A stretch of 64,000 nt of DNA from Aquitalea aquatilis (lineage in GTDB: Bacteria; Pseudomonadota; Gammaproteobacteria; Burkholderiales; Chromobacteriaceae): contig NZ_CP039731.1 of NCBI RefSeq assembly GCF_005155025.1, positions 2,604,001-2,668,000 on the forward strand, in the 5' to 3' direction. Made by a program: the position numbers and the translations under genes. Under the pieces are notes generated by a model. That model worked only from the letters and a program-made list of their open reading frames with translations. It had not been told where the DNA came from and made no database searches. Positions 1 through 64,000 of the stretch are shown one piece after another (the first letter of the stretch is position 1; every line of letters starts with the position of its first letter).

Positions 1-35
1 TGCAGTTCAGCAAAGCTCAGTTCAGACAGATTCAT
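1..35 (-). CDS. N-terminus of possible H-NS family protein (partial, runs off left edge)
   Basis: Reading leftwards from the ATG at 33-35, the first codons give MNLSELSFAEL, which resembles the N-terminus of H-NS histone-like proteins of Betaproteobacteria (M-x-LSxLSxxEL). A GGAG ribosome binding site lies about seven bases upstream, so this ATG is preferred over the one at 45-47. Only eleven codons are visible, so the assignment is a pattern match, not a domain hit. H-NS-like proteins carried on mobile elements usually silence AT-rich DNA, which would suit this AT-rich element. Confidence 0.35.
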   Translation of the reverse strand, partial: MNLSELSFAEL

Positions 36-105
36 TTTTGTCTCCATGGTAAGTATGCTCTGCATTTCAGCAGGCGCTATCCATTAAGTCAAGAAAACTA
101 ACCAT

Positions 106-1203
106 TTAACGAATTAATTTGTGTTTCAATTGGGCTGAGCAGCCAAATGTCCTGATATTTTGTGCTGTAAGCCCCATTGCAGCCCCATCTAGGGCTATTG
201 CAGCTGCGATCTGAGTGTCTTCTTTGGCTAGGTAGGGTAAAACACGCTCAAGCAAGTAGCGGCGTTTCTGTGAGCTTCTAAGATCTATCCTGCCTAATCC
301 ACAATACTGATATTTGGCCTTGTCCCGATTGCAGTTGTAATAGCTACCTTTCCCATGCGTAATCGTCTTGATCCAGTATTGACCGATCTGATCGGCATAG
401 TAGCAATCATTCTGGACCTTGTTGCCATCGAAGATAAAAACGCAGTGTGCATGGTAGTTACATTCTTCCGCGTATTCGATTGACCATACCCACCCTAAGC
501 AGTGTTGAAAGATATTTGGCTTATGGCGATGATTCTTCCATAAAGCATGCACAGCCTGATGGAATGTAAAAATGCTACTGGTCTTTTGATACGGCTCCTT
601 CAAAGATAAATCGACACGAACAACAAGTACGCGTGGATAGCCTGCTGGCTCACAGGACTGAATAAAACGCTTTGCTGTTGCGTAATGATCGCTTTGCATT
701 GCACGCCATACAGCAACCTGTTTTTGAATGCTAGGAGCCGATGCTTCACGTTGATACTCTGCAATTGCTTGATTGAGTTGCTCAGCAACGACTTTACCAT
801 CAGCAAGTACCCTGCCAAGCTCCATAGAGCGGCATTCAAGCGCGTCAAGCTTAGTAGTAATTAACTCCACAAAAGGGTGAATAAAAACGTCAGGAAATGC
901 ATTGGTAAAGTAGTGTGACCTAGGTGTGCTGATCAGCCTGCTAGCATAGTCTATATCGTCAGGGTTAGTGGTTGTGACAGTAGCTAACGACTTTCCTTTG
1001 TTACTAATGGCAAGAATGGGTAAGTCTGCTTTAAAAAGCCATTCAGCGAGTTCAATTGTTCTACGGTATGCCAGAATGTGGCTGGCAATAGTAGGACCAG
1101 TGTGTTGCTGTAGAAGAGGGTGGTTGATTCTGCTTAAGATTAGCTCTTCCTGTGCTCCTGGTGACAGAGTGTAATTGTCTCTATTGATTGTGGACTTATT
1201 CAT
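106..1203 (-). CDS. YagK/YfjJ-domain (inovirus Gp2-like) protein
   Basis: This 365-residue protein has the C-terminal YagK/YfjJ (inovirus Gp2 family) organisation. There is a V-D-L-S strand near residue 198, then a histidine pair H251-A-H253 in a hydrophobic strand (YHAHCVFIF), then W-GKGSYYNC and a Cys-rich tail. The H-x-H strand is reminiscent of the HUH fold of rolling-circle initiators, and family members are thought to act in replication of filamentous phage or satellite DNA; that function is inference. It is AT-rich compared with the chromosome, follows a palindrome-containing intergenic region, and belongs to the same element as the integrase and AlpA genes. A paralogue lies at 1442-2842. 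Confidence 0.7.
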   Translation of the reverse strand: MNKSTINRDNYTLSPGAQEELILSRINHPLLQQHTGPTIASHILAYRRTIELAEWLFKADLPILAISNKGKSLATVTTTNPDDIDYASRLISTPRSHYFTNAFPDVFIHPFVELITTKLDALECRSMELGRVLADGKVVAEQLNQAIAEYQREASAPSIQKQVAVWRAMQSDHYATAKRFIQSCEPAGYPRVLVVRVDLSLKEPYQKTSSIFTFHQAVHALWKNHRHKPNIFQHCLGWVWSIEYAEECNYHAHCVFIFDGNKVQNDCYYADQIGQYWIKTITHGKGSYYNCNRDKAKYQYCGLGRIDLRSSQKRRYLLERVLPYLAKEDTQIAAAIALDGAAMGLTAQNIRTFGCSAQLKHKLIR

Positions 1204-1260
1204 CGCTTACACCCTTGGATTGGTTTGTTACTTCCTAATCATTAAGTTATGAATGATATT

Positions 1261-1275
1261 TATAACTAAGTTATA
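1261..1275. promoter_or_regulatory. 15-bp perfect palindrome upstream of the Gp2-like gene
   Basis: TATAACT-A-AGTTATA is a perfect palindrome about 60 bp upstream of the ATG at 1203. A further copy of AAGTTAT lies nearer the gene, around 1243-1250. The position and symmetry suit a repressor operator, but no protein can be assigned. Confidence 0.4.
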
Positions 1276-1402
1276 TATAAATACTGCAAGTAATAATAAA
1301 TGTATACCACATTGTTCTTGTGATGAGGATGTGTTTAATGTAGTGTTATTTTCCTTTCATTGGTTGAACTCTTTTTTGAAATTGCTATAAATTATTCAAT
1401 TG

Positions 1403-1416
1403 AGTATGTACATACT
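1403..1416. promoter_or_regulatory. 14-bp perfect palindrome in the 1204-1441 intergenic region
   Basis: AGTATGT-ACATACT is a perfect 14-bp palindrome 26 bp beyond the stop of the 466-residue gene. It has no T-tract, so it is more likely a protein binding site than a terminator. The rest of 1204-1441 is AT-rich and holds no recognisable gene. Confidence 0.35.
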
Positions 1417-1441
1417 TATTCCTTGGTGAGATTGTATTGTT

Positions 1442-2842
1442 TTAATATTTTAACCATGATCCAACTGTTTGTAATTTGTGTCTTTTGATGTTATTTGTTT
1501 CTAACAATACATCGGGGACGCACAGTCGAAAGTCCTGGTCAATGAGGCTGTACATCGGCAATACATTATTGCAAAACTGATCGTATTCTTGTTGATTTGG
1601 AAAATCATGAGTTCCTATTCCCATTTTTCGATAATGTGATAATTCCTCTTCGCAATTAGTCACTGTTCCCTTTCCTCTTAGGATGGTGTATTTCCAATGC
1701 TCCACTACTTCTTCAAGAATTTCACTTTCTGTTTCGTTATCTGTGCCGGTATAGAAGATCATGCAGTGATAATAAAACCCTTTCCGTTCTAGATATTGAA
1801 GGTGCCAAATGAGGCCATGAATAGTTGCAGGCAGCTTCTTGTTACGAATGGCTTTTAGTAAATCATCTAACGAGTCGGACAGGAGGCGTAGATCATTTGT
1901 ATTAAAAGGTTGGTTGGTAGTGCTGAGATCAAACCTGGATATGGTCGGTGTATGATCTGTGTTTTTGAGCATTAAATTGAATTTTGCTACGGTATCATTG
2001 TATTGCTTGTTGGGTTCATATTCCCATTCTGCAATTTTCTCTTCGTTCGCCGGCTTTCTTAGGAAAGTACGAAACTTGTCAAGCCATCGGTCAAAGTGAG
2101 TTGCTGCTAGTTCGCCATTTGACATGGTCTGATTAGGATGGCATCCAACCCATTCTTCATTGCAAAGTGTTTCACGTAAAAGAGTAAGCATCGGGTGTAG
2201 TTGCATGTATGGCATCTTTTCTTTAATGGCTTGTAAATCAATACGGTTTGATAGTGCGTTATAAGCTAATTTATACTTTTCACAGCCAATGAATTTAGCC
2301 CTGTTTTTAAATTCATCTATTTGAAAAAAATATCCATTTTCTCTGCTAAGTTGTTTTGCGATTTTTCGTAAATACTTTAGATCGTGGTAAATTTGATTAT
2401 TAATAGGAATGATAATTGTTGGTTTGTCGTTTGCAGGTGTTTTTTCGACTAAATGAGTATCCCTGGCGTAAATTGAGAAGCTATCAATAGAGGGGGTCGG
2501 GTGGGGGCGTTGATGTATGATGTTTTGCTCAGTATCGTGACTCAATTCGGGTTGGACGCTGTTGTGGATGTTGTTGGGTGTGAAAGTGTTGTTCTTCCAA
2601 GTGCTTTCTGTGAATGATGGATTTAATGGTAAGTTGATGTTATTTGGTTTGAAGTAATTTGTTATCTGTGGTGTGAAATTTCCCCAGTATTGATTGTTTG
2701 CCATGTTCATGTTCATTGTTGTTGGGAACATACCTGCTGAATTGTTGAAAGGCATTGTGTACGGGGTGGTGTTAATTGAAATTTTATTTTGCTGGGTGTT
2801 ATTTACGTTGCCTTTGTGATGTGGACCTTTCATGTATTGCAC
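1442..2842 (-). CDS. Second YagK/YfjJ-like protein with Asn-rich N-terminus
   Basis: This 466-residue protein is a divergent relative of the 106-1203 product. Residues 300-466 match it in pattern: SRFDLS near 302, WHLQYLERKGFYYHCMIFY near 346-364, GKGTVTNC, and a closing VLPMY. The H-A-H pair of the relative is reduced here to Y358-H359, so the putative HUH-type site is incomplete. The first 120 residues are low complexity (Asn, Thr, Pro, Met). Same strand and same AT-rich composition as its neighbours suggest one transcription unit from the AlpA gene onward. A role in element replication is inferred only from family and context. Confidence 0.6.
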   Translation of the reverse strand: MQYMKGPHHKGNVNNTQQNKISINTTPYTMPFNNSAGMFPTTMNMNMANNQYWGNFTPQITNYFKPNNINLPLNPSFTESTWKNNTFTPNNIHNSVQPELSHDTEQNIIHQRPHPTPSIDSFSIYARDTHLVEKTPANDKPTIIIPINNQIYHDLKYLRKIAKQLSRENGYFFQIDEFKNRAKFIGCEKYKLAYNALSNRIDLQAIKEKMPYMQLHPMLTLLRETLCNEEWVGCHPNQTMSNGELAATHFDRWLDKFRTFLRKPANEEKIAEWEYEPNKQYNDTVAKFNLMLKNTDHTPTISRFDLSTTNQPFNTNDLRLLSDSLDDLLKAIRNKKLPATIHGLIWHLQYLERKGFYYHCMIFYTGTDNETESEILEEVVEHWKYTILRGKGTVTNCEEELSHYRKMGIGTHDFPNQQEYDQFCNNVLPMYSLIDQDFRLCVPDVLLETNNIKRHKLQTVGSWLKY

Positions 2843-2932
2843 GGTAAATTCCTTTTTGGTTTGGTGAAGTGTTGCTAACCCTCAATCAGTGCTTGTTCTA
2901 TTGCCTTGACGGTGTTTTGTTGATTGTTACAA

Positions 2933-2988
2933 CCCTGCTATTCTTGCTATTCCTGCTACAAATAGCAGGAATAGCAAGAATAGCAGGG
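2933..2988. repeat. Perfect 26-bp inverted repeat with 4-base loop
   Basis: The left arm 2933-2958 and right arm 2963-2988 are exactly complementary and enclose the loop CAAA. Each arm is itself built of near-identical units (CTGCTATTC, TTGCTATTC, CTGCTA). It sits between the ATPase gene (stop at 3023) and the 466-residue gene (start 2842), both read leftwards. No T-tract follows on the minus strand, so a simple intrinsic terminator is unlikely. An RNA processing hairpin, iteron-like or replication structure is possible. Confidence 0.85.
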
Positions 2989-3022
2989 TATACTTTTCGT
3001 AGTTGCTACGGTTTAAAGTACT

Positions 3023-4477
3023 TTACGGTAAGATGATTGGTTCTATGTACATGGTTTTCCCATACATGAATTTGCGAAGTCTTCCTTGTTGTATTAAATA
3101 GTCCGTGGCCTTATTTCTTTCAGTTTTGTCTCTTGAAATGCCTCGTCCGTATTGAAGAATTCGATTGAATGGAATGCAATTTTTATTCAAATTTCTACAT
3201 TCGGACAAGATGAAATTTATTAAATTTTCAGCATATTGCTCTAAGGGGGTGCTGATGGGGTTTGTCGAAAATATTCCAAGAAATTCATCAGCGAACCAAC
3301 TGCAAATTTTCTCAGCCCTATTTAATGTGCTTAGGCATATCTCCCCAGTTGACTGATCAAATATGTGAAGAAGCGCAGCAATCCTGGCGACATTGTCAGG
3401 CCACTTTGCGGCGTATTCATGGTGGTGTTCAAAGTAACCACCTGGTTCACATGCACGATTTACGTCCTCTATAATTTGATGCCAACGCTCAGAAGCTTTT
3501 TTTGAGAAATTCAAGCACTCTCTTTCTGAAGTACTGTTATTGCCATCAAATGTTTTATCAAGGAGCTTATTTGTGAATGAGTAAAAGATATTTAATTTCT
3601 CTTCTTTGTACTCTGCTGTTGATGATGGTTTTTTCTTCTCTGTAATTTCCATGAATAGGGTTCTTGCATCAAATCCTATTTCCTTTGCGTTTTTTCCATT
3701 TCCCGATCTGAATTGATCAAATTGCGCTTTGTTTGTCAGTGCTGTAAGGGAGAGTCGATATTCGTTAAGATTGACGTTCTCGGTGTTGTGTCGTATTTTT
3801 CTAATACTTTCACTTCCCCATCCTTTTAGTAGTAGTGTTGGGTTTTTGAATTCTTTGCTGTTAAGTATTTCGGCAGCCTCCGCTGATATTAGCGTAAATG
3901 TTTTGGGGTTGTTATTAAGTTCCTTGATAAGTCCAGCGTTGGAGTAGTCACTGGCTGCGATGGATTTTTTCCTTGGTAGTTTTGGTTTATTTTTTTGGTG
4001 TTCTTTTATTTGGTTGCTAATTTTTTCATCGGCAGTTTTAGTAATTTCTCCTATTAAGTCTTTGCTTATGGCATCCCAGATGACTAGATCTGCATTGTAT
4101 TCTTCAAGTTCATTTTTATATTTATCATCCAATTTTTGTTCATATTCAAAAATTGACTTGAATAGTATTTCAACGGCCGTAGTTTTCCCTATTCCGGATT
4201 CTCCTATTCCGATGATGGATAGAGTTATGGGTCTTATAAAGCCAGGTGTCGGGCTGACGTCATAAAGCCCTTGGGCCGAAGTGCACATTGCTGCCAGAAT
4301 TATGTGAGCAAGTAACCCTTTACTGATGCCTGTGTTCTGATGTGCTTCGTCAACTGTATTTTCAGATATGAGGGGTAGAGATTCGAATGGAAATGATTTT
4401 TCTCCCATTGTATAATTTTTGACAAGTTCTTTAATGTCGATTTTGAACTCGTATGGGGGGTAATAATTAGTTTCCAT
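3023..4477 (-). CDS. DUF3987/YfjI-family ATPase (helicase/primase-associated)
   Basis: This 484-residue protein has a Walker A motif GESGIGKT at residues 92-99 inside the arrangement typical of DUF3987/YfjI proteins of integrative elements (AHIILAAM before it, WGSESIRKIR and LSLTALT after it). Such proteins replace or assist helicase-primase functions in satellites and integrated plasmids; the exact activity here is unproven. Its start overlaps the end of the AlpA gene by 11 bases, so translation is probably coupled. Upstream is the regulator, downstream the long inverted repeat. Composition is clearly more AT-rich than the host genes to the right. Confidence 0.75.
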   Translation of the reverse strand: METNYYPPYEFKIDIKELVKNYTMGEKSFPFESLPLISENTVDEAHQNTGISKGLLAHIILAAMCTSAQGLYDVSPTPGFIRPITLSIIGIGESGIGKTTAVEILFKSIFEYEQKLDDKYKNELEEYNADLVIWDAISKDLIGEITKTADEKISNQIKEHQKNKPKLPRKKSIAASDYSNAGLIKELNNNPKTFTLISAEAAEILNSKEFKNPTLLLKGWGSESIRKIRHNTENVNLNEYRLSLTALTNKAQFDQFRSGNGKNAKEIGFDARTLFMEITEKKKPSSTAEYKEEKLNIFYSFTNKLLDKTFDGNNSTSERECLNFSKKASERWHQIIEDVNRACEPGGYFEHHHEYAAKWPDNVARIAALLHIFDQSTGEICLSTLNRAEKICSWFADEFLGIFSTNPISTPLEQYAENLINFILSECRNLNKNCIPFNRILQYGRGISRDKTERNKATDYLIQQGRLRKFMYGKTMYIEPIILP

Positions 4478-4709
4478 TCACGTTCTCCACTGTATGAAAA
4501 CATTTCGATGTTTCTAAAATCCATTGTTCAATATCGCCTTCTAACCAGCCAATTGCTCTTTCTCCAAGCTTGAATGATTTTGGAAATGATTTGTCGTAAT
4601 AGATGCTCTTTGGGCTAATTTTGTTATATATCGAGGATCGACTTAATCCTGTTACTGCAATTACATCTTTTATTCGCAGAATTTGTACTGGGGAATTTTG
4701 ATTAGACAT
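4467..4709 (-). CDS. alpA: AlpA-family transcriptional regulator
   Basis: This 80-residue protein has the AlpA/MerR-like winged helix-turn-helix layout: ILRIKDVIAVTGLSRSSIYNKI, then FPKSFKLGERAIGWLEGDIEQWI. AlpA proteins activate excision and integrase genes of P4-like and other elements. A strong ribosome binding site (GGGGGTGA) for its ATG lies inside the last codons of the preceding gene, and its stop overlaps the following ATPase gene, so the three form a coupled cascade. Identification is secure at family level; the target promoter is not visible. Confidence 0.85.
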   Translation of the reverse strand: MSNQNSPVQILRIKDVIAVTGLSRSSIYNKISPKSIYYDKSFPKSFKLGERAIGWLEGDIEQWILETSKCFHTVENVNGN

Positions 4710-5298
4710 GACTCACCCCCATGCGTGACGAGGTTGATATGTCGATTTGAAATGGTATTAAGGCTAAGTAATAAAGCCAGATGAGAAGCGTGGAAATAGC
4801 ATGGCATAAATAGCCATTGCTGGAGTGTGCTATTGATTTACTAGAGGAGTTTACTGCGGTGTTACTGGAAAAGCTGAGGTAATGCGGAAGAGAGGTACGG
4901 TAGACGATACGTCGATCAGATGTGTCTGACGCAGCGGGGCCTCCGTCGGAGTCGGATGAACCTGATGGTTTTGCACGCTTGGTAGAGCTACGACGGGTAC
5001 TGCGCTGAGCACGGTGCGTACCAATACGCTTCACACTCAACGAAATGCGAGAACAGAGATTTACGGCCTGCTGGCGGTTTTTTATAAAACTAACAATAGG
5101 TTCTAGAACTTTTTTTGCTTTTTGGATGTGATTTAGAACTTGATTGAAAATTTCCTTTACTGCTTCCGATGCGGTAGGCCCGGAATCTGTTTCTACGGCT
5201 TGGACCGCTTGCCGCCTACCTTCCATTGAGTCGGCGAATGTGTTGCAAACATAGGTGATGTCCGGCGTTAAAAGCTCGCTTGTAGCTGTGAGATCCAT
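4702..5298 (-). CDS. Unrecognised Ser/Arg-rich protein of the mobile element
   Basis: I do not recognise this 198-residue protein. Residues 40-95 look helical (SEAVKEIFNQVLNHIQKAKK). A basic Ser/Arg/Lys stretch and a Ser/Asp stretch (GSSDSDGGPAASDTSD) follow near 95-130, then a hydrophobic segment near 165-183 (LLIWLYYLALIPF). It is supported as a real gene by an AGGAG site six bases before its ATG and by its 8-base overlap with alpA, whose ribosome binding site it contains. It is probably the first gene of the alpA-ATPase unit. The C-terminal part may simply be tolerated read-through into the regulator's leader. Confidence 0.5.
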   Translation of the reverse strand: MDLTATSELLTPDITYVCNTFADSMEGRRQAVQAVETDSGPTASEAVKEIFNQVLNHIQKAKKVLEPIVSFIKNRQQAVNLCSRISLSVKRIGTHRAQRSTRRSSTKRAKPSGSSDSDGGPAASDTSDRRIVYRTSLPHYLSFSSNTAVNSSSKSIAHSSNGYLCHAISTLLIWLYYLALIPFQIDISTSSRMGVSHV

Positions 5299-5503
5299 GC
5301 TTACTCCTGTTTGGTTAAAGTAAAAATCACCAGTTAAGCTGGCTTTTTTACAATACTCTGCACTTTGTTGGTTTGAAAGTCACACAACCAATTTTTTTGC
5401 TTTTGCCACAGTGTTTTTCCTAATTTATTATCTATGTTATTGTTTTTTAATTGAAACTTATGTTCTGCCTTTATGAGCCACCATGTGGCTGAGTGTTGCG
5501 AAG

Positions 5504-6700
5504 TTATCTTCCTGTGATGAATGAGGCCCATGCGTCCATCATGGGGCGTCGCTGCTCAAGCAGGTCAGTACGGTGATAGGCTGCTTCGACTTTGTTTTCC
5601 ACGGTATGTGCTAGTGCGCGTTCTGCCAGATCCCGCGCAAAGCCGTTCTCACTGCACCAGTCGCGGAAGCTCGAACGAAATCCGTGAGCGGTTGCAACCC
5701 GCCCCTCCACATCACTGATAGCGCGTACGCGCCGCAGGTATGCCGTGAGAACCATGTCTGACAAGACAACTGCATCTCGAGGTGAGGGAAAGACCAGTTC
5801 TCGATGTAGTCCCATCTGGCGACGAAGAATTTCAATGGCGACATCACTCAATGGAACGCGGTGCTGAACTTTTGCTTTCATGCGATCTGGAGGAATGACC
5901 CAGACCTTAGCTTTCAGGTCGACTTCACTCCAGGTCATCCCGCGCACTTCGCCCGAGCGTGCTGCGGTCAGAATCAGGAACAGAAGGGTAGAGCGTGTGA
6001 TGTCATAGGTTTTTCGTGCCTTGAAATGATCGACATAAAACTGGGGAAGATCTTGCCAAGGCATGGCGGGCTGGCGCTGAGTGCGAACAGATTTACCTGG
6101 TTGCTGTGGAAGCAGGTGTACGACGACATCCACTGGATTGGCCTGGTTATGACCATGAGCCCATCCCCAGGCCATAACAGCATGGAGACGCTGCTTTACG
6201 CGGCTTGCAGTTTCCGCTTTTTCGAGCCAGATAGGACGTAAAACGTCAGCGATATGGCGTGGCTCAATTGTGTTGAGCGGCATGGAACCAATAGTTGGAA
6301 ATGCAAATTTTTCCAGCGTGCTTATCCATTGCACGGCGTGTTTGGCATTTTTCCAGCCAGGCTTGAGATCACCATGTAAAAGTTCAGCGGCTTCGTGGAA
6401 TGTTGGTGTGGGCTGTACTTGCGGCAGTGGTTCTTCTGCCGCAAGTGGGTCTACGCCTTGGGCAAGCAGCACGCGTAACTCCTGAGCAACTTTGCCAGCT
6501 TCCGCAATGCCGACCTCGGGGTAGGGGCCAAGTCCTTTGTTGCGGCGTTTGTGGGTAGTCGGGCTGACGTAGCGGAAAACCCACTTCCCTCGTCCCTTGG
6601 TCTCAGACGGGTGGAGGGTCAGCCCTGTAACTCCGCCATGAGGGAGGTTTTTGTCACCGGGTTTGATTGCGCGCGCTTTGGTATCAGTAAGGACGGCCAT
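5504..6700 (-). CDS. int: Tyrosine integrase (P4-like)
   Basis: This 398-residue integrase has an arm-binding DUF4102-type domain (residues 1-95), a core-binding domain (about 100-200) and a catalytic domain. The active-site set is complete: R248 (ARSGE), H339-G-F-R342, H365 and nucleophile Y375 (AAYHRTD). It points away from the tRNA-like 3' end at about 6871-6883, the usual arrangement for integrases that use tRNA genes. Its GC-rich coding sequence contrasts with the AT-rich genes beside it, so the element looks mosaic. No excisionase other than AlpA is visible. Confidence 0.93.
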   Translation of the reverse strand: MAVLTDTKARAIKPGDKNLPHGGVTGLTLHPSETKGRGKWVFRYVSPTTHKRRNKGLGPYPEVGIAEAGKVAQELRVLLAQGVDPLAAEEPLPQVQPTPTFHEAAELLHGDLKPGWKNAKHAVQWISTLEKFAFPTIGSMPLNTIEPRHIADVLRPIWLEKAETASRVKQRLHAVMAWGWAHGHNQANPVDVVVHLLPQQPGKSVRTQRQPAMPWQDLPQFYVDHFKARKTYDITRSTLLFLILTAARSGEVRGMTWSEVDLKAKVWVIPPDRMKAKVQHRVPLSDVAIEILRRQMGLHRELVFPSPRDAVVLSDMVLTAYLRRVRAISDVEGRVATAHGFRSSFRDWCSENGFARDLAERALAHTVENKVEAAYHRTDLLEQRRPMMDAWASFITGR

Positions 6701-6870
6701 GAGCAGTTCCTGCAGATGTGGTATGCCAGTTAGTATGCCATTTATTCGCGCTGCTACGAGATGTCGTTGGACACTAAAAGACTTTATATTCTCGTAGTGT
6801 TATGATTTTACTAGGTTAAATGGCTATCTTTGAGTCGTGTTGGATGATATTCAAGCGGTCCCCCTCTCCG

Positions 6871-6883
6871 CCAGATTCAAAAA
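6871..6883 (+). other. Probable attachment site: 3' end of a tRNA-Ser gene
   Basis: The sequence CCCCTCTCCGCCA has the acceptor-stem 3' strand, discriminator G and CCA expected of tRNA-Ser genes that begin GGAGAGG. Upstream bases do not fold into a full tRNA, so this is a fragment, not a gene. It lies between the integrase and a tRNA-type terminator, which fits an attR duplicated when the element inserted. The intact tRNA would then lie beyond the left edge of the window. Confidence 0.5.
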
Positions 6884-6886
6884 AAG

Positions 6887-6917
6887 CCCGCTTTTGCGGG
6901 CTTTTTTGCGTCCGATC
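6887..6917 (+). terminator. Intrinsic terminator behind the tRNA 3' fragment
   Basis: The hairpin AAAGCCCGC-TTTT-GCGGGCTTT is followed by a T-run and preceded by an A-run. It is read rightwards and is probably the original terminator of the interrupted tRNA gene. Confidence 0.85.
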
Positions 6918-6919
6918 CG

Positions 6920-7240
6920 GGCATTTCGCTACATTATTGGCAGCCTAGTCATCATCCATGCTGGTGTGTTTCAAGCAGTAAACCGCAGTCCGATTGATCC
7001 CTCGTTCCAGCTAACCGCTTTCCATGCATTAACGTCAGTTGCGGTAGCCTTGTCGCCGTTGTGAATGGTAGCTGGCAACACCCCGGCTATTTGTCACTAT
7101 CTGTGCTTGCGTGTCGTCCGTGCGCAAAAATCACGGTGGATTGAGCACGCCCTTCATCGCTGCTTTTCCTGCCATGGTGGAGGAGTGCTCAGTCCTGCTA
7201 TGGCTGTCTTGCTGGTGTCGGTGGTCTGCAGTTTTTACAT
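6920..7240. other. Intergenic stretch without a supported gene
   Basis: Between the element end and the iron-uptake promoter there are only short open frames (6837-7064 and 7065-7265 on the plus strand) with no recognisable product and no good ribosome binding sites. I see nothing else here. Confidence 0.5.
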
Positions 7241-7249
7241 AGAACCCAA

Positions 7250-7298
7250 TTGCAAAAGAGAATGATTTGCATATAGAATGCGAAAAATTATCATTCTC
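7250..7298 (+). promoter_or_regulatory. Promoter with Fur-box-like inverted repeat
   Basis: A sigma-70-like promoter (TTGCAA at 7250, TATAGA at 7272, 16-base spacer) is overlapped by GAGAATGAT at 7258-7266. The exact reverse complement ATCATTCTC lies at 7290-7298. The right site, read as GAGAATGATAAT, matches most of the Fur consensus GATAATGATAATCATTATC. The ftrA ATG follows 57 bases later, so iron repression of the operon is expected. Confidence 0.75.
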
Positions 7299-7354
7299 TT
7301 GCAGCCATTCCGCATCCTGTCTGTGGTCATGCTGCTCAAATAAAAGGGTATCTC

Positions 7355-7900
7355 ATGCGTTCTACCATCAGCACCGTATTGCTGGCTTCTGCCGCCTTGA
7401 CTCTGAGTGCCGTAGCGGCGGCCAAGGAATATCCAATTGGCAAGCCCGCCATCAAGAATGGCATGGAAATCGGCGCGGTTTACCTGCAGCCGACCAAGAT
7501 GGAACCGGAAGGCATGATGCGCAAGGCGGAAGAGTCCGACGTGCATCTGGAAGCCGACATCCACGCAGTGAAGAACAATCCCAACGGTTTTGAAGAAGGG
7601 GCGTGGATGCCCTACCTGATGGTCAAGTACGAACTGACCAAGGTGGGCGGCAAGGGCAGCATCAAGGGCGACATGATGCCGATGGTGGCCAACGATGGCC
7701 CGCACTATGGCGACAATGTGAAGCTGCAAGGCCCCGGCAAGTACAAGCTGAAGCTGACCATTCTGCCGCCGTCGGAAAACCCGCACGCTCACTTTGGCCG
7801 CCATGTGGACAAGGAAACCGGCGTTGGCCCGTGGTACAAGTCTTTCGAGGTGAACTACGAATTCACCTATGCCGGCATTGGCAAGAAGGGCGGCTACTAA
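7355..7900 (+). CDS. ftrA: Periplasmic P19-family iron-binding protein
   Basis: This 181-residue protein has a cleavable signal peptide (residues 1-22, ending near AVAAA) and the full P19/Tp34 fold signature: EIGAVYLQP, DVHLEADIHA with the metal-binding Glu/His, GDMMPMVANDGPHYG, and PHAHFGRHVD. P19 proteins bind Fe (and Cu) in the periplasm and feed an Ftr1-type permease. It is first in a four-gene set matching Bordetella ftrABCD in order and family. A Fur-like box precedes it. Confidence 0.9.
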   Translation: MRSTISTVLLASAALTLSAVAAAKEYPIGKPAIKNGMEIGAVYLQPTKMEPEGMMRKAEESDVHLEADIHAVKNNPNGFEEGAWMPYLMVKYELTKVGGKGSIKGDMMPMVANDGPHYGDNVKLQGPGKYKLKLTILPPSENPHAHFGRHVDKETGVGPWYKSFEVNYEFTYAGIGKKGGY

Positions 7901-8021
7901 GTCGCAGCGCCCGACGGCAAAGTGTAATGCGAATCTAAACGCAAACCATTCCCGTTGGAGTATGATAAGAAACAGCGCTGCCTGATTTGAGCAAGCGCTG
8001 TTTTCCATTCAGGGGTTGCAC

Positions 8022-8345
8022 ATGAAAGTTGCGATGTTTCTGGCGGCAGCACTGCTGTCGATGTCGGCGCTGGCTGACGACATGCCTACCTACAAGCTGG
8101 AGCTGAAGGATGGCGTACTCAAGCCGGCGCGGCTACAGGTGCCGGTCAATACCAAATTCCGCCTGGAAGTGAGCAATACCGGCAAGACGCCGGCTGAGTT
8201 CGAAAGCACCCAGCTGCGCAAGGAAAAGGTCTTGGCACCGGGGGGGACTTCTTCGGTGGTGATCCTGCCGCTGGCGGCGGGCGAGTACAAGTTCTTTGAT
8301 GATTTCCACATGGCAACCGCACAGGGTGTGATTGTTGCCAAGTAA
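8022..8345 (+). CDS. ftrB: Periplasmic cupredoxin-like protein of the Ftr system
   Basis: This 107-residue secreted protein (signal MKVAMFLAAALLSMSALA) is a small cupredoxin-like beta protein: YKLELKDGVLKPARLQVPVNTKFRLEVSNTG, then LAAGEYKFFDDFH. The ATG at 8022 is preferred over an in-frame TTG at 8016 because an AGGGG site lies seven bases before it. FtrB partners are proposed to oxidise or pass on Fe(II) for the permease. Classical type-1 copper ligands are not all visible, so redox activity is uncertain. Confidence 0.8.
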   Translation: MKVAMFLAAALLSMSALADDMPTYKLELKDGVLKPARLQVPVNTKFRLEVSNTGKTPAEFESTQLRKEKVLAPGGTSSVVILPLAAGEYKFFDDFHMATAQGVIVAK

Positions 8346-8371
8346 GTGACACGCGCAGGAAGAAGGTAAAG

Positions 8372-9190
8372 ATGGGTCAGGTACTGTTCATTGTCTGGCG
8401 CGAAAGCGTGGAAGCCTTGCTGGTGGTGGGCATTCTTAATGCCTGGATGAACCAGAACCCGCAGGGCAAGGCCGGTAAACCCTATTTGTGGGGTGGCGTG
8501 GCCCTGGGTATTGCGCTAGCCATTTTGCTGGCGGTGGCGCTGTTTTCTGCCAGTACGCTGATGGCCGGTTCGCAAGACGTGTTCCAGACTGTCATGGAGT
8601 TCATGGCTTCCGGCCTGATCGTGCAAATGGTGCTGTGGATGCGCGAGCATGGCCGCACGCTGAAGAAAGAGCTGGAATCCGGCCTGGCCGACAATGCCAG
8701 TTCGGCCAACTGGTGGGGCGTCACCACGCTGGTGGCCATTGCCGTGGCGCGTGAAGGCAGCGAAACCGTGGTGTTTCTGTATGGCATGCTGGGCAGTGCC
8801 GACGGTCAGACCCTGCTGAACATGAGCGGCGCGGCACTGTTGGGGCTGGGGCTGGCCTTCCTCACCTTCTATGTGTTGCAGCTGGGTGGCAAGGTGCTGT
8901 CGTGGCGGCTGTTTTTCCGTTTGACCGAAATCATGCTGCTGCTGCTGGGTGCCTCGCTGTTCCTGGCTGCGGTGGAAAAGCTGATTTCCATGGAAATCCT
9001 GCCGGCGCTGATCGACCCGCTGTGGGACAGCTCGGCCCTGCTGGATGACATGACGCCCGCTGGTGGCGTGGTGGCTTCGCTCACTGGTTACCGTGCCCAT
9101 CCGGCCTTGATGAGCCTGCTGGCTTATCTCTCATTCTGGGCAGGCGTGTTTGGCCTGTTCTTCTGGCGCAAGCGTCGTCAGGCCGCATGA
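8372..9190 (+). CDS. ftrC: Ftr1-type high-affinity iron permease
   Basis: This 272-residue inner-membrane protein has about seven hydrophobic segments and both Ftr1 R-E-x-x-E motifs: RESVEA near residue 10 and REGSE at 127-131. Those glutamates bind iron during translocation. It lies 26 bases after ftrB and its stop overlaps the ftrD start by four bases, so the permease and ferredoxin are translationally coupled. Length and motifs match the family well. Confidence 0.92.
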   Translation: MGQVLFIVWRESVEALLVVGILNAWMNQNPQGKAGKPYLWGGVALGIALAILLAVALFSASTLMAGSQDVFQTVMEFMASGLIVQMVLWMREHGRTLKKELESGLADNASSANWWGVTTLVAIAVAREGSETVVFLYGMLGSADGQTLLNMSGAALLGLGLAFLTFYVLQLGGKVLSWRLFFRLTEIMLLLLGASLFLAAVEKLISMEILPALIDPLWDSSALLDDMTPAGGVVASLTGYRAHPALMSLLAYLSFWAGVFGLFFWRKRRQAA

Positions 9191-10638
9191 AACCGTTTGC
9201 TGATCACCGGCGTCGGCCCGAACTGGCGCGCCCGCTGACTGGCGGTTGCGGCAGCCACGCGGCAGCCGGCCATGGCCGCCTGGCCGTGGTGGGCAACTGG
9301 CTGCGCGACCATGCCGGCACCCTGCGCCTGCTGCAGTGGTTGGTGGTGCTGGTGTATGCGGCGCTGCTGCTGATTCCGGCCTGGCTGCCGCTGCCGGGTG
9401 ACAGCGCGCGCATCGTCAACAATCTCACCATCTTTGCCCAGTTTGTGTTCTGGGGTATCTGGTGGCCTTTCGTGCTGCTGTCCATGGTGCTGTTTGGCCG
9501 GCTGTGGTGCGGCGTGCTGTGTCCGGAAGGGGCGCTCAGCGAATGGGCGGCCAAGAAGGGCCTGGGCCGACCGATTCCACGCTGGATGCGCTGGGACGGC
9601 TGGCCCTTTGTCGCTTTTGCCCTTACCACCTTGTACGGCCAGCTGGTGAGTGTTTACCAGTATCCCAAGGCGGCGCTGCTGGTGCTGGGCGGTTCCACCG
9701 TGGCCGCCATTGCCATCGGCCTGGTGTATACCCGTGGCAAGCGCGCCTGGTGCCGCCATCTGTGCCCGGTCAACGGCGTGTTTTCCCTGCTGTCCAAGCT
9801 GGCCCCCATGCATTACAAGGTGGATGAACAGCGCTGGCTGGAATCCACCCGCCAGTCCGTCATTCGTATTCAGGCGGTAGACTGCGCACCGCTGCAGCCC
9901 TTGCGCCACATGCAGGGCGGCAGTGGCTGTCATATGTGCGGCCGTTGCAGCGGTCACCGCGATGCCATCAGCCTGGGCCTGCGCTCACCGGCAGAAGAGG
10001 TGGTGAAGGTGGCGGCCAAGGAAGCCACGGTGTGGCAGACCTTGCTGATTGTCTACGGCTTGCTGGGCATTGCCATGGGGGGCTTTCACTGGACGGCCAG
10101 CCCCTGGTTTGTCGACATGAAACAGGCGGCGGCGGAATGGCTGGTGGACCACGACATCATGTGGCCGCTGGATACCGATGCGCCGTGGTGGCTGCTCACG
10201 CATTACCCGGATCACAACGACGTGTTTTCCTGGCTGGATGGCATGGCCATCATCGCCTACATGCTGGGTACCGCGCTGGTGATCGGCAGCGGCCTGCTGC
10301 TGGCCTTGTCCTGTGCGGTGCGTCTGGCCGGCACGTGGCGCAGCCAGCGCCTGCATCATCTGGCACAAAGCCTGATTCCCTTGGCCGGTATCGGCGTGTT
10401 TCTGGGCTTGTCGGCGCTGACGGTGACCCTGCTCAAGGCCGAGGGCATTGCCACCGGTTGGGCCAATGACCTGCGCCTGGGCCTGCTGCTGCTGGCCAAT
10501 GTCTGGTCGTTGTGGCTGGCGGCGGGCATCGTACGGCAATGGCAGGCCGGCTGGCGCATGCTGCCGGCACTGGCTTGCCTGCTGGCAGGCATGGCGCTGG
10601 TGGATGCGGCCTGGGGCTTCATGTTCTGGTGGTGGTAA
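9187..10638 (+). CDS. ftrD: Membrane polyferredoxin of the Ftr iron uptake system
   Basis: This 483-residue polytopic protein carries NapH/FtrD-type iron-sulfur motifs. They include LWCGVLCPEGALSEW near residue 103-117, WCRHLCPVNG near 188-197, and a CHMCGRCSGHRDA segment near 248. FtrD is thought to accept electrons when periplasmic iron is handled by FtrA/FtrB. The start overlaps ftrC by ATGA. The extreme N-terminus is predicted cytoplasmic and unusually Arg/His-rich before the first membrane segment near 40-60. Confidence 0.85.
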   Translation: MKPFADHRRRPELARPLTGGCGSHAAAGHGRLAVVGNWLRDHAGTLRLLQWLVVLVYAALLLIPAWLPLPGDSARIVNNLTIFAQFVFWGIWWPFVLLSMVLFGRLWCGVLCPEGALSEWAAKKGLGRPIPRWMRWDGWPFVAFALTTLYGQLVSVYQYPKAALLVLGGSTVAAIAIGLVYTRGKRAWCRHLCPVNGVFSLLSKLAPMHYKVDEQRWLESTRQSVIRIQAVDCAPLQPLRHMQGGSGCHMCGRCSGHRDAISLGLRSPAEEVVKVAAKEATVWQTLLIVYGLLGIAMGGFHWTASPWFVDMKQAAAEWLVDHDIMWPLDTDAPWWLLTHYPDHNDVFSWLDGMAIIAYMLGTALVIGSGLLLALSCAVRLAGTWRSQRLHHLAQSLIPLAGIGVFLGLSALTVTLLKAEGIATGWANDLRLGLLLLANVWSLWLAAGIVRQWQAGWRMLPALACLLAGMALVDAAWGFMFWWW

Positions 10639-10660
10639 ACCACCAGGCGTGTATGGCAGA

Positions 10661-10685
10661 CAGGGCGGCTTGACCGCCCTGTTTT
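10661..10685 (+). terminator. Intrinsic terminator after ftrABCD
   Basis: CAGGGCGG and CCGCCCTG pair around a five-base loop and are followed by TTTT, 22 bases after the ftrD stop. Confidence 0.8.
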
Positions 10686-10958
10686 GCGTCTGGAGTCAGG
10701 CGGCGGCCGGTACCCGCAGTAGCTGCAGTACATGACTGCCTGCGGATCGATCCCAATACACGGTGCTTGTCCATGCGCAGTCTCTGCGCATTTGTACTGA
10801 TGCTCGCGCTTACCCCGCTTGCACTTGCCCAACCGGCGGGAGGCTTGGCTGGCTGGCCTCGTATTACGCGGTCTGGCATTGGCCGGTCTTGTTTGTCTTA
10901 AAACATGGTTACAGGCACGATTATTGCGAGTCGGTATCAACGACTTCCTGACGCTGCC
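10686..10958 (+). other. Upstream region of nasT
   Basis: No gene is supported here. An in-frame ATG at 10905 could extend nasT by 18 residues, but the added residues are outside the receiver fold. I see no clear sigma-54 site or hairpin leader in front of nasT itself. Confidence 0.4.
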
Positions 10959-11549
10959 ATGACTGCTTCCTCTCCATTACGACTGTTGCTGGTCAACGAT
11001 ACCGACCGCCCGATGGCGCAGCTGCATGCCGCGCTGACGGCGGCCGGCTATCTGGTGATCGTCCAGGCCCAGGGTGCGGCCGAGCTGCTGCAGCTGGTGG
11101 ACAGCCAGGCCCCCGACATCATCATCATCGATACCGAATCCCCCTCGCGTGACACCTTGGAACAACTGGCGCTGATGGGCCATGCCGCGCCACGCCCGGT
11201 GGTGATGTTTGCCGAGCAGGGCGGGCTGTCTACCATTCAGGCCGCAGTCAGCGCCGGGGTCACCGCCTATGTGGTGGACCAGGTGGCAGCCAGCCGGCTG
11301 GCTCCCATCATCGATATGGCGCGGGTGAAATTTGAAGAAGACGCTCGGCTGAAAAAGCGCCTGGCCGAGGTGGAAGAACAGCTGGCCGACCGCAAGCTGA
11401 TCGAGCGCGCCAAGGGCATCCTGATGGAGCGCCGCCAGCTCACCGAAGCGCAAGCCTATGCGCTGCTGCGCAGCCAGGCCATGCAAAGCGGCCTGCGTCT
11501 GGTGGAGCTGTCCCGACAACTGATCAATTCCAGCAAGCTGCTGGGCTGA
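10959..11549 (+). CDS. nasT: NasT: ANTAR-domain nitrate antiterminator
   Basis: This 196-residue protein has an N-terminal receiver-like domain (residues 7-120, D58 in IIIDTE) and a C-terminal ANTAR RNA-binding domain (about 140-192: AKGILMERRQLTEAQAYALLRSQAM). NasT binds paired hexaloop hairpins in nas leader RNA and prevents termination. The partner NasS begins nine bases downstream. The canonical receiver Lys appears absent, in keeping with atypical receivers controlled by protein contact instead of phosphorylation. Its likely RNA target lies at 12752-12811. Confidence 0.92.
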   Translation: MTASSPLRLLLVNDTDRPMAQLHAALTAAGYLVIVQAQGAAELLQLVDSQAPDIIIIDTESPSRDTLEQLALMGHAAPRPVVMFAEQGGLSTIQAAVSAGVTAYVVDQVAASRLAPIIDMARVKFEEDARLKKRLAEVEEQLADRKLIERAKGILMERRQLTEAQAYALLRSQAMQSGLRLVELSRQLINSSKLLG

Positions 11550-11558
11550 AAGCCTTTG

Positions 11559-12662
11559 ATGACTGCTCCTGCATCCCTACACACGCTGAATCTGGGCTTT
11601 GTTGCACTCACCGACTGTGCGGCACTGGTGGTGGCCCGCAAGCTGGGGCTGGACCGGGAGCTGGGCCTGCAGTTCTGCCTGCAGCGCCAGCCGTCCTGGT
11701 CTGCCGTGCGCGACAAGCTGATGAATGGACAACTGGATGCCGCCCATGCCTTGTATGGCTTGGTCTACGGCATGCAACTGGGCATGGGCAGTCCGCAATG
11801 CGAGATGGCCATCCTGATGACGCTGAACCAGAACGGGCAGGGCATCAGTCTGGCCCCGGCGCTGGCGCAGCAATACCGCGAGGGTGTCAGCCTGACCGAG
11901 ATCAGCCAGCAGCTGGGCCGCCCGCTGACGCTGGCGCACACCTTTCCTACCGGCACCCACGCCATGTGGCTGTATTACTGGCTGGCGGCGCAAGGCGTGC
12001 ATCCGTTGCGTGAGGCCCGCTGCGTGGTGATTCCCCCGGCCCAGATGAGTGACGCGACGCAGGGCGGCCTGCTGGACGGCTTTTGCGCCGGCCAGCCCTG
12101 GCACGCCCTGGCACAGCAGCAGGGTGTGGCCAGCCTGGTGGCCGACAGCGCCGCCATCTGGCCGGATCATCCGGAGAAAGTATTGGCCTGCCGCCGTGAG
12201 CTGGTGCAGCAACAGCCCGAGCTGGCCGGGCGACTGGTGCAGGCGTTGTTGCTGGCCAGCCACTGGCTGGACCAGCCGGAAAACCATGCGCAGACGGCCG
12301 CCTGGCTGGCGGAGGATGATTGTCTGGCCATGCCGGCCGAGCTGATCCTGCAGCATTGGGAAACCGCCACTGCAGGCCAGCTGCGCTTTTGTGATGAGGG
12401 CCGGGTCAACTATCCCTATCTGTCGGACGGGCTGTGGTTCCTGCGGCAATACCGGCGCTGGGGCATGTGGCAGGGCGAGGCCGAGCAGGGCGTGGTGGCC
12501 GCCGTCAACCAGACCGCGCTGTACCAGCAGGCGGCGCGGGCTTGCGGTCTGCCGCTGCCTGCAGCCGGCGAGCGCCACAGTGTGCTGATGGATGGCTGCC
12601 ACTGGCCAGCGCTGGCGGATGCTGCGCCCAGTGTCGGTGCGCTGCAGCATTTCACGCACTAA
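11559..12662 (+). CDS. nasS: NasS: nitrate-sensing NrtA/CmpA-like protein
   Basis: This 367-residue protein resembles NrtA/CmpA nitrate/bicarbonate-binding proteins (LNLGFVALTDCAALVVARKLGL, HTFPTGTHAMWLYYWLA, GFCAGQPW, DHPEKVLACRRE) but has no signal peptide. That is the hallmark of cytosolic NasS. NasS is known to hold NasT inactive until nitrate or nitrite binds. The ATG at 11559 is used; a TTG three bases earlier is in frame. Its stop codon lies inside an NtrC-like site for the downstream operon. Confidence 0.9.
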   Translation: MTAPASLHTLNLGFVALTDCAALVVARKLGLDRELGLQFCLQRQPSWSAVRDKLMNGQLDAAHALYGLVYGMQLGMGSPQCEMAILMTLNQNGQGISLAPALAQQYREGVSLTEISQQLGRPLTLAHTFPTGTHAMWLYYWLAAQGVHPLREARCVVIPPAQMSDATQGGLLDGFCAGQPWHALAQQQGVASLVADSAAIWPDHPEKVLACRRELVQQQPELAGRLVQALLLASHWLDQPENHAQTAAWLAEDDCLAMPAELILQHWETATAGQLRFCDEGRVNYPYLSDGLWFLRQYRRWGMWQGEAEQGVVAAVNQTALYQQAARACGLPLPAAGERHSVLMDGCHWPALADAAPSVGALQHFTH

Positions 12663-12670
12663 TGCAGTGC
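12656..12670 (+). promoter_or_regulatory. NtrC-type enhancer site
   Basis: GCAC-TAATGCA-GTGC is a symmetric match to the NtrC consensus core (GCAC-N7-GTGC). It is centred about 85 bases before the predicted sigma-54 start and overlaps the nasS stop codon. Confidence 0.65.
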
Positions 12671-12721
12671 AGCATAAGGCCGCAGGCGACGTGAAACAGC
12701 TATATACCGGCATTTTGCTGC

Positions 12722-12737
12722 TGGCACGCTCTTTGCA
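12722..12737 (+). promoter_or_regulatory. Sigma-54 promoter of the nas operon
   Basis: TGGCAC-GCTCT-TTGCA matches the -24/-12 consensus fully, with GG and GC ten bases apart. The predicted transcription start is near 12748, just before the first leader hairpin. Confidence 0.9.
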
Positions 12738-12751
12738 TTGATTAGCTCGCA

Positions 12752-12873
12752 GCGGCGCAATGGCGTGCCGCCTGCACCAGACATCGCGACAGCGGCCAAC
12801 GGCGGCCACTGCCGACCCGGACAACGGCGTCCTCTCCTGATTTCACCATCAGGGAGGACGCCGTTTTTGTTTT
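12752..12873 (+). promoter_or_regulatory. NasT-responsive antitermination leader (two ANTAR hairpins plus terminator)
   Basis: Hairpin P1 (12752-12771) has a 7-bp stem and hexaloop AATGGC. Hairpin P2 (12790-12811) has hexaloop AACGGC closed by GGCC/GGCC. Both loops carry A at position 1 and G at position 4, the known ANTAR recognition pattern. A long terminator stem (12823-12840 with 12848-12865) and T-tract (12864-12873) follow, ending 43 bases before the transporter ATG. This is a complete ANTAR-type attenuator in the expected place next to nasT-nasS. Confidence 0.9.
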
Positions 12874-12915
12874 GGCCATTTGGCGGGAAGCACGCTTCCC
12901 CGACAGGAGCACTAC

Positions 12916-14118
12916 ATGGACCGCACTTTCTGGCAAGCCGGACACAAGCCGACCCTGTTTTCAGCCTTTTTGTATTTCGACCTCAGTTTCATGGTGTGGT
13001 ATCTGCTGGGGCCCCTGCAGGTGCCCATTGCCACTGCCCTGCATCTGTCCACCCAGCAGCGCGGCCTGATGGTGGCCACGCCGATTCTGGCCGGGGCCAT
13101 CCTGCGCTTGCTGATGGGCGTGCTGGTGGACCGCATCGGCGCACGCGCTGCCGGCATCATCGGCCAGCTGATCGTGATTGCCGCCTTGCTGGCGGCCTGG
13201 CAGATCGGCATTGCCAGCCTGGGCGGTGCGCTGCTGCTGGGCCTGTTCCTCGGTGTGGCCGGGGCCTCGTTTGCGGTATCGCTGCCGCTGGCCTCGCGCT
13301 GGTATCCGCCGCAGCACCAGGGCACGGCCATGGGCATTGCCGGGGCGGGTAATTCCGGCACCGTGCTGGCAGCCTTGTTTGCCCCCGCGCTGGCGGTGGT
13401 TTACGGCTGGCAGAACGTGTTCGGCCTGGCCTGCATTCCGCTGCTGGCTGCGTTGGCCATTTTTGCTGTCTGTGCCAAGGACGCACCGAATGCGCCGCCG
13501 GCCAAGAAGCTGGCCGACTATCTGGCCGTGCTGAAGGAAAAGGACGCCTGGTGGTTCATGTTCTTCTACGCCATGACCTTTGGCGGCTTCTCCGGTTTTG
13601 CCAGCGCGCTGCCGGGCTATTTCCACGACCAATTCGCTTTTGATGCCAAAACGGCTGGCCTGTATACCGCGGCCTGCGTGTTTGCCGGTTCGGTGATGCG
13701 GCCGCTGGGTGGCATGCTGGCCGACCGTCTGGGCGGTACCCGCTCGCTGCTGGCGGTTTACCTGTGCTGTGCACTGCTGATTGGCGCGGCCGGTTTCAAT
13801 GTGGGTGGCCCGTCTGCGGCGCTGGTGTTGTTCATCCTGGCCATGCTGTGCCTGGGGGCCGGCAACGGCGCGGTGTTCCAGCTGGTGCCGCAACGCTTTG
13901 GCAAGGAAATCGGCGTGCTGACCGGCCTGGTGGGCATGGCCGGCGGGGTGGGGGGCTTTGCACTGGCCGCCAGCCTGGGGGCGATCAAGCAGGCCACTGG
14001 TGGCTATGCGGCTGGCTTGTGGCTGTTTGCCTGCTTGTGTGGCCTGGCCTGGCTCAGCCTGGCCGGCGTGAAACAACGCTGGCGCAGTGGCTGGACCGTC
14101 GCCGCGGCCCGCGTATAA
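12916..14118 (+). CDS. NarK/NasA-type nitrate/nitrite MFS transporter
   Basis: This 400-residue transporter has twelve predicted membrane segments. It carries nitrate-family signatures: WYLLGPLQVPIA near the N-terminus, GVAGASFAVSLPLASRWYPPQHQGTAMGIAGAGNSGT, and a later GMLADRLGGTRSLL loop. It imports nitrate for the reductases encoded behind it. The ATG at 12916 has an AGGAG site six bases upstream; an in-frame start at 12880 lies within or next to the terminator and is rejected. It is the first gene of the sigma-54/NasT-controlled operon. Confidence 0.92.
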   Translation: MDRTFWQAGHKPTLFSAFLYFDLSFMVWYLLGPLQVPIATALHLSTQQRGLMVATPILAGAILRLLMGVLVDRIGARAAGIIGQLIVIAALLAAWQIGIASLGGALLLGLFLGVAGASFAVSLPLASRWYPPQHQGTAMGIAGAGNSGTVLAALFAPALAVVYGWQNVFGLACIPLLAALAIFAVCAKDAPNAPPAKKLADYLAVLKEKDAWWFMFFYAMTFGGFSGFASALPGYFHDQFAFDAKTAGLYTAACVFAGSVMRPLGGMLADRLGGTRSLLAVYLCCALLIGAAGFNVGGPSAALVLFILAMLCLGAGNGAVFQLVPQRFGKEIGVLTGLVGMAGGVGGFALAASLGAIKQATGGYAAGLWLFACLCGLAWLSLAGVKQRWRSGWTVAAARV

Positions 14119-14136
14119 GAAGCGAAGGAGAGCACG

Positions 14137-16593
14137 ATGGATATGGCAGAACTGCAGGGCAAGACCCGGCAAAAGCTGGTGGTGGTGGGTAACGGCATGG
14201 CCGGCATCCGCACCGTGGAAGAGTTGCTGGGCCTGGCACCGGAGATGTACGACATCACCGTATTCGGTGCCGAGCCGCACCCCAACTACAACCGCATCCT
14301 GCTGTCGCCGGTGCTGGCCGGGGAGCAAGACTTCAAGGACATCATTCTCAACAGCGTGGCGTGGTATGCCGAGCACGGCATCACCCTGCACATGGGCAAG
14401 AACGTGGCCACCATCGACCGGGTAAGGCGCAAGGTGATTGCCGAGGACGGCACCGAGGCCGCCTACGACCGCCTGCTGCTGGCCACCGGCTCCACGCCCT
14501 TCATGCTGCCGGTGCCGGGCAAGACGCTGGATGGTGTCATCAGCTACCGCGACATCCGCGATACCGAGTTGATGATGGATGCCGCCAAGACCAAGCGCCA
14601 GGCAGTGGTGATCGGCGGTGGCCTGCTGGGGCTGGAAGCCGCCAATGGCCTCAAGCTGCGTGGCATGGACGTGACCGTGGTGCATCTGGGCGACTGGCTG
14701 CTGGACCGCCAGCTGGACGATGTGGCCGGCGACCTGCTGCGCCGGGCGCTGGAAGAACGAGGCATCGATTTTTTGCTGGGCAAGCAGACCGCCGCCATTC
14801 TGGATGACGGCCAGGGCGGGGTGGCCGGGGTGCGCTTCAGCGATGGCGAACAGCTGGACGCGCAACTGGTGGTGATGGCGGTGGGCATCCGCCCCAATAC
14901 CGCGCTGGCCGAATCCTGCGGCCTGCATTGCGAGCGCGGCATCGTGGTGAGCGATGCGCTGCAAACCTACGACCCGCGCGTGTATGCCGTGGGCGAATGT
15001 GTCAGCCACCGTGGCGTGGCCTATGGCCTGGTGGCCCCGCTGTTCGAGCAGGCCAAGGTGTGCGCCAACCATCTGGCCCAGCTGGGAATCGGCCGCTATC
15101 AGGGCTCGGTGCTGTCCACCAAGCTGAAAGTGACCGGGATTGATCTGTTCTCCGCCGGCGACTTCATGGGTGGGCAGGGCATGGAGGATATCGTGCTGTC
15201 CGACCCGGCTGGCGGTGTCTACAAGAAACTGGTGATCAAGGACGACAAGCTGGCCGGGGTCTGCCTGTATGGCGATACCGCCGATGGTGCCTGGTATTTC
15301 AAGCTGCTGCGCGAGGGCCGCTCGGTAGCCGACCTGCGCGACACGCTGATGTTTGGCGAATCCGCCATTGGCGACGCCGGGGTGCAGGGCCAGAGCAAGG
15401 CCGCCTGCATGCAGGACAGCGACGAAGTGTGCGGCTGCAACGGCGTGTGCAAGGGAACCATCGTCAAGACCATCAAGGACAAGGGCCTGTTCACGCTGGA
15501 CGAGGTGAAAAAGCACACCAAGGCCGCCAGCTCCTGCGGTTCCTGCTCCGGGCTGGTGGAACAGATCCTGATGAGCGTGGTGGGCACTGATTTTCAGGAA
15601 ACCCCCAAGACCAAAGCCGTGTGCGGCTGTACCGAACGCAGCCATGGCGAAGTACGCAAGGCCATCCGCGAACAGCACCTGCTGACCCATGCCGAGGTGT
15701 TCCACTTTCTGGAATGGCGCACCCCCAATGGCTGTGCCACCTGCCGCCCGGCCATCAACTACTACCTGCTGTCCAGCTGGCCGCACGAGGCGGTGGATGA
15801 TCCGCAAAGCCGCTTCGTCAACGAGCGGGTGCACGCCAATATCCAGAAAGACGGCACGTTCTCGGTGATTCCGCAGATGAAGGGCGGCGTCACCACCGCC
15901 AGCGAGCTGCGCCGCATTGCCGACGTGGCCGACAAATACCAGGTGCCAATGGTGAAAGTCACCGGTGGCCAGCGCATCGACCTCTTGGGGGTGAAGAAGG
16001 AAGACCTGGTCAACGTGTGGCAAGACCTGGGCATGCAGTCCGGCCACGCCTACGGCAAATCCATCCGCACGGTGAAAACCTGCGTCGGCAGCGAGTTCTG
16101 CCGCTTCGGCACCCAGAACAGCACCCAGATGGGCATTGATCTGGAAACCATGCTGGCCAATATGTGGTCGCCGCACAAGGTGAAGCTGGCGGTGTCCGGC
16201 TGCCCGCGCAACTGTGCCGAAGCCGGCATCAAGGACGTGGGGGTGATTGCGGTGGATTCCGGCTGGGAGCTGTATGTCGGCGGCAACGGCGGCATCAAGA
16301 CCGAGGTGGCGCAGTTTCTGTGCAAGGTGAAAACCGCCGAGGAAGTGAAGGAATACAGCGGGGCATTTTTGCAGCTGTACCGCGAGGAAGCCTATTACCT
16401 GGACCGCACCGTGCACTACATCGCCCGCGTCGGCCTGGATGTGATCAAGGCCAAAGTGGTGGCCGATGCCGCCAGCCGCCAGGCGTTGTACCAGCGGTTG
16501 CTGTTTTCCCTGCAAGGCCTGCCCGACCCATGGGCGGCGCGCATTGCCGGTACGCAGAAAAACGAATTCATTCCGATCAAGCTGCACGCCTGA
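14137..16593 (+). CDS. nirB: NAD(P)H nitrite reductase large subunit
   Basis: This 818-residue protein has the standard NirB order. An FAD/NAD reductase occupies residues 1-300 (VVVGNGMAG, VVIGGGLLGLEAANGLK). Two BFD-like [2Fe-2S] segments follow (C432-G-C434-N-G-V-C and CGC-T near 490-540). The sulfite/nitrite reductase half has siroheme/4Fe-4S ligands C649, C655, C689 and C693. It reduces nitrite to ammonium in the cytoplasm. It starts 18 bases after the transporter and 12 bases before nirD. No defects are visible. Confidence 0.96.
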   Translation: MDMAELQGKTRQKLVVVGNGMAGIRTVEELLGLAPEMYDITVFGAEPHPNYNRILLSPVLAGEQDFKDIILNSVAWYAEHGITLHMGKNVATIDRVRRKVIAEDGTEAAYDRLLLATGSTPFMLPVPGKTLDGVISYRDIRDTELMMDAAKTKRQAVVIGGGLLGLEAANGLKLRGMDVTVVHLGDWLLDRQLDDVAGDLLRRALEERGIDFLLGKQTAAILDDGQGGVAGVRFSDGEQLDAQLVVMAVGIRPNTALAESCGLHCERGIVVSDALQTYDPRVYAVGECVSHRGVAYGLVAPLFEQAKVCANHLAQLGIGRYQGSVLSTKLKVTGIDLFSAGDFMGGQGMEDIVLSDPAGGVYKKLVIKDDKLAGVCLYGDTADGAWYFKLLREGRSVADLRDTLMFGESAIGDAGVQGQSKAACMQDSDEVCGCNGVCKGTIVKTIKDKGLFTLDEVKKHTKAASSCGSCSGLVEQILMSVVGTDFQETPKTKAVCGCTERSHGEVRKAIREQHLLTHAEVFHFLEWRTPNGCATCRPAINYYLLSSWPHEAVDDPQSRFVNERVHANIQKDGTFSVIPQMKGGVTTASELRRIADVADKYQVPMVKVTGGQRIDLLGVKKEDLVNVWQDLGMQSGHAYGKSIRTVKTCVGSEFCRFGTQNSTQMGIDLETMLANMWSPHKVKLAVSGCPRNCAEAGIKDVGVIAVDSGWELYVGGNGGIKTEVAQFLCKVKTAEEVKEYSGAFLQLYREEAYYLDRTVHYIARVGLDVIKAKVVADAASRQALYQRLLFSLQGLPDPWAARIAGTQKNEFIPIKLHA

Positions 16594-16605
16594 GGAGCGC
16601 ACGCC

Positions 16606-16923
16606 ATGACAGACAGCCAACACTGGGTACACATCTGCGCCCTTAGCGACATTCCGCCGCAAGGCAGCCGGGTGGTGGAACGCGCCAGCGGCAATGTGGC
16701 GGTGTTCCGCACCCATGACGACCAGGTGTTTGCCCTGCTCGACCGTTGCCCGCACAAGGGTGGGCCGCTCAGCCAGGGCATCGTCCACGGCCATGGGGTG
16801 ACCTGCCCGCTGCACAGCTGGAATATCGATCTGGCCAGCGGCGAGGCTCGCGCACCGGACCAGGGCTGCGCCCGCCATTTTCCAGTGAAGCTGGAGCAGG
16901 GCATGGTGCTGCTGGGCTTGTGA
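16606..16923 (+). CDS. nirD: Nitrite reductase small subunit
   Basis: This 105-residue Rieske-type protein keeps the C-P-H and C-P-L-H ligand pairs (DRCPHKGGPLSQG and VTCPLHSWNID). NirD pairs with NirB in assimilatory nitrite reduction. Length is normal. The gene follows nirB closely and is followed by a three-copy 10-bp repeat before the nitrate reductase gene. Confidence 0.95.
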   Translation: MTDSQHWVHICALSDIPPQGSRVVERASGNVAVFRTHDDQVFALLDRCPHKGGPLSQGIVHGHGVTCPLHSWNIDLASGEARAPDQGCARHFPVKLEQGMVLLGL

Positions 16924-16933
16924 ACAAGGCCGA

Positions 16934-16963
16934 TTGCAACGGGTTGCAACGGGTTGCAACGGG
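16934..16963 (+). repeat. Three tandem 10-bp direct repeats
   Basis: TTGCAACGGG occurs three times without a gap (16934, 16944, 16954) between nirD and the nitrate reductase gene. The period equals about one helical turn. Function unknown. Confidence 0.95.
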
Positions 16964-16991
16964 ACCTTGTCATCAGAAAAGGATGAGCAAA

Positions 16992-19700
16992 ATGGGCAAG
17001 ACTGAAACCCGCTCCACCTGCTGCTATTGCGGCACAGGCTGTGGCGTGCTGATTGCCAGCGAAGATGGACGCATTAGCGGTGTGCGTGGCGACCCCGAAC
17101 ATCCGGCCAATTTTGGCCGGATGTGCAGCAAGGGGCTGAACCTGGCGGCCAGTGCCGCCAGCGACAGTGGCCGTGCACTGCACCCGGAAATGCGGCTTAC
17201 CAGCGATGCGCCGCGCCAGCGCGTCGGCTGGGATGAAGCGCTGGACAGCGTGGCCGAAAGTTTTGCCCGCATCATCCGCCAGCACGGGCCGGACGCGGTG
17301 GCTTTTTACGTGTCCGGCCAGCTGCTGACCGAGGACTACTATCTGTTCAACAAGCTGGCCAAGGGCGTGGTGGGAAGCAACAATATCGACACCAATTCCC
17401 GCCTGTGCATGTCCAGCGCCGTCACCGCCTATAAAAAAGCCTTCGGGGCCGATGGCCCGCCTACCTGTTATGCCGACCTGGAGCAAGCCGACTGTGTGCT
17501 GTTTGCCGGCAGCAATCTCGCCTATGCCCACCCGGTGCTGCTGCGCCGGCTGGAAGAGGCCCGGGCGGCGCGTCCTGATACGCGCTGGATCGTCATCGAC
17601 CCGCGCCGGACCGACACCGCCGCCATGGCCGACCTGCACTTGCAGATTCAGCCCGGCACCGATGTGGCGCTGTTCAACGGCATGCTGCATCACCTGATCT
17701 GGGAAGGGCTGGTGGCGGAGGATTACATCAGCGCCCACACGGAAGGCTTTGCCGAACTCAAGCAGATGGTGCGCAATACCACGCCGAAAATGGCGGCGGA
17801 AATCTGCGGCATCCGCGAGGAAGACCTGATCCAGGCCGCCGAGTGGTTTGGCCACAGCCCGGCCAGCCTGTCGCTGTACTGCATGGGGCTGAACCAGTCC
17901 AGCCACGGCACCGACAAGAACCTGGCGCTGATCAACCTGCATCTGGCCACCGGGCAGATTGGCAAGCCCGGTGCCGGGCCGTTTTCGCTCACCGGCCAGC
18001 CCAACGCCATGGGCGGGCGCGAGGTGGGCGGCATGGCCACCATGCTGGCCGCACATCGCGATATCGATAATGCCGCACACCGTGCGGAAGTGGCTGCCCA
18101 TTGGGGCGTGCCGTTCGAGCGGCTGTCGGCCACCCCCGGCCTGCCGGCCATCGCCATGTTTGAAGCGCTGCAGCAAGGGCGTATCAAGGCCATCTGGATT
18201 GCCTGCAGCAACCCGGCGCACTCGCTGCCCAATCTGCCACAGGTACGCGCCGCACTGGCGCAGGCCGAGCTGGTGGTGGTGCAGGACGCCTTTGCCCACA
18301 CCGACACCACCGCGCTGGCCGACATCCTGTTGCCCGCCGCCACCTGGGGCGAGAAAGAGGGCACGGTCACCAATTCCGAACGCTGCATCAGCCGGGTACG
18401 CGCCGCCGTGCCGCCACCGGGCGAGGCGCAGAGCGATGGCTGGATCGTCAGCCAGGTCGCGCGCCGGCTGGAGGCGCTGCTGTATCCCGGCAGCGCCAGC
18501 TTGTTTGGCCATGCCGCTGTCGCCAGCGTGTTCGATGAACACCGCGCACTGACTGCCGGGCGCGATCTGGACATCAGCGGGCTGGACCATGCCTTGCTCG
18601 ACAGCGCCGGACCGCAGCAATGGCCGCTGCCGGCCGGTGCGGCACGGGGTCAGGCACGGCGCTATGTCGACGGCGTGTTTGCCACCGCTGATGGCCGGGC
18701 GCGCTTTCATGCCGTGCGCTACCAGCCGCCGGCGGAAAATGTCTCGGCGCATTACCCTTTCCGCCTGCTGACTGGTAGGTTGCGTGACCAGTGGCACGGC
18801 ATGAGCCGCACCGGCCGCCTGCCGCAACTGTTTGCCCACAGCCCGGAACCGGCACTGGAGATGCACCCGGACGATGCCGAGCGTCGTGGCCTGCAGGCGG
18901 GTGACCTGGTGCGTATCAGCAGCAAGCGCGGCCAGTTGGTGCTGCCGCTCTCCCTCAGCCGCGAGCTGCCCGGTGGCACGGTGTTTGCCGCCATGCACTG
19001 GAATGGCCAGTTCCTCAATAGTGGCGGCATTAACGAGGCCAGCCAGCCACAGGTGGATGGCCAGTCTTTCCAGCCAGAACTCAAACATGCGGCGGTCAAG
19101 GTGGAAAAAATCAGCCTGCCGTGGCGGGTAACGGCCGCGCTGCGCTGTGACGATCTGCCGGCCTTGCAGGCGCGGCTGGCACCGCTGTTGCGTCAGTGCA
19201 GCTATGCCGCCATCTCGCTGCAAAACCCGGATGTGCTGCTGCTGCGTGCCGCGCACCAACAGGCCGTGGCGGGCTGGCTACAACCATTGCTGGATGTGCT
19301 GGGCCTGCACACCGGGCCTGATGTGCTGGAATACCGTGACGACCGGCGCAGCGTGGTCAAGCGCGTGGCCTGGGCCGATGGCGTGCTGGCGGGGTTTGTT
19401 TTTGCCAGCAGTAGCGCCGCCGATGGTCTGGCAGCGGAAAGCCTGCTGCAGCAACTGCAAGCCGGTGAGCCGTGGCAGGGTTCGCGGCTGGCGGTGTTTG
19501 CCCCGGCCGGCCAGCGTGCCGTGGTGCGGGAGAAGATCATCTGCCAGTGCAAGCAGGTGGGAGAACACGCCATCCGCCAGTGTCTGGAGCGGGGCGAGAG
19601 TGTGGAGCACATCAAGGGCGCACTGGGCTGCGGCAGCGTCTGCGGCTCCTGCGTGCCGGAAATCAAACGCATGGCCGCCACTGTGGCGCAGCCTGCCTGA
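16992..19700 (+). CDS. nasA: Assimilatory nitrate reductase catalytic subunit
   Basis: This protein of about 902 residues begins with the 4Fe-4S motif CCYCGTGCG and continues through a molybdopterin oxidoreductase domain (SRLCMSSAV, FAGSNLAYAHPVL, GQPNAMGGREVGG). A dinucleotide-binding domain follows, then a C-terminal BFD-like [2Fe-2S] domain (CQCKQVGEHAI, GCGSVCGSCVPEIK). That tail is typical of NAD(P)H-linked assimilatory enzymes. The ATG at 16992 has AAGGA eight bases upstream; the ATG at 16983 is in frame but too close to that site. The symbol follows Klebsiella usage; other genera call it nasC or narB. Confidence 0.93.
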   Translation: MGKTETRSTCCYCGTGCGVLIASEDGRISGVRGDPEHPANFGRMCSKGLNLAASAASDSGRALHPEMRLTSDAPRQRVGWDEALDSVAESFARIIRQHGPDAVAFYVSGQLLTEDYYLFNKLAKGVVGSNNIDTNSRLCMSSAVTAYKKAFGADGPPTCYADLEQADCVLFAGSNLAYAHPVLLRRLEEARAARPDTRWIVIDPRRTDTAAMADLHLQIQPGTDVALFNGMLHHLIWEGLVAEDYISAHTEGFAELKQMVRNTTPKMAAEICGIREEDLIQAAEWFGHSPASLSLYCMGLNQSSHGTDKNLALINLHLATGQIGKPGAGPFSLTGQPNAMGGREVGGMATMLAAHRDIDNAAHRAEVAAHWGVPFERLSATPGLPAIAMFEALQQGRIKAIWIACSNPAHSLPNLPQVRAALAQAELVVVQDAFAHTDTTALADILLPAATWGEKEGTVTNSERCISRVRAAVPPPGEAQSDGWIVSQVARRLEALLYPGSASLFGHAAVASVFDEHRALTAGRDLDISGLDHALLDSAGPQQWPLPAGAARGQARRYVDGVFATADGRARFHAVRYQPPAENVSAHYPFRLLTGRLRDQWHGMSRTGRLPQLFAHSPEPALEMHPDDAERRGLQAGDLVRISSKRGQLVLPLSLSRELPGGTVFAAMHWNGQFLNSGGINEASQPQVDGQSFQPELKHAAVKVEKISLPWRVTAALRCDDLPALQARLAPLLRQCSYAAISLQNPDVLLLRAAHQQAVAGWLQPLLDVLGLHTGPDVLEYRDDRRSVVKRVAWADGVLAGFVFASSSAADGLAAESLLQQLQAGEPWQGSRLAVFAPAGQRAVVREKIICQCKQVGEHAIRQCLERGESVEHIKGALGCGSVCGSCVPEIKRMAATVAQPA

Positions 19701-19715
19701 ACAGGGAGTCGGAAC

Positions 19716-20480
19716 ATGAAACGCGCAACAGGCAAGGTCGTGCTGCTGGGGGCTGGCCCTGGCGATCTGGAACTGCTCACCCTCAAGGCGGCGCGCCAGC
19801 TGCAGGCCGCCGAGGTGCTGCTGCTGGACGAACTGGTGAATCCGGACATCGTCAGCCTGGCCCCGCAGGCGCAGGTGGTGCGTGTGGGCAAGCGCGGCGG
19901 CTGCAAGTCCACGCCGCAGGATTTCATCCAGCGTCTGATGCGCCGTTATGCGCTGCAGGGCCGACGGGTGGTGCGGGTGAAGGGCGGCGAAGTGCTGCTG
20001 TTTGGCCGTGCCGGCGAGGAAATCCGCTATCTGCAGCAGCATGGCATTGCCGTGGAAGTGGTCAATGGCATCAGTTCGGCACTGGCGGCAGCCGCCAGCC
20101 TGAATGTGTCGCTCACCCATCGCCAGCATTGCCGTGGCGTGACGCTGGTGACGGCGCATGCGCAGGATCACAGCGAGCCAGACTGGCAGGCGCTGGCTGC
20201 CACCGGCACCACGCTGGCCATCTATATGGGCATGAGCCGCATCGGCAGCCTGAACCAGGCGCTGTTGCAACACCTGCCGGCGACTACCCCAGTGGCGGTG
20301 GTGCAGTGGGCCAGCACACCACAGGAACGGCGTTTGCTGAGCACCCTGGCCACGCTGGAGGCCGATGCCGGTGCCGCCGGCATGGGCAGCCCGGCCATCA
20401 TTCTGGTGGGCGAGGCGATGGCTGAGTCAGAAGGGTTTGTATGTCCTGACATGAATGATCCCGTCGCCATTCATGCCTAA
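19716..20480 (+). CDS. cobA: Uroporphyrinogen-III C-methyltransferase
   Basis: This 254-residue SUMT has the family motifs VVLLGAGPGDLELLTLKA, DELVNPDI, VRVKGGEVLLFGRAGEE and the AdoMet-binding GISSALAAAA. It makes precorrin-2 for siroheme, the cofactor of NirB, which explains its place as last gene of the nas operon, 15 bases after the nitrate reductase. It lacks the CysG dehydrogenase/ferrochelatase part, so another enzyme must finish siroheme. Confidence 0.93.
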   Translation: MKRATGKVVLLGAGPGDLELLTLKAARQLQAAEVLLLDELVNPDIVSLAPQAQVVRVGKRGGCKSTPQDFIQRLMRRYALQGRRVVRVKGGEVLLFGRAGEEIRYLQQHGIAVEVVNGISSALAAAASLNVSLTHRQHCRGVTLVTAHAQDHSEPDWQALAATGTTLAIYMGMSRIGSLNQALLQHLPATTPVAVVQWASTPQERRLLSTLATLEADAGAAGMGSPAIILVGEAMAESEGFVCPDMNDPVAIHA

Positions 20481-20653
20481 TCAATACGCAGGCCGTGTGC
20501 TTGGTGTGGTAAGCCGCCACGCCGGCGGAGCAAATAATGGCTTACTGAATCGTCCCTGCTTTTCTCGATGTGTGAATGTGGGTAGTCAATACAGAAGACG
20601 ACATCGAGACGCGGCTGTGGCTGGCCGCTTCAGCCTATTTTCGGCCAAGCGCA

Positions 20654-20673
20654 AAGGGGGCGGCTGCCCCCTT
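20654..20673 (+). terminator. GC-rich hairpin, possible end of nas operon
   Basis: AAGGGGG and CCCCCTT pair around a six-base loop, 174 bases after cobA. There is no T-tract, so terminator function is only possible. The remainder of 20481-20746 shows no gene. Confidence 0.35.
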
Positions 20674-20746
20674 CGCCTGCTCTGCTATCCCGGCCTCTAC
20701 CTGGCTTGACTCGCTGACCAAGCTCATCGTTGATCCGGGAGCCTGT

Positions 20747-21211
20747 CTACAGCCCCAGCGCCGACAGCGACGGATGCTCATCCGGCCGCCGGCCTTGCGC
20801 CCAGTGGAACAGCCGCGCGGATGCGGTGATGGCAAGGTCATTGATGCTGGCGTGGCGGATCGCCATCAGGCCGTGTTCGTCGAATTCCCAGTTTTCATTG
20901 CCATAGGAGCGGTACCACTGGCCTGCCTGGTCATGCCATTCGTAGGCAAAGCGCACGGCGATGCGCTTATCGCTAAAGGCCCACAGCTCCTTGATCAGCC
21001 GGTAGTCCAGCTCGCGCTGCCACTTGCGGGCAAGGAAGGCTTCAATCGCTTCCCGGCCCTGGATGAACTCATTGCGATTGCGCCACTGGCTGTCGGGCGT
21101 GTAGGCCTGTGCGATGCGGGCGGGGTCGCGGCTGTTCCAGGCGTCTTCGGCCAGGCGGACTTTCTGGGTGGCAGTGGTGGAATCGTACGGCGGTAAAGGC
21201 GGGCGGCTCAT
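20747..21211 (-). CDS. DUF1348 / NTF2-like protein
   Basis: This 154-residue protein matches the DUF1348 nuclear-transport-factor-2-like family: [52 protein letters not shown] and a [11 protein letters not shown] tail. NTF2-like cone folds often bind small molecules or act as simple enzymes; no function is established for this family. A strong AGGAG site precedes the ATG. It follows the AhpD-like gene on the same strand by 45 bases with a GC-rich hairpin between (21231-21250). Confidence 0.85.
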
Positions 21212-21256
21212 GGGTGGCTCCTTGGCGATGGCCCCGGCGCGGGCCGGGGCTGGGGG

Positions 21257-21805
21257 TCAGGCGGTCAGCGGCTGTACTTCGGGGAAGTCGATGTCGGTAC
21301 CGGCTACCGAGTTAATGTAGTTGGTCCAGGTATTGAGTGCGACGTGCAGCACGATTTCGATGATCTGAGCGTCGTCATAACCGGCTTCCTTGATGGCCTG
21401 CAGCGGGCCGCTGCCGACATGGCCGCGTTCACGTGCTACTTGGGCGGCGAAGCGCACGGCGGCATCGGCCTTGGCATCGGTGGAGGTGCCGCGGCGGTTG
21501 GCCAGGATTTCGGCATCGTCGAGCTTGGCGAGATTCTTGCCCAGGTAGCTATGGGCGGACAGGCAATAGGCACAACGGTTGATTTCTGCCACGGCCAGGG
21601 CGATGCGTTCGCGGGTCTGCGCCGGCAGGGCGCCACGGCCCAGTGCGCCAGATAACGCGAGATAGCCTTCCAGGGCTTGCGGGCTGTTCGATACCAGGCG
21701 GAACAGGTTCGGGACGATGCCAAACTGCTTGTTGACTGCTTCCAGCAACGCTTGCGATGCGGCAGGGGCGTCAGCGATGGTGGCGGGGGTGTAGAGATGC
21801 GACAT
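21257..21805 (-). CDS. Carboxymuconolactone decarboxylase / AhpD-like peroxidase-related protein
   Basis: This 182-residue protein has the AhpD-type redox centre: E74 with C78-A-Y-C81 and H85 (EINRCAYCLSAHSYLGK). AhpD-like proteins use the CxxC pair to reduce peroxides or disulfides. The ATG at 21805 has a GGAG site; a longer frame running into the divergent LysR gene is rejected. The LysR-type regulator transcribed away from it is its likely controller. Confidence 0.88.
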   Translation of the reverse strand: MSHLYTPATIADAPAASQALLEAVNKQFGIVPNLFRLVSNSPQALEGYLALSGALGRGALPAQTRERIALAVAEINRCAYCLSAHSYLGKNLAKLDDAEILANRRGTSTDAKADAAVRFAAQVARERGHVGSGPLQAIKEAGYDDAQIIEIVLHVALNTWTNYINSVAGTDIDFPEVQPLTA

Positions 21806-21914
21806 GTTCTGGCTCCGTTCAGGGTGGTGGGGTGCGACAAGCCAAATCATACTTACCTTTATGTTTGATGATAATGAGGTAAAATTATGAATAACTATCC
21901 CGAAAATTGAGAAT

Positions 21915-22829
21915 ATGGCTGATCGACTGGAAGCAATGTCGCTGTTGGTGGCGGTGGTGGATGCCGGTGGTTTTTCGGCGGCGGCGCGCCGGCTTGCCCT
22001 GCCGCTGGCAACCGTCAGCCGCAAGGTGGCGGATCTCGAAGCGCATTTGGGCGTGCAGCTATTGCAGCGCTCCACGCGCCATATCGCGCTGACTGACGCC
22101 GGCCGTAGCTATGTGGAAGCGTGTCGGCGCATTCTCGACGATGTGAACGAAACCGAGCGCGCAGCCACCGGCGAATATGCAGCGCCAAAGGGCGATCTGG
22201 TCATCACCGCGCCCGTGGTGTTCGGCCGCCTGCATGTCACACCGGTGGTGGTGGCTTTCCTCAAGGCCTTTCCCGCTATCAATATCCGCCTGCTGTTGAG
22301 CGACCGCATCTCGCATCTGCTGGAAGAGCATATCGATCTGGCGGTGCGCATTGGTCCTCTGCCGGATAGCAGCCTGGTCGCCACCCGCGTGGGCGAAGTT
22401 CGCCAGGTGGTCTGTGCCTGCCCGGAATACCTGGCCCAGCGCGGCGTGCCGGTGCTGCCCGAGGACATCAGCGCGCACGACTGCATCAGCTATGAAGGGC
22501 TGGCTGGCACACAGGCCTGGGCTTTTTATCGGGGCGAGCAGGTTTCGCTGCTACCCATCAAGCCGCGACTGATCGTCAACGGCGCGGAGGCAGCGCTCGA
22601 TGCCGCCTGCGGCGGCCTTGGCCTTACCCGTGTGCTGTCCTACCAGTGCGAGCCAGCCCGGCAGGCCGGCAAGGTGCAGATTGTACTGGAGGATTTTGAG
22701 CCGGCACCGTGGCCGGTGAGCCTGGTGTATGCCGGGCAGGGCAGGTTGCCAATCAAATTGCGGGCCTTCCTGGATTTCGCCGCGCCAAGATTGCGTAGTC
22801 AGCCGCTGCACCCTGGGCAGGAACGATAG
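21915..22829 (+). CDS. LysR-family regulator
   Basis: This 304-residue regulator has an N-terminal winged helix-turn-helix (AVVDAGGFSAAARRLALPLATVSRKVADLEAHLGVQLLQRSTR) and a substrate-binding-like effector domain. It is divergent from the AhpD-like gene with a 109-bp AT-rich shared promoter region, the classical LysR arrangement. Effector is unknown; family placement is secure. Confidence 0.92.
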   Translation: MADRLEAMSLLVAVVDAGGFSAAARRLALPLATVSRKVADLEAHLGVQLLQRSTRHIALTDAGRSYVEACRRILDDVNETERAATGEYAAPKGDLVITAPVVFGRLHVTPVVVAFLKAFPAINIRLLLSDRISHLLEEHIDLAVRIGPLPDSSLVATRVGEVRQVVCACPEYLAQRGVPVLPEDISAHDCISYEGLAGTQAWAFYRGEQVSLLPIKPRLIVNGAEAALDAACGGLGLTRVLSYQCEPARQAGKVQIVLEDFEPAPWPVSLVYAGQGRLPIKLRAFLDFAAPRLRSQPLHPGQER

Positions 22830-23188
22830 CTGCTGATCGTAGCGCAGCAGAAGCTTTCCCATGAAAACAGCAGACATGCTGGCTTATTACGCAGCAGATT
22901 TATCCCGGGCAATGCCGGATAACCGAGGCAAGGTCCGCTGGGCCTTGCAGCTGCTGGGGGAGTTCATGCCGCCTGTGCCAGTGCAGCCGGACACTACGGC
23001 CGCCGACAAAGCCAAGCGCGACTGGCCCGCGCCAAGCTCGTCCTGAGCAAGAGAATGGGTCTGTCTGAGCAAACAGGGAGCGCGCAAGCTGGGCGTGTTG
23101 TAGCCATTTCTCTTGTCTTCTTGTGCAAGCCGCCCTGTGGCGGCATTTCTTGTTGCTATCTACCCGGTGACGCCCCCATGCGTGAGTG
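22830..23188. other. Stretch with one weak short reading frame
   Basis: A 61-residue frame at 22861-23046 (plus strand, starting MKTADMLAYYAADLSRAM) is present but has no clear ribosome binding site or family. The remainder shows nothing recognisable. Confidence 0.3.
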
Positions 23189-23695
23189 TCAGTCGCGCCC
23201 TCTGCGTTCTGGCTCCATGGCGTGAACAAATACCGTATAAGTGTCGGCTGGGCGCAGCCCGCCCGCCATGTCCAGAGCGCGACCGATAGCCCCACGGTGA
23301 TAGCTGCCGTGATTGACCAGATGGAACAGAATCTCTTCACGGCTCATCGAGCCAGTTTTCCCATCCAGAAAGCGAAAGTGGATTATTTCGCCCAGCTTTT
23401 CCGGCAACAGTGCTGCTGCATAGGGCTGCAGCCAGTCATTTGAGTCTGACAAGCGTTTGCCCAGTTCCTCCAGCGCAGGGACGATTTCCGAGTTCGTGCT
23501 TGCATGCGGCTCGGGCATACCCGTCAGCCTGGCCCGGAACACTTCCTCCACCCGCACCATGTGATTCAACTGCTGGCGCGCAAAGGCCAGCTCTGCCGGA
23601 AAGGCCTGTGCATCAATCAGCGCAATGGCCGCAAGCGTGCGCTGGTCGGCCCAATGCTTGTAGCGCAGCTGGTTCAGGATTTGTGTTGAAGGCAT
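23189..23695 (-). CDS. DinB-family protein
   Basis: This 168-residue four-helix protein has the DinB/YfiT layout: LRYKHWADQRTL at the start, a central HMVRVEEVFRARLTG helix, and FHLVNHGSYHRGAIG providing the conserved metal-binding histidines. DinB-like proteins bind a divalent metal and often act as thiol-dependent transferases or hydrolases; substrate unknown. It stands alone on the minus strand. Confidence 0.88.
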   Translation of the reverse strand: MPSTQILNQLRYKHWADQRTLAAIALIDAQAFPAELAFARQQLNHMVRVEEVFRARLTGMPEPHASTNSEIVPALEELGKRLSDSNDWLQPYAAALLPEKLGEIIHFRFLDGKTGSMSREEILFHLVNHGSYHRGAIGRALDMAGGLRPADTYTVFVHAMEPERRGRD

Positions 23696-23830
23696 GGGAA
23701 TGATCTCGTCAATTTTTGAAGCCGCAGTCAGGCCGCTGGCTGAATGGCGCAGCGCCGGGTGGGCTGCCGTGGTCGGCCCGCACCTTTACTGTCAGGCAAA
23801 GCCATGCCTCCAGTCAGTAGCAAGGGGGAT

Positions 23831-24463
23831 TCAGCGAGCTGCTGATGTCGCAAGCTTCAGGCCCAGTGCAATCATCACCCCGCCAGCGATGCGATCCATC
23901 GCAGTTTTGTAGCGCAAGTATTGCTTGCGTGGCGCTGCGGATGAAAGCGCTAATGCCACCAACGCATACCATCCGGCTTCAATGCAAAAAACCAGCAAGA
24001 CAATGGTGCTGCTGAATGCGATGGAAGGGAGCTGCGGCAGAAATGTGGCAAAAACACTGGCATAAACAATCGCGGTTTTGGGATTGCTCAGCTGGGTACT
24101 GGCACCGGTCATGGCACTTCTCATGTAACTGCTATCGGTCGACACCGTGCCATCCGAGGGCATGGCTAGTGCTTGCTTGGCTCCACGCCAGATTTTCAGT
24201 CCCAGATAGGCCAGATATAAACCACCAGCCATCTTGAGAAAGAGATAAAGCGCTGGCACGGCCAGCAGCAAACCATTCAGGCCAAGCAATGACAGCGCGG
24301 CAAAGATAAAACCACCCACGCCCATGCCAAGCGCAGTGCAAAGACCATTGATGCGGCCGGATGTCACCGCAGTTTTGGCTACCATCACAAAACTTGGCCC
24401 CGGGCTGATGGCACCAATAAAGAGTGCAGACCCGATGCTGATTAATGCGGTTATTTCTTGCAT
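23831..24463 (-). CDS. LysE-family amino-acid exporter
   Basis: This 210-residue, six-segment membrane protein has the LysE signature near the N-terminus (GAISPGPSFVMVAKTAVTSGR) and a NPKTAIVYASVF segment. It probably exports an amino acid or derivative. The ATG at 24463 has AGGAG eight bases upstream and is preferred over an in-frame ATG ten codons earlier. GC content falls sharply immediately upstream of it. Confidence 0.9.
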   Translation of the reverse strand: MQEITALISIGSALFIGAISPGPSFVMVAKTAVTSGRINGLCTALGMGVGGFIFAALSLLGLNGLLLAVPALYLFLKMAGGLYLAYLGLKIWRGAKQALAMPSDGTVSTDSSYMRSAMTGASTQLSNPKTAIVYASVFATFLPQLPSIAFSSTIVLLVFCIEAGWYALVALALSSAAPRKQYLRYKTAMDRIAGGVMIALGLKLATSAAR

Positions 24464-24631
24464 TTTCTTCTCCTGAATATTATTGGATGGCAACTTAGCT
24501 GATTGTGAATAATATCTTTCAGCGCAAGATTGTGCTGTTGTCGGTAGCCTTAATATGGAGCATGTGGCTATTCGGAGTGTGCATTTTGTTGGATGTCTGC
24601 AAATTATCCAATGACTACCAGTCAGAATTAA

Positions 24632-24772
24632 CTAAATTTTCTTCGCTCTGGTGAGTGCGATATTTAACAATGCTACACCAGCCACAAAACACCAAAATTG
24701 AAAAGGTGGTAAGTTGCCAGACATGGCTCCGATAATTAAGCCAGACCCTAATTCTGCGAATATTTTTGACAT
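24632..24772 (-). CDS. 46-residue putative membrane protein
   Basis: A short frame from ATG (24770-24772) to TAG encodes MSKIFAELGSGLIIGAMSGN followed by LPPFQFWCFVAGVALLNIAL and a basic end TRAKKI. The shape is a small inner-membrane protein with one or two hydrophobic helices and positive-inside charge. A purine-rich AAAGAGA precedes the start. I do not recognise a family. It sits in an AT-rich patch and could be a small cargo or stress peptide. Confidence 0.45.
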   Translation of the reverse strand: MSKIFAELGSGLIIGAMSGNLPPFQFWCFVAGVALLNIALTRAKKI

Positions 24773-24846
24773 TCTCTTTGCTCTCTAGTTACTACGTCTG
24801 GGAAGACGTTACTCGTTAAGCCCAGATATGAAAGTTGAGCGTAATA

Positions 24847-25377
24847 TTATCCGGCGTAAATAAATGCAACCCGATTGATTAACGGCATAAGCACGATGAT
24901 CCCATGCTCGGAATAAGCATACCAACTACCCTGTGCGGAGACTGCACGGTTGATCTCACTTGCAACCTCAGCTTTGATTGGAATGCCAAAGCCATACTGA
25001 TTTAAGTAATTTTCCAGTAAAGGCCCTGATTCTGTACGTGAAGCCCCTTCCCCCTCAAACCACTCTCGATGACCTTGCAAGGGAGTGGCCTCCCATGTCA
25101 GTTCAGGTACCAATACGCTCGGATTTTTGTGGGTCATATGCGAAGGAAGCTCATACAAGATGACTCCCGTTTCATTTCCTCTGGGGCCAAAACCCCAAGA
25201 GTTAGTCTCAGTGTACAGAACCTTCTGCACTTCTAGCTGCGGAGGAAGCAGGGATAAGCGATTTGGTGTTCCGATAAACCATACTGCAGCCGATAGGGCT
25301 ATGCAAAGAAGCAAACATGACAGTACGCAACCCAGCATTCGACGGTTCATATGAATGCTGCGTAGAAAAGTTTCCAT
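24847..25377 (-). CDS. Unrecognised membrane-anchored protein
   Basis: This 176-residue protein has one N-terminal hydrophobic segment (residues 13-35, CVLSCLLLCIALSAAVWFI) and a predicted periplasmic remainder with no motif I know. An AGGAA site precedes the ATG at 25377; an alternative ATG lies at 25350. It is AT-richer than the surrounding chromosome. No function is proposed. Confidence 0.6.
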   Translation of the reverse strand: METFLRSIHMNRRMLGCVLSCLLLCIALSAAVWFIGTPNRLSLLPPQLEVQKVLYTETNSWGFGPRGNETGVILYELPSHMTHKNPSVLVPELTWEATPLQGHREWFEGEGASRTESGPLLENYLNQYGFGIPIKAEVASEINRAVSAQGSWYAYSEHGIIVLMPLINRVAFIYAG

Positions 25378-25466
25378 CAGACGGTTCCTGTCCTATAGCA
25401 TCCCGGCATCAATGTCTTCCAACGACCCTAAGCTGACGTTACATTGTTGGTGAGTATTGAAATATT

Positions 25467-25982
25467 TTAATTAGACGAGGACAGTTGATAAGCTAAAAGT
25501 GTTTGAAATATCAATCCGCTATCAACCTTAAACCATCGGGTTGGAATTTTTATGCTTTCACTGGAGTTTTTCATTGTTAGCCATAAGCATTCCTTGCGAT
25601 TCTTTCCGCCGCCATCGAAAGTGATTTTCCCAATGTCACGCCACTTCAATTGCCATTTGGTAATGCCTTTGTGAATCATTGAAATTCCATCAGAATTTAA
25701 TGCAAGGTTGGACTTTAGGAAATATTGAGTGAATTCAATATTTTTTGTCGTGTTAATTTTATATTTTAGCCAGTTAGCATATCTAAGATATTGAAAGAAA
25801 ACATAAGAAAGTGGGAAATAAAGAAGAAACAAAGGCAAGGGATGGTGGCTTATTTCTAGTAATTTTGAAAAAAGCACACCTGCACCAACAAACATCATCA
25901 ACATGTGAGTGAGTGATATATAGCCCCCATGCTTTCGAAGAAATGAAGGGAAGTTTTCCACAAGCTTATCAGAATCCAGCAT
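25467..25982 (-). CDS. Unrecognised two-helix membrane protein
   Basis: This 171-residue protein has two hydrophobic helices (about residues 24-42 and 48-65). A soluble domain follows (SDGISMIHKGITKWQLKWRDIGKI and KIPTRWF) resembling the YcxB-like pattern of membrane-proximal PH-type folds; the resemblance is weak. A GAGG site precedes the ATG. Low GC suggests acquired DNA. Confidence 0.55.
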   Translation of the reverse strand: MLDSDKLVENFPSFLRKHGGYISLTHMLMMFVGAGVLFSKLLEISHHPLPLFLLYFPLSYVFFQYLRYANWLKYKINTTKNIEFTQYFLKSNLALNSDGISMIHKGITKWQLKWRDIGKITFDGGGKNRKECLWLTMKNSSESIKIPTRWFKVDSGLIFQTLLAYQLSSSN

Positions 25983-26220
25983 ATGTACCTCATTTGATTT
26001 ATTGCCGTTGATTGATTCGAATGGCTCTTATTATGCAGGTGTTATCTGTCTGCTCCTGGTCGAGAGCAGCCTGCAGTCAATTTCTTAAAACGATCCAGAT
26101 CGGAAGTTGATTGTTTGAGAGATCTGTGCTTAGTCTGTCAGCTTGGTTAAGCATGCAGTGAATTTCCTGAAAACTAATATGATTCACAATTGATGCTTCA
26201 TGGTAATCACTAATTTTAAT

Positions 26221-26562
26221 TCATGCGGCTGTGTTGGTGTTTTTATTTTCAGTAACATTCATTACTCTAAGCTTATTTGATATTTCAGTTATATTTACTT
26301 GTTTTTCTGTAAATACATACCAACCTTGCTCGGTTGATATTTTTAATATTCTTAAAGATTTTTTTCGTCGCTGTCTCCAAATTGTAAAATTGGAAGCCAG
26401 CCCAGCAATTGCTAGAGAGAAGAAGCCTGATAAATAGTTATTTTCAGAATAATTTTTATTGTCTTCCTGTTGTGGCTCAAGAATTTTGCATTCGATCAGG
26501 AAAAATTTTATATCATTTACTTTGAAATAATTCTCACAAATTTTTATTTGTGTATTGAGCAT
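26221..26562 (-). CDS. Unrecognised small membrane-associated protein
   Basis: This 113-residue frame has a central hydrophobic segment (GFFSLAIAGLASNFTIW) followed by a strongly basic RQRRKK turn, typical of membrane topology determinants. No family is recognised. The ribosome binding site is weak and the sequence is very AT-rich, so the gene call is moderate. Confidence 0.4.
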   Translation of the reverse strand: MLNTQIKICENYFKVNDIKFFLIECKILEPQQEDNKNYSENNYLSGFFSLAIAGLASNFTIWRQRRKKSLRILKISTEQGWYVFTEKQVNITEISNKLRVMNVTENKNTNTAA

Positions 26563-26747
26563 GGCTGTGAGTTCTTTTCTTGTAAATTATTGGCGAAATA
26601 GTAAATTAAATTTTAATGTCGCTGAGCGCAGCTTTTAAAAGTCAGACTGCCAGTGACAGCAGGAAATGGCCGACAGCAGCCAATGCATACGTGTTGATGC
26701 GATTAAATTTAATCACACCCCGGCCGTCATTCTAAATTCTGATATCT

Positions 26748-27587
26748 TCAGGACCAGCCGGGGGATTCCACCATCAGTGCGTTTGTTTCATCAAAGGAAA
26801 TGGATTGGTTGGCAAAGGAGAAGGTGCCATCATCAATAATTTCTCTTGCGGCGTTGATTAGTCCGCTTAATGCGGCGCGGCTAAGCGATGAGCCGAGGCT
26901 GACTCGTTTGACGCCAAGCGCTGTTAACTGCTCCATGGTGTAGGGATATCCCCGCAGACCCATTACCACATTGACCGGTTTGGTTACCGCAGCGCATACC
27001 TCGCGGATGGCTTCTGCACTGGGTAGCCCGGGAGCGAACAAAACATCAGCGCCGGCGGCTTCGTAGGCTTGTAAGCGGCGGATGGTGTCATCGAGATCCG
27101 GTTTGCCGTGCAGGAAGTTCTCTGCTCGAGCCACTAGTACAAATGGAAACGGCAGGCTGCGGGCCGACTCTACCGCAGCGGCGATGCGTTCTACCGACAA
27201 AGAAAAGTCATAAATAGGATGTTCTTTTCTCCCCGATGCATCTTCAATCGAGCCACCCACCAGCCCACATTCGGCAGCCAGACGGATTGTTTCTGCCACC
27301 ACTGCGGGTGCATCTCCAAAGCCATTTTCCAAATCGGCTGCTACCGGTAAATCTGTTGCCTGGACAATCTGTTGCGCATTGGCCAGGGTTTCAGTGCGAG
27401 TGAGGGCACCTTCGGCATCGCGTCTGCCCAGGCTGAAGGCCAAGCCTGCACTGGTGGTGGCCAGGGCTTCAAAGCCTAGCGATGCCAGGATGCGTGCTGT
27501 ACCGGCATCCCATGGATTGGGAATGACAAAGGCCTTTTCGCGCTGATGCAAGGCCTGAAAGCGTATTGCTTTATCGAGCTGATTCAT
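26748..27587 (-). CDS. Isocitrate lyase/PEP mutase superfamily protein
   Basis: This 279-residue protein shows the PEP-mutase/isocitrate-lyase barrel pattern: FVIPNPWDAGTARILASLGFEALATTSAGLAFSLG, the acidic metal site in LPVAADLENGFGD, GSIEDASG, and FVLVARAENFLHG. Family members cleave or form C-C or C-P bonds of oxaloacetate-like acids; the substrate cannot be read from sequence. A GGGAG site supports the ATG. It stands alone. Confidence 0.88.
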   Translation of the reverse strand: MNQLDKAIRFQALHQREKAFVIPNPWDAGTARILASLGFEALATTSAGLAFSLGRRDAEGALTRTETLANAQQIVQATDLPVAADLENGFGDAPAVVAETIRLAAECGLVGGSIEDASGRKEHPIYDFSLSVERIAAAVESARSLPFPFVLVARAENFLHGKPDLDDTIRRLQAYEAAGADVLFAPGLPSAEAIREVCAAVTKPVNVVMGLRGYPYTMEQLTALGVKRVSLGSSLSRAALSGLINAAREIIDDGTFSFANQSISFDETNALMVESPGWS

Positions 27588-28031
27588 TTGGGGACTCCCA
27601 AGTAAACAGATGGAAACGCTATTTGAAATGCATGGCGTGGTGATGCTGTTCTACAAAGGGCGGCTTTGTCGAATTGGGGGGTACGCACGGCCGATCTGCA
27701 ACAACCGCACCTGGCAGCTCCCAGCCACCTTACACCCAATCCATAGTGCATAAAAGGGGCGTCGACTCCCCTTGTCTTTGCTGCCATCCGGTACGGTATG
27801 TGGGCTTCTCGGTTGGGTGATTTCCACTCGCTGCTTGGCAGCCTGGGCCATGAGTGATGGCGTGCATGTCTGCAGCGGCGCTCATGCTTTAGCGATGCAC
27901 AGGTCTGGTAAGCGCGCAGTGAGCCAGTGACTTGAATGGGGAGGGGCGGGCTGGATGGCGAGGGCTGTGAGCGGGGGAAGGTCATGCACTGTGAGCGACA
28001 CCGCCAGCCGGGCAGGCGTGGTGGTGCTGGC
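27588..28031. other. Intergenic stretch without a supported gene
   Basis: An open frame on the minus strand (27584-27985) is rich in Arg, Pro, Ser and Cys and has no family or ribosome binding site, so I treat it as non-coding. Nothing else is recognised. Confidence 0.5.
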
Positions 28032-29174
28032 TTATCGCAGGTGCTGCAGCAGCTGGTCGGCCACGGCTTGCCATTTCGAACTGGAAATCACTGCATGGCC
28101 GGCATCTTCGATCATCACCGCTTCGGTGTCGTAGGAGCGGGCGGTGGCGGCGACCACATCGGGCGGGATCAGGCGGTCGCGGCTGCCGCCGATGACCTGG
28201 ACCTGCGCGCTGATATTGTCCGGATTGACATAGGCGGGCTTGCCTTCGGCTGCCTGCAGGGCGATGGCCTTGCCCAGCGGGTCGCCCATGAATTCGACCA
28301 CCGGTTCCAGGGTTCCCGGCAGCAGGCCCCAGGGCGGTACCGAGCAGATCAGGCTGGCCTTGCGTATGCTCTGGTTGCCGTCCAGCACGCGCTGGGTGAG
28401 AAAGCCGCCCATGGAGTGGCCCACGATCAGCACGGGTTTGTTGGCCAGCTGGTCGAGGACGTGGTAGACGTCTTCTTCATAGCCGCGCAGGGTCTGGTTG
28501 GCGCGGGCCGGGCTGCCACCATGGCCGCGCAATGACAGCGCGGTGCTGCTGAGGCCGTGGCGGGCAAAGTAGGGCAGGAAATTTTCCCGCCACTGCCAGC
28601 CGTCACCGGCCACCCCGTGAATGAACAGCACGTGAGCACGCGCAGCGGCGGCATCGGCATGAAACAGTTCGATGCCGTCGTTCATTTCATAGCGGCAGGC
28701 TTCGGCCGGGTCGGCTTCGGCCAGCTGGATCAGGCAGGAGGTTTCCTCGCCGTCCTGGGCAAAGCGGGTGCTCAGGCCACGGCATAGCGAGGCCATGCGG
28801 CCGTTGCGCCGCAGATACTGGATGCGCAGGCTGTTTACCTTGCGGCGGCGGGCATGTTCCAGCGCCTGGTTGAACAACATGCGCCCTATGCCCTTGCCCT
28901 GGCAAAAGCTGTCTACGCTGATGCCTAGCTCGCCGCAGGGGTGACCTTCGTGCTGGAACACGGCGATATGTACCACGCCGATCAGCAGGCCACGGTACAG
29001 CACGCCCATGACGATGTCGCGATTGAAGTTGATGCGGTCGACGTAGTCGGCGAGGGCGGCCTCGCTCATTTCCAGACCAAAGCGGGTAAAGCGGTCTTCG
29101 TCGTTGAGTATTTGCAGGTGGGCAAGAATGGCCGGGCGGGTGGTTGCCTGAAGCCGGTTGAATTCGACGTTCAT
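28032..29174 (-). CDS. GNAT acetyltransferase / alpha-beta hydrolase fusion
   Basis: This 380-residue protein joins two enzymes. Residues 1-150 are a GNAT domain with the acetyl-CoA loop Q92-G-K-G-I-G and the preceding GELGISVDSFC strand. Residues 165-380 are an alpha/beta hydrolase with oxyanion HGVAGDGWQW, nucleophile S254 in GHSMGG, acid D333 (SRDRLIPP) and H360 (DAGH). All catalytic residues are present. The ATG at 29174 has GGAAG upstream. Substrates are unknown; a coupled acyl-transfer and hydrolysis or processing of an acylated small molecule is possible. It lies downstream of the cheZ terminator, so it is probably a separate unit. Confidence 0.85.
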   Translation of the reverse strand: MNVEFNRLQATTRPAILAHLQILNDEDRFTRFGLEMSEAALADYVDRINFNRDIVMGVLYRGLLIGVVHIAVFQHEGHPCGELGISVDSFCQGKGIGRMLFNQALEHARRRKVNSLRIQYLRRNGRMASLCRGLSTRFAQDGEETSCLIQLAEADPAEACRYEMNDGIELFHADAAAARAHVLFIHGVAGDGWQWRENFLPYFARHGLSSTALSLRGHGGSPARANQTLRGYEEDVYHVLDQLANKPVLIVGHSMGGFLTQRVLDGNQSIRKASLICSVPPWGLLPGTLEPVVEFMGDPLGKAIALQAAEGKPAYVNPDNISAQVQVIGGSRDRLIPPDVVAATARSYDTEAVMIEDAGHAVISSSKWQAVADQLLQHLR

Positions 29175-29264
29175 GGGGCTTCCTTTATTGTGCATTGCAG
29201 CAATTTCTAGTGTAGGCCTTTCCTCCGGCAATGCAAGCAGTCGTGGCAGCCGGCCGCTGTCACC

Positions 29265-29293
29265 CATGACAAAGCCCCGCCGTGGCGGGGCTT
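29265..29293 (-). terminator. Intrinsic terminator after cheZ
   Basis: AAGCCCCGC and GCGGGGCTT pair around a four-base loop and, read leftwards, are followed by TTTGTC. The first 17 bases of this site also occur in the terminator at 45513. Confidence 0.75.
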
Positions 29294-29321
29294 GGCTGGC
29301 TGGAGCTGGCGGGCTGCGGGG

Positions 29322-30068
29322 CTAGAAGCCCAGGCTTTCCAGCAGGTCGTCCACTTGCTGCTGGTTGGACACTGCGTCGGGCTGACCTTCCGGATTGATG
29401 ACCGGGCCGTTGAGCAGGCTGCTGTCCAGATCACCTTTTTTGTGCTCGGGTGAAAACTCGACCAGCAAGGTCACCATTTCGGTTTCCAGGTTCTTGAACA
29501 TGTCCATCATCTTCTTGATGACCTGACCGGTCAGATCCTGGAAGTCCTGCGCCATCACGATTTCCAGCAACTGGGTATTGGTTTCGTGGGTTTGCTGCGG
29601 CACCTGGTTCAGGTACTGGTGGGTGTCATCGGCCAGCTTTTTGAATTCCTCGGTGGACAGCTGGTTGGCATAGAGCAGGTTCCAGCGTTCCGACAGGGTT
29701 TTCGAGTGGTTGCCCAGATGGTCTTGCAGCGGCTGGGCGACATCGATGGCATTGAGCACGCGGTCGGCCGCACTCTTGGTCAGCGAGGCGATGTAGCTGA
29801 GCCGGTCGCGGGCATCCGGTATGGCGTCGGCCACGCGCTCCAGCGACTTGTCGTAGCCCATGTCACGCAGGGCATTGTGCATTTTGCGGGTGATCTGGCC
29901 GATCTGTTCATACATCTCTTCGTTATTGTCGTTCGCGCCGCCGGCATTGGGCTGGGCTGCGACTGCCACTGGGGCAGGAGCCTCTTCCTCTTTGTGCTGG
30001 CTGGCAATGCTGTCAAACAGTGCTTCGAGATCCGGTGAATCTCCGCTATCAAGAATGTGATCCGGCAC
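29322..30068 (-). CDS. cheZ: Chemotaxis phosphatase CheZ
   Basis: This 248-residue CheZ has the long helical core (residues 50-190, including the catalytic region VMAQDFQDLTGQVIKKMMDMF with the conserved D-x-x-Q). The C-terminal CheY-binding tail (QQQVDDLLESLGF) is intact. It dephosphorylates CheY-P. A GTG at 30066-30068 with AGGAGAGG upstream is the best start; a TTG ten codons earlier is less likely. It is last in a cheV-cheV-cheY-cheZ unit. Confidence 0.93.
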   Translation of the reverse strand: MPDHILDSGDSPDLEALFDSIASQHKEEEAPAPVAVAAQPNAGGANDNNEEMYEQIGQITRKMHNALRDMGYDKSLERVADAIPDARDRLSYIASLTKSAADRVLNAIDVAQPLQDHLGNHSKTLSERWNLLYANQLSTEEFKKLADDTHQYLNQVPQQTHETNTQLLEIVMAQDFQDLTGQVIKKMMDMFKNLETEMVTLLVEFSPEHKKGDLDSSLLNGPVINPEGQPDAVSNQQQVDDLLESLGF

Positions 30069-30121
30069 GATAGCCTCTCCTCTGTGTTGACCTGGCAAGT
30101 CTGTTGGCCATGTTGATGCGT

Positions 30122-30511
30122 TTATTTGTTCATTGTCTGGAAGATTTTGTTCATCTTTTCTTCCAGCGTTGCGGCGGTAAAAGGTTTGACGATGTAGCCG
30201 CTGGCACCGGCCATGGCCGCTTCGACAATGTTTTCCCGCTTGGCTTCGGCAGTAATCATCATGAAGGGCAGGTGCTTGATCTGCTGGTCGGCACGTACCG
30301 CCTTCAGTAGCTCGATGCCGGTCATGTTTGGCATGTTCCAGTCGGAAACGATGAAGTCGAAGTTCTGGCTTTTCAGCTTGTGCAAGGCCACCTGGCCGTC
30401 TTCGGCTTCATCAATATTGGTAAATCCCAACTCTTTCAACAGATTGCGAACAATTCTTCTCATGGTTGAAAAATCATCGACCACCAGGAATTTGATATTC
30501 TTGTCCACCAT
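30122..30511 (-). CDS. cheY: Chemotaxis response regulator CheY
   Basis: This 129-residue receiver has all CheY residues: D12-D13, phospho-acceptor D57, T87 and K109, with the E. coli-like [13 protein letters not shown] start. It carries the signal to the flagellar switch. It lies 53 bases upstream of cheZ and 78 bases downstream of a cheV gene, all leftwards, with a GGAG site. Confidence 0.96.
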
Positions 30512-30589
30512 GAATGACAGCTCCAGAAAAATGATTTTCCACGGAATCAGCAGCGCTGCGCCCTTGTTTTATTTCCTGTCGGTAAGGCT

Positions 30590-31528
30590 TTACCTTTGCA
30601 GGTAAGGCATCAGGGTTTCTGACAAGATGGTGGGGTCGAATTTGGCCACATAGGCATCCACCCCCACGCTGGAACCCATTGCCTTGTTGGCGTTGGAGGA
30701 GAGCGAGGAGTGCATGATGACCGGAATGCCTTTGAAGCGGACATCAGACTTGATCAGCTTGGTCAGCACATAACCGTCCATTTCCGGCATTTCCGCATCC
30801 ACCAGAATGATCTTCAGATAGTCGTGCAGCGATTCGTCCTCACCCCAGCTGCGGCCAGCCAGTACTTGCAGGCGATCCCAGGCTTCGCGGCCATTGGTGG
30901 CCTGCTGGAATTTGAGGCCCATCTTTTCCAGCACGCTGGTGATTTCCTTGCGTGCCACCACCGAGTCGTCGACGAAGAACAGGTACTGGTCGTTCTCCAG
31001 TTGTGCTTGCGGGATGTCCGGCAGGCGTGGCTCGCCAATGACCGATGCCAGGATCTGTTCCACATCCAGAATGGAGATCAGCTTGCCGTCTTCCAGTTCG
31101 GTAATGGCGGTGATCATGCTGGAGTTGCTGCCGCTCATCATCATGTTTTCCGGCGCGCGTACCCGGTCCCAGTCGACACGGATGATGTGGTCGACCGAAT
31201 CCACCAGAAAAGCCTGCGTGCTCTTGTTGAATTCGGTGACGATCATGGTATCGAACTTGTGCTGCCCGCGTTCGGGGTCGACAAAGCTGGCCAGTGAAAT
31301 CACCGGGATGATGTTGCCGCGCAAGGACAGCACACCCTGCACCCCGAACGGCATGTTGGGGGTTTTGGTGATGGCCGGCGTCTGCGAGACTTCCCTCACC
31401 TTGAACACATTGATGCCGAAGGTTTCGCGCGTGCCCAGCGAAAACAGCAGGATTTCCATTTTGTTGGAGCCTGCCAGTTTGGTACGGGCATCGACACTGG
31501 CAAGCAAGGATGCATCTGTGGCTGACAT
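30590..31528 (-). CDS. cheV: Chemotaxis coupling protein CheV (second copy)
   Basis: This 312-residue protein has a CheW-like domain (residues 15-160: ILLFSLGTRETFGINVFKVREV, VLSLRGNIIPVISL) and a C-terminal receiver (LVDAEMPEMDGYVL with the acceptor Asp). CheV links receptors to CheA and may buffer phosphate. It is a paralogue of the adjacent upstream gene, about half identical by eye, 36 bases apart. A GGGAGAGGG site supports the start. Confidence 0.95.
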   Translation of the reverse strand: MSATDASLLASVDARTKLAGSNKMEILLFSLGTRETFGINVFKVREVSQTPAITKTPNMPFGVQGVLSLRGNIIPVISLASFVDPERGQHKFDTMIVTEFNKSTQAFLVDSVDHIIRVDWDRVRAPENMMMSGSNSSMITAITELEDGKLISILDVEQILASVIGEPRLPDIPQAQLENDQYLFFVDDSVVARKEITSVLEKMGLKFQQATNGREAWDRLQVLAGRSWGEDESLHDYLKIILVDAEMPEMDGYVLTKLIKSDVRFKGIPVIMHSSLSSNANKAMGSSVGVDAYVAKFDPTILSETLMPYLQR

Positions 31529-31564
31529 GGTTGGTCCCTCTCCCGGGTGGTGACCCGGTCTGGT

Positions 31565-32515
31565 TTAGTTTTTTGCCAGGCTGAGCATTTCGCGCAGTTT
31601 CATCGACAGCTTCTGGGCTTCGAACTTGGATACATAGGCATCGACACCCACCGACTGGCCCAGCTTCTGGTTGGAAGAACCGGACAGCGAAGAGTGCATC
31701 AGTACCGGGATGCCGGCAAAGCGCGGGTCGCTCTTGATCAGCTTGGTCAGCATGTAGCCGTCCATTTCCGGCATTTCCACGTCGGTCAGCACCAGATGCA
31801 GGGTTTCAGACAGGCGCTTGCCGGACAGCTCGGCCTGCATGGCCATTTTTTGCAGTTCTTCCCAGGCGCGCATGCCGTTGATGGCGAAGCTGTACTTCAC
31901 CTGCATGGCGTCCAGGGTTTGCTGTACCTGCTTGCGGGCGACGGCGGAGTCGTCGGTGAAGAAGATCATGCGTTCTTCTTCGATGGGTTCGATATTGATG
32001 AAGTGGTGGGCGTCGTCAACCAGCGAGGTTTCCGCCAGCACTTTTTCCACATCCATCATCATGGCCAGCGTGCCCTGTTCCAGCTCGGTGACGGCGGTAA
32101 CCAGGCCGGCCATGCGGTTGGTGATCATGTCCGGCGGCACGCGCATGGCGGACCAGTCCAGGCGCAGAATGGTGTCCACCGCCTCCACCAGAAAGCCCTG
32201 CGTCTTGCCGTTGTATTCGGTGACGATCATGATTTCCGGCTTGTTGCTGGTGACGATGCCGGCGTATTTGGCCAGATCGATCACCGGCACCAGCGAGCCG
32301 CGCAGGCTGACCATGCCTTCGACCGACGATGGCATTTCCGGGGCGGACGTGATTTCAGGGGTGCGCATCACTTCGCGCACCTTGAACACGTTGATGCCGA
32401 AAATTTCCTTCCTCCCCGTACGCTGGTCGTGACCCAGGGAGAACAGCAGGATTTCCAGCTTGTTGGTCCCCGCCAGTTTTGTTCTGGCATCGATTTTTTT
32501 AAGAAGGTCTGACAC
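31565..32515 (-). CDS. cheV: Chemotaxis coupling protein CheV (first copy)
   Basis: This 316-residue protein has a CheW domain (LEILLFSLG, GINVFKVREVMRTPEIT, MVSLRGSLVPVIDLAKYAG) and a receiver with acceptor Asp in LVLTDVEMPEMDGYML. The start is GTG at 32513-32515 with AGGA upstream. It is the first gene of the cluster; the region before it (32516-32886) should hold the promoter. Confidence 0.95.
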   Translation of the reverse strand: MSDLLKKIDARTKLAGTNKLEILLFSLGHDQRTGRKEIFGINVFKVREVMRTPEITSAPEMPSSVEGMVSLRGSLVPVIDLAKYAGIVTSNKPEIMIVTEYNGKTQGFLVEAVDTILRLDWSAMRVPPDMITNRMAGLVTAVTELEQGTLAMMMDVEKVLAETSLVDDAHHFINIEPIEEERMIFFTDDSAVARKQVQQTLDAMQVKYSFAINGMRAWEELQKMAMQAELSGKRLSETLHLVLTDVEMPEMDGYMLTKLIKSDPRFAGIPVLMHSSLSGSSNQKLGQSVGVDAYVSKFEAQKLSMKLREMLSLAKN

Positions 32516-32886
32516 TAAGGCATCCTAGGTGATGTTTGGAATGGTGCAGCGCAAGCGCCCGTTCTGGCGGATGTGCCATTTCTGCTGGCGCAGCGGCAGG
32601 TGGCGGCCATTTACGGTCATGACCGCAGCACTGTTTGGCTGCTTGCAGTTTATTGCATTGTTTTTAAACTTTTATGCGCGGCAATGCCGTGCTTAATAAA
32701 CCACACTATAGCTACTGTTGTTGAAAACAGCCAAGCGATGCAAGGTTTTGTCTGATGCAATTACTGGTAAATAGCTGTTGCAGGCAAGAATGAGAGGAAT
32801 CTATGCGCTCCGCTGGCTGATTTCCTGCCATTAATCATGCTGCAGCTTGGCGCTGTCGCAGCCTTCATCCCCATCTGTTTGCGGCA
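32516..32886. other. Promoter region of the che cluster
   Basis: No gene is supported. The part near 32640-32720 is AT-rich and is the likely promoter area for leftward cheV transcription. I looked for a sigma-28 consensus and found only poor matches. Confidence 0.45.
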
Positions 32887-33300
32887 TTACAACTTGTCCG
32901 GATAGCCCTGGTGGCACATGACGCTGGCGCGCAATCGCGTGCGGTTGTCGTAGTTTGGCAGGTCGACAATCCAGTCCCCCGCCGCAGAGGACATCAGCAG
33001 CGCCACTTCATGGCCTTGCTTCTGCATGATGTCGCGGAATACCGCGCCATCATCCACATGCAGCTTGCCCTGGTCGGTGGTGATGCCGTAGCTGCTGACA
33101 AAGGGGCTGGTGTTCGCTTCCGCATATTCTTTACCCGAGCCGATCAGGTATTTCCTGATGTGGCAGTCGTGCTGGCTGTCCACCTGTGGGGTGACGCTGC
33201 TGGTTTTGCTCAGGGATTGCAGCAGATCCTTGCCACTTTGCAGCAGATTGCTACACGCGCTGAGGCAGAGAACACAGCTGAGGAGAAAGATGGCCCGCAT
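32887..33300 (-). CDS. Unrecognised lipoprotein
   Basis: This 137-residue protein has a lipoprotein signal (MRAIFLLSCVLCLSAC, lipobox L-S-A-C at about residue 16) and two further cysteines, one in the central part (DSQHDCHIRKYL) and one near the end (SVMCHQGYPDKL). It is probably anchored to the outer membrane. No family is recognised. A GGAG site supports the start. Confidence 0.7.
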   Translation of the reverse strand: MRAIFLLSCVLCLSACSNLLQSGKDLLQSLSKTSSVTPQVDSQHDCHIRKYLIGSGKEYAEANTSPFVSSYGITTDQGKLHVDDGAVFRDIMQKQGHEVALLMSSAAGDWIVDLPNYDNRTRLRASVMCHQGYPDKL

Positions 33301-33589
33301 GGTGCTCCGGGGGTTCTGGCAATGCTGCGCAAGGGCAGTCTGGTTTTAGGGTCGGGCATTGTTGCAGCAGCCTGGCTGATGCATTGCGCATGCTACCGTA
33401 AATCAGCGCGCAAGCGGAATGTTTGGCCAGGTAAAAGACCCGCGAGTTGGCGGGGCTGGGGGAGCGGTCAGGATTGAATCAGGCGAATGGCCGGGCGGGT
33501 AGCGCTTGCTGTGGCATGGGCAGGCCCCGCATGAGCGCGAGCAAGCGCCATACGGTCGGCTTGCCTGAGAGCCTGCTCAGCGTGAGGAC

Positions 33590-34420
33590 TCACGCCGCTT
33601 GTTCTGTCTTCGCAGCCAGCCGGGTTTGCAGATCCAGCCAGCCTTGTTCCGCCGCGCTGCCGTCCTTGAGTGCCACCCCGGTGCCGCCGCTGCGGCCAGC
33701 ACGGATCAGCCAGGCCAGCTTGTAGGCCGCCAGCGGGTAGGGCAGGCCTTGTGGCCGCACATTGGAAATGCAGTTGCGTTCCGAATCCATGCGCCCGCTG
33801 CGCGGTGCGCTGGTGAGATAAATCCCCAGGCTGTCCGGTGAGCTCAGGCCCGGCCGCTCGCCAATCAGCATCACCACCATGGCCGCCTGCAGGCATTCGC
33901 CCACCTCGTCGGCCAGTGCCACCCGCGCTTCACTGGCAATCACCACCGGCCCCACCTGCAAGCCTTGTTGCTGCAGCAGGGGCAGGGTGGCGGCGATCAG
34001 CGGCACGGCGTGGCTGGCCACGGCGCGTGCCGACAGGCCATCGCCAATCACGAACAATACATCGCAGGCCGGTACCGGTTCCGCCAGCAGGCCGGCACGG
34101 CTGTCCGGGTGCAGCCGGCGGCCCTGGTCGGGGCGCTGCAGGTAAGCTGCGCGGCTGGCAGCGGCACTGCGCGCTGACAGCGCTGGCAGGCCCAGCGTTT
34201 GCAATTGCGTCAGCAGGCTGGCCTGATCCAGCGCGGTATGCACGGCATCGCGCGCCTGGGCGTGCGCCAGGGCAAAGCGCAGCGTTTCGCGCGTGGGCAG
34301 GCTGGCCCCCACCCGGCCCAGCGCAATGCGCGCCACGGTGTGGCTGGCCAGTTCCTGCCAGCTGTCTTCGGTAATGTGGCCGGCATGCAGTGTGCTGCTG
34401 ACTGGCAATGGTGCATTCAT
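33590..34420 (-). CDS. eutC: Ethanolamine ammonia-lyase small subunit
   Basis: This 276-residue EutC has the family motifs ARIALGRVGASLPTRETLRFALAHAQARDAVH, DVLFVIGDGLSARAV, and GERPGLSSPDSLGIYLT. With EutB it forms the adenosylcobalamin-dependent lyase that splits ethanolamine to acetaldehyde and ammonia. Its start overlaps the eutB stop by one base (TGATG), so the subunits are co-translated. Confidence 0.95.
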   Translation of the reverse strand: MNAPLPVSSTLHAGHITEDSWQELASHTVARIALGRVGASLPTRETLRFALAHAQARDAVHTALDQASLLTQLQTLGLPALSARSAAASRAAYLQRPDQGRRLHPDSRAGLLAEPVPACDVLFVIGDGLSARAVASHAVPLIAATLPLLQQQGLQVGPVVIASEARVALADEVGECLQAAMVVMLIGERPGLSSPDSLGIYLTSAPRSGRMDSERNCISNVRPQGLPYPLAAYKLAWLIRAGRSGGTGVALKDGSAAEQGWLDLQTRLAAKTEQAA

Positions 34421-35799
34421 CAGAAGGTCTCCATCAGTTGCAGCAGGGCTTGCTGGCGGTCTTGCGCCTGCAAGCGGCCTGCGCGGGTAATGGCCATGCT
34501 CTCCAGCCAGTCTTCGAATTCCGGAGCCCGCTTCAGCCCCAGCAACTGGCGCAGATAGAGCGCGTCGTGGAAGGAGGTGCTCTGGTAACCGAGCATGATG
34601 TCGTCGGCACCCGGCACGCCGATGATGAAATGGATGCCGGCCGTGCCCAGCAGGGTGAGCAGGCTGTCCATGTCGTCCTGGTCGGCTTCGGCGTGGTTGG
34701 TGTAGCAGATGTCGCAGCCCATGGGCAGGCCCAGCAGCTTGCCGCAGAAGTGGTCTTCCAGCCCGGCGCGGATGATCTGCTTGCCGTTGTACAGGTATTC
34801 CGGGCCGATGAAACCGACCACGGTGTTCACCAGCAAGGGTGAGAAATGCCGTGCCACCGCATAGGCGCGCACTTCGCAGCTTTGCTGGTCCACGCCCCAG
34901 TGGGCATTGGCCGACAAGGCGCTGCCCTGGCCGGTTTCGAAATACATCACATTGTCGCCCACCGTGCCACGGCCCAGTTGCTGTGCCGCTTGTTGTGCCT
35001 CGGCCAGCACTGCCAGATTGATGCCGAAGCCGCTATTGGCTTTTTCCGTGCCGGCAATCGACTGGAACACCAGATCCACCGGCGCGCCGCGCTCGATCAG
35101 CTCCAGCGTGCTGGTGACGTGGGTGAGCACGCAGCTTTGGGTGGGGATGGCATAGCGCTGGCGCACTTCGTCCATCATGGCCAGCATGCTGTGAATGGTT
35201 TCCGGGCTGTCACTGGCCGGATTGATGCCGATCACCGCGTCGCCGGCACCGTACAGCAGGCCGTCCAGCATGGCCGCCGCGATGCCGCGGGCGTCGTCGG
35301 TGGGGTGGTTGGGCTGCAGGCGCACCCCCATGTGGCCGGGCAGGCCCTGGGTATTGCGAAAGCGGGTGATCACCCGGCATTTGCTGGCCACCCACACAAG
35401 GTCCTGGTTGCGCATCAGCTTGCTGACGGCGGACACCATTTCCGGGGTCAGGCCGGGAGCCACCGCCGCCAGCATGGCGCTGCTGGCGGCATCGGACAGC
35501 AGCCAGTCACGCAGGCCGCCCACCGTCAGCTGGCGGATGGCGGCAAAGGCCTGGGCGTCGTGGCTGTCGATGATCAGGCGGCTGATTTCATCCTGCTCGT
35601 AAGGAATCAGCAGCTCGTTGAGAAAGGTCACCAGCGGCACGTCGGCCAGGCACATCTGTGCGGCTACCCGCTCTTCGGCGCTGCTGGCGGCAATGCCGGC
35701 CAGCTGGTCGCCGGAGCGCAGCGGCGTGGCGCGGGCCAGCAGGGTTTTCAGATCGTCAAAGCGGTAACGGCGCGGGCCGATGGTGATGGCGTAGGACAT
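34420..35799 (-). CDS. eutB: Ethanolamine ammonia-lyase large subunit
   Basis: This 459-residue EutB matches the E. coli protein along its length: LRSGDQLAGIAASSAEERVAA, GDAVIGINPASDS, YFETGQGSALSANAHWGVDQQ, GFIGPEYLYNGKQIIRAGLEDHF. The start MSYAIT aligns with the family N-terminus; an upstream start at 35823 is unnecessary. It works in the cytosol here, as no shell genes are in view. It lies 37 bases after the permease gene. Confidence 0.96.
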   Translation of the reverse strand: MSYAITIGPRRYRFDDLKTLLARATPLRSGDQLAGIAASSAEERVAAQMCLADVPLVTFLNELLIPYEQDEISRLIIDSHDAQAFAAIRQLTVGGLRDWLLSDAASSAMLAAVAPGLTPEMVSAVSKLMRNQDLVWVASKCRVITRFRNTQGLPGHMGVRLQPNHPTDDARGIAAAMLDGLLYGAGDAVIGINPASDSPETIHSMLAMMDEVRQRYAIPTQSCVLTHVTSTLELIERGAPVDLVFQSIAGTEKANSGFGINLAVLAEAQQAAQQLGRGTVGDNVMYFETGQGSALSANAHWGVDQQSCEVRAYAVARHFSPLLVNTVVGFIGPEYLYNGKQIIRAGLEDHFCGKLLGLPMGCDICYTNHAEADQDDMDSLLTLLGTAGIHFIIGVPGADDIMLGYQSTSFHDALYLRQLLGLKRAPEFEDWLESMAITRAGRLQAQDRQQALLQLMETF

Positions 35800-35836
35800 G
35801 GTTTGTCGGGGTGCGCCAGGCACACCCCGCCTTTCA

Positions 35837-37252
35837 TTATTTGCTGCTGGCGACAGCCGGTTTCAGACGTGCGGCATCACTGCCTTCCAGCAGGACATCG
35901 CTGGCTGCTGCCGCACGCTGGCGGTGGGTCAGCAGGTAGTAGGCATAAGCCACGGCCAGGCTGCCGGCAAAAATCAGGGCCAGCAGCTGGTTGTACCAGA
36001 TCATGGCAATCAGGCAGACCACGGCGCAGGCCAGGGCCAGGCCCGGCAGCAGCGGATAGGCCGGGGCGCTGAACGGGCGGGCCAGCGCGGGTTCGCTGCG
36101 GCGCAGCTTGAACAGCGCCAGCATGGACACGATGTACATCACGATGGCACCGAACACCGACAGGGTGACGATATTGGCAGTCAGCGGCTGGCCTGCGATC
36201 TGGATCAGGTCGTCACTGAAGATGGCGGCGATGCCGACGAGGCCGCCAACGATGATGGCGCGGTGCGGCGTCTTGAAACGCGGGTGGATCACCGCCAGCA
36301 GCGGCGGCAGGTAGCCGGCACGGGCCAGCGCGAAGATCTGGCGCGAATAGCCCATGATGATGCCGTGGAAGCTGGCAATCAGCCCCAACAGGCCCAGCCA
36401 TACCAGCATGTGCAGCCAGCCGCTGTTACTGCCCACGATCAGCTTCATCGCCTGCGGCAGCGGGTCGTTGATATTGGCCAGCTTGCTCCAGTCGCCCGCG
36501 CCACCGGCCATGATCATCACGCCCATGGCCAGCGCCACCAGGGTGAGAATGCCGGCCACATAGGCACGCGGAATGGTGCGGCTGGGGTCCTTGGCTTCTT
36601 CGGCGGCCATGGCAGCGCCTTCGATGGCGAGGAAGAACCAGATGGCAAACGGAATGGCGGCAAACATGCCACCGATGGCGCTCAGGCTGAAGCTGTCGCT
36701 GCCGGCCCAGCCGTGGTGGGTGAAGTTGTCCCAGCTGAAGCCCGGCGATACCACGCCCATGAACAGCAGCAGTTCAAAGATGGCCAGCAGGGTGACCACC
36801 AGCTCGAAGGCCGCCGCCACGCTGACGCCGACGATATTCAGCGCCATGAACACGATGTAGGCACCGCAGGCAATCCACTTGGCGCTCAGTTCAGGAAACT
36901 GCACGTTCAGATAAGCACCAATGGCCAGCGCGATGGCCGGCGGGGCAAACACGAATTCGCACAAGGTGGCAAAGCCGGCGATAAAACCGCCCAGTGGGCC
37001 GAAGGCGCGGCGGGCATAGGCAAACGGCCCGCCGGCATGCGGAATGGCGGTGGTCAGCTCGGTAAAACTGAAAATGAAGGCCGTGTACATGATGGCCACG
37101 AAGATGGAGCTGAGCAGAAAGCCCAGCGTACCGGCCTGCGCCCAGCCATAGCTCCAGCCGAAATATTCGCCCGAGATCACCAGCCCGACGGCGATCCCCC
37201 ACAGTTGCCAGCCGCCCAGCTTGCGTGCCAGGCCATGATTGTTGCTGCTCAT
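35837..37252 (-). CDS. eat: Ethanolamine permease (APC family)
   Basis: This 471-residue, twelve-segment APC transporter opens with KLGGWQLWGIAVGLVISGEYFGWSYGWAQAG and contains IEGAAMAAEEAKDPSRTIPRAY, both typical of Eat ethanolamine permeases. It supplies substrate to EutBC encoded just downstream. The ATG at 37252 has AGGGG upstream. A sigma-54-like promoter precedes it by about 155 bases and an AraC-type gene is divergent. Confidence 0.92.
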   Translation of the reverse strand: MSSNNHGLARKLGGWQLWGIAVGLVISGEYFGWSYGWAQAGTLGFLLSSIFVAIMYTAFIFSFTELTTAIPHAGGPFAYARRAFGPLGGFIAGFATLCEFVFAPPAIALAIGAYLNVQFPELSAKWIACGAYIVFMALNIVGVSVAAAFELVVTLLAIFELLLFMGVVSPGFSWDNFTHHGWAGSDSFSLSAIGGMFAAIPFAIWFFLAIEGAAMAAEEAKDPSRTIPRAYVAGILTLVALAMGVMIMAGGAGDWSKLANINDPLPQAMKLIVGSNSGWLHMLVWLGLLGLIASFHGIIMGYSRQIFALARAGYLPPLLAVIHPRFKTPHRAIIVGGLVGIAAIFSDDLIQIAGQPLTANIVTLSVFGAIVMYIVSMLALFKLRRSEPALARPFSAPAYPLLPGLALACAVVCLIAMIWYNQLLALIFAGSLAVAYAYYLLTHRQRAAAASDVLLEGSDAARLKPAVASSK

Positions 37253-37406
37253 CAAATTTCCCCTTGTTTTGTCACTGCTCCCTGTCCAGCGCTCTGGCGA
37301 CTGGTTCCTGCTGTGCATGCTAGGCAGTGGCTTGCCGGTGGCGTTATCGAAAATCGGAAAACAATTTGTGCCGGATTGCTGGCGGGGCGGGTACGGGCAA
37401 AGTCTG

Positions 37407-37422
37407 TGCAAAAGCCGTGCCT
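37407..37422 (-). promoter_or_regulatory. Sigma-54-like promoter for eat-eutBC
   Basis: Read leftwards the site is AGGCACGGCTTTTGCA, with GG and GC correctly ten bases apart; only the first base departs from the TGGCAC-N5-TTGCA consensus. A GCAC-N7-GCGC half-match to an NtrC site lies at 37442-37456. The predicted start is near 37396. Confidence 0.6.
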
Positions 37423-37618
37423 GCCGCTGGTCTTGCTGCGGTGCACATAATGGGCGCTGCGGCTGGAATCAGGCACCAGGATGAGGCATGGCGTGCTGAC
37501 GCTTGCACCGAGGCAGGGAAATTGCCGATTTACGATAGCAATGACCCGCTGCCGGCCGGGCAAGGGCTGGTGCGCTTCTTGCTGTGACTGTCTGCATCAG
37601 GCAATGCAGGAGCAGGCA

Positions 37619-38593
37619 ATGGTGCCGCTGGGACATGGAATATCGCTGCAGTTCGTTACCCGACTGGCAGAAGACGCCGCCGATCAGGCCGCCTTCATCA
37701 GTGGCTGGCAGCAGGATTACGCGCAGATTTCCTGCGGGCGTTTTGCCGGCCGGCTGGATGAACTCTGTCTGGGGCGCTTGCAGGTGTTTCGCGAATACTC
37801 GGCCCGGGAAACCTTTCAGCTGTGCCAACCATGGCCGGGGGCGATCTGGTTTGGCATTCCGGCACCGGGCAGTGGCGAGCGGCTGCGTTTTCATGGCCGC
37901 AGCGTGCCGCCCGCTGCGGTGCTGGTGGCGATGGGTGGCAGCGATTTTTCATTGCGCACACCGGATGACTTCACCATCTACGGCGTGGTGCTGGAACAGG
38001 CGGTGCTGCAGCAGCGACATTTGCAATTGTTTGGCCGGGAAATGCCGGCGCGCTGGCTGCAAACCGCCGCCGTGCAGCTGCCGCAGGCCAGTCATCTGGC
38101 ACTGTGCAGCCAGTTGGGCGAGCTGCTGGCGCTGGCGCGGGAGACACCGGACCGCATAGGACGGCAGCTACTGCTGGATTGCTCGGCCGATGCGCTGCTG
38201 CTGGCCATGGCGCAGGCCTTGCCGGCCACGGTGGCCGGGCGCGACAGCAGCAGCCAGCGGCACTGGCAATGGGTGGAACAGGCGCGGCAGCGTGCCTTGC
38301 ACCCGGCCGCGCGGCAGTTGACGGTGGAAGATTTGTGCCGCGAATTGCACGTGACCCGGCGTACGCTGCAAAACGGTTTTCAGCAAGTGACCGCCATGAG
38401 CCCGCTGCCCTTCTTGCGCGCCTTGCGGCTGAACCAGGTGCGCCGCCTGCTGCGTGCGCCGCAGGGGGCGGCCGACAGCATCCAGCAACTGGCCGAGGAC
38501 TGGGGCTTTGCCACGCCCAGCCACTTCAGTTACGACTACCGCCGGCTGTTTGGCGAAACGCCCAGCCAGACCCGGCAGCGGCCACACGGCTGA
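37619..38593 (+). CDS. AraC-family regulator, probably of ethanolamine genes
   Basis: This 324-residue protein has a C-terminal AraC double helix-turn-helix (residues about 225-320: LTVEDLCRELHVTRRTLQNGFQQVTAMSP, IQQLAEDWGFATPSHFSYDYRRLFGETPS) and an EutR-like N-terminal part. It is divergent from eat-eutBC, so it is the likely activator. The ATG at 37619 has AGGAG six bases before it. Ethanolamine with cobalamin is the expected signal for EutR, but this is inference. Confidence 0.85.
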   Translation: MVPLGHGISLQFVTRLAEDAADQAAFISGWQQDYAQISCGRFAGRLDELCLGRLQVFREYSARETFQLCQPWPGAIWFGIPAPGSGERLRFHGRSVPPAAVLVAMGGSDFSLRTPDDFTIYGVVLEQAVLQQRHLQLFGREMPARWLQTAAVQLPQASHLALCSQLGELLALARETPDRIGRQLLLDCSADALLLAMAQALPATVAGRDSSSQRHWQWVEQARQRALHPAARQLTVEDLCRELHVTRRTLQNGFQQVTAMSPLPFLRALRLNQVRRLLRAPQGAADSIQQLAEDWGFATPSHFSYDYRRLFGETPSQTRQRPHG

Positions 38594-38600
38594 GTCGGTA

Positions 38601-40070
38601 TCAGCCCCCTTGCAGGGCCAGTTGTTGCTGCACCAGCATGCCGACGCGGGTGAGGGCGGCGACATAGCGCTCGTCCAGCGGATAGCAGCAGGACAGGCGC
38701 ATGGCATTGCGGTAACGGCCGCCCGGTGAATACAGCGGGCCGGGCATGATGCTGATGTTTTCGGCCAGGGCGGCATGGAATAGCGCCACGCTGTCACAGG
38801 CTTCCGGCAGCTCCAGCCAGATCAGAAAGCCACCGGCAGGGTCGGTGGCGCGGGTGCCCGCCGGGAAATGGCGGGCGATCAGGCCGCGTACCTTTTCCAC
38901 ATGCTGGGCGTAGTGGCGCTTGAGTGCGCGCAGGTGGTGGTCGTAGCCGCCAGACTCCAGAAACGCGCCCAGTGTTTCGGACAGCACCATGGGCTGGGCC
39001 ACCGAGGAGGCAAACTTCAGCTTGCGCAAGGCCGTGCCAAAGCGTCCGCCTTCCATCCAGCCGATGCGGAAATCCGGGGCCAGTGTCTTGGTGTAGCTGG
39101 TGCAGAAGATGATCCAGCCATCTTCGTCAAAGGCCTTGGCCGCCGGAGCCTGGGTGTCGCTGAACTGCAGCTCGGCATACAGGCCGTCCTCGATCAGCGG
39201 CACCTGATAGTGATTCACCAGCCGCGCCAGCCGCTTCTTGGCTTCCAGCGGCATGCTGCAGCCCAGCGGATTGTGAATGTTGGGCATGGCCACCAGCGCG
39301 CTGATGCGGCCTTCCGACAGCAACAGCTCCACGGCGTCCACCGACAGGCCGTGTTGCGGGTCGGTGGGAATCTCCACCGCCTTCAGGCCCAGGCTGGCAA
39401 ACAGCGGCAGCAGATTGAAATAGGTAGGCGATTCCAGCCCCACCGCATCCCCCGGCTTGGTCACCGCGCGCAATGCCAGCTGCAATGCCTCCATGCAGCC
39501 ATTGGTGAGAATGATGTTTTCCGCCTGCAAGGCCATGCCCAGTTCCATGCTGCGGCGGGCAATCTGTACCCGCAGCCGTTCCGAGCCGGGCGGCAAGGCA
39601 TAGGTGCTGACCATGCCGGGCTGGCGCCGCAATATCTGCCCCATCAGCCGTGCCAGCTTGTTGCCGGGGTAGAAGTCGCTGCCGCGCGGGCAGGCCAGTG
39701 CCAGGTCGATGAAGCCGGGCGTCTGCTGGGCATCCAGTACGGTGCCGATCAGGTCCAGTACCTTGTTCTCGGTCGGTTTGGCCACGCTGCTTTGCATCAT
39801 GGCCGAGCGTGCGGGCGAGGGCAGGCGGGCGCGCACATAGTAGCCGGACTGTGGCCGGGCCTCGATCAGCCCACGGTCTTCCAGCACGCGGTAAGCGGCC
39901 ACCACGGTATTCAGGCTCAGTTGCCGGCTTTGCGAGGTGCGGCGCACCGAAGGCAGGCGCGAGCCGGGTGGCAGCGTGCCACGGGCAATCGCCAGTGACA
40001 GGTCTTCGGCCAGTTGCTGGTAAAGCGTGGCGCTGACAGCGCTGCTGCGGGGCTGGGGGGAGCTGGGCAT
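38601..40070 (-). CDS. MocR-type GntR/aminotransferase regulator
   Basis: This 489-residue protein has an N-terminal GntR helix-turn-helix (YQQLAEDLSLAIARGTLPPGSRLPSVR, LSLNTVVAAYRVLEDRGLIEARPQSGYYV) and a PLP fold-type I domain with the Lys motif SYTKTLAPDFRIGW. MocR proteins use PLP to sense amines or amino acids. It is divergent from a LysE exporter and separated by repeated GTGACAG elements, so it probably regulates that exporter. Confidence 0.92.
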   Translation of the reverse strand: MPSSPQPRSSAVSATLYQQLAEDLSLAIARGTLPPGSRLPSVRRTSQSRQLSLNTVVAAYRVLEDRGLIEARPQSGYYVRARLPSPARSAMMQSSVAKPTENKVLDLIGTVLDAQQTPGFIDLALACPRGSDFYPGNKLARLMGQILRRQPGMVSTYALPPGSERLRVQIARRSMELGMALQAENIILTNGCMEALQLALRAVTKPGDAVGLESPTYFNLLPLFASLGLKAVEIPTDPQHGLSVDAVELLLSEGRISALVAMPNIHNPLGCSMPLEAKKRLARLVNHYQVPLIEDGLYAELQFSDTQAPAAKAFDEDGWIIFCTSYTKTLAPDFRIGWMEGGRFGTALRKLKFASSVAQPMVLSETLGAFLESGGYDHHLRALKRHYAQHVEKVRGLIARHFPAGTRATDPAGGFLIWLELPEACDSVALFHAALAENISIMPGPLYSPGGRYRNAMRLSCCYPLDERYVAALTRVGMLVQQQLALQGG

Positions 40071-40157
40071 GGCAAGGAGTCCGGGCAAGACAGGTAACAG
40101 GCAGACAATGCCGCAGCCGCTGCCGGAGCGACAGTGACAGTGCCCGGCATAGTCTGT

Positions 40158-40221
40158 GGTGACAGTTACAATAAACCTGACACTGTCACCATGACAATAG
40201 TGGATTATTGCAGCTGTCACC
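40158..40221. promoter_or_regulatory. Repeated GGTGACAG/CTGTCACC operator elements
   Basis: GGTGACAG (40158-40165) and CTGTCACC (40183-40190) form an inverted pair, and a third CTGTCACC is at 40214-40221. Two more GACAG copies lie near 40129-40140. They sit between the divergent MocR and LysE genes, as expected for MocR operators. Confidence 0.7.
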
Positions 40222-40294
40222 ATGTGACTCACCCGCCTTAGCATGATGGGGAAGCGCCGCACTGTGGCCGGCGCATGCACACCGGAGCCCTGAC

Positions 40295-40909
40295 ATGCTG
40301 GAAGTCGCCTTGCTGTCCTATGTGGGCGTGATGTCCATCACGCCCGGTCCCAACAATCTGATGCTGGCCAGTTCCGGCGTCAATTACGGTTTTCGTCGCA
40401 CCCTGCCGCACATGCTGGGTATCAGCCTGGGCTGTGCGGCGCAGGTATTCATCACCGCCAGCCTGCTGGCCTGGGCCTTGCAATGGCTGCAGGCCGCGCG
40501 GCTGCCGCTGGCGGTGGCCGGCTGTATCTATCTGCTATGGCTGTCGTGGAAGATTGCCCGCTCCAGCTCGCCGCAAGGCGTGGCCGAGGGCCGGCCGATG
40601 AGTTTCATCGCGGCAGCCCTGTTCCAGTGGGTGAATCCCAAGGCCTGGGTGATGGTGCTCAATGCCGCCATTCTGTTCATGCCGGCCGATGGCAGCCAGC
40701 GCCTGAGCGCAGCCTTGCTGCTGGCCGTCATCTTTGCCGTGGTCAATCTGCCCTGTATCAGCCTGTGGGCTTGGCTGGGTGAGCGCTTGCGCCACCTGCT
40801 GTCTGCGGCGCGTGGCCTGTTGCTGTTCAACCTCAGCATGGGGCTGCTGATGGCCGGCACCGCCGTGTATCTGCTGCTGGATGAGCTGCGCCATGCCATG
40901 CCACTCTGA
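40295..40909 (+). CDS. LysE/RhtB-family exporter
   Basis: This 204-residue protein has about six membrane segments and the LysE signature SITPGPNNLMLASSGVNYGFRRTLPHMLGI, with FQWVNPKAWVMVL in the middle. It likely exports an amino acid. The neighbouring MocR regulator suggests control by an amine or amino acid. Confidence 0.92.
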   Translation: MLEVALLSYVGVMSITPGPNNLMLASSGVNYGFRRTLPHMLGISLGCAAQVFITASLLAWALQWLQAARLPLAVAGCIYLLWLSWKIARSSSPQGVAEGRPMSFIAAALFQWVNPKAWVMVLNAAILFMPADGSQRLSAALLLAVIFAVVNLPCISLWAWLGERLRHLLSAARGLLLFNLSMGLLMAGTAVYLLLDELRHAMPL

Positions 40910-41019
40910 TACGGCATGCCGGCTTGTCCTAATCTGACAGTATCTTGTCTGTGACTGGCCTGCTGCCAGGCTTCACCAGCCGATAGACTGTGTCCATATT
41001 TCTCCCAAGGACCTCTATC

Positions 41020-41565
41020 ATGAGCAAGGCAGCCCTGCTGGTAATCGATGTACAGGATTCGTTTTTACAGCGTGACTACTGGGACGAGGCGGCCTTGCCG
41101 CCGTTTCGAGCCAGGCTGCTGGCACTGATTGCCGGCGCGCGCGCTGCCGGGGTGCCGGTGGTCTATGTCTTGCACGAGGATGGCGACGGCCCGTTTGCCG
41201 CTGCCAGCGGGCTGGTGCGGCCCATGGCGTGGTTGCCGGATGCGCCGGATGCCATCTTCATCAAACACGTGCACAATGCCCTGCTGGAATCCGGCCTGCA
41301 GTCCTGGCTGGCCGAGCGTAGCATTGGCAAGCTGCTGGTGTCGGGCATCCGTACCGAGCAGTGCTGCGAAACCACCACCCGCGTGGCATCTGATCTGGGC
41401 TTTGCGGTGGATTTTGTCAGCGAGGCCACGCTCACCTTTGCCATGCGTCACCCGCTCAGCGGCAGGGTGTTTAGTGCCGATGAAATCCGCGAAAAAACCG
41501 AGCTGGTGCTGGCCGGCCGCTTTGCCGACATCGTCACGGTGGAGCAGGCGCTGGCGCGGCTGTAG
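41020..41565 (+). CDS. Isochorismatase-family cysteine hydrolase
   Basis: This 181-residue hydrolase has the family triad pattern: D9 in LLVIDVQDSFL, a lysine in FIKHVHNAL, and the catalytic Cys region GIRTEQCCETTTRVASDLGF. It may act on an amide or nicotinamide-like substrate; the true substrate is unknown. The ATG at 41020 is used, ten codons after an in-frame upstream start. EamA and GlxA-type genes follow on the same strand. Confidence 0.88.
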   Translation: MSKAALLVIDVQDSFLQRDYWDEAALPPFRARLLALIAGARAAGVPVVYVLHEDGDGPFAAASGLVRPMAWLPDAPDAIFIKHVHNALLESGLQSWLAERSIGKLLVSGIRTEQCCETTTRVASDLGFAVDFVSEATLTFAMRHPLSGRVFSADEIREKTELVLAGRFADIVTVEQALARL

Positions 41566-41625
41566 GCGACCCATTTACCCGGCAGGCAGGCCATGGCGGC
41601 CGGCTGCTGTTACGGAGCAAGTTTC

Positions 41626-42534
41626 ATGCCCTTGAAGGATGTTTTGCAGGCGCTGGCCATCGTGCTGATCTGGGGCGTCAATTTCGTGGTGATCAAGTAC
41701 GGCGTGGCTGATGTGCCACCCTTGTTGCTAGGGGCGCTGCGCTTCATGCTGGCGGCTTTTCCTGCCGTGCTGCTGGTGCGCCGGCCCAGCCTGCCCTGGG
41801 GCTGGGTGGTGGCTTATGGCTTGTGCGTGGGCTTTGGCCAGTTTGCCTTCCTGTTTTCCGCCATCAAGCTGGGCATGCCGGCTGGCCTCGCCTCGGTGGT
41901 GCTGCAATCGCAGGCATTCTTTACCCTGATTCTGGCCGGGCTGATGCTGCATGAGCGCTGGCAGGCGGCGCAGATTCTGGGCCTGTTGTGTGCCTGTGCT
42001 GGCCTCGCGCTGATTGGCCTGGCCAAGGGCGGCAGCATGACCGCCATCGGCTTTGGCCTGACGCTGGCTGCGGCAGTCTGCTGGGCTTCGTCCAACATCA
42101 TCGTGCGGCTGATGGGCAAGGCCGGCCACACGGTGCAGCCATTAAACCTGGTGGTGTGGTCCAGCCTGGTGCCGCCGCTGCCTTATCTGGCCATGTCGTG
42201 GTGGCTGGAAGGGCCGGCGCGCATGGAGCTGGCGCTGCGCCATTTCTCGGCGGGTTCATTCCTGGCGGTCGCCTATCTTTCCTTCATGGCCACGCTGCTG
42301 GGCTATGGCATGTGGAGCCGTCTGCTCAGCCGCCATCCGGCCAACAAGGTGGCGCCGTTTTCCCTGCTGGTGCCGGTGGTGGGGGTGCTTACCTCGGCTC
42401 TGCTGCTGGGGGAGCGACTCAGCCTGTTGCAGGCCGCAGGCAGCGTGATGTTGCTGGCGGGTCTGGTGGTGAACGTGTTTGGCGGCATGGTGCTGGCGCG
42501 CTGGCGGCGCGGGGCGGTGATCCATGGCGCGTGA
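41626..42534 (+). CDS. EamA/DMT-family transporter
   Basis: This 302-residue protein has ten hydrophobic segments in two EamA repeats (LIWGVNFVVIKYGVADVPPLLLGALRF in the first, CWASSNIIVRLMGK in the second). It is probably an exporter of amino acids or metabolites. Its end overlaps the next regulator gene by 11 bases. Confidence 0.9.
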   Translation: MPLKDVLQALAIVLIWGVNFVVIKYGVADVPPLLLGALRFMLAAFPAVLLVRRPSLPWGWVVAYGLCVGFGQFAFLFSAIKLGMPAGLASVVLQSQAFFTLILAGLMLHERWQAAQILGLLCACAGLALIGLAKGGSMTAIGFGLTLAAAVCWASSNIIVRLMGKAGHTVQPLNLVVWSSLVPPLPYLAMSWWLEGPARMELALRHFSAGSFLAVAYLSFMATLLGYGMWSRLLSRHPANKVAPFSLLVPVVGVLTSALLLGERLSLLQAAGSVMLLAGLVVNVFGGMVLARWRRGAVIHGA

Positions 42535-43447
42535 GGTCTGGTTTGTCCTGCCGCCGCGTTTCATGCTGCTGGATTTTGCCGGCCCGGCCGAGGCTTTTCG
42601 CATTGCCACCGAATTTGGCGCGGATTTCAGCTTGCATTACGCGGCGGTAGAGCCGGAGGTGCGCTGCTCGCTGGGCTTGCCGCTGGGCGGCATGGCTGTG
42701 CTGCCACAGCAATTGCCGGATGACAGCCTGATCATCATCCCCGGTGCCGACTGCTCGGCCGAGGCTTATGCCATGCCCGAGGCGCGGCAGATCGTGCGCT
42801 GGCTGGCTACGCGCATCGATCCACAGCGGCAGTTGCTGGCCACCATCTGTTCTGCCGCCTTGCTGGCCGGTGCGGCCGGCTTGCTGGCGGGGCGGCAGTG
42901 CACCACCCATCACAGCCTGATTACGCGCCTGCAAGCCAGCGATGCCAGCGCCCGGGTGCAGGAAAACCGGGTATTCGTGCAGGATGGCCGCTTGTGGACC
43001 AGTGCCGGCATCACCGCTGGCATCGATCTGGCGCTCTACCTGATCAGCCAGTTGGCTTCGCCGGCCATTGCCCGCGATGTGGCGCGGGAAATGGTGGTGT
43101 ACTTCCGCCGCTCCGGGCAGGATGCCCAGCTCTCGCCCTGGCTGGCCCATCGCAATCACCTGCATCCGGCGGTGCACAAGGTGCAGGACCTGATTGCCGC
43201 CAAGCCGCAGGATGACTGGAGCCTGCCGGCGCTGGCTGACCTTGTGCATGTCAGCCCACGCCACCTGTCGCGGCTGTTCCGCGAACATGCTGGAGTTTCG
43301 GTACACGATTATCATCTGGCGCTGCGGGCTGCCCTGGCTGGGCAGTGGCGTGCCGCCGGCCTGTCCAAGGAAAAGGCCGCGCTGGCGGCAGGTTTTTCCT
43401 CGGCCCGGCAATGGCAGCGCGCCCTGCAGTCGGCCCCTGCGGGCTGA
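42524..43447 (+). CDS. GlxA-type AraC regulator with DJ-1/PfpI domain
   Basis: This 307-residue regulator joins a DJ-1/PfpI-like domain (residues 1-185: LLDFAGPAEAFRIA, IIIPGAD, ATICSAALLAGAAGLLAGRQCTTHH) to an AraC helix-turn-helix (WSLPALADLVHVSPRHLSRLFREHAGVSVHDY). It retains the Cys of the nucleophile elbow (TICSAA). Translation is coupled to the EamA gene, so it may govern it and the hydrolase. Confidence 0.9.
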   Translation: MAREVWFVLPPRFMLLDFAGPAEAFRIATEFGADFSLHYAAVEPEVRCSLGLPLGGMAVLPQQLPDDSLIIIPGADCSAEAYAMPEARQIVRWLATRIDPQRQLLATICSAALLAGAAGLLAGRQCTTHHSLITRLQASDASARVQENRVFVQDGRLWTSAGITAGIDLALYLISQLASPAIARDVAREMVVYFRRSGQDAQLSPWLAHRNHLHPAVHKVQDLIAAKPQDDWSLPALADLVHVSPRHLSRLFREHAGVSVHDYHLALRAALAGQWRAAGLSKEKAALAAGFSSARQWQRALQSAPAG

Positions 43448-43458
43448 CAAAAATTAAC

Positions 43459-43485
43459 TCAAGTTTACCTGTTGCCAGCCGATAT
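43459..43485 (+). promoter_or_regulatory. Sigma-28 (FliA) promoter for flgP-flgT
   Basis: TCAAGTTT, an 11-base spacer and GCCGATAT match the FliA consensus (TAAAGTTT-N11-GCCGATAA) in 14 of 16 bases with exact spacing, 66 bases before the flgP start. Confidence 0.85.
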
Positions 43486-43551
43486 AATGCTGACGCTGCG
43501 GGATGGACCCTCCGCAATCCGCATCCAGAACAAGTAGAAATGGTAATCGCC

Positions 43552-44205
43552 ATGAACACCTGCACTCGCCGTATGGCCGCCGTATCCCTGTTGCTGGGCC
43601 TGACTGCCTGCGCCTCCGCCAGCCAGCCCGCCGCCGAGTCAGCCATGCGCCCACTGGCCGAGCCACTAGCCAGCAGCGGCAACTTTACCGGCGTTGGTTA
43701 TGCCGGCCCCGGCATCGAACCGGAAGCCCCCAAAGTGGTGGTGAAAGAAGTGAATCCTTATGCGCCGGTGATCATCCGTGCCACCGGCAATGGTGCCGCG
43801 CCTTATACCTCGGCGCTGACTCCGTCCCAGCGCAAGCTGCTGTCGATGCGCGCCGCCCGGCTGGATGCTTACCGCTCCATCGCGGAACAGGTGCAGGGCA
43901 TGAAGCTGGTGGGTAACAGCTCGGTGGCCAATATGGTGGCCACCAGCGACGGCTTCCGCACTTATGTGGATGCCTATCTGCGCGGTGTGCGCATGGTGTC
44001 CACCAATTTGCTGCCGGACGGTACCAGCGAAGCCGTGGCCGAAATCACCCTGGATCAGGATTTCTACAAGCAATACAAGAACGCCCTGGAAAAAACTGGT
44101 AGTGTGATGAAGGCAGCCCAGCAAAATGGTGTTGCCGGTGTCGAGTGCACCGAGGGCAACTGCGGAGCCTCGCGTTACGAAAGCAATTTTTACGTAGCCC
44201 ACTGA
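43552..44205 (+). CDS. flgP: FlgP/LPP20-family flagellar lipoprotein
   Basis: This 217-residue lipoprotein (lipobox L-T-A-C near residue 20) has the LPP20/FlgP domain: LSMRAARLDAYRSIAEQVQGMKLVGNSSV, VDAYLRGVRMV, AVAEITLDQDFYKQYKNA. FlgP forms part of outer-membrane ring structures of the flagellum in Vibrio and Campylobacter. An alternative ATG at 43540 is in frame. The sigma-28 promoter and downstream flgT support a flagellar role. Confidence 0.85.
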   Translation: MNTCTRRMAAVSLLLGLTACASASQPAAESAMRPLAEPLASSGNFTGVGYAGPGIEPEAPKVVVKEVNPYAPVIIRATGNGAAPYTSALTPSQRKLLSMRAARLDAYRSIAEQVQGMKLVGNSSVANMVATSDGFRTYVDAYLRGVRMVSTNLLPDGTSEAVAEITLDQDFYKQYKNALEKTGSVMKAAQQNGVAGVECTEGNCGASRYESNFYVAH

Positions 44206-45500
44206 TGACGATACGTTTGCTTACCTGCAAAGTTGCCGCCCTTGGGGCGGCTTTTGCTTTGTGTGCCCCGGTGTGGGCCGCGCCGATTACCGCCGAGGGC
44301 ATGGCCGCCATGGATGCCGGCAGTCCGGCTGCGCGTGAAATGGCGATTCGCGATGCCTTGCAGCAGGCTGCCATCAGCAATGGCGCCGAGCTGCAATCGC
44401 TGCAGCTGATGGAGTCCGGCAATGTCAGCGAAAGCAGCGTGCTGTCTGCGCCATCGCTGCAGGGCAAGGTCAAGATCCTGCAGGAGTACAACAGCGATGG
44501 CGTGTATCACGTGCGGCTGAGCATAGACCCGCAAGCCAGCGCAAGCGGACCGGTGGGCAGTGCGCCCAAGCCGACGCAAAACGCCAGCTGCGGCATGCCG
44601 GCGGGGCGTAGTCTGCGTCGCAAGCTGCTGACCACCTATTTCTATGTGGCCAACCCTGCCGAGGCCAATGACCTGCAGGATCTGGCCACGGCGCTGCCCG
44701 GCGAGATGGCGCGCCGCCTGCGCCAGCAGGGGCCGTTTGACGTGCGTAATGCCAGCCACCTGACCGTGCTGAGCAATATGGCTGCCGACGAACCGGTGGC
44801 CGGCTGGGATACCGTGCGCGAGCTGGGCCGGCGCGAGGACGTGCAGTTCGTCATCGCCGGACGGGTACTGTCTACCGCAGTGGTGGGCAAGAGCCTGCGC
44901 CACACCATGTATGAATCCAACAATACCAGCCAGCAGGGCGCATATTACATAGGACCGCTGGCCGGGCTGTTTGGCGGTGCGTTCAAGTACACGCCATCGG
45001 CACGGCAGTTCGACATGGAACTGTGGGTGTATGACGCGCTGACCGGCGCAGTACTGGCCGACCAGCGTTTCAGCCGCGTAGCCCAGGGCAAGGTGGTAGC
45101 GCAACTGCCGGCCACGTTTGCCACCACCGCTTTCTGGCAGGGTGATTACGGCAAGGCGGTGGATGGCCTGCTGGATCAGGCGAGCCGCCAGCTGGTGGAT
45201 CTGGTCAGCTGCATTCCCCTGTCGGCCAAGGTGGTGAAAGTGGAAGATGGCCGTCAGCTGTTCATCAATGTGGGCGGGCTGGATGGCATGAAGGTGGGCG
45301 ACCAGATGCTGCTGTACAAGCCGCGCTCGGCACAGATTCTGCGCAGTGGCGGCGGCGTGCGCGAACTGGGTGTGCCGGAGGATTTGTCCGGCACCATCAG
45401 CATTACCCAGGTGCAACCCAATTTCTCCATCGCCCAGGTGCAAAGCGCCCGGCTCAAGGTGGAGGAGGGGGATTACGTCCGTTTCATGACCAGGCGCTAA
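44205..45500 (+). CDS. flgT: FlgT-family flagellar H-ring protein
   Basis: This 431-residue protein has a signal peptide (residues 1-25). The three-part FlgT organisation follows: an N-terminal domain (REMAIRDALQQAAISNGAEL), a middle domain (FVIAGRVLSTAVV, FDMELWVYDALTGAVLADQRF), and a C-terminal SH3-like domain (FINVGGLDGMKVGDQMLLYK). FlgT builds the H ring around the basal body in Vibrio. Its ATG overlaps the flgP stop by one base. Confidence 0.85.
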   Translation: MTIRLLTCKVAALGAAFALCAPVWAAPITAEGMAAMDAGSPAAREMAIRDALQQAAISNGAELQSLQLMESGNVSESSVLSAPSLQGKVKILQEYNSDGVYHVRLSIDPQASASGPVGSAPKPTQNASCGMPAGRSLRRKLLTTYFYVANPAEANDLQDLATALPGEMARRLRQQGPFDVRNASHLTVLSNMAADEPVAGWDTVRELGRREDVQFVIAGRVLSTAVVGKSLRHTMYESNNTSQQGAYYIGPLAGLFGGAFKYTPSARQFDMELWVYDALTGAVLADQRFSRVAQGKVVAQLPATFATTAFWQGDYGKAVDGLLDQASRQLVDLVSCIPLSAKVVKVEDGRQLFINVGGLDGMKVGDQMLLYKPRSAQILRSGGGVRELGVPEDLSGTISITQVQPNFSIAQVQSARLKVEEGDYVRFMTRR

Positions 45501-45512
45501 ATCCCTCACCAC

Positions 45513-45550
45513 CATGACAAAGCCCCGCCAGAGCGCGGGGCTTTGTCATG
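45513..45550. terminator. Bidirectional terminator between flgT and GNAT gene
   Basis: Perfect 16-bp arms (45513-45528 and 45535-45550) enclose a six-base loop. The arms end in AAAG/CTTT, so they can terminate the convergent flgT and GNAT transcripts. Confidence 0.85.
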
Positions 45551-45564
45551 CAGCAGGCCTGGCT

Positions 45565-46047
45565 TCAGGCCTGTTCGGCAAACTTCAGCAGGGTGTCGCC
45601 GGCCAGACGGTAGCGTACCCATTCGGACTGGGCGGCTGCGCCAAAGGATTCGTAGAAATCGATGGCCGGCTGGTTCCAGTCCAGCACGCTCCACTCGAAG
45701 CGGCCGCAGCCCTTGGCCACGGCTAGTTGCGCCAGATGGCGCAGCAGCCGTTTACCCGCACCGCTGCCGCGTGCCGCGGGGGTGATGTACAGGTCTTCCA
45801 GATACAGGCCGGATTTGCCCAGCCAGGTGGAATAGCTGAAAAAATACACCGCGTAGCCGATGGGCTGGCCGTGCTGCAGGCAGATCAGGCTTTCGGCGCT
45901 GGCATCGGCACCAAACAGCGACTCTTCGATATCGGCCACGCTGGCGACCACTTCCTGTTCGGCTTTTTCATAGATGGCCAGCTCACGGATGTAATGCAGG
46001 ATCAGCGCGGCATCGGCGCGGGTGGCGGGGCGAATTTCTATGCTCAC
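45565..46047 (-). CDS. GNAT-family N-acetyltransferase
   Basis: This 160-residue enzyme has the GNAT pattern of diamine/spermidine-type acetyltransferases: RPATRADAALILHYIRELA, YLEDLYITPAARGSGAGKRLL with the acetyl-CoA loop, and FEWSVLDWNQPAIDFYESFGA. The start is GTG at 46045-46047 with AGGAG six bases upstream; a TTG further up lacks such a site. Substrate is unproven. Confidence 0.9.
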   Translation of the reverse strand: MSIEIRPATRADAALILHYIRELAIYEKAEQEVVASVADIEESLFGADASAESLICLQHGQPIGYAVYFFSYSTWLGKSGLYLEDLYITPAARGSGAGKRLLRHLAQLAVAKGCGRFEWSVLDWNQPAIDFYESFGAAAQSEWVRYRLAGDTLLKFAEQA

Positions 46048-46103
46048 AAGCAACTCCTGGTTCAAGCGGAACAGCCCGCTTCAATATGGCAAGTGCAATG
46101 AAA

Positions 46104-46124
46104 AGGGCCGGTTTGCCCGGCCCT
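46104..46124 (-). terminator. Intrinsic terminator after pbpG
   Basis: AGGGCCGG and CCGGCCCT pair around a five-base loop; read leftwards, TTTT follows. It lies 29 bases after the pbpG stop. Confidence 0.8.
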
Positions 46125-46152
46125 GCGTGTCAGGAATACCAACAGGCGGCGA

Positions 46153-47022
46153 TCAGCCGGCCAGCCAGTTGCCCGGGTGGGCCTCCAGCCAGGTCTTGAT
46201 GTTGCGGGCATCGTTGACGCGGGCCGAGTTGCCGCCGGCAGCCAGCAGTACGATGATCAAGGGCTGCGAACCTACCGTTGCCTGCATCACCATGCAGCGG
46301 CCGGCTTCCTGGATGTAACCGGTTTTCTGGATGCTGATGTCCCAGTTGCCTTCACGCACCAGCGCATTGCTGTTGCGGTACTGCAGCACGCGGTTGCGTA
46401 CCGAGACGATCTGGTGTTCCGGCGTGGTGGTAAAGGCGCGGATCAGCGGGTAGCTGTGGGCGGCCTTCACCATGCGTGCCAGATCACCGGCGGTGGAGGT
46501 GTTGCGCAGATCCAGGCCGGTGGGGTCGTAGAACACGGTTTCGTTCATGCCCAGGCTACGTGCTTTGCGGTTCATGCGCTCGACGAAGGCCGCCGTGCCA
46601 CCCGGCAGGGCGGTACGGGCCAGCGTGGCGGCGGCGCGGTTTTCCGAGGACATCAGCGCCAGCAACAGCATTTCCTTGCGCGGCAGGGTGGTGCCCACGG
46701 CCAGCCGCGAGGTGGTGTTTTTCAGACGATCGATTTCGGCATCGGATACCGAAACCTCCTGTTCCAGCGATACGCCTGAATCCAGCAGCACCATGGCGGT
46801 CATCAGCTTGCTGATGGAGGCAATCGGCATGCGTTGATGGATGTTCTTTTCGTATAGCGGCTCGCCGGTGGCACCGTTCAGTACCAGCACCGAGTGCGAA
46901 CTCAGGCGCGGTGCTGCATGGTCGGCCATCTGGCTGGCAACCATGACGCCCGGTGGCGGCGCGGCCACTGCCGGCATCGCCAGGGCGGCGGAAACCAGCA
47001 GGGCGGCAAATTTTCTCAGCAT
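46153..47022 (-). CDS. pbpG: D-alanyl-D-alanine endopeptidase PBP7
   Basis: This 289-residue penicillin-binding protein has a signal peptide and the full active-site set: S69-I-S-K72, SEN (SSENRA), and KTG (IQKTGYIQ). PBP7 cleaves peptide cross-links in the periplasm. A GGGAG site precedes the ATG and a terminator follows. No defects are visible. Confidence 0.93.
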   Translation of the reverse strand: MLRKFAALLVSAALAMPAVAAPPPGVMVASQMADHAAPRLSSHSVLVLNGATGEPLYEKNIHQRMPIASISKLMTAMVLLDSGVSLEQEVSVSDAEIDRLKNTTSRLAVGTTLPRKEMLLLALMSSENRAAATLARTALPGGTAAFVERMNRKARSLGMNETVFYDPTGLDLRNTSTAGDLARMVKAAHSYPLIRAFTTTPEHQIVSVRNRVLQYRNSNALVREGNWDISIQKTGYIQEAGRCMVMQATVGSQPLIIVLLAAGGNSARVNDARNIKTWLEAHPGNWLAG

Positions 47023-47258
47023 AAGAGATACACTCCCGTGTCTTGTCGTTGGAGATACAGCCTGTCAGAAATCATGCTTGCATCATATTGATGCGCAAGG
47101 ATTCTTCATCTCGCCTCGTGATCGGGCTGCTTGTATTTTAAACAATGTTTTGCCTCTCAGGCAGGCAATTTTGCAGGTAAAAATCAATTACGCAGCGGGA
47201 GTGAGTTAAAAACGTTATCGGCGTAAAATCGACCGACTTGAACCCGCTCAGAAAAGCC

Positions 47259-49271
47259 ATGCTGCTTACATTTCCGGATAGCCCGTTTCGCCTGCACCAG
47301 CCCTTCGCCCCGGCTGGCGACCAGCCCGCCGCCATTGCCCAGCTGGTAGAGGGGCTGGACGACGGCCTGTCCTACCAGACCCTGCTGGGGGTCACCGGTT
47401 CCGGCAAGACCTTCACCATGGCCAATGTCATCGCCCGCACCGGTCGGCCTGCCATCATCATGGCCCACAACAAGACGCTGGCGGCGCAGCTGTACAGCGA
47501 GATGCGCGAGTTTTTCCCGGAAAACGCGGTCGAGTATTTTGTTTCCTACTACGACTACTATCAGCCGGAAGCCTACGTCCCCAGCCGCGACCTGTTCATC
47601 GAAAAAGACTCCAGCATCAACGAACACATCGAGCAGATGCGCTTGTCGGCCACCAAGTCCATCCTCGAGCGGCCGGACTGCATCATCGTGGCCACGGTAT
47701 CCGCCATCTACGGTATTGGGGACCCCTCCGACTACCACCAGATGATCCTGCATCTGAAAGAGGGCGAAAGCACCCCGCAGCGCAGCATCATCAGCCGCCT
47801 CACCACCATGCAGTACGACCGCAATGATGTCGATTTCGGCCGCGGCACCTTCCGCGTGCGCGGCGACGTGATTGACATCTTCCCGGCAGAAAGCAGCGAT
47901 ACCGCCCTGCGTGTCAGCCTGTTTGACGATGAGGTTGAAACGCTCACCCTGTTCGATCCGTTGACAGGTGTGACCAAACAGCGGGTAGGGCGCTTTACCG
48001 TTTTCCCCTCCAGCCACTATGTGACGCCGCGCGATACCGTGCTCAAGGCCTGCGAAAAGATCAAGCTGGAACTGGCCGAGCGCGTGGCCTGGTATCTCAA
48101 GGAAGGCAAGCTGGTGGAGGCGCAGCGCATCGAACAGCGCACGCGCTTTGATCTGGAAATGCTGTATGAAATGGGCTTCTGCAAGGGCATCGAAAACTAC
48201 TCGCGCCATTTTTCCGGCCGTGCGCCGGGCGATGCACCGCCGACGCTGATCGACTACCTGCCGAAAAATGCGCTGATGTTCATTGATGAATCGCATGTCA
48301 CCGTGCCGCAGGTGGGCGCGATGTACAAGGGTGATGCCGCTCGCAAGAGCAATCTGGTGGACTACGCCTTCCGCCTGCCCTCGGCAGTGGACAACCGGCC
48401 ATTGAAATTCCACGAATTCGAACAGCTGATGCCGCAGACCATTTTTGTTTCGGCCACCCCGGCCGCTTACGAGAAAGAGCATGCCGGGCAGGTGGTGGAG
48501 CAGGTGGTGCGGCCGACCGGTCTGGTCGACCCTATTATCGAAATCCGCCCGGTGGCGACCCAGGTGGATGATTTGCTGTCGGAAATCCGCTTGCGCATGG
48601 AGCTGGGCGAGCGGGTGCTGGTGACTACGCTCACCAAGCGCATGTCCGAACAACTGGCGGATTACTACACCGAGCACGGCATCAAGGTGCGCTATCTGCA
48701 CAGCGACATCGACACCGTGGAACGGGTGGAAATCATCCGCGACCTGCGCCTGGGCATGTTCGACGTGCTGATCGGCATCAACCTGTTGCGCGAGGGGCTG
48801 GATATTCCGGAAGTCAGCCTGGTGGCGATTCTGGATGCTGACAAGGAAGGCTTCCTGCGTTCGGACCGTTCGCTGATCCAGACCATCGGTCGCGCCGCGC
48901 GTAACCTCAACGGCAAGGCGCTGCTGTACGCCGACCGCATTACCGATTCCATGCGTCGTGCCATGGATGAAACCGAACGCCGCCGCAACAAGCAGCTGGC
49001 TTTCAATGCCGAACACGGCATCGTCCCGCAGGGCATCAACAAGAAGATCAAGGACATCATCGACGGCGTCTACAGCGTGGAAGACCAGCGCAAGCGGCTG
49101 GTGGACGAGGCCAAGGTGGCCATGATGGACGAAAAGACGCTGGCCAAGGAAATCAAGCGGCTGGAAAAGGAAATGATGGAGGCCGCGCGCAATCTGGAGT
49201 TCGAAAAAGCCGCGCATGTGCGCGACGAACTGAAGGCGCTGAAGGAAAAAATGTTCATCGGCGACCTGTAA
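47259..49271 (+). CDS. uvrB: Excinuclease ABC subunit B
   Basis: This 670-residue UvrB is complete: [16 protein letters not shown], Walker A GVTGSGKT, the beta-hairpin region [12 protein letters not shown], helicase motifs FIDESHV and GRAARN, and the C-terminal UVR helix ([20 protein letters not shown]). The start [10 protein letters not shown] is chosen over a TTG seven codons earlier. No clear LexA box is seen upstream. Confidence 0.97.
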
Positions 49272-49293
49272 GTAAACCAGGCTACGCAGCAAC

Positions 49294-49329
49294 AAGCCCC
49301 CTCCGACATGGCGTCGGCGGGGGCTTTTC
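49294..49329 (+). terminator. Intrinsic terminator after uvrB
   Basis: A 14-bp stem with one mismatch (49294-49307 with 49313-49326) and a five-base loop is followed by TTTTCT. Confidence 0.85.
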
Positions 49330-49346
49330 TATTGGGAGGCAGCGGG

Positions 49347-50330
49347 TCAGGCCGGCTGACTGGCCGCCTGTGCTGCCAGTTGCTGCTTGCGGTAGCGCTG
49401 GGCCAGCACCGCGCAGGTCATCAACTGGATCTGGTGAAACAGCATCAAGGGCAGCACGATGGAGCCGATGGCATGGCCGGCAAACAGCACCTTGGCCATG
49501 GGCACACCGCTGGCCAGACTCTTTTTCGAGCCGCAGAACACGATGGTGATCTGGTCGGCACGGTCAAAACCCAGCTTGCGGCTGGAGTAGGCAGTCAGCC
49601 CCAGCAGGATGGCCAACAGCAGGCCGCATACCAGTAGCAGGCCCAGCAGCGATTGCGGCGGGGTTTGTTGCCACAGGCCGCTAATGACCGCCGCACTGAA
49701 GGCAGTGTAGACCACCAGCAGGATGGAGCCTTGGTCGACATAGCGTAGCAAGGGCTTGTGCTTGTCCACCCAGCCGCCCATCCAGCGGCGGGCGATCTGG
49801 CCGGCGATAAAGGGCAGCAACAATTGCAGCACGATGTCGGTAATCGACCCCATGCCCTGATCGCTACCGTGATGGCTGATCACCAGCATGCCCACCAGCA
49901 GCGGCGTGATGAAAATGCCGAAGATATTGGATGCGGTGGCACTGCAGATGGCGGCCGGGATATTGCCCTGTGCCATCGAGGTAAAGGCGATGGACGACTG
50001 CACCGTGGACGGCAGCATGCACAGATAGAGCACGCCCAGATACAGCTCTGGCGTGACCAGCGGGCCGAGCAGCGGCTTGAGCGCCAGACCCAAGGCCGGA
50101 AACAGCAGGAAGGTGCAGGCCAGTACCGTCAGGTGCAGCTTCCAGTGGGTGGCCCCGGCAATCACCGCTTCGCGTGACAATTTGGCACCGTGCAGGAAAA
50201 ACAGCAGGCCGATGGCCAGGGTGGTAATCAGGTTCAGGACCTGTGCCACCTCGCCCTGACAGGGCAGCAGGCTGGCCAGTGTCACCGTGGCAATCAGCGC
50301 CAGGGTGAAGGAATCGATCATTTTCAGCAT
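49347..50330 (-). CDS. Bile acid:sodium symporter-family transporter
   Basis: This 327-residue membrane protein has nine or ten hydrophobic segments and the BASS/YfeH pattern (LLFFLHGAKLSREAV, LPSTVQSSIAFTSMAQGNIPAAICSATASN, FCGSKKSLASGVPMA). Members transport organic anions with sodium; the substrate is not predictable. It is divergent from a LysR gene that probably regulates it. Confidence 0.9.
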   Translation of the reverse strand: MLKMIDSFTLALIATVTLASLLPCQGEVAQVLNLITTLAIGLLFFLHGAKLSREAVIAGATHWKLHLTVLACTFLLFPALGLALKPLLGPLVTPELYLGVLYLCMLPSTVQSSIAFTSMAQGNIPAAICSATASNIFGIFITPLLVGMLVISHHGSDQGMGSITDIVLQLLLPFIAGQIARRWMGGWVDKHKPLLRYVDQGSILLVVYTAFSAAVISGLWQQTPPQSLLGLLLVCGLLLAILLGLTAYSSRKLGFDRADQITIVFCGSKKSLASGVPMAKVLFAGHAIGSIVLPLMLFHQIQLMTCAVLAQRYRKQQLAAQAASQPA

Positions 50331-50429
50331 GAGGCCACTCGTATTACGACAAGGAATCAGCTTGCTATTGAAACCGCAAACGATTCAGACTACAAATTCA
50401 TTTATCGGATCAATACATGATTTTTTATT

Positions 50430-51365
50430 ATGAATATCAGTTTGCGGCAGTTGCAGGTGTTTCGTGCGGTGGCCCGCTTGCGCAGTTTCAGCCGTGCCGG
50501 TGATGAAATCGGCCTGACCCAGCCGGCGGTCAGCCGCTGCGTGCGTGAACTGGAGGCCGAGCTGGGCATGCGCCTGCTGGACCGCACCACGCGTGAAGTG
50601 GAGCTGACCGCCGCCGGCTTGCGTTTTGCCGGCCAGCTGGGACGGCAGCTGGACGAACTGCAACTCTTGCTGGAGGAGGCGCGCAAGGAGGGCGAGCAGG
50701 CGCATGGCACGGTGCACATCGCCAGCAGCCCCACCTTGTCGGCCAGCCTGATGCCAGCCTTGCTGGCACACTGCGCGCAGCAGTATCCGCATATCCGGCC
50801 AGTGCTGCACGACCAGGTACAGCGGCTGAACATCGACAGCGTGCGCAGCGGCGAAGTGGATTTCGGCATCGTGGTGGAACCGGATGCCATGGATGAACTG
50901 GAATGCCAGCCCTTGCTGGACGATGGCTTCTGGCTGATCTGTCGCGACGATCACCCGCTGGCCGGCAAGTCCACGCTGAACTGGGGGGAACTGGATGGCC
51001 AGCCGCTGGTGTTGCTGGATTACAATTCGGGCAGTCGCCCCATCATCGACCGCATTCTGGCCAGCCAGGGCGCACATTGCCCGGTGGTGCAGCAGCTGGG
51101 GCATTCCAGCTCGGTCTTCCAGATGGTGCAGGCCGGCATCGGCATCAGCGTGTCGCCCGGTCTGGCGCTGCCGCTGCCAGCGGGCTCGCGTCTGGTCGTG
51201 CGTCCACTAGTGCCCGAGCAGCGCCGCACCATCATGCTGATACGCCGCCGCCAGCGCTCGCTGTCGCCGGTGGCGGAGCGCCTGTGGCAGCTGGCCTTGC
51301 AACTGGGGCCGCAATTGCAGGAAATCGCCAGCGCTACACAGGCTGGCCGTGCCGTCGCCGTCTGA
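50430..51365 (+). CDS. LysR-family regulator
   Basis: This 311-residue protein has a LysR helix-turn-helix (FRAVARLRSFSRAGDEIGLTQPAVSRCVRELEAELGMRLLDRTTR) and an effector-binding domain. It is divergent from the symporter gene with 99 bp between starts. Inducer unknown. Confidence 0.93.
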   Translation: MNISLRQLQVFRAVARLRSFSRAGDEIGLTQPAVSRCVRELEAELGMRLLDRTTREVELTAAGLRFAGQLGRQLDELQLLLEEARKEGEQAHGTVHIASSPTLSASLMPALLAHCAQQYPHIRPVLHDQVQRLNIDSVRSGEVDFGIVVEPDAMDELECQPLLDDGFWLICRDDHPLAGKSTLNWGELDGQPLVLLDYNSGSRPIIDRILASQGAHCPVVQQLGHSSSVFQMVQAGIGISVSPGLALPLPAGSRLVVRPLVPEQRRTIMLIRRRQRSLSPVAERLWQLALQLGPQLQEIASATQAGRAVAV

Positions 51366-51437
51366 GCTTGTGGTTGGGCGCGGCTGCTTTGATGAATCCG
51401 CTGTCATGGTGATGGCGGACTTACCCGGACAAGTGCA

Positions 51438-52046
51438 ATGAAAAAACACGCTCGCCTGCTGGCATTGGCCCTGGGGCTGCTCTGGCATGCCGCCAGCCAG
51501 GCAGATCAAACCATCGTGCTGTTCCGCCATGCGGAGAAACCGGCGGCTGGCCTGGGGCAGCTTAGCTGTCAGGGGCTAAATCGCGCACTGGCGCTGCCGG
51601 CAGTGCTGCAAGGCAAGTTTGATCGGCCGGCCGCACTGTTTGCACCCAATCCTGGAGTACGCAAGAAGGACGGCGGGGTGGAATACAACTATATCCGGCC
51701 GCTGGCCACCATTGAGCCCACTGCCATCCGTCTGGGTTTGCCGGTGAATACTGATTACGGACTGGACGATCTGGCCGGGCTGGAAACGGCGCTCGGCCAG
51801 CCGCAATACGCCGATGCCACCGTGTTTGTTGCCTGGGAGCATCGGCTGGTAGCCAAACTGGCGGAGCGCTTGCTCAGCCGCAATGGAGCCGACCCGGCAC
51901 AGGTGCCGGCATGGCAGTCTGCTGATTTCGACAGTATTTATATTGTCACGCTGCACCAGCAGGACGGGCGGCGTCAGGCCAGCTTTCGTGTGGAGCAGCA
52001 AGGCTTGAACCTGCAGTCGGCGGTTTGCCCCGGAGCAGGGGCGTAG
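51438..52046 (+). CDS. Secreted histidine phosphatase-superfamily protein
   Basis: This 202-residue protein has a signal peptide (residues 1-22) and the phosphoglycerate-mutase-like RHG-type motif (FRHAEKP), with a C-terminal Trp-Glu-His region (VFVAWEHRLVAKL) supplying the second histidine. It is probably a periplasmic phosphatase. The motif is RHA, not RHG, as in several family branches. Confidence 0.8.
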   Translation: MKKHARLLALALGLLWHAASQADQTIVLFRHAEKPAAGLGQLSCQGLNRALALPAVLQGKFDRPAALFAPNPGVRKKDGGVEYNYIRPLATIEPTAIRLGLPVNTDYGLDDLAGLETALGQPQYADATVFVAWEHRLVAKLAERLLSRNGADPAQVPAWQSADFDSIYIVTLHQQDGRRQASFRVEQQGLNLQSAVCPGAGA

Positions 52047-52071
52047 TGCCGTCCTGAGGGGTGAGCCGGTC

Positions 52072-52214
52072 AGAGCCTGTTCAAAGTCTCGCGAGCTAGA
52101 GTGAGACAAGGCGAAAACGGCTAAGGAAGCGGAGTTTACCTAGAGTAAATGAGCATTCCGCAGACGTTTTTAACGCGGTATCACCAAAGCGCAGCAGACT
52201 ATGAACGGGTTCTC
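52072..52214. repeat. MITE-like repeat with imperfect terminal inverted repeats
   Basis: About 143 bp bounded by related inverted ends (AGAGCCTGTTCAAAGTCT and the complement of AGACTATGAACGGGTTCTC, about 14 of 18 matching). Inside, AAAACG/CGTTTT, GCGGA/TCCGC and TTTAC/GTAAA form a nested hairpin. There is no open frame. The right end overlaps the first bases of the chemoreceptor stop codon at 52213-52215. Confidence 0.7.
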
Positions 52215-53790
52215 AGGTGCGAAAGCGGCTGACCACCCCCTGCATCTGACCCGCCAGCTGTTCCAGTTCGCCGGCCGACTGTGAGGTGTGACGGGCTACG
52301 CCATGATTGTCCTCGGTCATCTTGGCCACTTTTTCCACCTGGGCGGCAATTTCATGGCTGGTGGCACTTTGCTGTTGCAGGGCGGTAGAGATGGCATTGA
52401 TGGCATGAATCACTTGCTCGGCCCCGCTCTGGATTTCGCTCATGCGCTCGCCAGCCTGCTTGGCCAGCTGCTCGCCGCTCCCCACCCGTAGCACCACTTG
52501 CTCCATTTCCTTGGCTGCCGTGTTGGTGCTGCCCTGGATCTGGCTGATCATCTTGCCGATTTCCTGGGTCGAGCTGCTGGTGCGTTCCGCCAGCGAGCGC
52601 ACTTCGTCGGCCACAACGGCAAAGCCACGCCCCTGTTCGCCGGCGCGTGCCGCCTCGATCGAGGCATTCAAGGCCAACAGATTGGTCTGATCGGCGATTT
52701 CCTTGATCACCTGCACCACGGCAGAAATATTGCGCGAGTGCTGGTTCAGCTCCTGCACCGTATCGCTGGCACTGTGCACCGCGCTGACGATATGGCTCAT
52801 TTCTGCGGCGGCATCATGGATGATCTGCCCGCCCTGGCGTGATATCTCGCCGGCATTATGCGACAGCTGCAGCGCGGTGCCGGCATTGTTGGCCACATGG
52901 TTCACGCTGACCGACATCTGTTCCACCGCCGCTGCCATTGATGCGGCTGCTTCGTTCTGGCTATCCACGCTGCTGACGATTTCCCTGGCCGTGCCGTAGA
53001 GCACGACGGCAGAGGAAGACAGCTGCTGCGACCCCTGCTGGAACTGCTGCACCATGGCATGGGTGTGTTCGATGAACTGGTTGACCGCCTGGGCGATGGC
53101 CGCCAGCTCATCCTTGCCTGCGGCCGGCAGCCGGGTTGCCAACTGCCCGGTGCTCAGTTGCTGCAAGGCTTGCAGCATGGGCTGCAGGGTATTTCGCAGG
53201 CCACGTGACATGCTGGTCACAAACAGCAGCAAGCAGCAGGCCAATACCATTAGCGGTGCCAGCACCAGCCAGAACTGCATGGCCAGCAGCTCGGCCACCT
53301 TGGCTTTGGAAGCCGCGCAATCGCGGCTCATGCTGCTGATGGCGGCTTCCACTTCCTGTTGCAGTGGCACGAACTCCTTGTTGTACAAGGGAATCAACTG
53401 ATCGTTGGCCGCCTTGGCATCGGTCTTGGCCTGGCTCATCAGCGCATGCGAGTCCTGGTCATAGCGCTGCCACAGCGAGCGCAGATGCTGGGCCTGTTCG
53501 CGGATGGCTGGTCGGCGTGCCAGCTTTTCCAACTGCTCCAGTTGCAGTTCGATGTTCTTTTCGGCATCAGCAAAAATCTTGGCGGTTTCCACCGTGGTGG
53601 GATCCAGCTGGATGGTGGAAAGGGCGCTGGCCTTGACCTCCAGCAGGCGCTGCACATGCTCGGTACGTCGGGTCAGATCATTCTGGTTGCTCTGCAAATT
53701 GCTGAGGCTGATGAACACTGCCACACCGATGGCAATAAAGCCCAGAATCGTAATCGCACTGAGTAGCTGCATTTTTCTGGCGATGCTCAT
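52213..53790 (-). CDS. Methyl-accepting chemotaxis protein (four-helix sensor)
   Basis: This 525-residue chemoreceptor has an N-terminal membrane helix (residues 10-32), a helical periplasmic domain, a second membrane helix near 172-192, a HAMP-like linker and the signalling hairpin. The tip is [41 protein letters not shown]. The ATG at 53790 has an AGGGGAAAAG site. Its stop codon is provided at the edge of the MITE-like repeat. No C-terminal CheR-binding pentapeptide is present. Confidence 0.93.
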
Positions 53791-54210
53791 CTTTTCCCCT
53801 TTCAAACCTGTCATTTTTCTGCTGCCTGAGTGCTGCAAGCTGCCTATCCCTGATGGGAGCGGCGCTGCCGGCTCATGCTGGCGGCTGTGCTTCTACTCTA
53901 TAGCATGTAAGTGCCGGCACTGATTTTATATTTGAATGTCATCAAAATGTTGCGGTAGCGCAAGGCGGAATGTTATGTGGGGTTTTCTTCTGCCTGGTGT
54001 GCTGTGAAGTCGGCACTTTCTGCTGCCCGTGTAGGGGCTGTTTTTAAATTAAATCATTTTTATTTGATGGGATTTGTAATGAGAAGGCGAGCGCAGGCTA
54101 GGTATTGGCTGAGGCCAATCGGGAAATCAGCCGATGCTGGCTAAAAGTCTTCTATAACTCTCTTAACAGCATTTTTCTGTTTGTCATATTTAATAAGAAA
54201 ACGAGTTGAC
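53791..54210. other. Intergenic region between divergent chemoreceptors
   Basis: AT-rich with no supported gene. It should hold both promoters, but I find no convincing sigma-28 or sigma-54 match. Confidence 0.45.
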
Positions 54211-56400
54211 ATGACAAAAACGCGCTTGTCGCCCTGGAGAGTATTTCTTTACATCCGCCTGTTCTGGCTGCTGCTGCTGTTTGCCGTGCTGTTTGTCGCC
54301 AGTCAGTGGTGGCTACGGCATCTGTATGCCGAACGGCTGACAGAGGCCCGCCAGCAGGTGATCCAGCAGGAAGCCATGCCGCAGCTGGAACGCAAGCGCC
54401 GGCAATTGCAGGACATGTTCAACACCATGTACGAAAACAGCCGCACCATCAGCCTGCTGCCGAGTGTGCGGCAGATCCATGGCGGCAACCGGGCAGACGA
54501 AAAGGAAGATGTGGTGGCCGGCCACCGCTTTACTGCGGATGCCTTCAATACGGTCCAGCAGATTTTCAACAATATGGTCAGCCGCACCCGCGTCTCCGAG
54601 GTGTATGCGGTGATGGACGGGCTGGATTACAAAAAAGGCCAGGTGCCGTTTTTCATGTTTGACACCGTGCGGCTGGAGCCAGAGGCCGGCAAGAAAGAAG
54701 AAGACGAAGCCAAGAGCAAGGATCCGGACCAGCCAGAACAACTGGAAGACGAGGAGTACAGCTATTTCCCGCGCCAGCTGGCCGAACTGAAAGCCGCCTA
54801 TCCACGCTTCAATTTCAAGGTGCTGGATGATATTCCGGCGGCCACCTCGCCGCTGATGCGCACCTGCGACAATACCCAGTACTACTCCAAAGCACAGTGC
54901 AATGTGTACGACGCCTCCGGCTTTCTGTATTCGGTGCCGGTGTACAACAACGAGCATGCGTTCATCGGGGTCATTTCCGCCATTGTCCGTGGCAATGTCT
55001 TCGAGGCGGCGCTGCTGGACCTGCCCTATCTGGTCCTGACCGGCAAAGACCGCGAAGAAGCCGCCAAGACCGGGCTGAAAATGCCGGCCGAGGCCGCCGG
55101 TTTCGCGCTGGTGAATGCCGAGCGCGGCATCCGCATCTTCGACCGGCGCAACACCGTGCTGCCGGATCTGCTGGCTGGCAAGAGCAATGCCGAGGCCCAG
55201 GGTGGAGCCATGCTCAGCCTGCCCTTGCAGATACACAGCGACAAGGCCTGGCTGGTGTACTACCACCTGACGCCGGCGCAGCTGGCGCAAAAGCTGGCAC
55301 CGCTGCAAGCCAGTCAGCGCAATACCATGCTGAGTGTGGCGCTGGTCATGGGCTTGCTGTTGTTGTTCGGCCTGTTCGTGGTGTACCGGCAATACCTGAC
55401 CTTCAAGCAGATTTACGATTTGCGGCGCATTGAAAAAACCATGATTGCGGTGGCTGACCATTTCGACCTGACCTGCCGGGTGGAGGGCTTGTGCAGCAAA
55501 CAGGCCGCCCGGGCGGGCATGGCGCTGAACAATCTGCTGCAAGCCTTGCAGGACAGCATGCTGGAAGTGGAGCAGCGCCTGCAGCAGGTGGTGATGGCCA
55601 ATCGCAATATGGGTAGCGCCTCGCAGCATCTGACTGCGGTGGCCGAGGCGGGTGAGCGCGCTTCGCAGCATATCGACCAGGAATTGCAGCAGCTCAATGG
55701 CGGCATGCTCGACATCCTGCAAAAAACCGGACAAGCCGCCGCGCTGTGTAGCGAATCCGCCGTGCAGGCCAGACAGAACAACGCGGCCATCCAGACTGCG
55801 TTGGGGGATATCCGTTCGGTGGCTGCCGCCGTCGGCCAGACGGCAACATGCCTGCATCAGTTGCAGGATTCGAGTTCCGCCATTACCAAGATTGTCGGGG
55901 TGATCGAGTCGCTGGCGGATCAGACCAACCTGCTGGCGCTGAATGCTGCCATCGAAGCCGCGCGCGCCGGCGAGTCTGGCCGTGGCTTTGCCGTGGTGGC
56001 GGACGAGGTACGCAAGCTGGCCGACTCCACCAGTCGTTCTACCGGCGAAATCGACACCATTGTCAAATCCATCGGCAGCCAGGTGCAGGTGGCGGTGCGC
56101 GACATGCAGGCAGTCGAGGCCAGTGTCAGTACCAGCGTGGACAATATCAGCCAGGCTGGCGATGCGGTGAAGAGCATCAGCCTGCAGTCTGATCAGGTAG
56201 TGCAACTGGTGGGCAGTGTCAGCCAGAAAGTGGCGGTGCAGCAGCAAAGCTGTGCCGAGGTGGCCAATGATGTCAGCGGCATTGCCGGCAATGCCTCGGA
56301 AACCCGTAGCGAGGTGGATGCGACCAATCAGGCGCTGAGCGCACTGGACAGCCAGGTCGAACATATTCACGCCATCGTGGCACGCTTCCGTTTGAGCTAA
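54211..56400 (+). CDS. Methyl-accepting chemotaxis protein with large periplasmic domain
   Basis: This 729-residue receptor has a membrane helix at about 12-34, a periplasmic domain of about 340 residues, a second helix near 385-405 and the signalling hairpin ([40 protein letters not shown]). The sensor contains an unusual acidic run near 160-180 ([22 protein letters not shown]) and a later Cys pair ([12 protein letters not shown]). A TTG ten codons upstream is in frame, but the ATG at 54211 is chosen. Ligand unknown. Confidence 0.92.
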
Positions 56401-56601
56401 ACCGGCCACAGTTGTAGAAAATTAGCAGGGAAAATCAGGGTTTTAATGATTTTCTATCGAAAGATGGATTTTTTGATGAAAATATATAAATAATCAGCGG
56501 TTTTTTACACGATATTTCTGCTTGGCCAGCCCGCCCGTTGACAGCAAGGCTGTCGGGGCCGGGCCGGCCATCTCGAAGCAGCCCCTTCACCGCTCAAGGC
56601 A

Positions 56602-59600
56602 ATGGCTGGCATGGTCGCGTCTGTTCGTAATCGTTATATCCGCCTGGTCGTCGTGGCCTATGGCGTGCTGGCCATGCTGTGGATTCTGCTATCGGACAGC
56701 CTGCTCAGCCTGCTGGCCGATGCCGACACCATGCTGCAGCTCTCCACCTATAAAGGTGGCGTGTTTGTCCTGATGACCGCCGTCATGCTGTTCTTTTCCC
56801 TGCGTGCCGTGCCAGCGGCAGAGCCTTCACCGGCATCTGGTTTGCTGGAAAACTGGGCCGAGCGCATGGGCCATGGCCGTATTGCGCCCTGGCTGGGCTA
56901 CCTGTTTGCCCTGCTGCTGGCACTGGCGGTGCTGGGCTTGCGTTATCTCTTGCCCATCAGCGTGTATCAGCGGCCCATGCTCATCATGTTCATGTTGCCC
57001 ATCATCCTCAGCGCCTTGCTGGGCGGGCTGGGGCCAGGGTTGCTGGCTACCGCGCTGACGGTTGCCGGGGTCGACTGGCTGGCCACGCCGCATTTTCACA
57101 GCAGTGCCGCCGAACCGTTCACTACCTTGCAATGGGGTTTTCTCGCCTTGTGCGGCGGTGCCGTCAGCTTGTTCAGCGGCTTGCTGCGCCAGCTGGCCAA
57201 ACGCAATGAATCGCACCGCAATCTGCTGGAAGCCGTGGTGACGGGCACATCGGATGCGATTTTCGTCAAGGACCGGCAAGGGCGCTACCTGATGGTGAAT
57301 GCCGCTGCCGCGCGCATGGTGGGCCGCGAGGTGAGCGCCATTATCGGCGAGGATGACCATGCCTTGTTTGATGCGGCCTCTGCCGCCGAGCTGATGGCGC
57401 TGGACGATGCCATCATGCGTGACGGCAGCCTGCACACCCACGAAGAATTCCTGCGCTTGCAGGATGGTGCCGCGCTGGTGTTTCAGGTGAGCAAGGGGCC
57501 GATATTTGATGCCGAGGGTCAGGTTGTTGGCCTGTTCGGCATTGCACGTGACATCAGCCGCCACAAGCAGGCCGAACAGGAGTTGCAGGAGAGCGAGGCC
57601 GCCTTGCGTGCGGCGCAGCGCCTGGCGGGTATTGGCAACTGGAGCTGGGATCTGGCCAGTGATCAGCATGTCTGGTCCAGCGAGGTGTATCACCTGTATG
57701 GGCGCTCTCCGGCATTGCCACCGGCAGTCTACCCCGAAGTCTGCACCTATTTCACCGCCGAAAGCTGGGCCGTTTTGTCTGCCCTGGTGCAGCAGTGCCT
57801 GCAGGATGGCCAGCCCTACCAGTGTGATGCGGAAGTGCTGCGGCCCGATGGCGAACAGCGCTGGATCACCGTGCGGGGCGAAGCGGTGCATGACAGCGCT
57901 GGACGGATAGTGCGCTTGCAAGGCACGGTGCAGGATGTCAGCGAGCGCATGCGGCTGACCATGCAGATCCGCAGCAGCGAGCGCCGGCTGCAGCAGGTGG
58001 TGGAGGCCACCAGCGACGGTTTCTGGGATTGGGATCTGCGCAGTGGCCATATCTATCGCTCTGCCCGCTATTACGCACTCACCGGCTACCGGCCGGAAGA
58101 CGACACGCACGATATCGGCTTTTTCAAGCAACTGTTGCTGCCGGATGATCTGGGTGTGTGGCAGCAGGCTTTGCAGGCGCATTTGCGTGGTGAAACCGCT
58201 TTGATGGAATTTGATGTGCGGCTGATCACCCGCAGCGGTGAATTGCGCTGGGTGCGGGTGTGTGGGCGGGCGGTGGAGCGCAATGAAATCGGCGAAGTGC
58301 AGCGGCTGGTCGGCACGCTGTCCGACATCACCGAGCGGCGCCGGCTGGATGAGGATTTGCGCTTTGTGCTGAACGAGGCGGGTGATGCCATCTGGATTGC
58401 CGACGAGCAGGGCCAATACCTGTTTGCCAATCCTTCGGCCTGCCGCATGACCGGTCACGACCAGGCCCAGCTGCAACAGATGCATCTGGAAGACCTGCTG
58501 GCGCCGGCCAGCCTGCCCGTCTTGCCGGGGCATCTGCGTCAGCTGGAGCAGCAGCACTTCATTCGCAGTGAATGGACGCTGCAGCGGCTGGATGGCAGCG
58601 AGGTGCTGGCCGAGCTGACCACGGTGCACATGCAGGATGGCCGCTACATGGCCTTCGGCCGTGATCTGACCGAAAAGAAGCAGGCGGAACAGACGCTGCT
58701 GCAGCGCGAGCAACAGTTGGCGCGTGTGCTGGAAGGCTCCGATCAGGGGTACTGGGACTGGAATGTCCAGACCGACGATTTCCAGGTCAGCAAGCGCTGG
58801 AAGGAAATGCTGGGCTACCCGCCAGACAGCGGCGACATCACGCGCCAGGTCTGGCTGGGGCATATCCATCCGGAAGATTACCCCCAGGTGGAGGCGTCCT
58901 TGCAGCGCCATCTGGCAGGGCAGACCCCGGCTTATGAAATGGAAATGCGCTGCCGTAGCCTGGCCGGTGGCTGGCGCTGGATACTGTCGCGGGGACGGGT
59001 GGTGGAGCAGGATGGCCAGGGCCGGCCCTTGATGATGTCCGGCACGCATACCGACATCACCGAGCACAAGATTTACGCGTTGGCACAGAAAGAGGCTGCC
59101 ATCGTGTTCGACAGCAGCTACGAAGGCATCATGGTGGTCTCGCCGGCACGGCTGATGACCAAGGTCAATGCGGCGTTTACCCGCATCACCGGCTACAGCG
59201 AACAGGAAGCCATCGGCTGCTCGCCGGCCATGCTGTCTTCGGGCCAGCACGGGCCAGCTTTCTATCAGGAGCTGTGGTCCATGGTGCAGCAGCATGATTT
59301 CTGGCGTGGCGAAATCTGGAACCGGCGCAAGAATGGCGATCTGTATGCCGAGCTGCTGTCGATCTCGGTGGTTCGCGACCAGTTTGGCCAGATTCAGCAC
59401 TATATCGGTATTTTCTCCGACATTACCCAGTTGAAGGCGCACGAAGCCGAGCTGAATCGCATCGCCAATTTCGACCCGCTGACCGGCGTGCCCAATCGCC
59501 GCCTGCTGTCCGACCGGCTGGAGCAGGCCCTGATCCGCAGCCGGCGCAGCGGCAAGTCTTGTGCGGTGTGCTTTCTTGATCTGGATGGCTTCAAGGCCAT

Positions 59601-60789
59601 CAACGACCTGCACGGCCACGAAGCCGGCGACCAGTTGCTGATCGCGGTGACCGAGCGCTTGCAGTCGGTGCTGCGTGCCGACGACACGCTGGCGCGGCTG
59701 GGTGGTGACGAATTCGTCCTGCTGCTGTCGGGGCTTGAGGGCAGTGAGGAATGCATCCCGGTGCTCGACCGCGTGCTCAGTGCCGTGCGACAGGAAGTCA
59801 AGCTGGCGGCAGCTGCCATCTGTACCAGTGCCAGTGTGGGCGTCACCTTGTACCCGCTGGACGATGCCGATGCCGACACCTTGCTGCGACACGCCGATCA
59901 GGCCATGTATCAGGCCAAGACATCCGGCAAGAACCGCTACCAGCTATTCGACCCGGAAAGCGACCGCAAGGCCCAGCTGCACCGCCGCACACTGGAGTCG
60001 CTGGCACTGGCCTTGCAGCAGCAACAATTCCTGCTGTATTACCAGCCCAAGGTCGATCTGGGCAGCGGCTGCATCATCGGCGTGGAAGCGCTGATACGCT
60101 GGCAGCACCCCGAGCGCGGCGTGCTGGCCCCGGCAGCCTTCCTGCCCACCTTGCAGGGGAGCGAGCTGGAAACCGCATTTGGCCGCTGGGTGCTGGATGA
60201 GGGCGTGGCGCAAGCCGCCCGCTGGCAGGAGCAGGGCCTGGACATGGCCATCAGCATCAACGTTAGCGCCAATTACCTGTTGCATGCCGATTTTTACCAT
60301 CATCTGCAACAGGCGCTGCAGCGCTACCCGCAGCTCCAGCCCTCATTGCTGGAGCTGGAGGTACTGGAGTCGGCGGCACTGGCCGATATGGATCAGGCCC
60401 TGGCCGTGCTGCAGCAATGCCGTGCATTGGGCGTGCACTTCGCCCTGGACGACTTCGGTACCGGCTATTCTTCGCTCACCTATTTGCGCAAGCTGCCGCT
60501 GGATACGCTAAAGATCGATCAGAGCTTTGTCTCCAACATGCTGGACGATGCCGACGATCTGGGCATTGTCGCCAGTGTCATCCAGCTGGCAGAAGTATTT
60601 CAGCGGCAGGTGATCGCCGAAGGCGTGGAAACCATGGCGCATGGCGCGGTATTGCTGCAGATGGGCTGCCGTCTGGTGCAGGGTTATGGTATTGCCCGGC
60701 CCATGCCGGCAGCCGAACTGGAAGGGTGGTGCCGGCAGTGGCAACTGCAGGGACTGTGGCGACAACTGGGCGACGGGCCGGTCATCTGA
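56602..60789 (+). CDS. Six-PAS membrane GGDEF-EAL protein
   Basis: This 1395-residue protein has membrane segments in residues 15-60 and 95-190 (a DUF4118-like block), then six consecutive PAS domains (about 205-970). A GGDEF domain follows with an intact active site GGDEF at 1034-1038 and inhibitory R-x-x-D just before it, then an EAL domain with E1162-A-L and ALDDFGTGYSS. Both c-di-GMP synthesis and breakdown are possible. The next gene can start inside its stop codon. Confidence 0.95.
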   Translation: MAGMVASVRNRYIRLVVVAYGVLAMLWILLSDSLLSLLADADTMLQLSTYKGGVFVLMTAVMLFFSLRAVPAAEPSPASGLLENWAERMGHGRIAPWLGYLFALLLALAVLGLRYLLPISVYQRPMLIMFMLPIILSALLGGLGPGLLATALTVAGVDWLATPHFHSSAAEPFTTLQWGFLALCGGAVSLFSGLLRQLAKRNESHRNLLEAVVTGTSDAIFVKDRQGRYLMVNAAAARMVGREVSAIIGEDDHALFDAASAAELMALDDAIMRDGSLHTHEEFLRLQDGAALVFQVSKGPIFDAEGQVVGLFGIARDISRHKQAEQELQESEAALRAAQRLAGIGNWSWDLASDQHVWSSEVYHLYGRSPALPPAVYPEVCTYFTAESWAVLSALVQQCLQDGQPYQCDAEVLRPDGEQRWITVRGEAVHDSAGRIVRLQGTVQDVSERMRLTMQIRSSERRLQQVVEATSDGFWDWDLRSGHIYRSARYYALTGYRPEDDTHDIGFFKQLLLPDDLGVWQQALQAHLRGETALMEFDVRLITRSGELRWVRVCGRAVERNEIGEVQRLVGTLSDITERRRLDEDLRFVLNEAGDAIWIADEQGQYLFANPSACRMTGHDQAQLQQMHLEDLLAPASLPVLPGHLRQLEQQHFIRSEWTLQRLDGSEVLAELTTVHMQDGRYMAFGRDLTEKKQAEQTLLQREQQLARVLEGSDQGYWDWNVQTDDFQVSKRWKEMLGYPPDSGDITRQVWLGHIHPEDYPQVEASLQRHLAGQTPAYEMEMRCRSLAGGWRWILSRGRVVEQDGQGRPLMMSGTHTDITEHKIYALAQKEAAIVFDSSYEGIMVVSPARLMTKVNAAFTRITGYSEQEAIGCSPAMLSSGQHGPAFYQELWSMVQQHDFWRGEIWNRRKNGDLYAELLSISVVRDQFGQIQHYIGIFSDITQLKAHEAELNRIANFDPLTGVPNRRLLSDRLEQALIRSRRSGKSCAVCFLDLDGFKAINDLHGHEAGDQLLIAVTERLQSVLRADDTLARLGGDEFVLLLSGLEGSEECIPVLDRVLSAVRQEVKLAAAAICTSASVGVTLYPLDDADADTLLRHADQAMYQAKTSGKNRYQLFDPESDRKAQLHRRTLESLALALQQQQFLLYYQPKVDLGSGCIIGVEALIRWQHPERGVLAPAAFLPTLQGSELETAFGRWVLDEGVAQAARWQEQGLDMAISINVSANYLLHADFYHHLQQALQRYPQLQPSLLELEVLESAALADMDQALAVLQQCRALGVHFALDDFGTGYSSLTYLRKLPLDTLKIDQSFVSNMLDDADDLGIVASVIQLAEVFQRQVIAEGVETMAHGAVLLQMGCRLVQGYGIARPMPAAELEGWCRQWQLQGLWRQLGDGPVI

Positions 60790-60833
60790 TGATGGCGGCA
60801 ACTGGCGTAGAGCAGGGCAGGGCAGTTCAGGTG

Positions 60834-61601
60834 ATGACAAAACTGGGCAGTGTGTTGATAGCGTGGTGCTGGATGTGGTTGTGCATGCCGGCGCAGGCCT
60901 TGCCGGCCAATGGCGTGGTATTGCAGATCGGCTTTGGCAGCAACAAGCCACCTTATATCTTAGAGGCCGAGCGCCGTGGACTGGAGCTGGACATCGTGGT
61001 GGCGGCCGCGCGGCGTGCCGGCATGGAGGTACAGCCTTTCTTTGCGCCCATGGAGCGCTTGCAGAGCATGTTGCAGCAAGGCCGGCTGGATGGCATTGCC
61101 ACCACCAACCCCTACAGCGGGCTGCATGCCTATTTTTCCCAGCCCTATCTGGAATATCACAATGTGGTGGTTGCCCTGGCCCAACGCCAGCTGACGATTC
61201 ACAACATCAGCGACTTGCAGCGTTATTCCATCAGCAGCTTCCAGCGTGCGCGCCAGCTGCTTGGCCCGTCATTCGAAGCCATGGCCAGTACCAATACCCG
61301 TTACCGGGAAGAGGGCGATCAGAAAATCCGCAACCGGCTGCTGTATGCCGGCCGCGTCGATGTCATTGTGGGCGACTGGCGCATCATCAGTCATTTCACC
61401 CAAGAGATGAGCGCCGAACAGGGGCGGCTCCCGGCGGTAACCGTTTACCAGCTGTTTGCGCCCACTCCGTATCAGATGGCTTTTCGCTACCAGTGGCAGC
61501 GCGACAATTTTGACCGCGGCCTGGCCCTGCTGCGCCAGAGCGGAGCCTACCGCGAGATCGAAGCCCGTTATGATGAAGCGGCTGTTCATGCACAGCCCTG
61601 A
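60834..61601 (+). CDS. Periplasmic solute-binding protein (SBP_bac_3 type)
   Basis: This 255-residue protein has a signal peptide (MTKLGSVLIAWCWMWLCMPAQA) and the amino-acid-binding-protein pattern (LQIGFGSNKPPYILEAERRGLELDIVVAAARRAGMEVQ, MLQQGRLDGIATTNPY). No transporter genes adjoin it, so it is an orphan binding protein. An in-frame ATG at 60789 overlaps the preceding stop, suggesting translational coupling to the GGDEF-EAL gene; the ATG at 60834 gives the better signal peptide. Confidence 0.82.
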   Translation: MTKLGSVLIAWCWMWLCMPAQALPANGVVLQIGFGSNKPPYILEAERRGLELDIVVAAARRAGMEVQPFFAPMERLQSMLQQGRLDGIATTNPYSGLHAYFSQPYLEYHNVVVALAQRQLTIHNISDLQRYSISSFQRARQLLGPSFEAMASTNTRYREEGDQKIRNRLLYAGRVDVIVGDWRIISHFTQEMSAEQGRLPAVTVYQLFAPTPYQMAFRYQWQRDNFDRGLALLRQSGAYREIEARYDEAAVHAQP

Positions 61602-61691
61602 GTCCTGTGCAGGCAGGCGCGGATCGGACGCCGCTGCCGATTGCTGGCACAATGCCGGCTTTTCGCCGTATTGCTGTATCAAGGAGCCTGC

Positions 61692-62702
61692 ATGCCAGCC
61701 AAGCCGCATGCCCAGGCGCGGTCGCCAGGCCCCCGCCTGCACCCGCGCAACCGTCACCGGGGCCAGTATGATTTTTCCCGGCTGCTGATCGCCTGTCCCG
61801 CACTCAAAAACCATGTGCGGCCCAATGCTCATGGCTTGCCCAGCATCGACTTTGCCAATCCGCAAGCCGTCAAGCTGCTGAACCGCGCCTTGCTGGCCGA
61901 CTGGTACGGCATTCGCGACTGGGACATCCCGGCCGCCTATCTGTGTCCGCCCATACCGGGGCGTGCCGATTATGTGCACTGCCTGGCCGACCTGCTGGCG
62001 GAATGCCAGCAAGGCCGCCTGCCGCAAGGCGAGGAGATCCGGCTGCTGGACATCGGTGTGGGGGCCAATGCCATCTATCCCTTGCTCGCCCATGCCGAAT
62101 ATGGCTGGAGCTGCGTCGGCGCCGATATCGACAAGGTGGCGCTGGCCAATTGCCAGGCCATCCTGGCGGCCAATCCGCAATTCGCCGCGCATATCGAATT
62201 GCGCCACCAGCCGCACACCGATCAGATGTTCAGCCACATCATCGCCAGCGGCGAGCATTTCGATGTGACCATGTGCAATCCGCCCTTTCATGCCTCGCGG
62301 GCGGAAGCTGCCGCCGGCAGCCAGCGCAAATGGCGCAATCTGGGCAAGACCGGGCCTAATCAGGGCAAACAGCCGCTGCTGAACTTCGGCGGCCAGGAAA
62401 ACGAATTGTGCTATCCCGGTGGCGAACAGGCTTTTGTTGCCAGCATGATTAGCGAAAGTGTGCGCTTCGCCCGGCGTTGCTGCTGGTTCACCAGCCTGCT
62501 GTCCAGCGCCGATAGTCTGCCGGCCTTGCGCCACGTCTTGCGTGAGGCCGGCGTCAAGCAAAGCCGGGTGCTGGACATGGCACAGGGGCAGAAGCGCAGC
62601 CGGCTGCTGGCCTGGAGTTTCTGGGATGTCGCCGGACAGCAGGCCTGGGCGGCCCGTTACTGGACCGCGCAGGACAAAGCCCCGGCTGCCAGCCGGCGTT
62701 GA
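61692..62702 (+). CDS. rlmF: 23S rRNA (adenine-1618-N6)-methyltransferase
   Basis: This 336-residue RlmF has LHPRNRHRGQYDF, LLDIGVGANAIYPLL for AdoMet, the N6-adenine catalytic motif NPPF (MCNPPFHAS), and the NFGGQENELCYPGGEQAFV region specific to the family. It methylates A1618 of 23S rRNA. AAGGAG precedes the ATG at 61692. Confidence 0.95.
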   Translation: MPAKPHAQARSPGPRLHPRNRHRGQYDFSRLLIACPALKNHVRPNAHGLPSIDFANPQAVKLLNRALLADWYGIRDWDIPAAYLCPPIPGRADYVHCLADLLAECQQGRLPQGEEIRLLDIGVGANAIYPLLAHAEYGWSCVGADIDKVALANCQAILAANPQFAAHIELRHQPHTDQMFSHIIASGEHFDVTMCNPPFHASRAEAAAGSQRKWRNLGKTGPNQGKQPLLNFGGQENELCYPGGEQAFVASMISESVRFARRCCWFTSLLSSADSLPALRHVLREAGVKQSRVLDMAQGQKRSRLLAWSFWDVAGQQAWAARYWTAQDKAPAASRR

Positions 62703-62759
62703 TTGGTTTATGGTGAAAGCAGGTGGCAGCAATGCGGCCAGCACGGAGTAGCGCCAGAC

Positions 62760-63254
62760 ATGAAGCAACATTACGCAGTCTTGATGGTTTGCATGGGCAA
62801 TATCTGCCGTTCGCCCACGGCCGAAGGAGTGTTGCGCGCCCATTTGCAGCAGGCTGGCCTGGCCGGGCAGGTGACTGTGGATTCGGCCGGCACCCATGCC
62901 TACCATCTTGGAGAAGCACCCGACCCGCGCAGCTGCAAGGCGGCCTTGCGCCGCGGCTATGATCTGTCGGCACAGCGTGCCCGGCAGGTGAGTGCGGCCG
63001 ATTTTCAGCGTTTCGACCTGATTCTGGCGGCCGATCGGGCCAATATGACCGCCTTGCGCGCACAGTGCCCGCCAGACAGCCTGGCCCGGCTCGACTTCAT
63101 CCTGGCTCCGCTGGATCATGTGCCGGCACTGGAGGTCCCCGATCCCTACTATGGCGGCCCCGGCGGTTTTGACCGGGTACTGGACCTGATCGAACAGGCG
63201 AGTGCGCTCTGGGTCGACCGGCTGCGGCAAACGCTGCGCGCGGCGGCCGACTGA
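62760..63254 (+). CDS. Low-molecular-weight protein-tyrosine phosphatase
   Basis: This 164-residue phosphatase has the active-site loop C11-M-G-N-I-C-R17-S and the acid D in VPDPYYGG. It may be a housekeeping or exopolysaccharide-linked phosphatase; no kinase gene is adjacent. The ATG at 62760 aligns with the family start, so a longer frame from 62703 is rejected. Confidence 0.92.
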   Translation: MKQHYAVLMVCMGNICRSPTAEGVLRAHLQQAGLAGQVTVDSAGTHAYHLGEAPDPRSCKAALRRGYDLSAQRARQVSAADFQRFDLILAADRANMTALRAQCPPDSLARLDFILAPLDHVPALEVPDPYYGGPGGFDRVLDLIEQASALWVDRLRQTLRAAAD

Positions 63255-63336
63255 TTATCTTGGCATAAGACGGGTGGGGCTTTAAGCTAGGCACCTGTAT
63301 AAAGCTGGCATGGCCGGCATGTTTGCAAGGAAATAA

Positions 63337-64000
63337 ATGGGACAGTTTTCGCGGGAACCATTGGCACCAATGGAAGTGGTACCCAGCCATAACGCAGATG
63401 TCATCCTGCCACGCCAGACCGGACGCACCCCGCTGGCCCGCCAGACCGTGATCGTGGTGGGTTCGTCCACCGGTGGCACCGAAGCCTTGCGCGTGCTGCT
63501 CAGCGCGCTGCCAGCCACCATGCCGCCCATTCTGGTGACGCAGCACATGCCCGAGCTGTTTACCAAATCTTTTGCTGCCCGGCTTGATTCACTGTGCCAG
63601 TTGCAGGTCAAGGAAGCCGAGGATGGCGAACGGCTGCAAGCCGGCACGGTGTATATCGCCCCCGGTCACTCGCACTTGCTGCTCAAGTCGGCTCCCACCA
63701 TCGGTTATGCCACCTCGCTGCATCAAGGCCCGCCGGTCAATCGCCACCGGCCCTCGGTCGATGTGCTGTTCCGCTCGGCCGCCAATCTGGCCGGCAAGAA
63801 CTGTATCGGCGTCATCCTTACCGGTATGGGGCGCGACGGTGCGCAAGGCATGCTGGAACTGAAAGAAGCCGGGGCCTACAACATTGCCCAGGACGAAGCC
63901 AGCTGCGTGGTGTTTGGCATGCCCAAGGAAGCCATTGCGCTCAAGAGCCAGCACGAAATATTGCCGCTCACCTCCATCGCCAGCCGTCTTGTCGCGCTGG
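63337..64000 (+). CDS. cheB: Stand-alone CheB-type methylesterase domain (partial)
   Basis: The frame opens at ATG 63337 with AAGG five bases upstream and stays open past the window end. It has the CheB catalytic triad at the usual spacing: S44 in [12 protein letters not shown]70 in VTQHMP, and D167 in LTGMGRDG. Only about 35 linker-like residues precede the catalytic domain, so the receiver of classical CheB is missing. It would demethylate or deamidate chemoreceptors; the missing receiver means phosphorylation control is lost or supplied by another protein. Confidence 0.85.

Follow-up and report, generated by a model that had tools for sequence, protein, structure and literature searches.

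A predicted sigma-54/NtrC promoter and NasT-type attenuator leader with a third hexaloop hairpin upstream of a nitrate-assimilation operon in Aquitalea aquatilis

Background

The 253 bases between nasS and nasA of Aquitalea aquatilis, which lie between nasT-nasS on one side and nasA-nirB-nasC-cobA on the other, very probably act as control region of a nitrate-assimilation operon and encode its attenuator leader, in which an extra hairpin (H1) at the start of the transcript would serve as an early landing site for the antiterminator protein NasT. A sequence-only reading of this DNA had proposed that a promoter of the sigma-54/NtrC kind precedes an attenuator leader of the NasT (ANTAR) type. This proposal is backed by the genome, which encodes RpoN, NtrC and a single ANTAR protein, and by the conservation of A1 and G4 in the hexaloops.

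In the mechanism that we propose, nitrogen limitation would lead phosphorylated NtrC to occupy the sites at 12656-12670 and 12626-12640 and to activate RNA polymerase-sigma-54 at 12722-12737, with transcription beginning near 12748 as predicted from the sequence. By default, the nascent RNA would terminate at 12823-12875. In response to nitrate or nitrite, NasS would release NasT, which would bind the hexaloop hairpins, H2 acting as the recruitment hairpin and H3 as the antitermination hairpin; by holding H3 folded, NasT would remove the 5' arm of the terminator, so that the polymerase could read into nasA. Being at the very 5' end, H1, a third hexaloop of the NasT type, would raise the odds that NasT is already aboard when H2 and H3 emerge. 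We infer NtrC activation, the start at 12748 and the hold of nitrate-released NasT on H3, which together would make this locus an AND gate for nitrogen scarcity and nitrate. Less certain than these steps is that H1 is perhaps an additional early landing site, a role as additional recruitment hairpin that is suggested by the hand-off model for EutV.

Methods

The window, by which we mean the whole stretch of 64,000 nucleotides (64 kb) that was analysed, was searched with Pfam models and, both at curated cut-offs and with a loose threshold, with Rfam models, scanned for promoter and terminator motifs and folded in parts. R1, a covariance model of H2-H3, was built from 30 leaders (alignment A4), and a second model, R2, includes H1. 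Removal of near-duplicates from 154 raw leaders left 97, among which L038, with H2 and H3 19 nt apart, is doubtful yet included in the counts. A strict H1 was defined as a C-AANGNN-G tip on at least 4 bp, located 28-60 nt upstream of H2. The three hairpins were aligned in 14 leaders, namely those of the window, L003-L011, L014, L031 (Chromobacterium haemolyticum), L085 (Xanthomonas melonis) and L088 (X. bonasiae). Eighty loci with relatives of the NasS family were used solely as a source of leaders; judging from position and identity, many of these relatives are probably the transporter protein NrtA rather than NasS. Sigma-54 start sites were placed at the conventional distance, 12 nt downstream of the GC in the -12 element.

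Results

Table 1. Features of the nasT-nasA region, in positions of the window
Feature	Positions	Strand	Description and evidence
nasT	10905-11549	+	Receiver-like and ANTAR RNA-binding protein; PF03861 67.3 bits, PF00072 40.4 bits; start codon uncertain
nasS	11556-12662	+	NMT1-like nitrate/nitrite sensor, partner of NasT; PF13379 254.9 bits; TTG start
Second NtrC-like site	12626-12640	+	GCCCAGTGTCGGTGC; weaker, 1 mismatch; 30 bp upstream of the main site, in the 3' end of nasS
Main NtrC-like palindrome	12656-12670	+	GCACTAATGCAGTGC; GCAC-N7-GTGC; half-sites invariant in 8/8 rows
Sigma-54 promoter	12722-12737	+	TGGCACGCTCTTTGCA; predicted start near 12748; conserved in relatives
H1, extra hairpin	12749-12775	+	Hexaloop AATGGC (12759-12764); folds, covariation, shuffles
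H2, P1 of the usual ANTAR pair	12790-12811	+	Hexaloop AACGGC (12798-12803)
H3, P2 of the usual ANTAR pair	12819-12832	+	Hexaloop AACGGC (12823-12828); stem GGAC/GTCC
Intrinsic terminator	12823-12875	+	Outer stem 12823-12834/12854-12865, then T tract; folding
nasA	12916-14118	+	MFS transporter (nitrate/nitrite), first controlled gene; PF07690 143 bits; ATG at 12916
nirB, nasC-like molybdopterin reductase, cobA-like methylase	14137-20480	+	Remaining presumed operon; Pfam matches, ORFs

The gene order is that of a NasS-NasT system, with a receiver-ANTAR protein adjoining an NMT1-like sensor upstream of nitrate genes (Table 1), and the vicinity of nasT-nasS to the control element, already pointed out from the sequence, is borne out by the Pfam matches and ORF positions. 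NasT is the sole ANTAR match of its genome in a profile search; RpoN is encoded there too, with a score of 449.5 bits, as is NtrC, which exceeds its cut-off with 682.9 bits. The residues R142, K143, K147, Y164 and M172, through which EutV contacts RNA according to excerpts of PMC8934654, were mapped by hand on an alignment to R163, K164, R168, Y185 and M193 of NasT, the one difference from this set being the change of K147 to R. For nasTS itself, the stretch 10401-10960 showed neither a sigma-54 match in the forward direction nor an NtrC-like site with 0 or 1 mismatches, while the promoter scan returned one weak sigma-70-like match within nasT. A scan of viral contigs with NasA gave no match.

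Both promoter motifs that the sequence-only reading had named, a symmetric GCAC-N7-GTGC site and a TGGCAC-N5-TTGCA promoter, are present, and the palindrome does use the nasS stop codon, the TAA of which (12660-12662) sits inside it. This main NtrC-like site, which matches the NtrC half-site consensus, stands, but the second site 30 bp upstream had been overlooked. By themselves, these motifs are weak evidence and unconvincing, as they occur near chance level in 64 kb: GCAC-N7-GTGC is found 2 times (3.4 expected) and the sigma-54 pattern with at most 1 mismatch 5 times (4.05 expected), two of these being exact. The other exact sigma-54 pattern of the window, TGGCACTGGCCTTGCA, lies at 60002-60017. 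Over the 4.36-Mb genome the exact pattern occurs 8 times, versus 0 times for the reversed pattern.

Where motif counts are not persuasive, the conservation and arrangement of the motifs are convincing. The half-sites of the palindrome are invariant in 8/8 aligned rows (the window and 7 relatives), whereas their flanks vary, and an exact NtrC-like site lies at most 200 nt upstream of 25 of the 64 sigma-54 leaders, compared to 18 of 1796 background stretches; by class, this concerns 13/19 long and 12/45 short sigma-54 leaders. Pairs of exact NtrC-like sites are spaced 31 bp apart in L009 and L010 and 30 bp apart in L013. A -24/-12 element TGGCAC-N5-TTGC(A/T) in a genome encoding RpoN fits a sigma-54 promoter with a predicted start site, and a conserved upstream palindrome in a genome encoding NtrC fits an NtrC-type enhancer of which occupancy is predicted.

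Downstream of the promoter, the hexaloops AATGGC and AACGGC that had been singled out from the sequence are found in H1 and H2, and the strong terminator with T tract that had been read after them is likewise confirmed, its two arms pairing with a folding probability of 1.0. The earlier inventory of two hairpins was nevertheless incomplete, as a third hexaloop, at 12823-12828, had been missed, and for this reason the NasT hairpin pair has to be redrawn: both hairpins within 12752-12811 are real, but the predicted functional pair is H2 with H3 (12790-12832), because H3 alone sits at the usual distance and shares sequence with the terminator. The loop of H3 lies 25 nt downstream of that of H2; together with the 3' side of the H3 stem it spans 12823-12832 and makes up the 5' arm of the terminator. 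Compared to the two-hairpin antiterminators as defined by Ramesh et al. 2012, H2 and H3 (and H1) are hairpins of at least 3 bp with A1/G4 hexaloops, the second hairpin of the pair overlaps an intrinsic terminator and the cognate protein NasT is encoded in the genome, its binding and read-through here being predicted.

Three strict hexaloop hairpins within 12748-12836 were obtained in 0 of 20,000 dinucleotide shuffles. When 12748-12789 was shuffled 20,000 times, 0.015% of the trials contained a strict H1 of 7 bp or more. In folding, H3 and the terminator were shown to be mutually exclusive: when the RNA is modelled up to 12836, the pairing probabilities of H1, H2 and H3 are 0.99, 0.91 and 0.54, and upon extension to 12872 that of H3 drops to 0 with the terminator at 1.0. 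The modelled energy of H3 alone is -4.0 kcal/mol compared to -33.1 for 12818-12872 with the terminator, which implies that H3 would need the help of a bound protein, as expected of an antiterminator. The segment 12748-12880 folds 6.2 standard deviations below its shuffles, which is attributed mostly to the terminator, and 12748-12815 alone is unremarkable in this respect (energy z -1.4, with 15/200 shuffles equally good). A simple consensus terminator scan did not return the terminator at 12823-12875, since in one reading its loop exceeds the limit of 8 and its stem is interrupted.

At curated cut-offs, Rfam gave 0 matches in the window. With a loose threshold, RF03032 (narK RNA) aligns on H2-H3, at 12762-12833 with 41.5 bits (E 1.9e-6), yet remains just below its cut-off of 43.2, and RF00625 (P11), whose match at 12710-12862 takes in the core of H3 and terminator as well as the sigma-54 element, remains below its cut-off of 70 with 28.8 bits. 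P11 is presumably the NalA leader of P. aeruginosa. Matches to Bp2_287, Mu-gpT-DE and other families, all far below cut-off, were taken as chance. In 6 of 20 chosen loci, narK RNA gave 7 matches over its cut-off, all 7 of them on independently found H2-H3 pairs. These matches on two-hexaloop motifs are at L044 5753-5822, L054 7878-7949, L062 3806-3875 and 5754-5825, L063 5787-5857, L060 7112-7184 and L129 1473-1544. The RF03032 consensus pairs H2 only and leaves the second hairpin unpaired; redefining narK RNA as an antiterminator of the ANTAR (NasT) kind is probably justified, an identity hinted at by the position of the examined matches on the NasT two-hairpin motif.

Among relatives, the leader follows the ANTAR protein. 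In a DNA search, 17 of 61 genomes gave a match, in part a short and weak one, with 6/10 in the same genus (own genome included). With R1 at E <=0.001, a leader was found in 37/61 family genomes and an ANTAR protein in 39/61; the leader is present in 37 of the 39 ANTAR-bearing genomes versus 0/22 without an ANTAR match, whereby the partial origin of the R1 rows from the same family favours sensitivity but does not explain the absence from ANTAR-free genomes. R1 gave no match in two ANTAR-positive genomes, G062 and G024; the latter does carry a leader, L009, the H2 loop of which has diverged. In the 30 leaders of A4, 95.9% of the cells of the R1 pairs are paired and covariation amounts to 0.526 versus 0.144 after shuffling (0/500 as high); 5 pairs changed on both sides, a number reached by 70/500 shuffles.

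The own genome has one strong leader (51.1 bits). A second one was rejected, the best two of 24 weaker R1 matches (24.6 and 21.6 bits) lacking a T tract in the inspected stretches and the remaining 22 scoring 19.1 bits or less. Also rejected was a BLAST hit of H1 to 1,234,112 (L020), as the inspected stretch around it showed no such leader. In g2, one genus of the family, four NasT-type leader matches were seen per genome, in two of these genomes within one 12-kb stretch (G010:C17 194354-206166, G019:C27 10495-22655), which suggests repeated attenuation along nitrate genes. In L013 (about 1345-1500), an insertion of about 130 bp with terminal inverted repeats splits H1 from H2-H3, with the sigma-54 element, two NtrC-like sites and H1 retained upstream of it; L012 has a similar end at about 1440-1470 and a truncated nasS, and sigma-54 and NtrC-like matches were not found there. 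The insertion looks like a small mobile element.

The tips of H1, H2 and H3 all read C-AANGNN-G in 14/14 aligned leaders, so that the conservation of A1 and G4 in relatives, proposed earlier as a check, is confirmed; these tips have the pattern that NasR selects in vitro. H3, of which GACAACGGCGTC is identical in 14/14 leaders, is by this alignment the most conserved leader part. Of the 19 hairpin pairs in the 14 leaders, 13 changed on both sides (0/500 shuffles as high), including 6 of the 7 pairs of H1, where 93.9% of the cells are paired, a percentage that is inflated like the other pairing percentages because rows were chosen partly for their hairpins (L085 and L088 for H1) and the search itself selected for stems. 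Little covariation comes from the terminator stem, which hardly varies: 2 of its pairs changed on both sides (61/500 shuffles as high).

The frequency of H1 was compared between leader classes. When the sigma-54 element lies 36-50 nt from H2, a strict H1 is found in 0/46 leaders, as there is no room for it, and H2-H3 is still there; at 58-78 nt it is found in 11/19 (long leaders), further away in 2/4, and without a sigma-54 match in reach in 8/28, compared to 61 of 9513 windows of background. Loop spacing in the 11 strict long leaders is 32-42 nt between H1 and H2 and 19-29 nt between H2 and H3. When the 19 long leaders are folded, most show a hairpin close to their 5' end. Besides the 11 strict ones, L141 and L192 have a C-AACGGC-G tip on an interrupted stem; the best folds of L141 and of L009, a strict case, omit H1. 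In another five of the 19 (L119, L146, L158, L161 and L082), the 5' hairpin has a loop of 3, 4, 5 or 7 nt, which indicates that the hexaloop of H1 is dispensable. R2 matches 9 of 369 genomes of the class, which, since R2 contains H1, shows reach and not frequency. Of its 8 loci outside the own genome, five carry three hexaloops but no sigma-54 match (L139, L140, L142, L143 and L145), L141 has the interrupted form, L146 another loop size and L144 none. The three-hexaloop leader is a recurrent variant present in several bacterial families. In the open-licence ANTAR papers that were searched, including the texts of PMC3369931, PMC8164766 and PMC8934654, we did not find it described.

Discussion

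Several other explanations of this leader were weighed. H1 and H2 (12752-12811) might themselves be the NasT pair, the terminator merely following them. Both hairpins are real and conserved, but they do not overlap the terminator, so binding there alone would not exclude it; moreover, the 25-nt spacing of H2-H3 lies within the range of the 30 A4 leaders, most of which are without H1, and the best conserved part is H3, the pair H2-H3 being kept in the short leaders that lack H1 (0/46). We regard such a pairing as highly improbable. It is also improbable, though somewhat less so, that the palindrome serves another regulator and that an enhancer-binding protein other than NtrC activates sigma-54 here: the genome has 79 matches to the ntrC model, 1 of which is over the cut-off, but the site fits NtrC half-sites and recurs in exact form at the 25/64 sigma-54 leaders mentioned above, and NtrC control of such an operon has been described for P. 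aeruginosa.

Three ANTAR hexaloops in series, as a distinct class of leader, could act as a staged relay, in which H1 would capture NasT once the promoter is cleared and NasT would then pass to H2 and on to H3 as each of them emerges, and we put this forward tentatively. Quite conceivable too, although we would not favour it, is a plain stem-loop at the 5' end that protects the RNA or assists its folding and in which the hexaloop is incidental. H1 starts 1 nt from the predicted 5' end, and the five long leaders with other loop sizes have their hairpin in the same place; because some relatives thus retain the hairpin but lose the hexaloop, this stays a serious rival. Against it plead the frequency of the strict hexaloop in long leaders (11/19, and L141 and L192 with the same tip) versus the background windows, the invariant tip of H1 on a stem that varies by compensation, and the occurrence of H1 in the five R2 loci without a sigma-54 match. 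In a further alternative, H1-H2 would be a decoy or brake, NasT held there being delayed in or prevented from moving to H3, which would sharpen the response or set a threshold. Three similar sites in series permit competing pairings, and the wider spacing of H1-H2 relative to H2-H3 in the strict long leaders is in line with it, but no sequence feature distinguishes a brake from a helper; we consider this unlikely. Were the relay to hold, the extra hairpin would buy time and tune nitrate sensitivity, and if each NasT dimer holds a single hexaloop at any time, as proposed for EutV, three-site leaders would directly test the hand-off. The locus is mainly another well-preserved example of a known two-signal logic; its useful part is the third hexaloop, as natural three-hairpin leaders with varied spacings could separate the models of ANTAR binding.

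The closest known system is NalA, reportedly described by Romeo et al. in 2012 as the leader of nirBD-PA1779-cobA in Pseudomonas aeruginosa. Excerpts of PMC12830290 and PMC8092218 describe control of this nirBD leader by sigma-54, NtrC and NasT, so the AND gate is in itself not new. As far as these excerpts go, both systems have a sigma-54 promoter, activation by NtrC, antitermination by NasT at a leader terminator and an operon with nirB and cobA, whereas the window differs in having nasT-nasS directly upstream, an NtrC-like site over the nasS stop and the extra hexaloop hairpin; the likeness to Rfam P11 amounts to 28.8 bits, with a cut-off of 70. Another RNA to which the window is related is RF03032 narK RNA, to which H2-H3 aligns with a shortfall of 41.5 versus 43.2 bits.

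In Paracoccus denitrificans, nitrate dissociates NasS-NasT and NasT binds the nasA leader, according to excerpts of PMC3795266. As here, nasTS lies upstream of nasA with an intergenic leader, which NasT binds in Paracoccus, but excerpts of PMC5424462 and PMC3795266 report the NtrC site before nasT and mutation of two hairpins, HI and HII. The nasF leader of Klebsiella oxytoca shares nitrate-dependent ANTAR antitermination, the two-hairpin motif and the terminal C:G pair with A1 and G4, which NasR selects in vitro (excerpts of PMC7496416), and differs in that the single-component sensor NasR replaces NasS-NasT.

ANTAR targets consist of two hexaloop hairpins, the second overlapping a terminator, according to excerpts of PMC3369931. 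The eut leaders of EutV in Enterococcus faecalis resemble the window in their two A1/G4 hexaloops, the second on the terminator, and in their receiver-ANTAR protein, and excerpts of PMC3369931 and PMC8934654 show as differences the control of EutV by phosphorylation and the two hairpins of the eut leaders. For the sequestering RNA EutX, PMC8934654 mentions one more hexaloop, which is single. How ANTAR proteins use the two hairpins is disputed between one dimer on both (PMC3369931) and a hand-off in which a dimer binds first the recruitment and then the antitermination hairpin (PMC8934654), and it is to the latter model that an early landing site at H1 would correspond.
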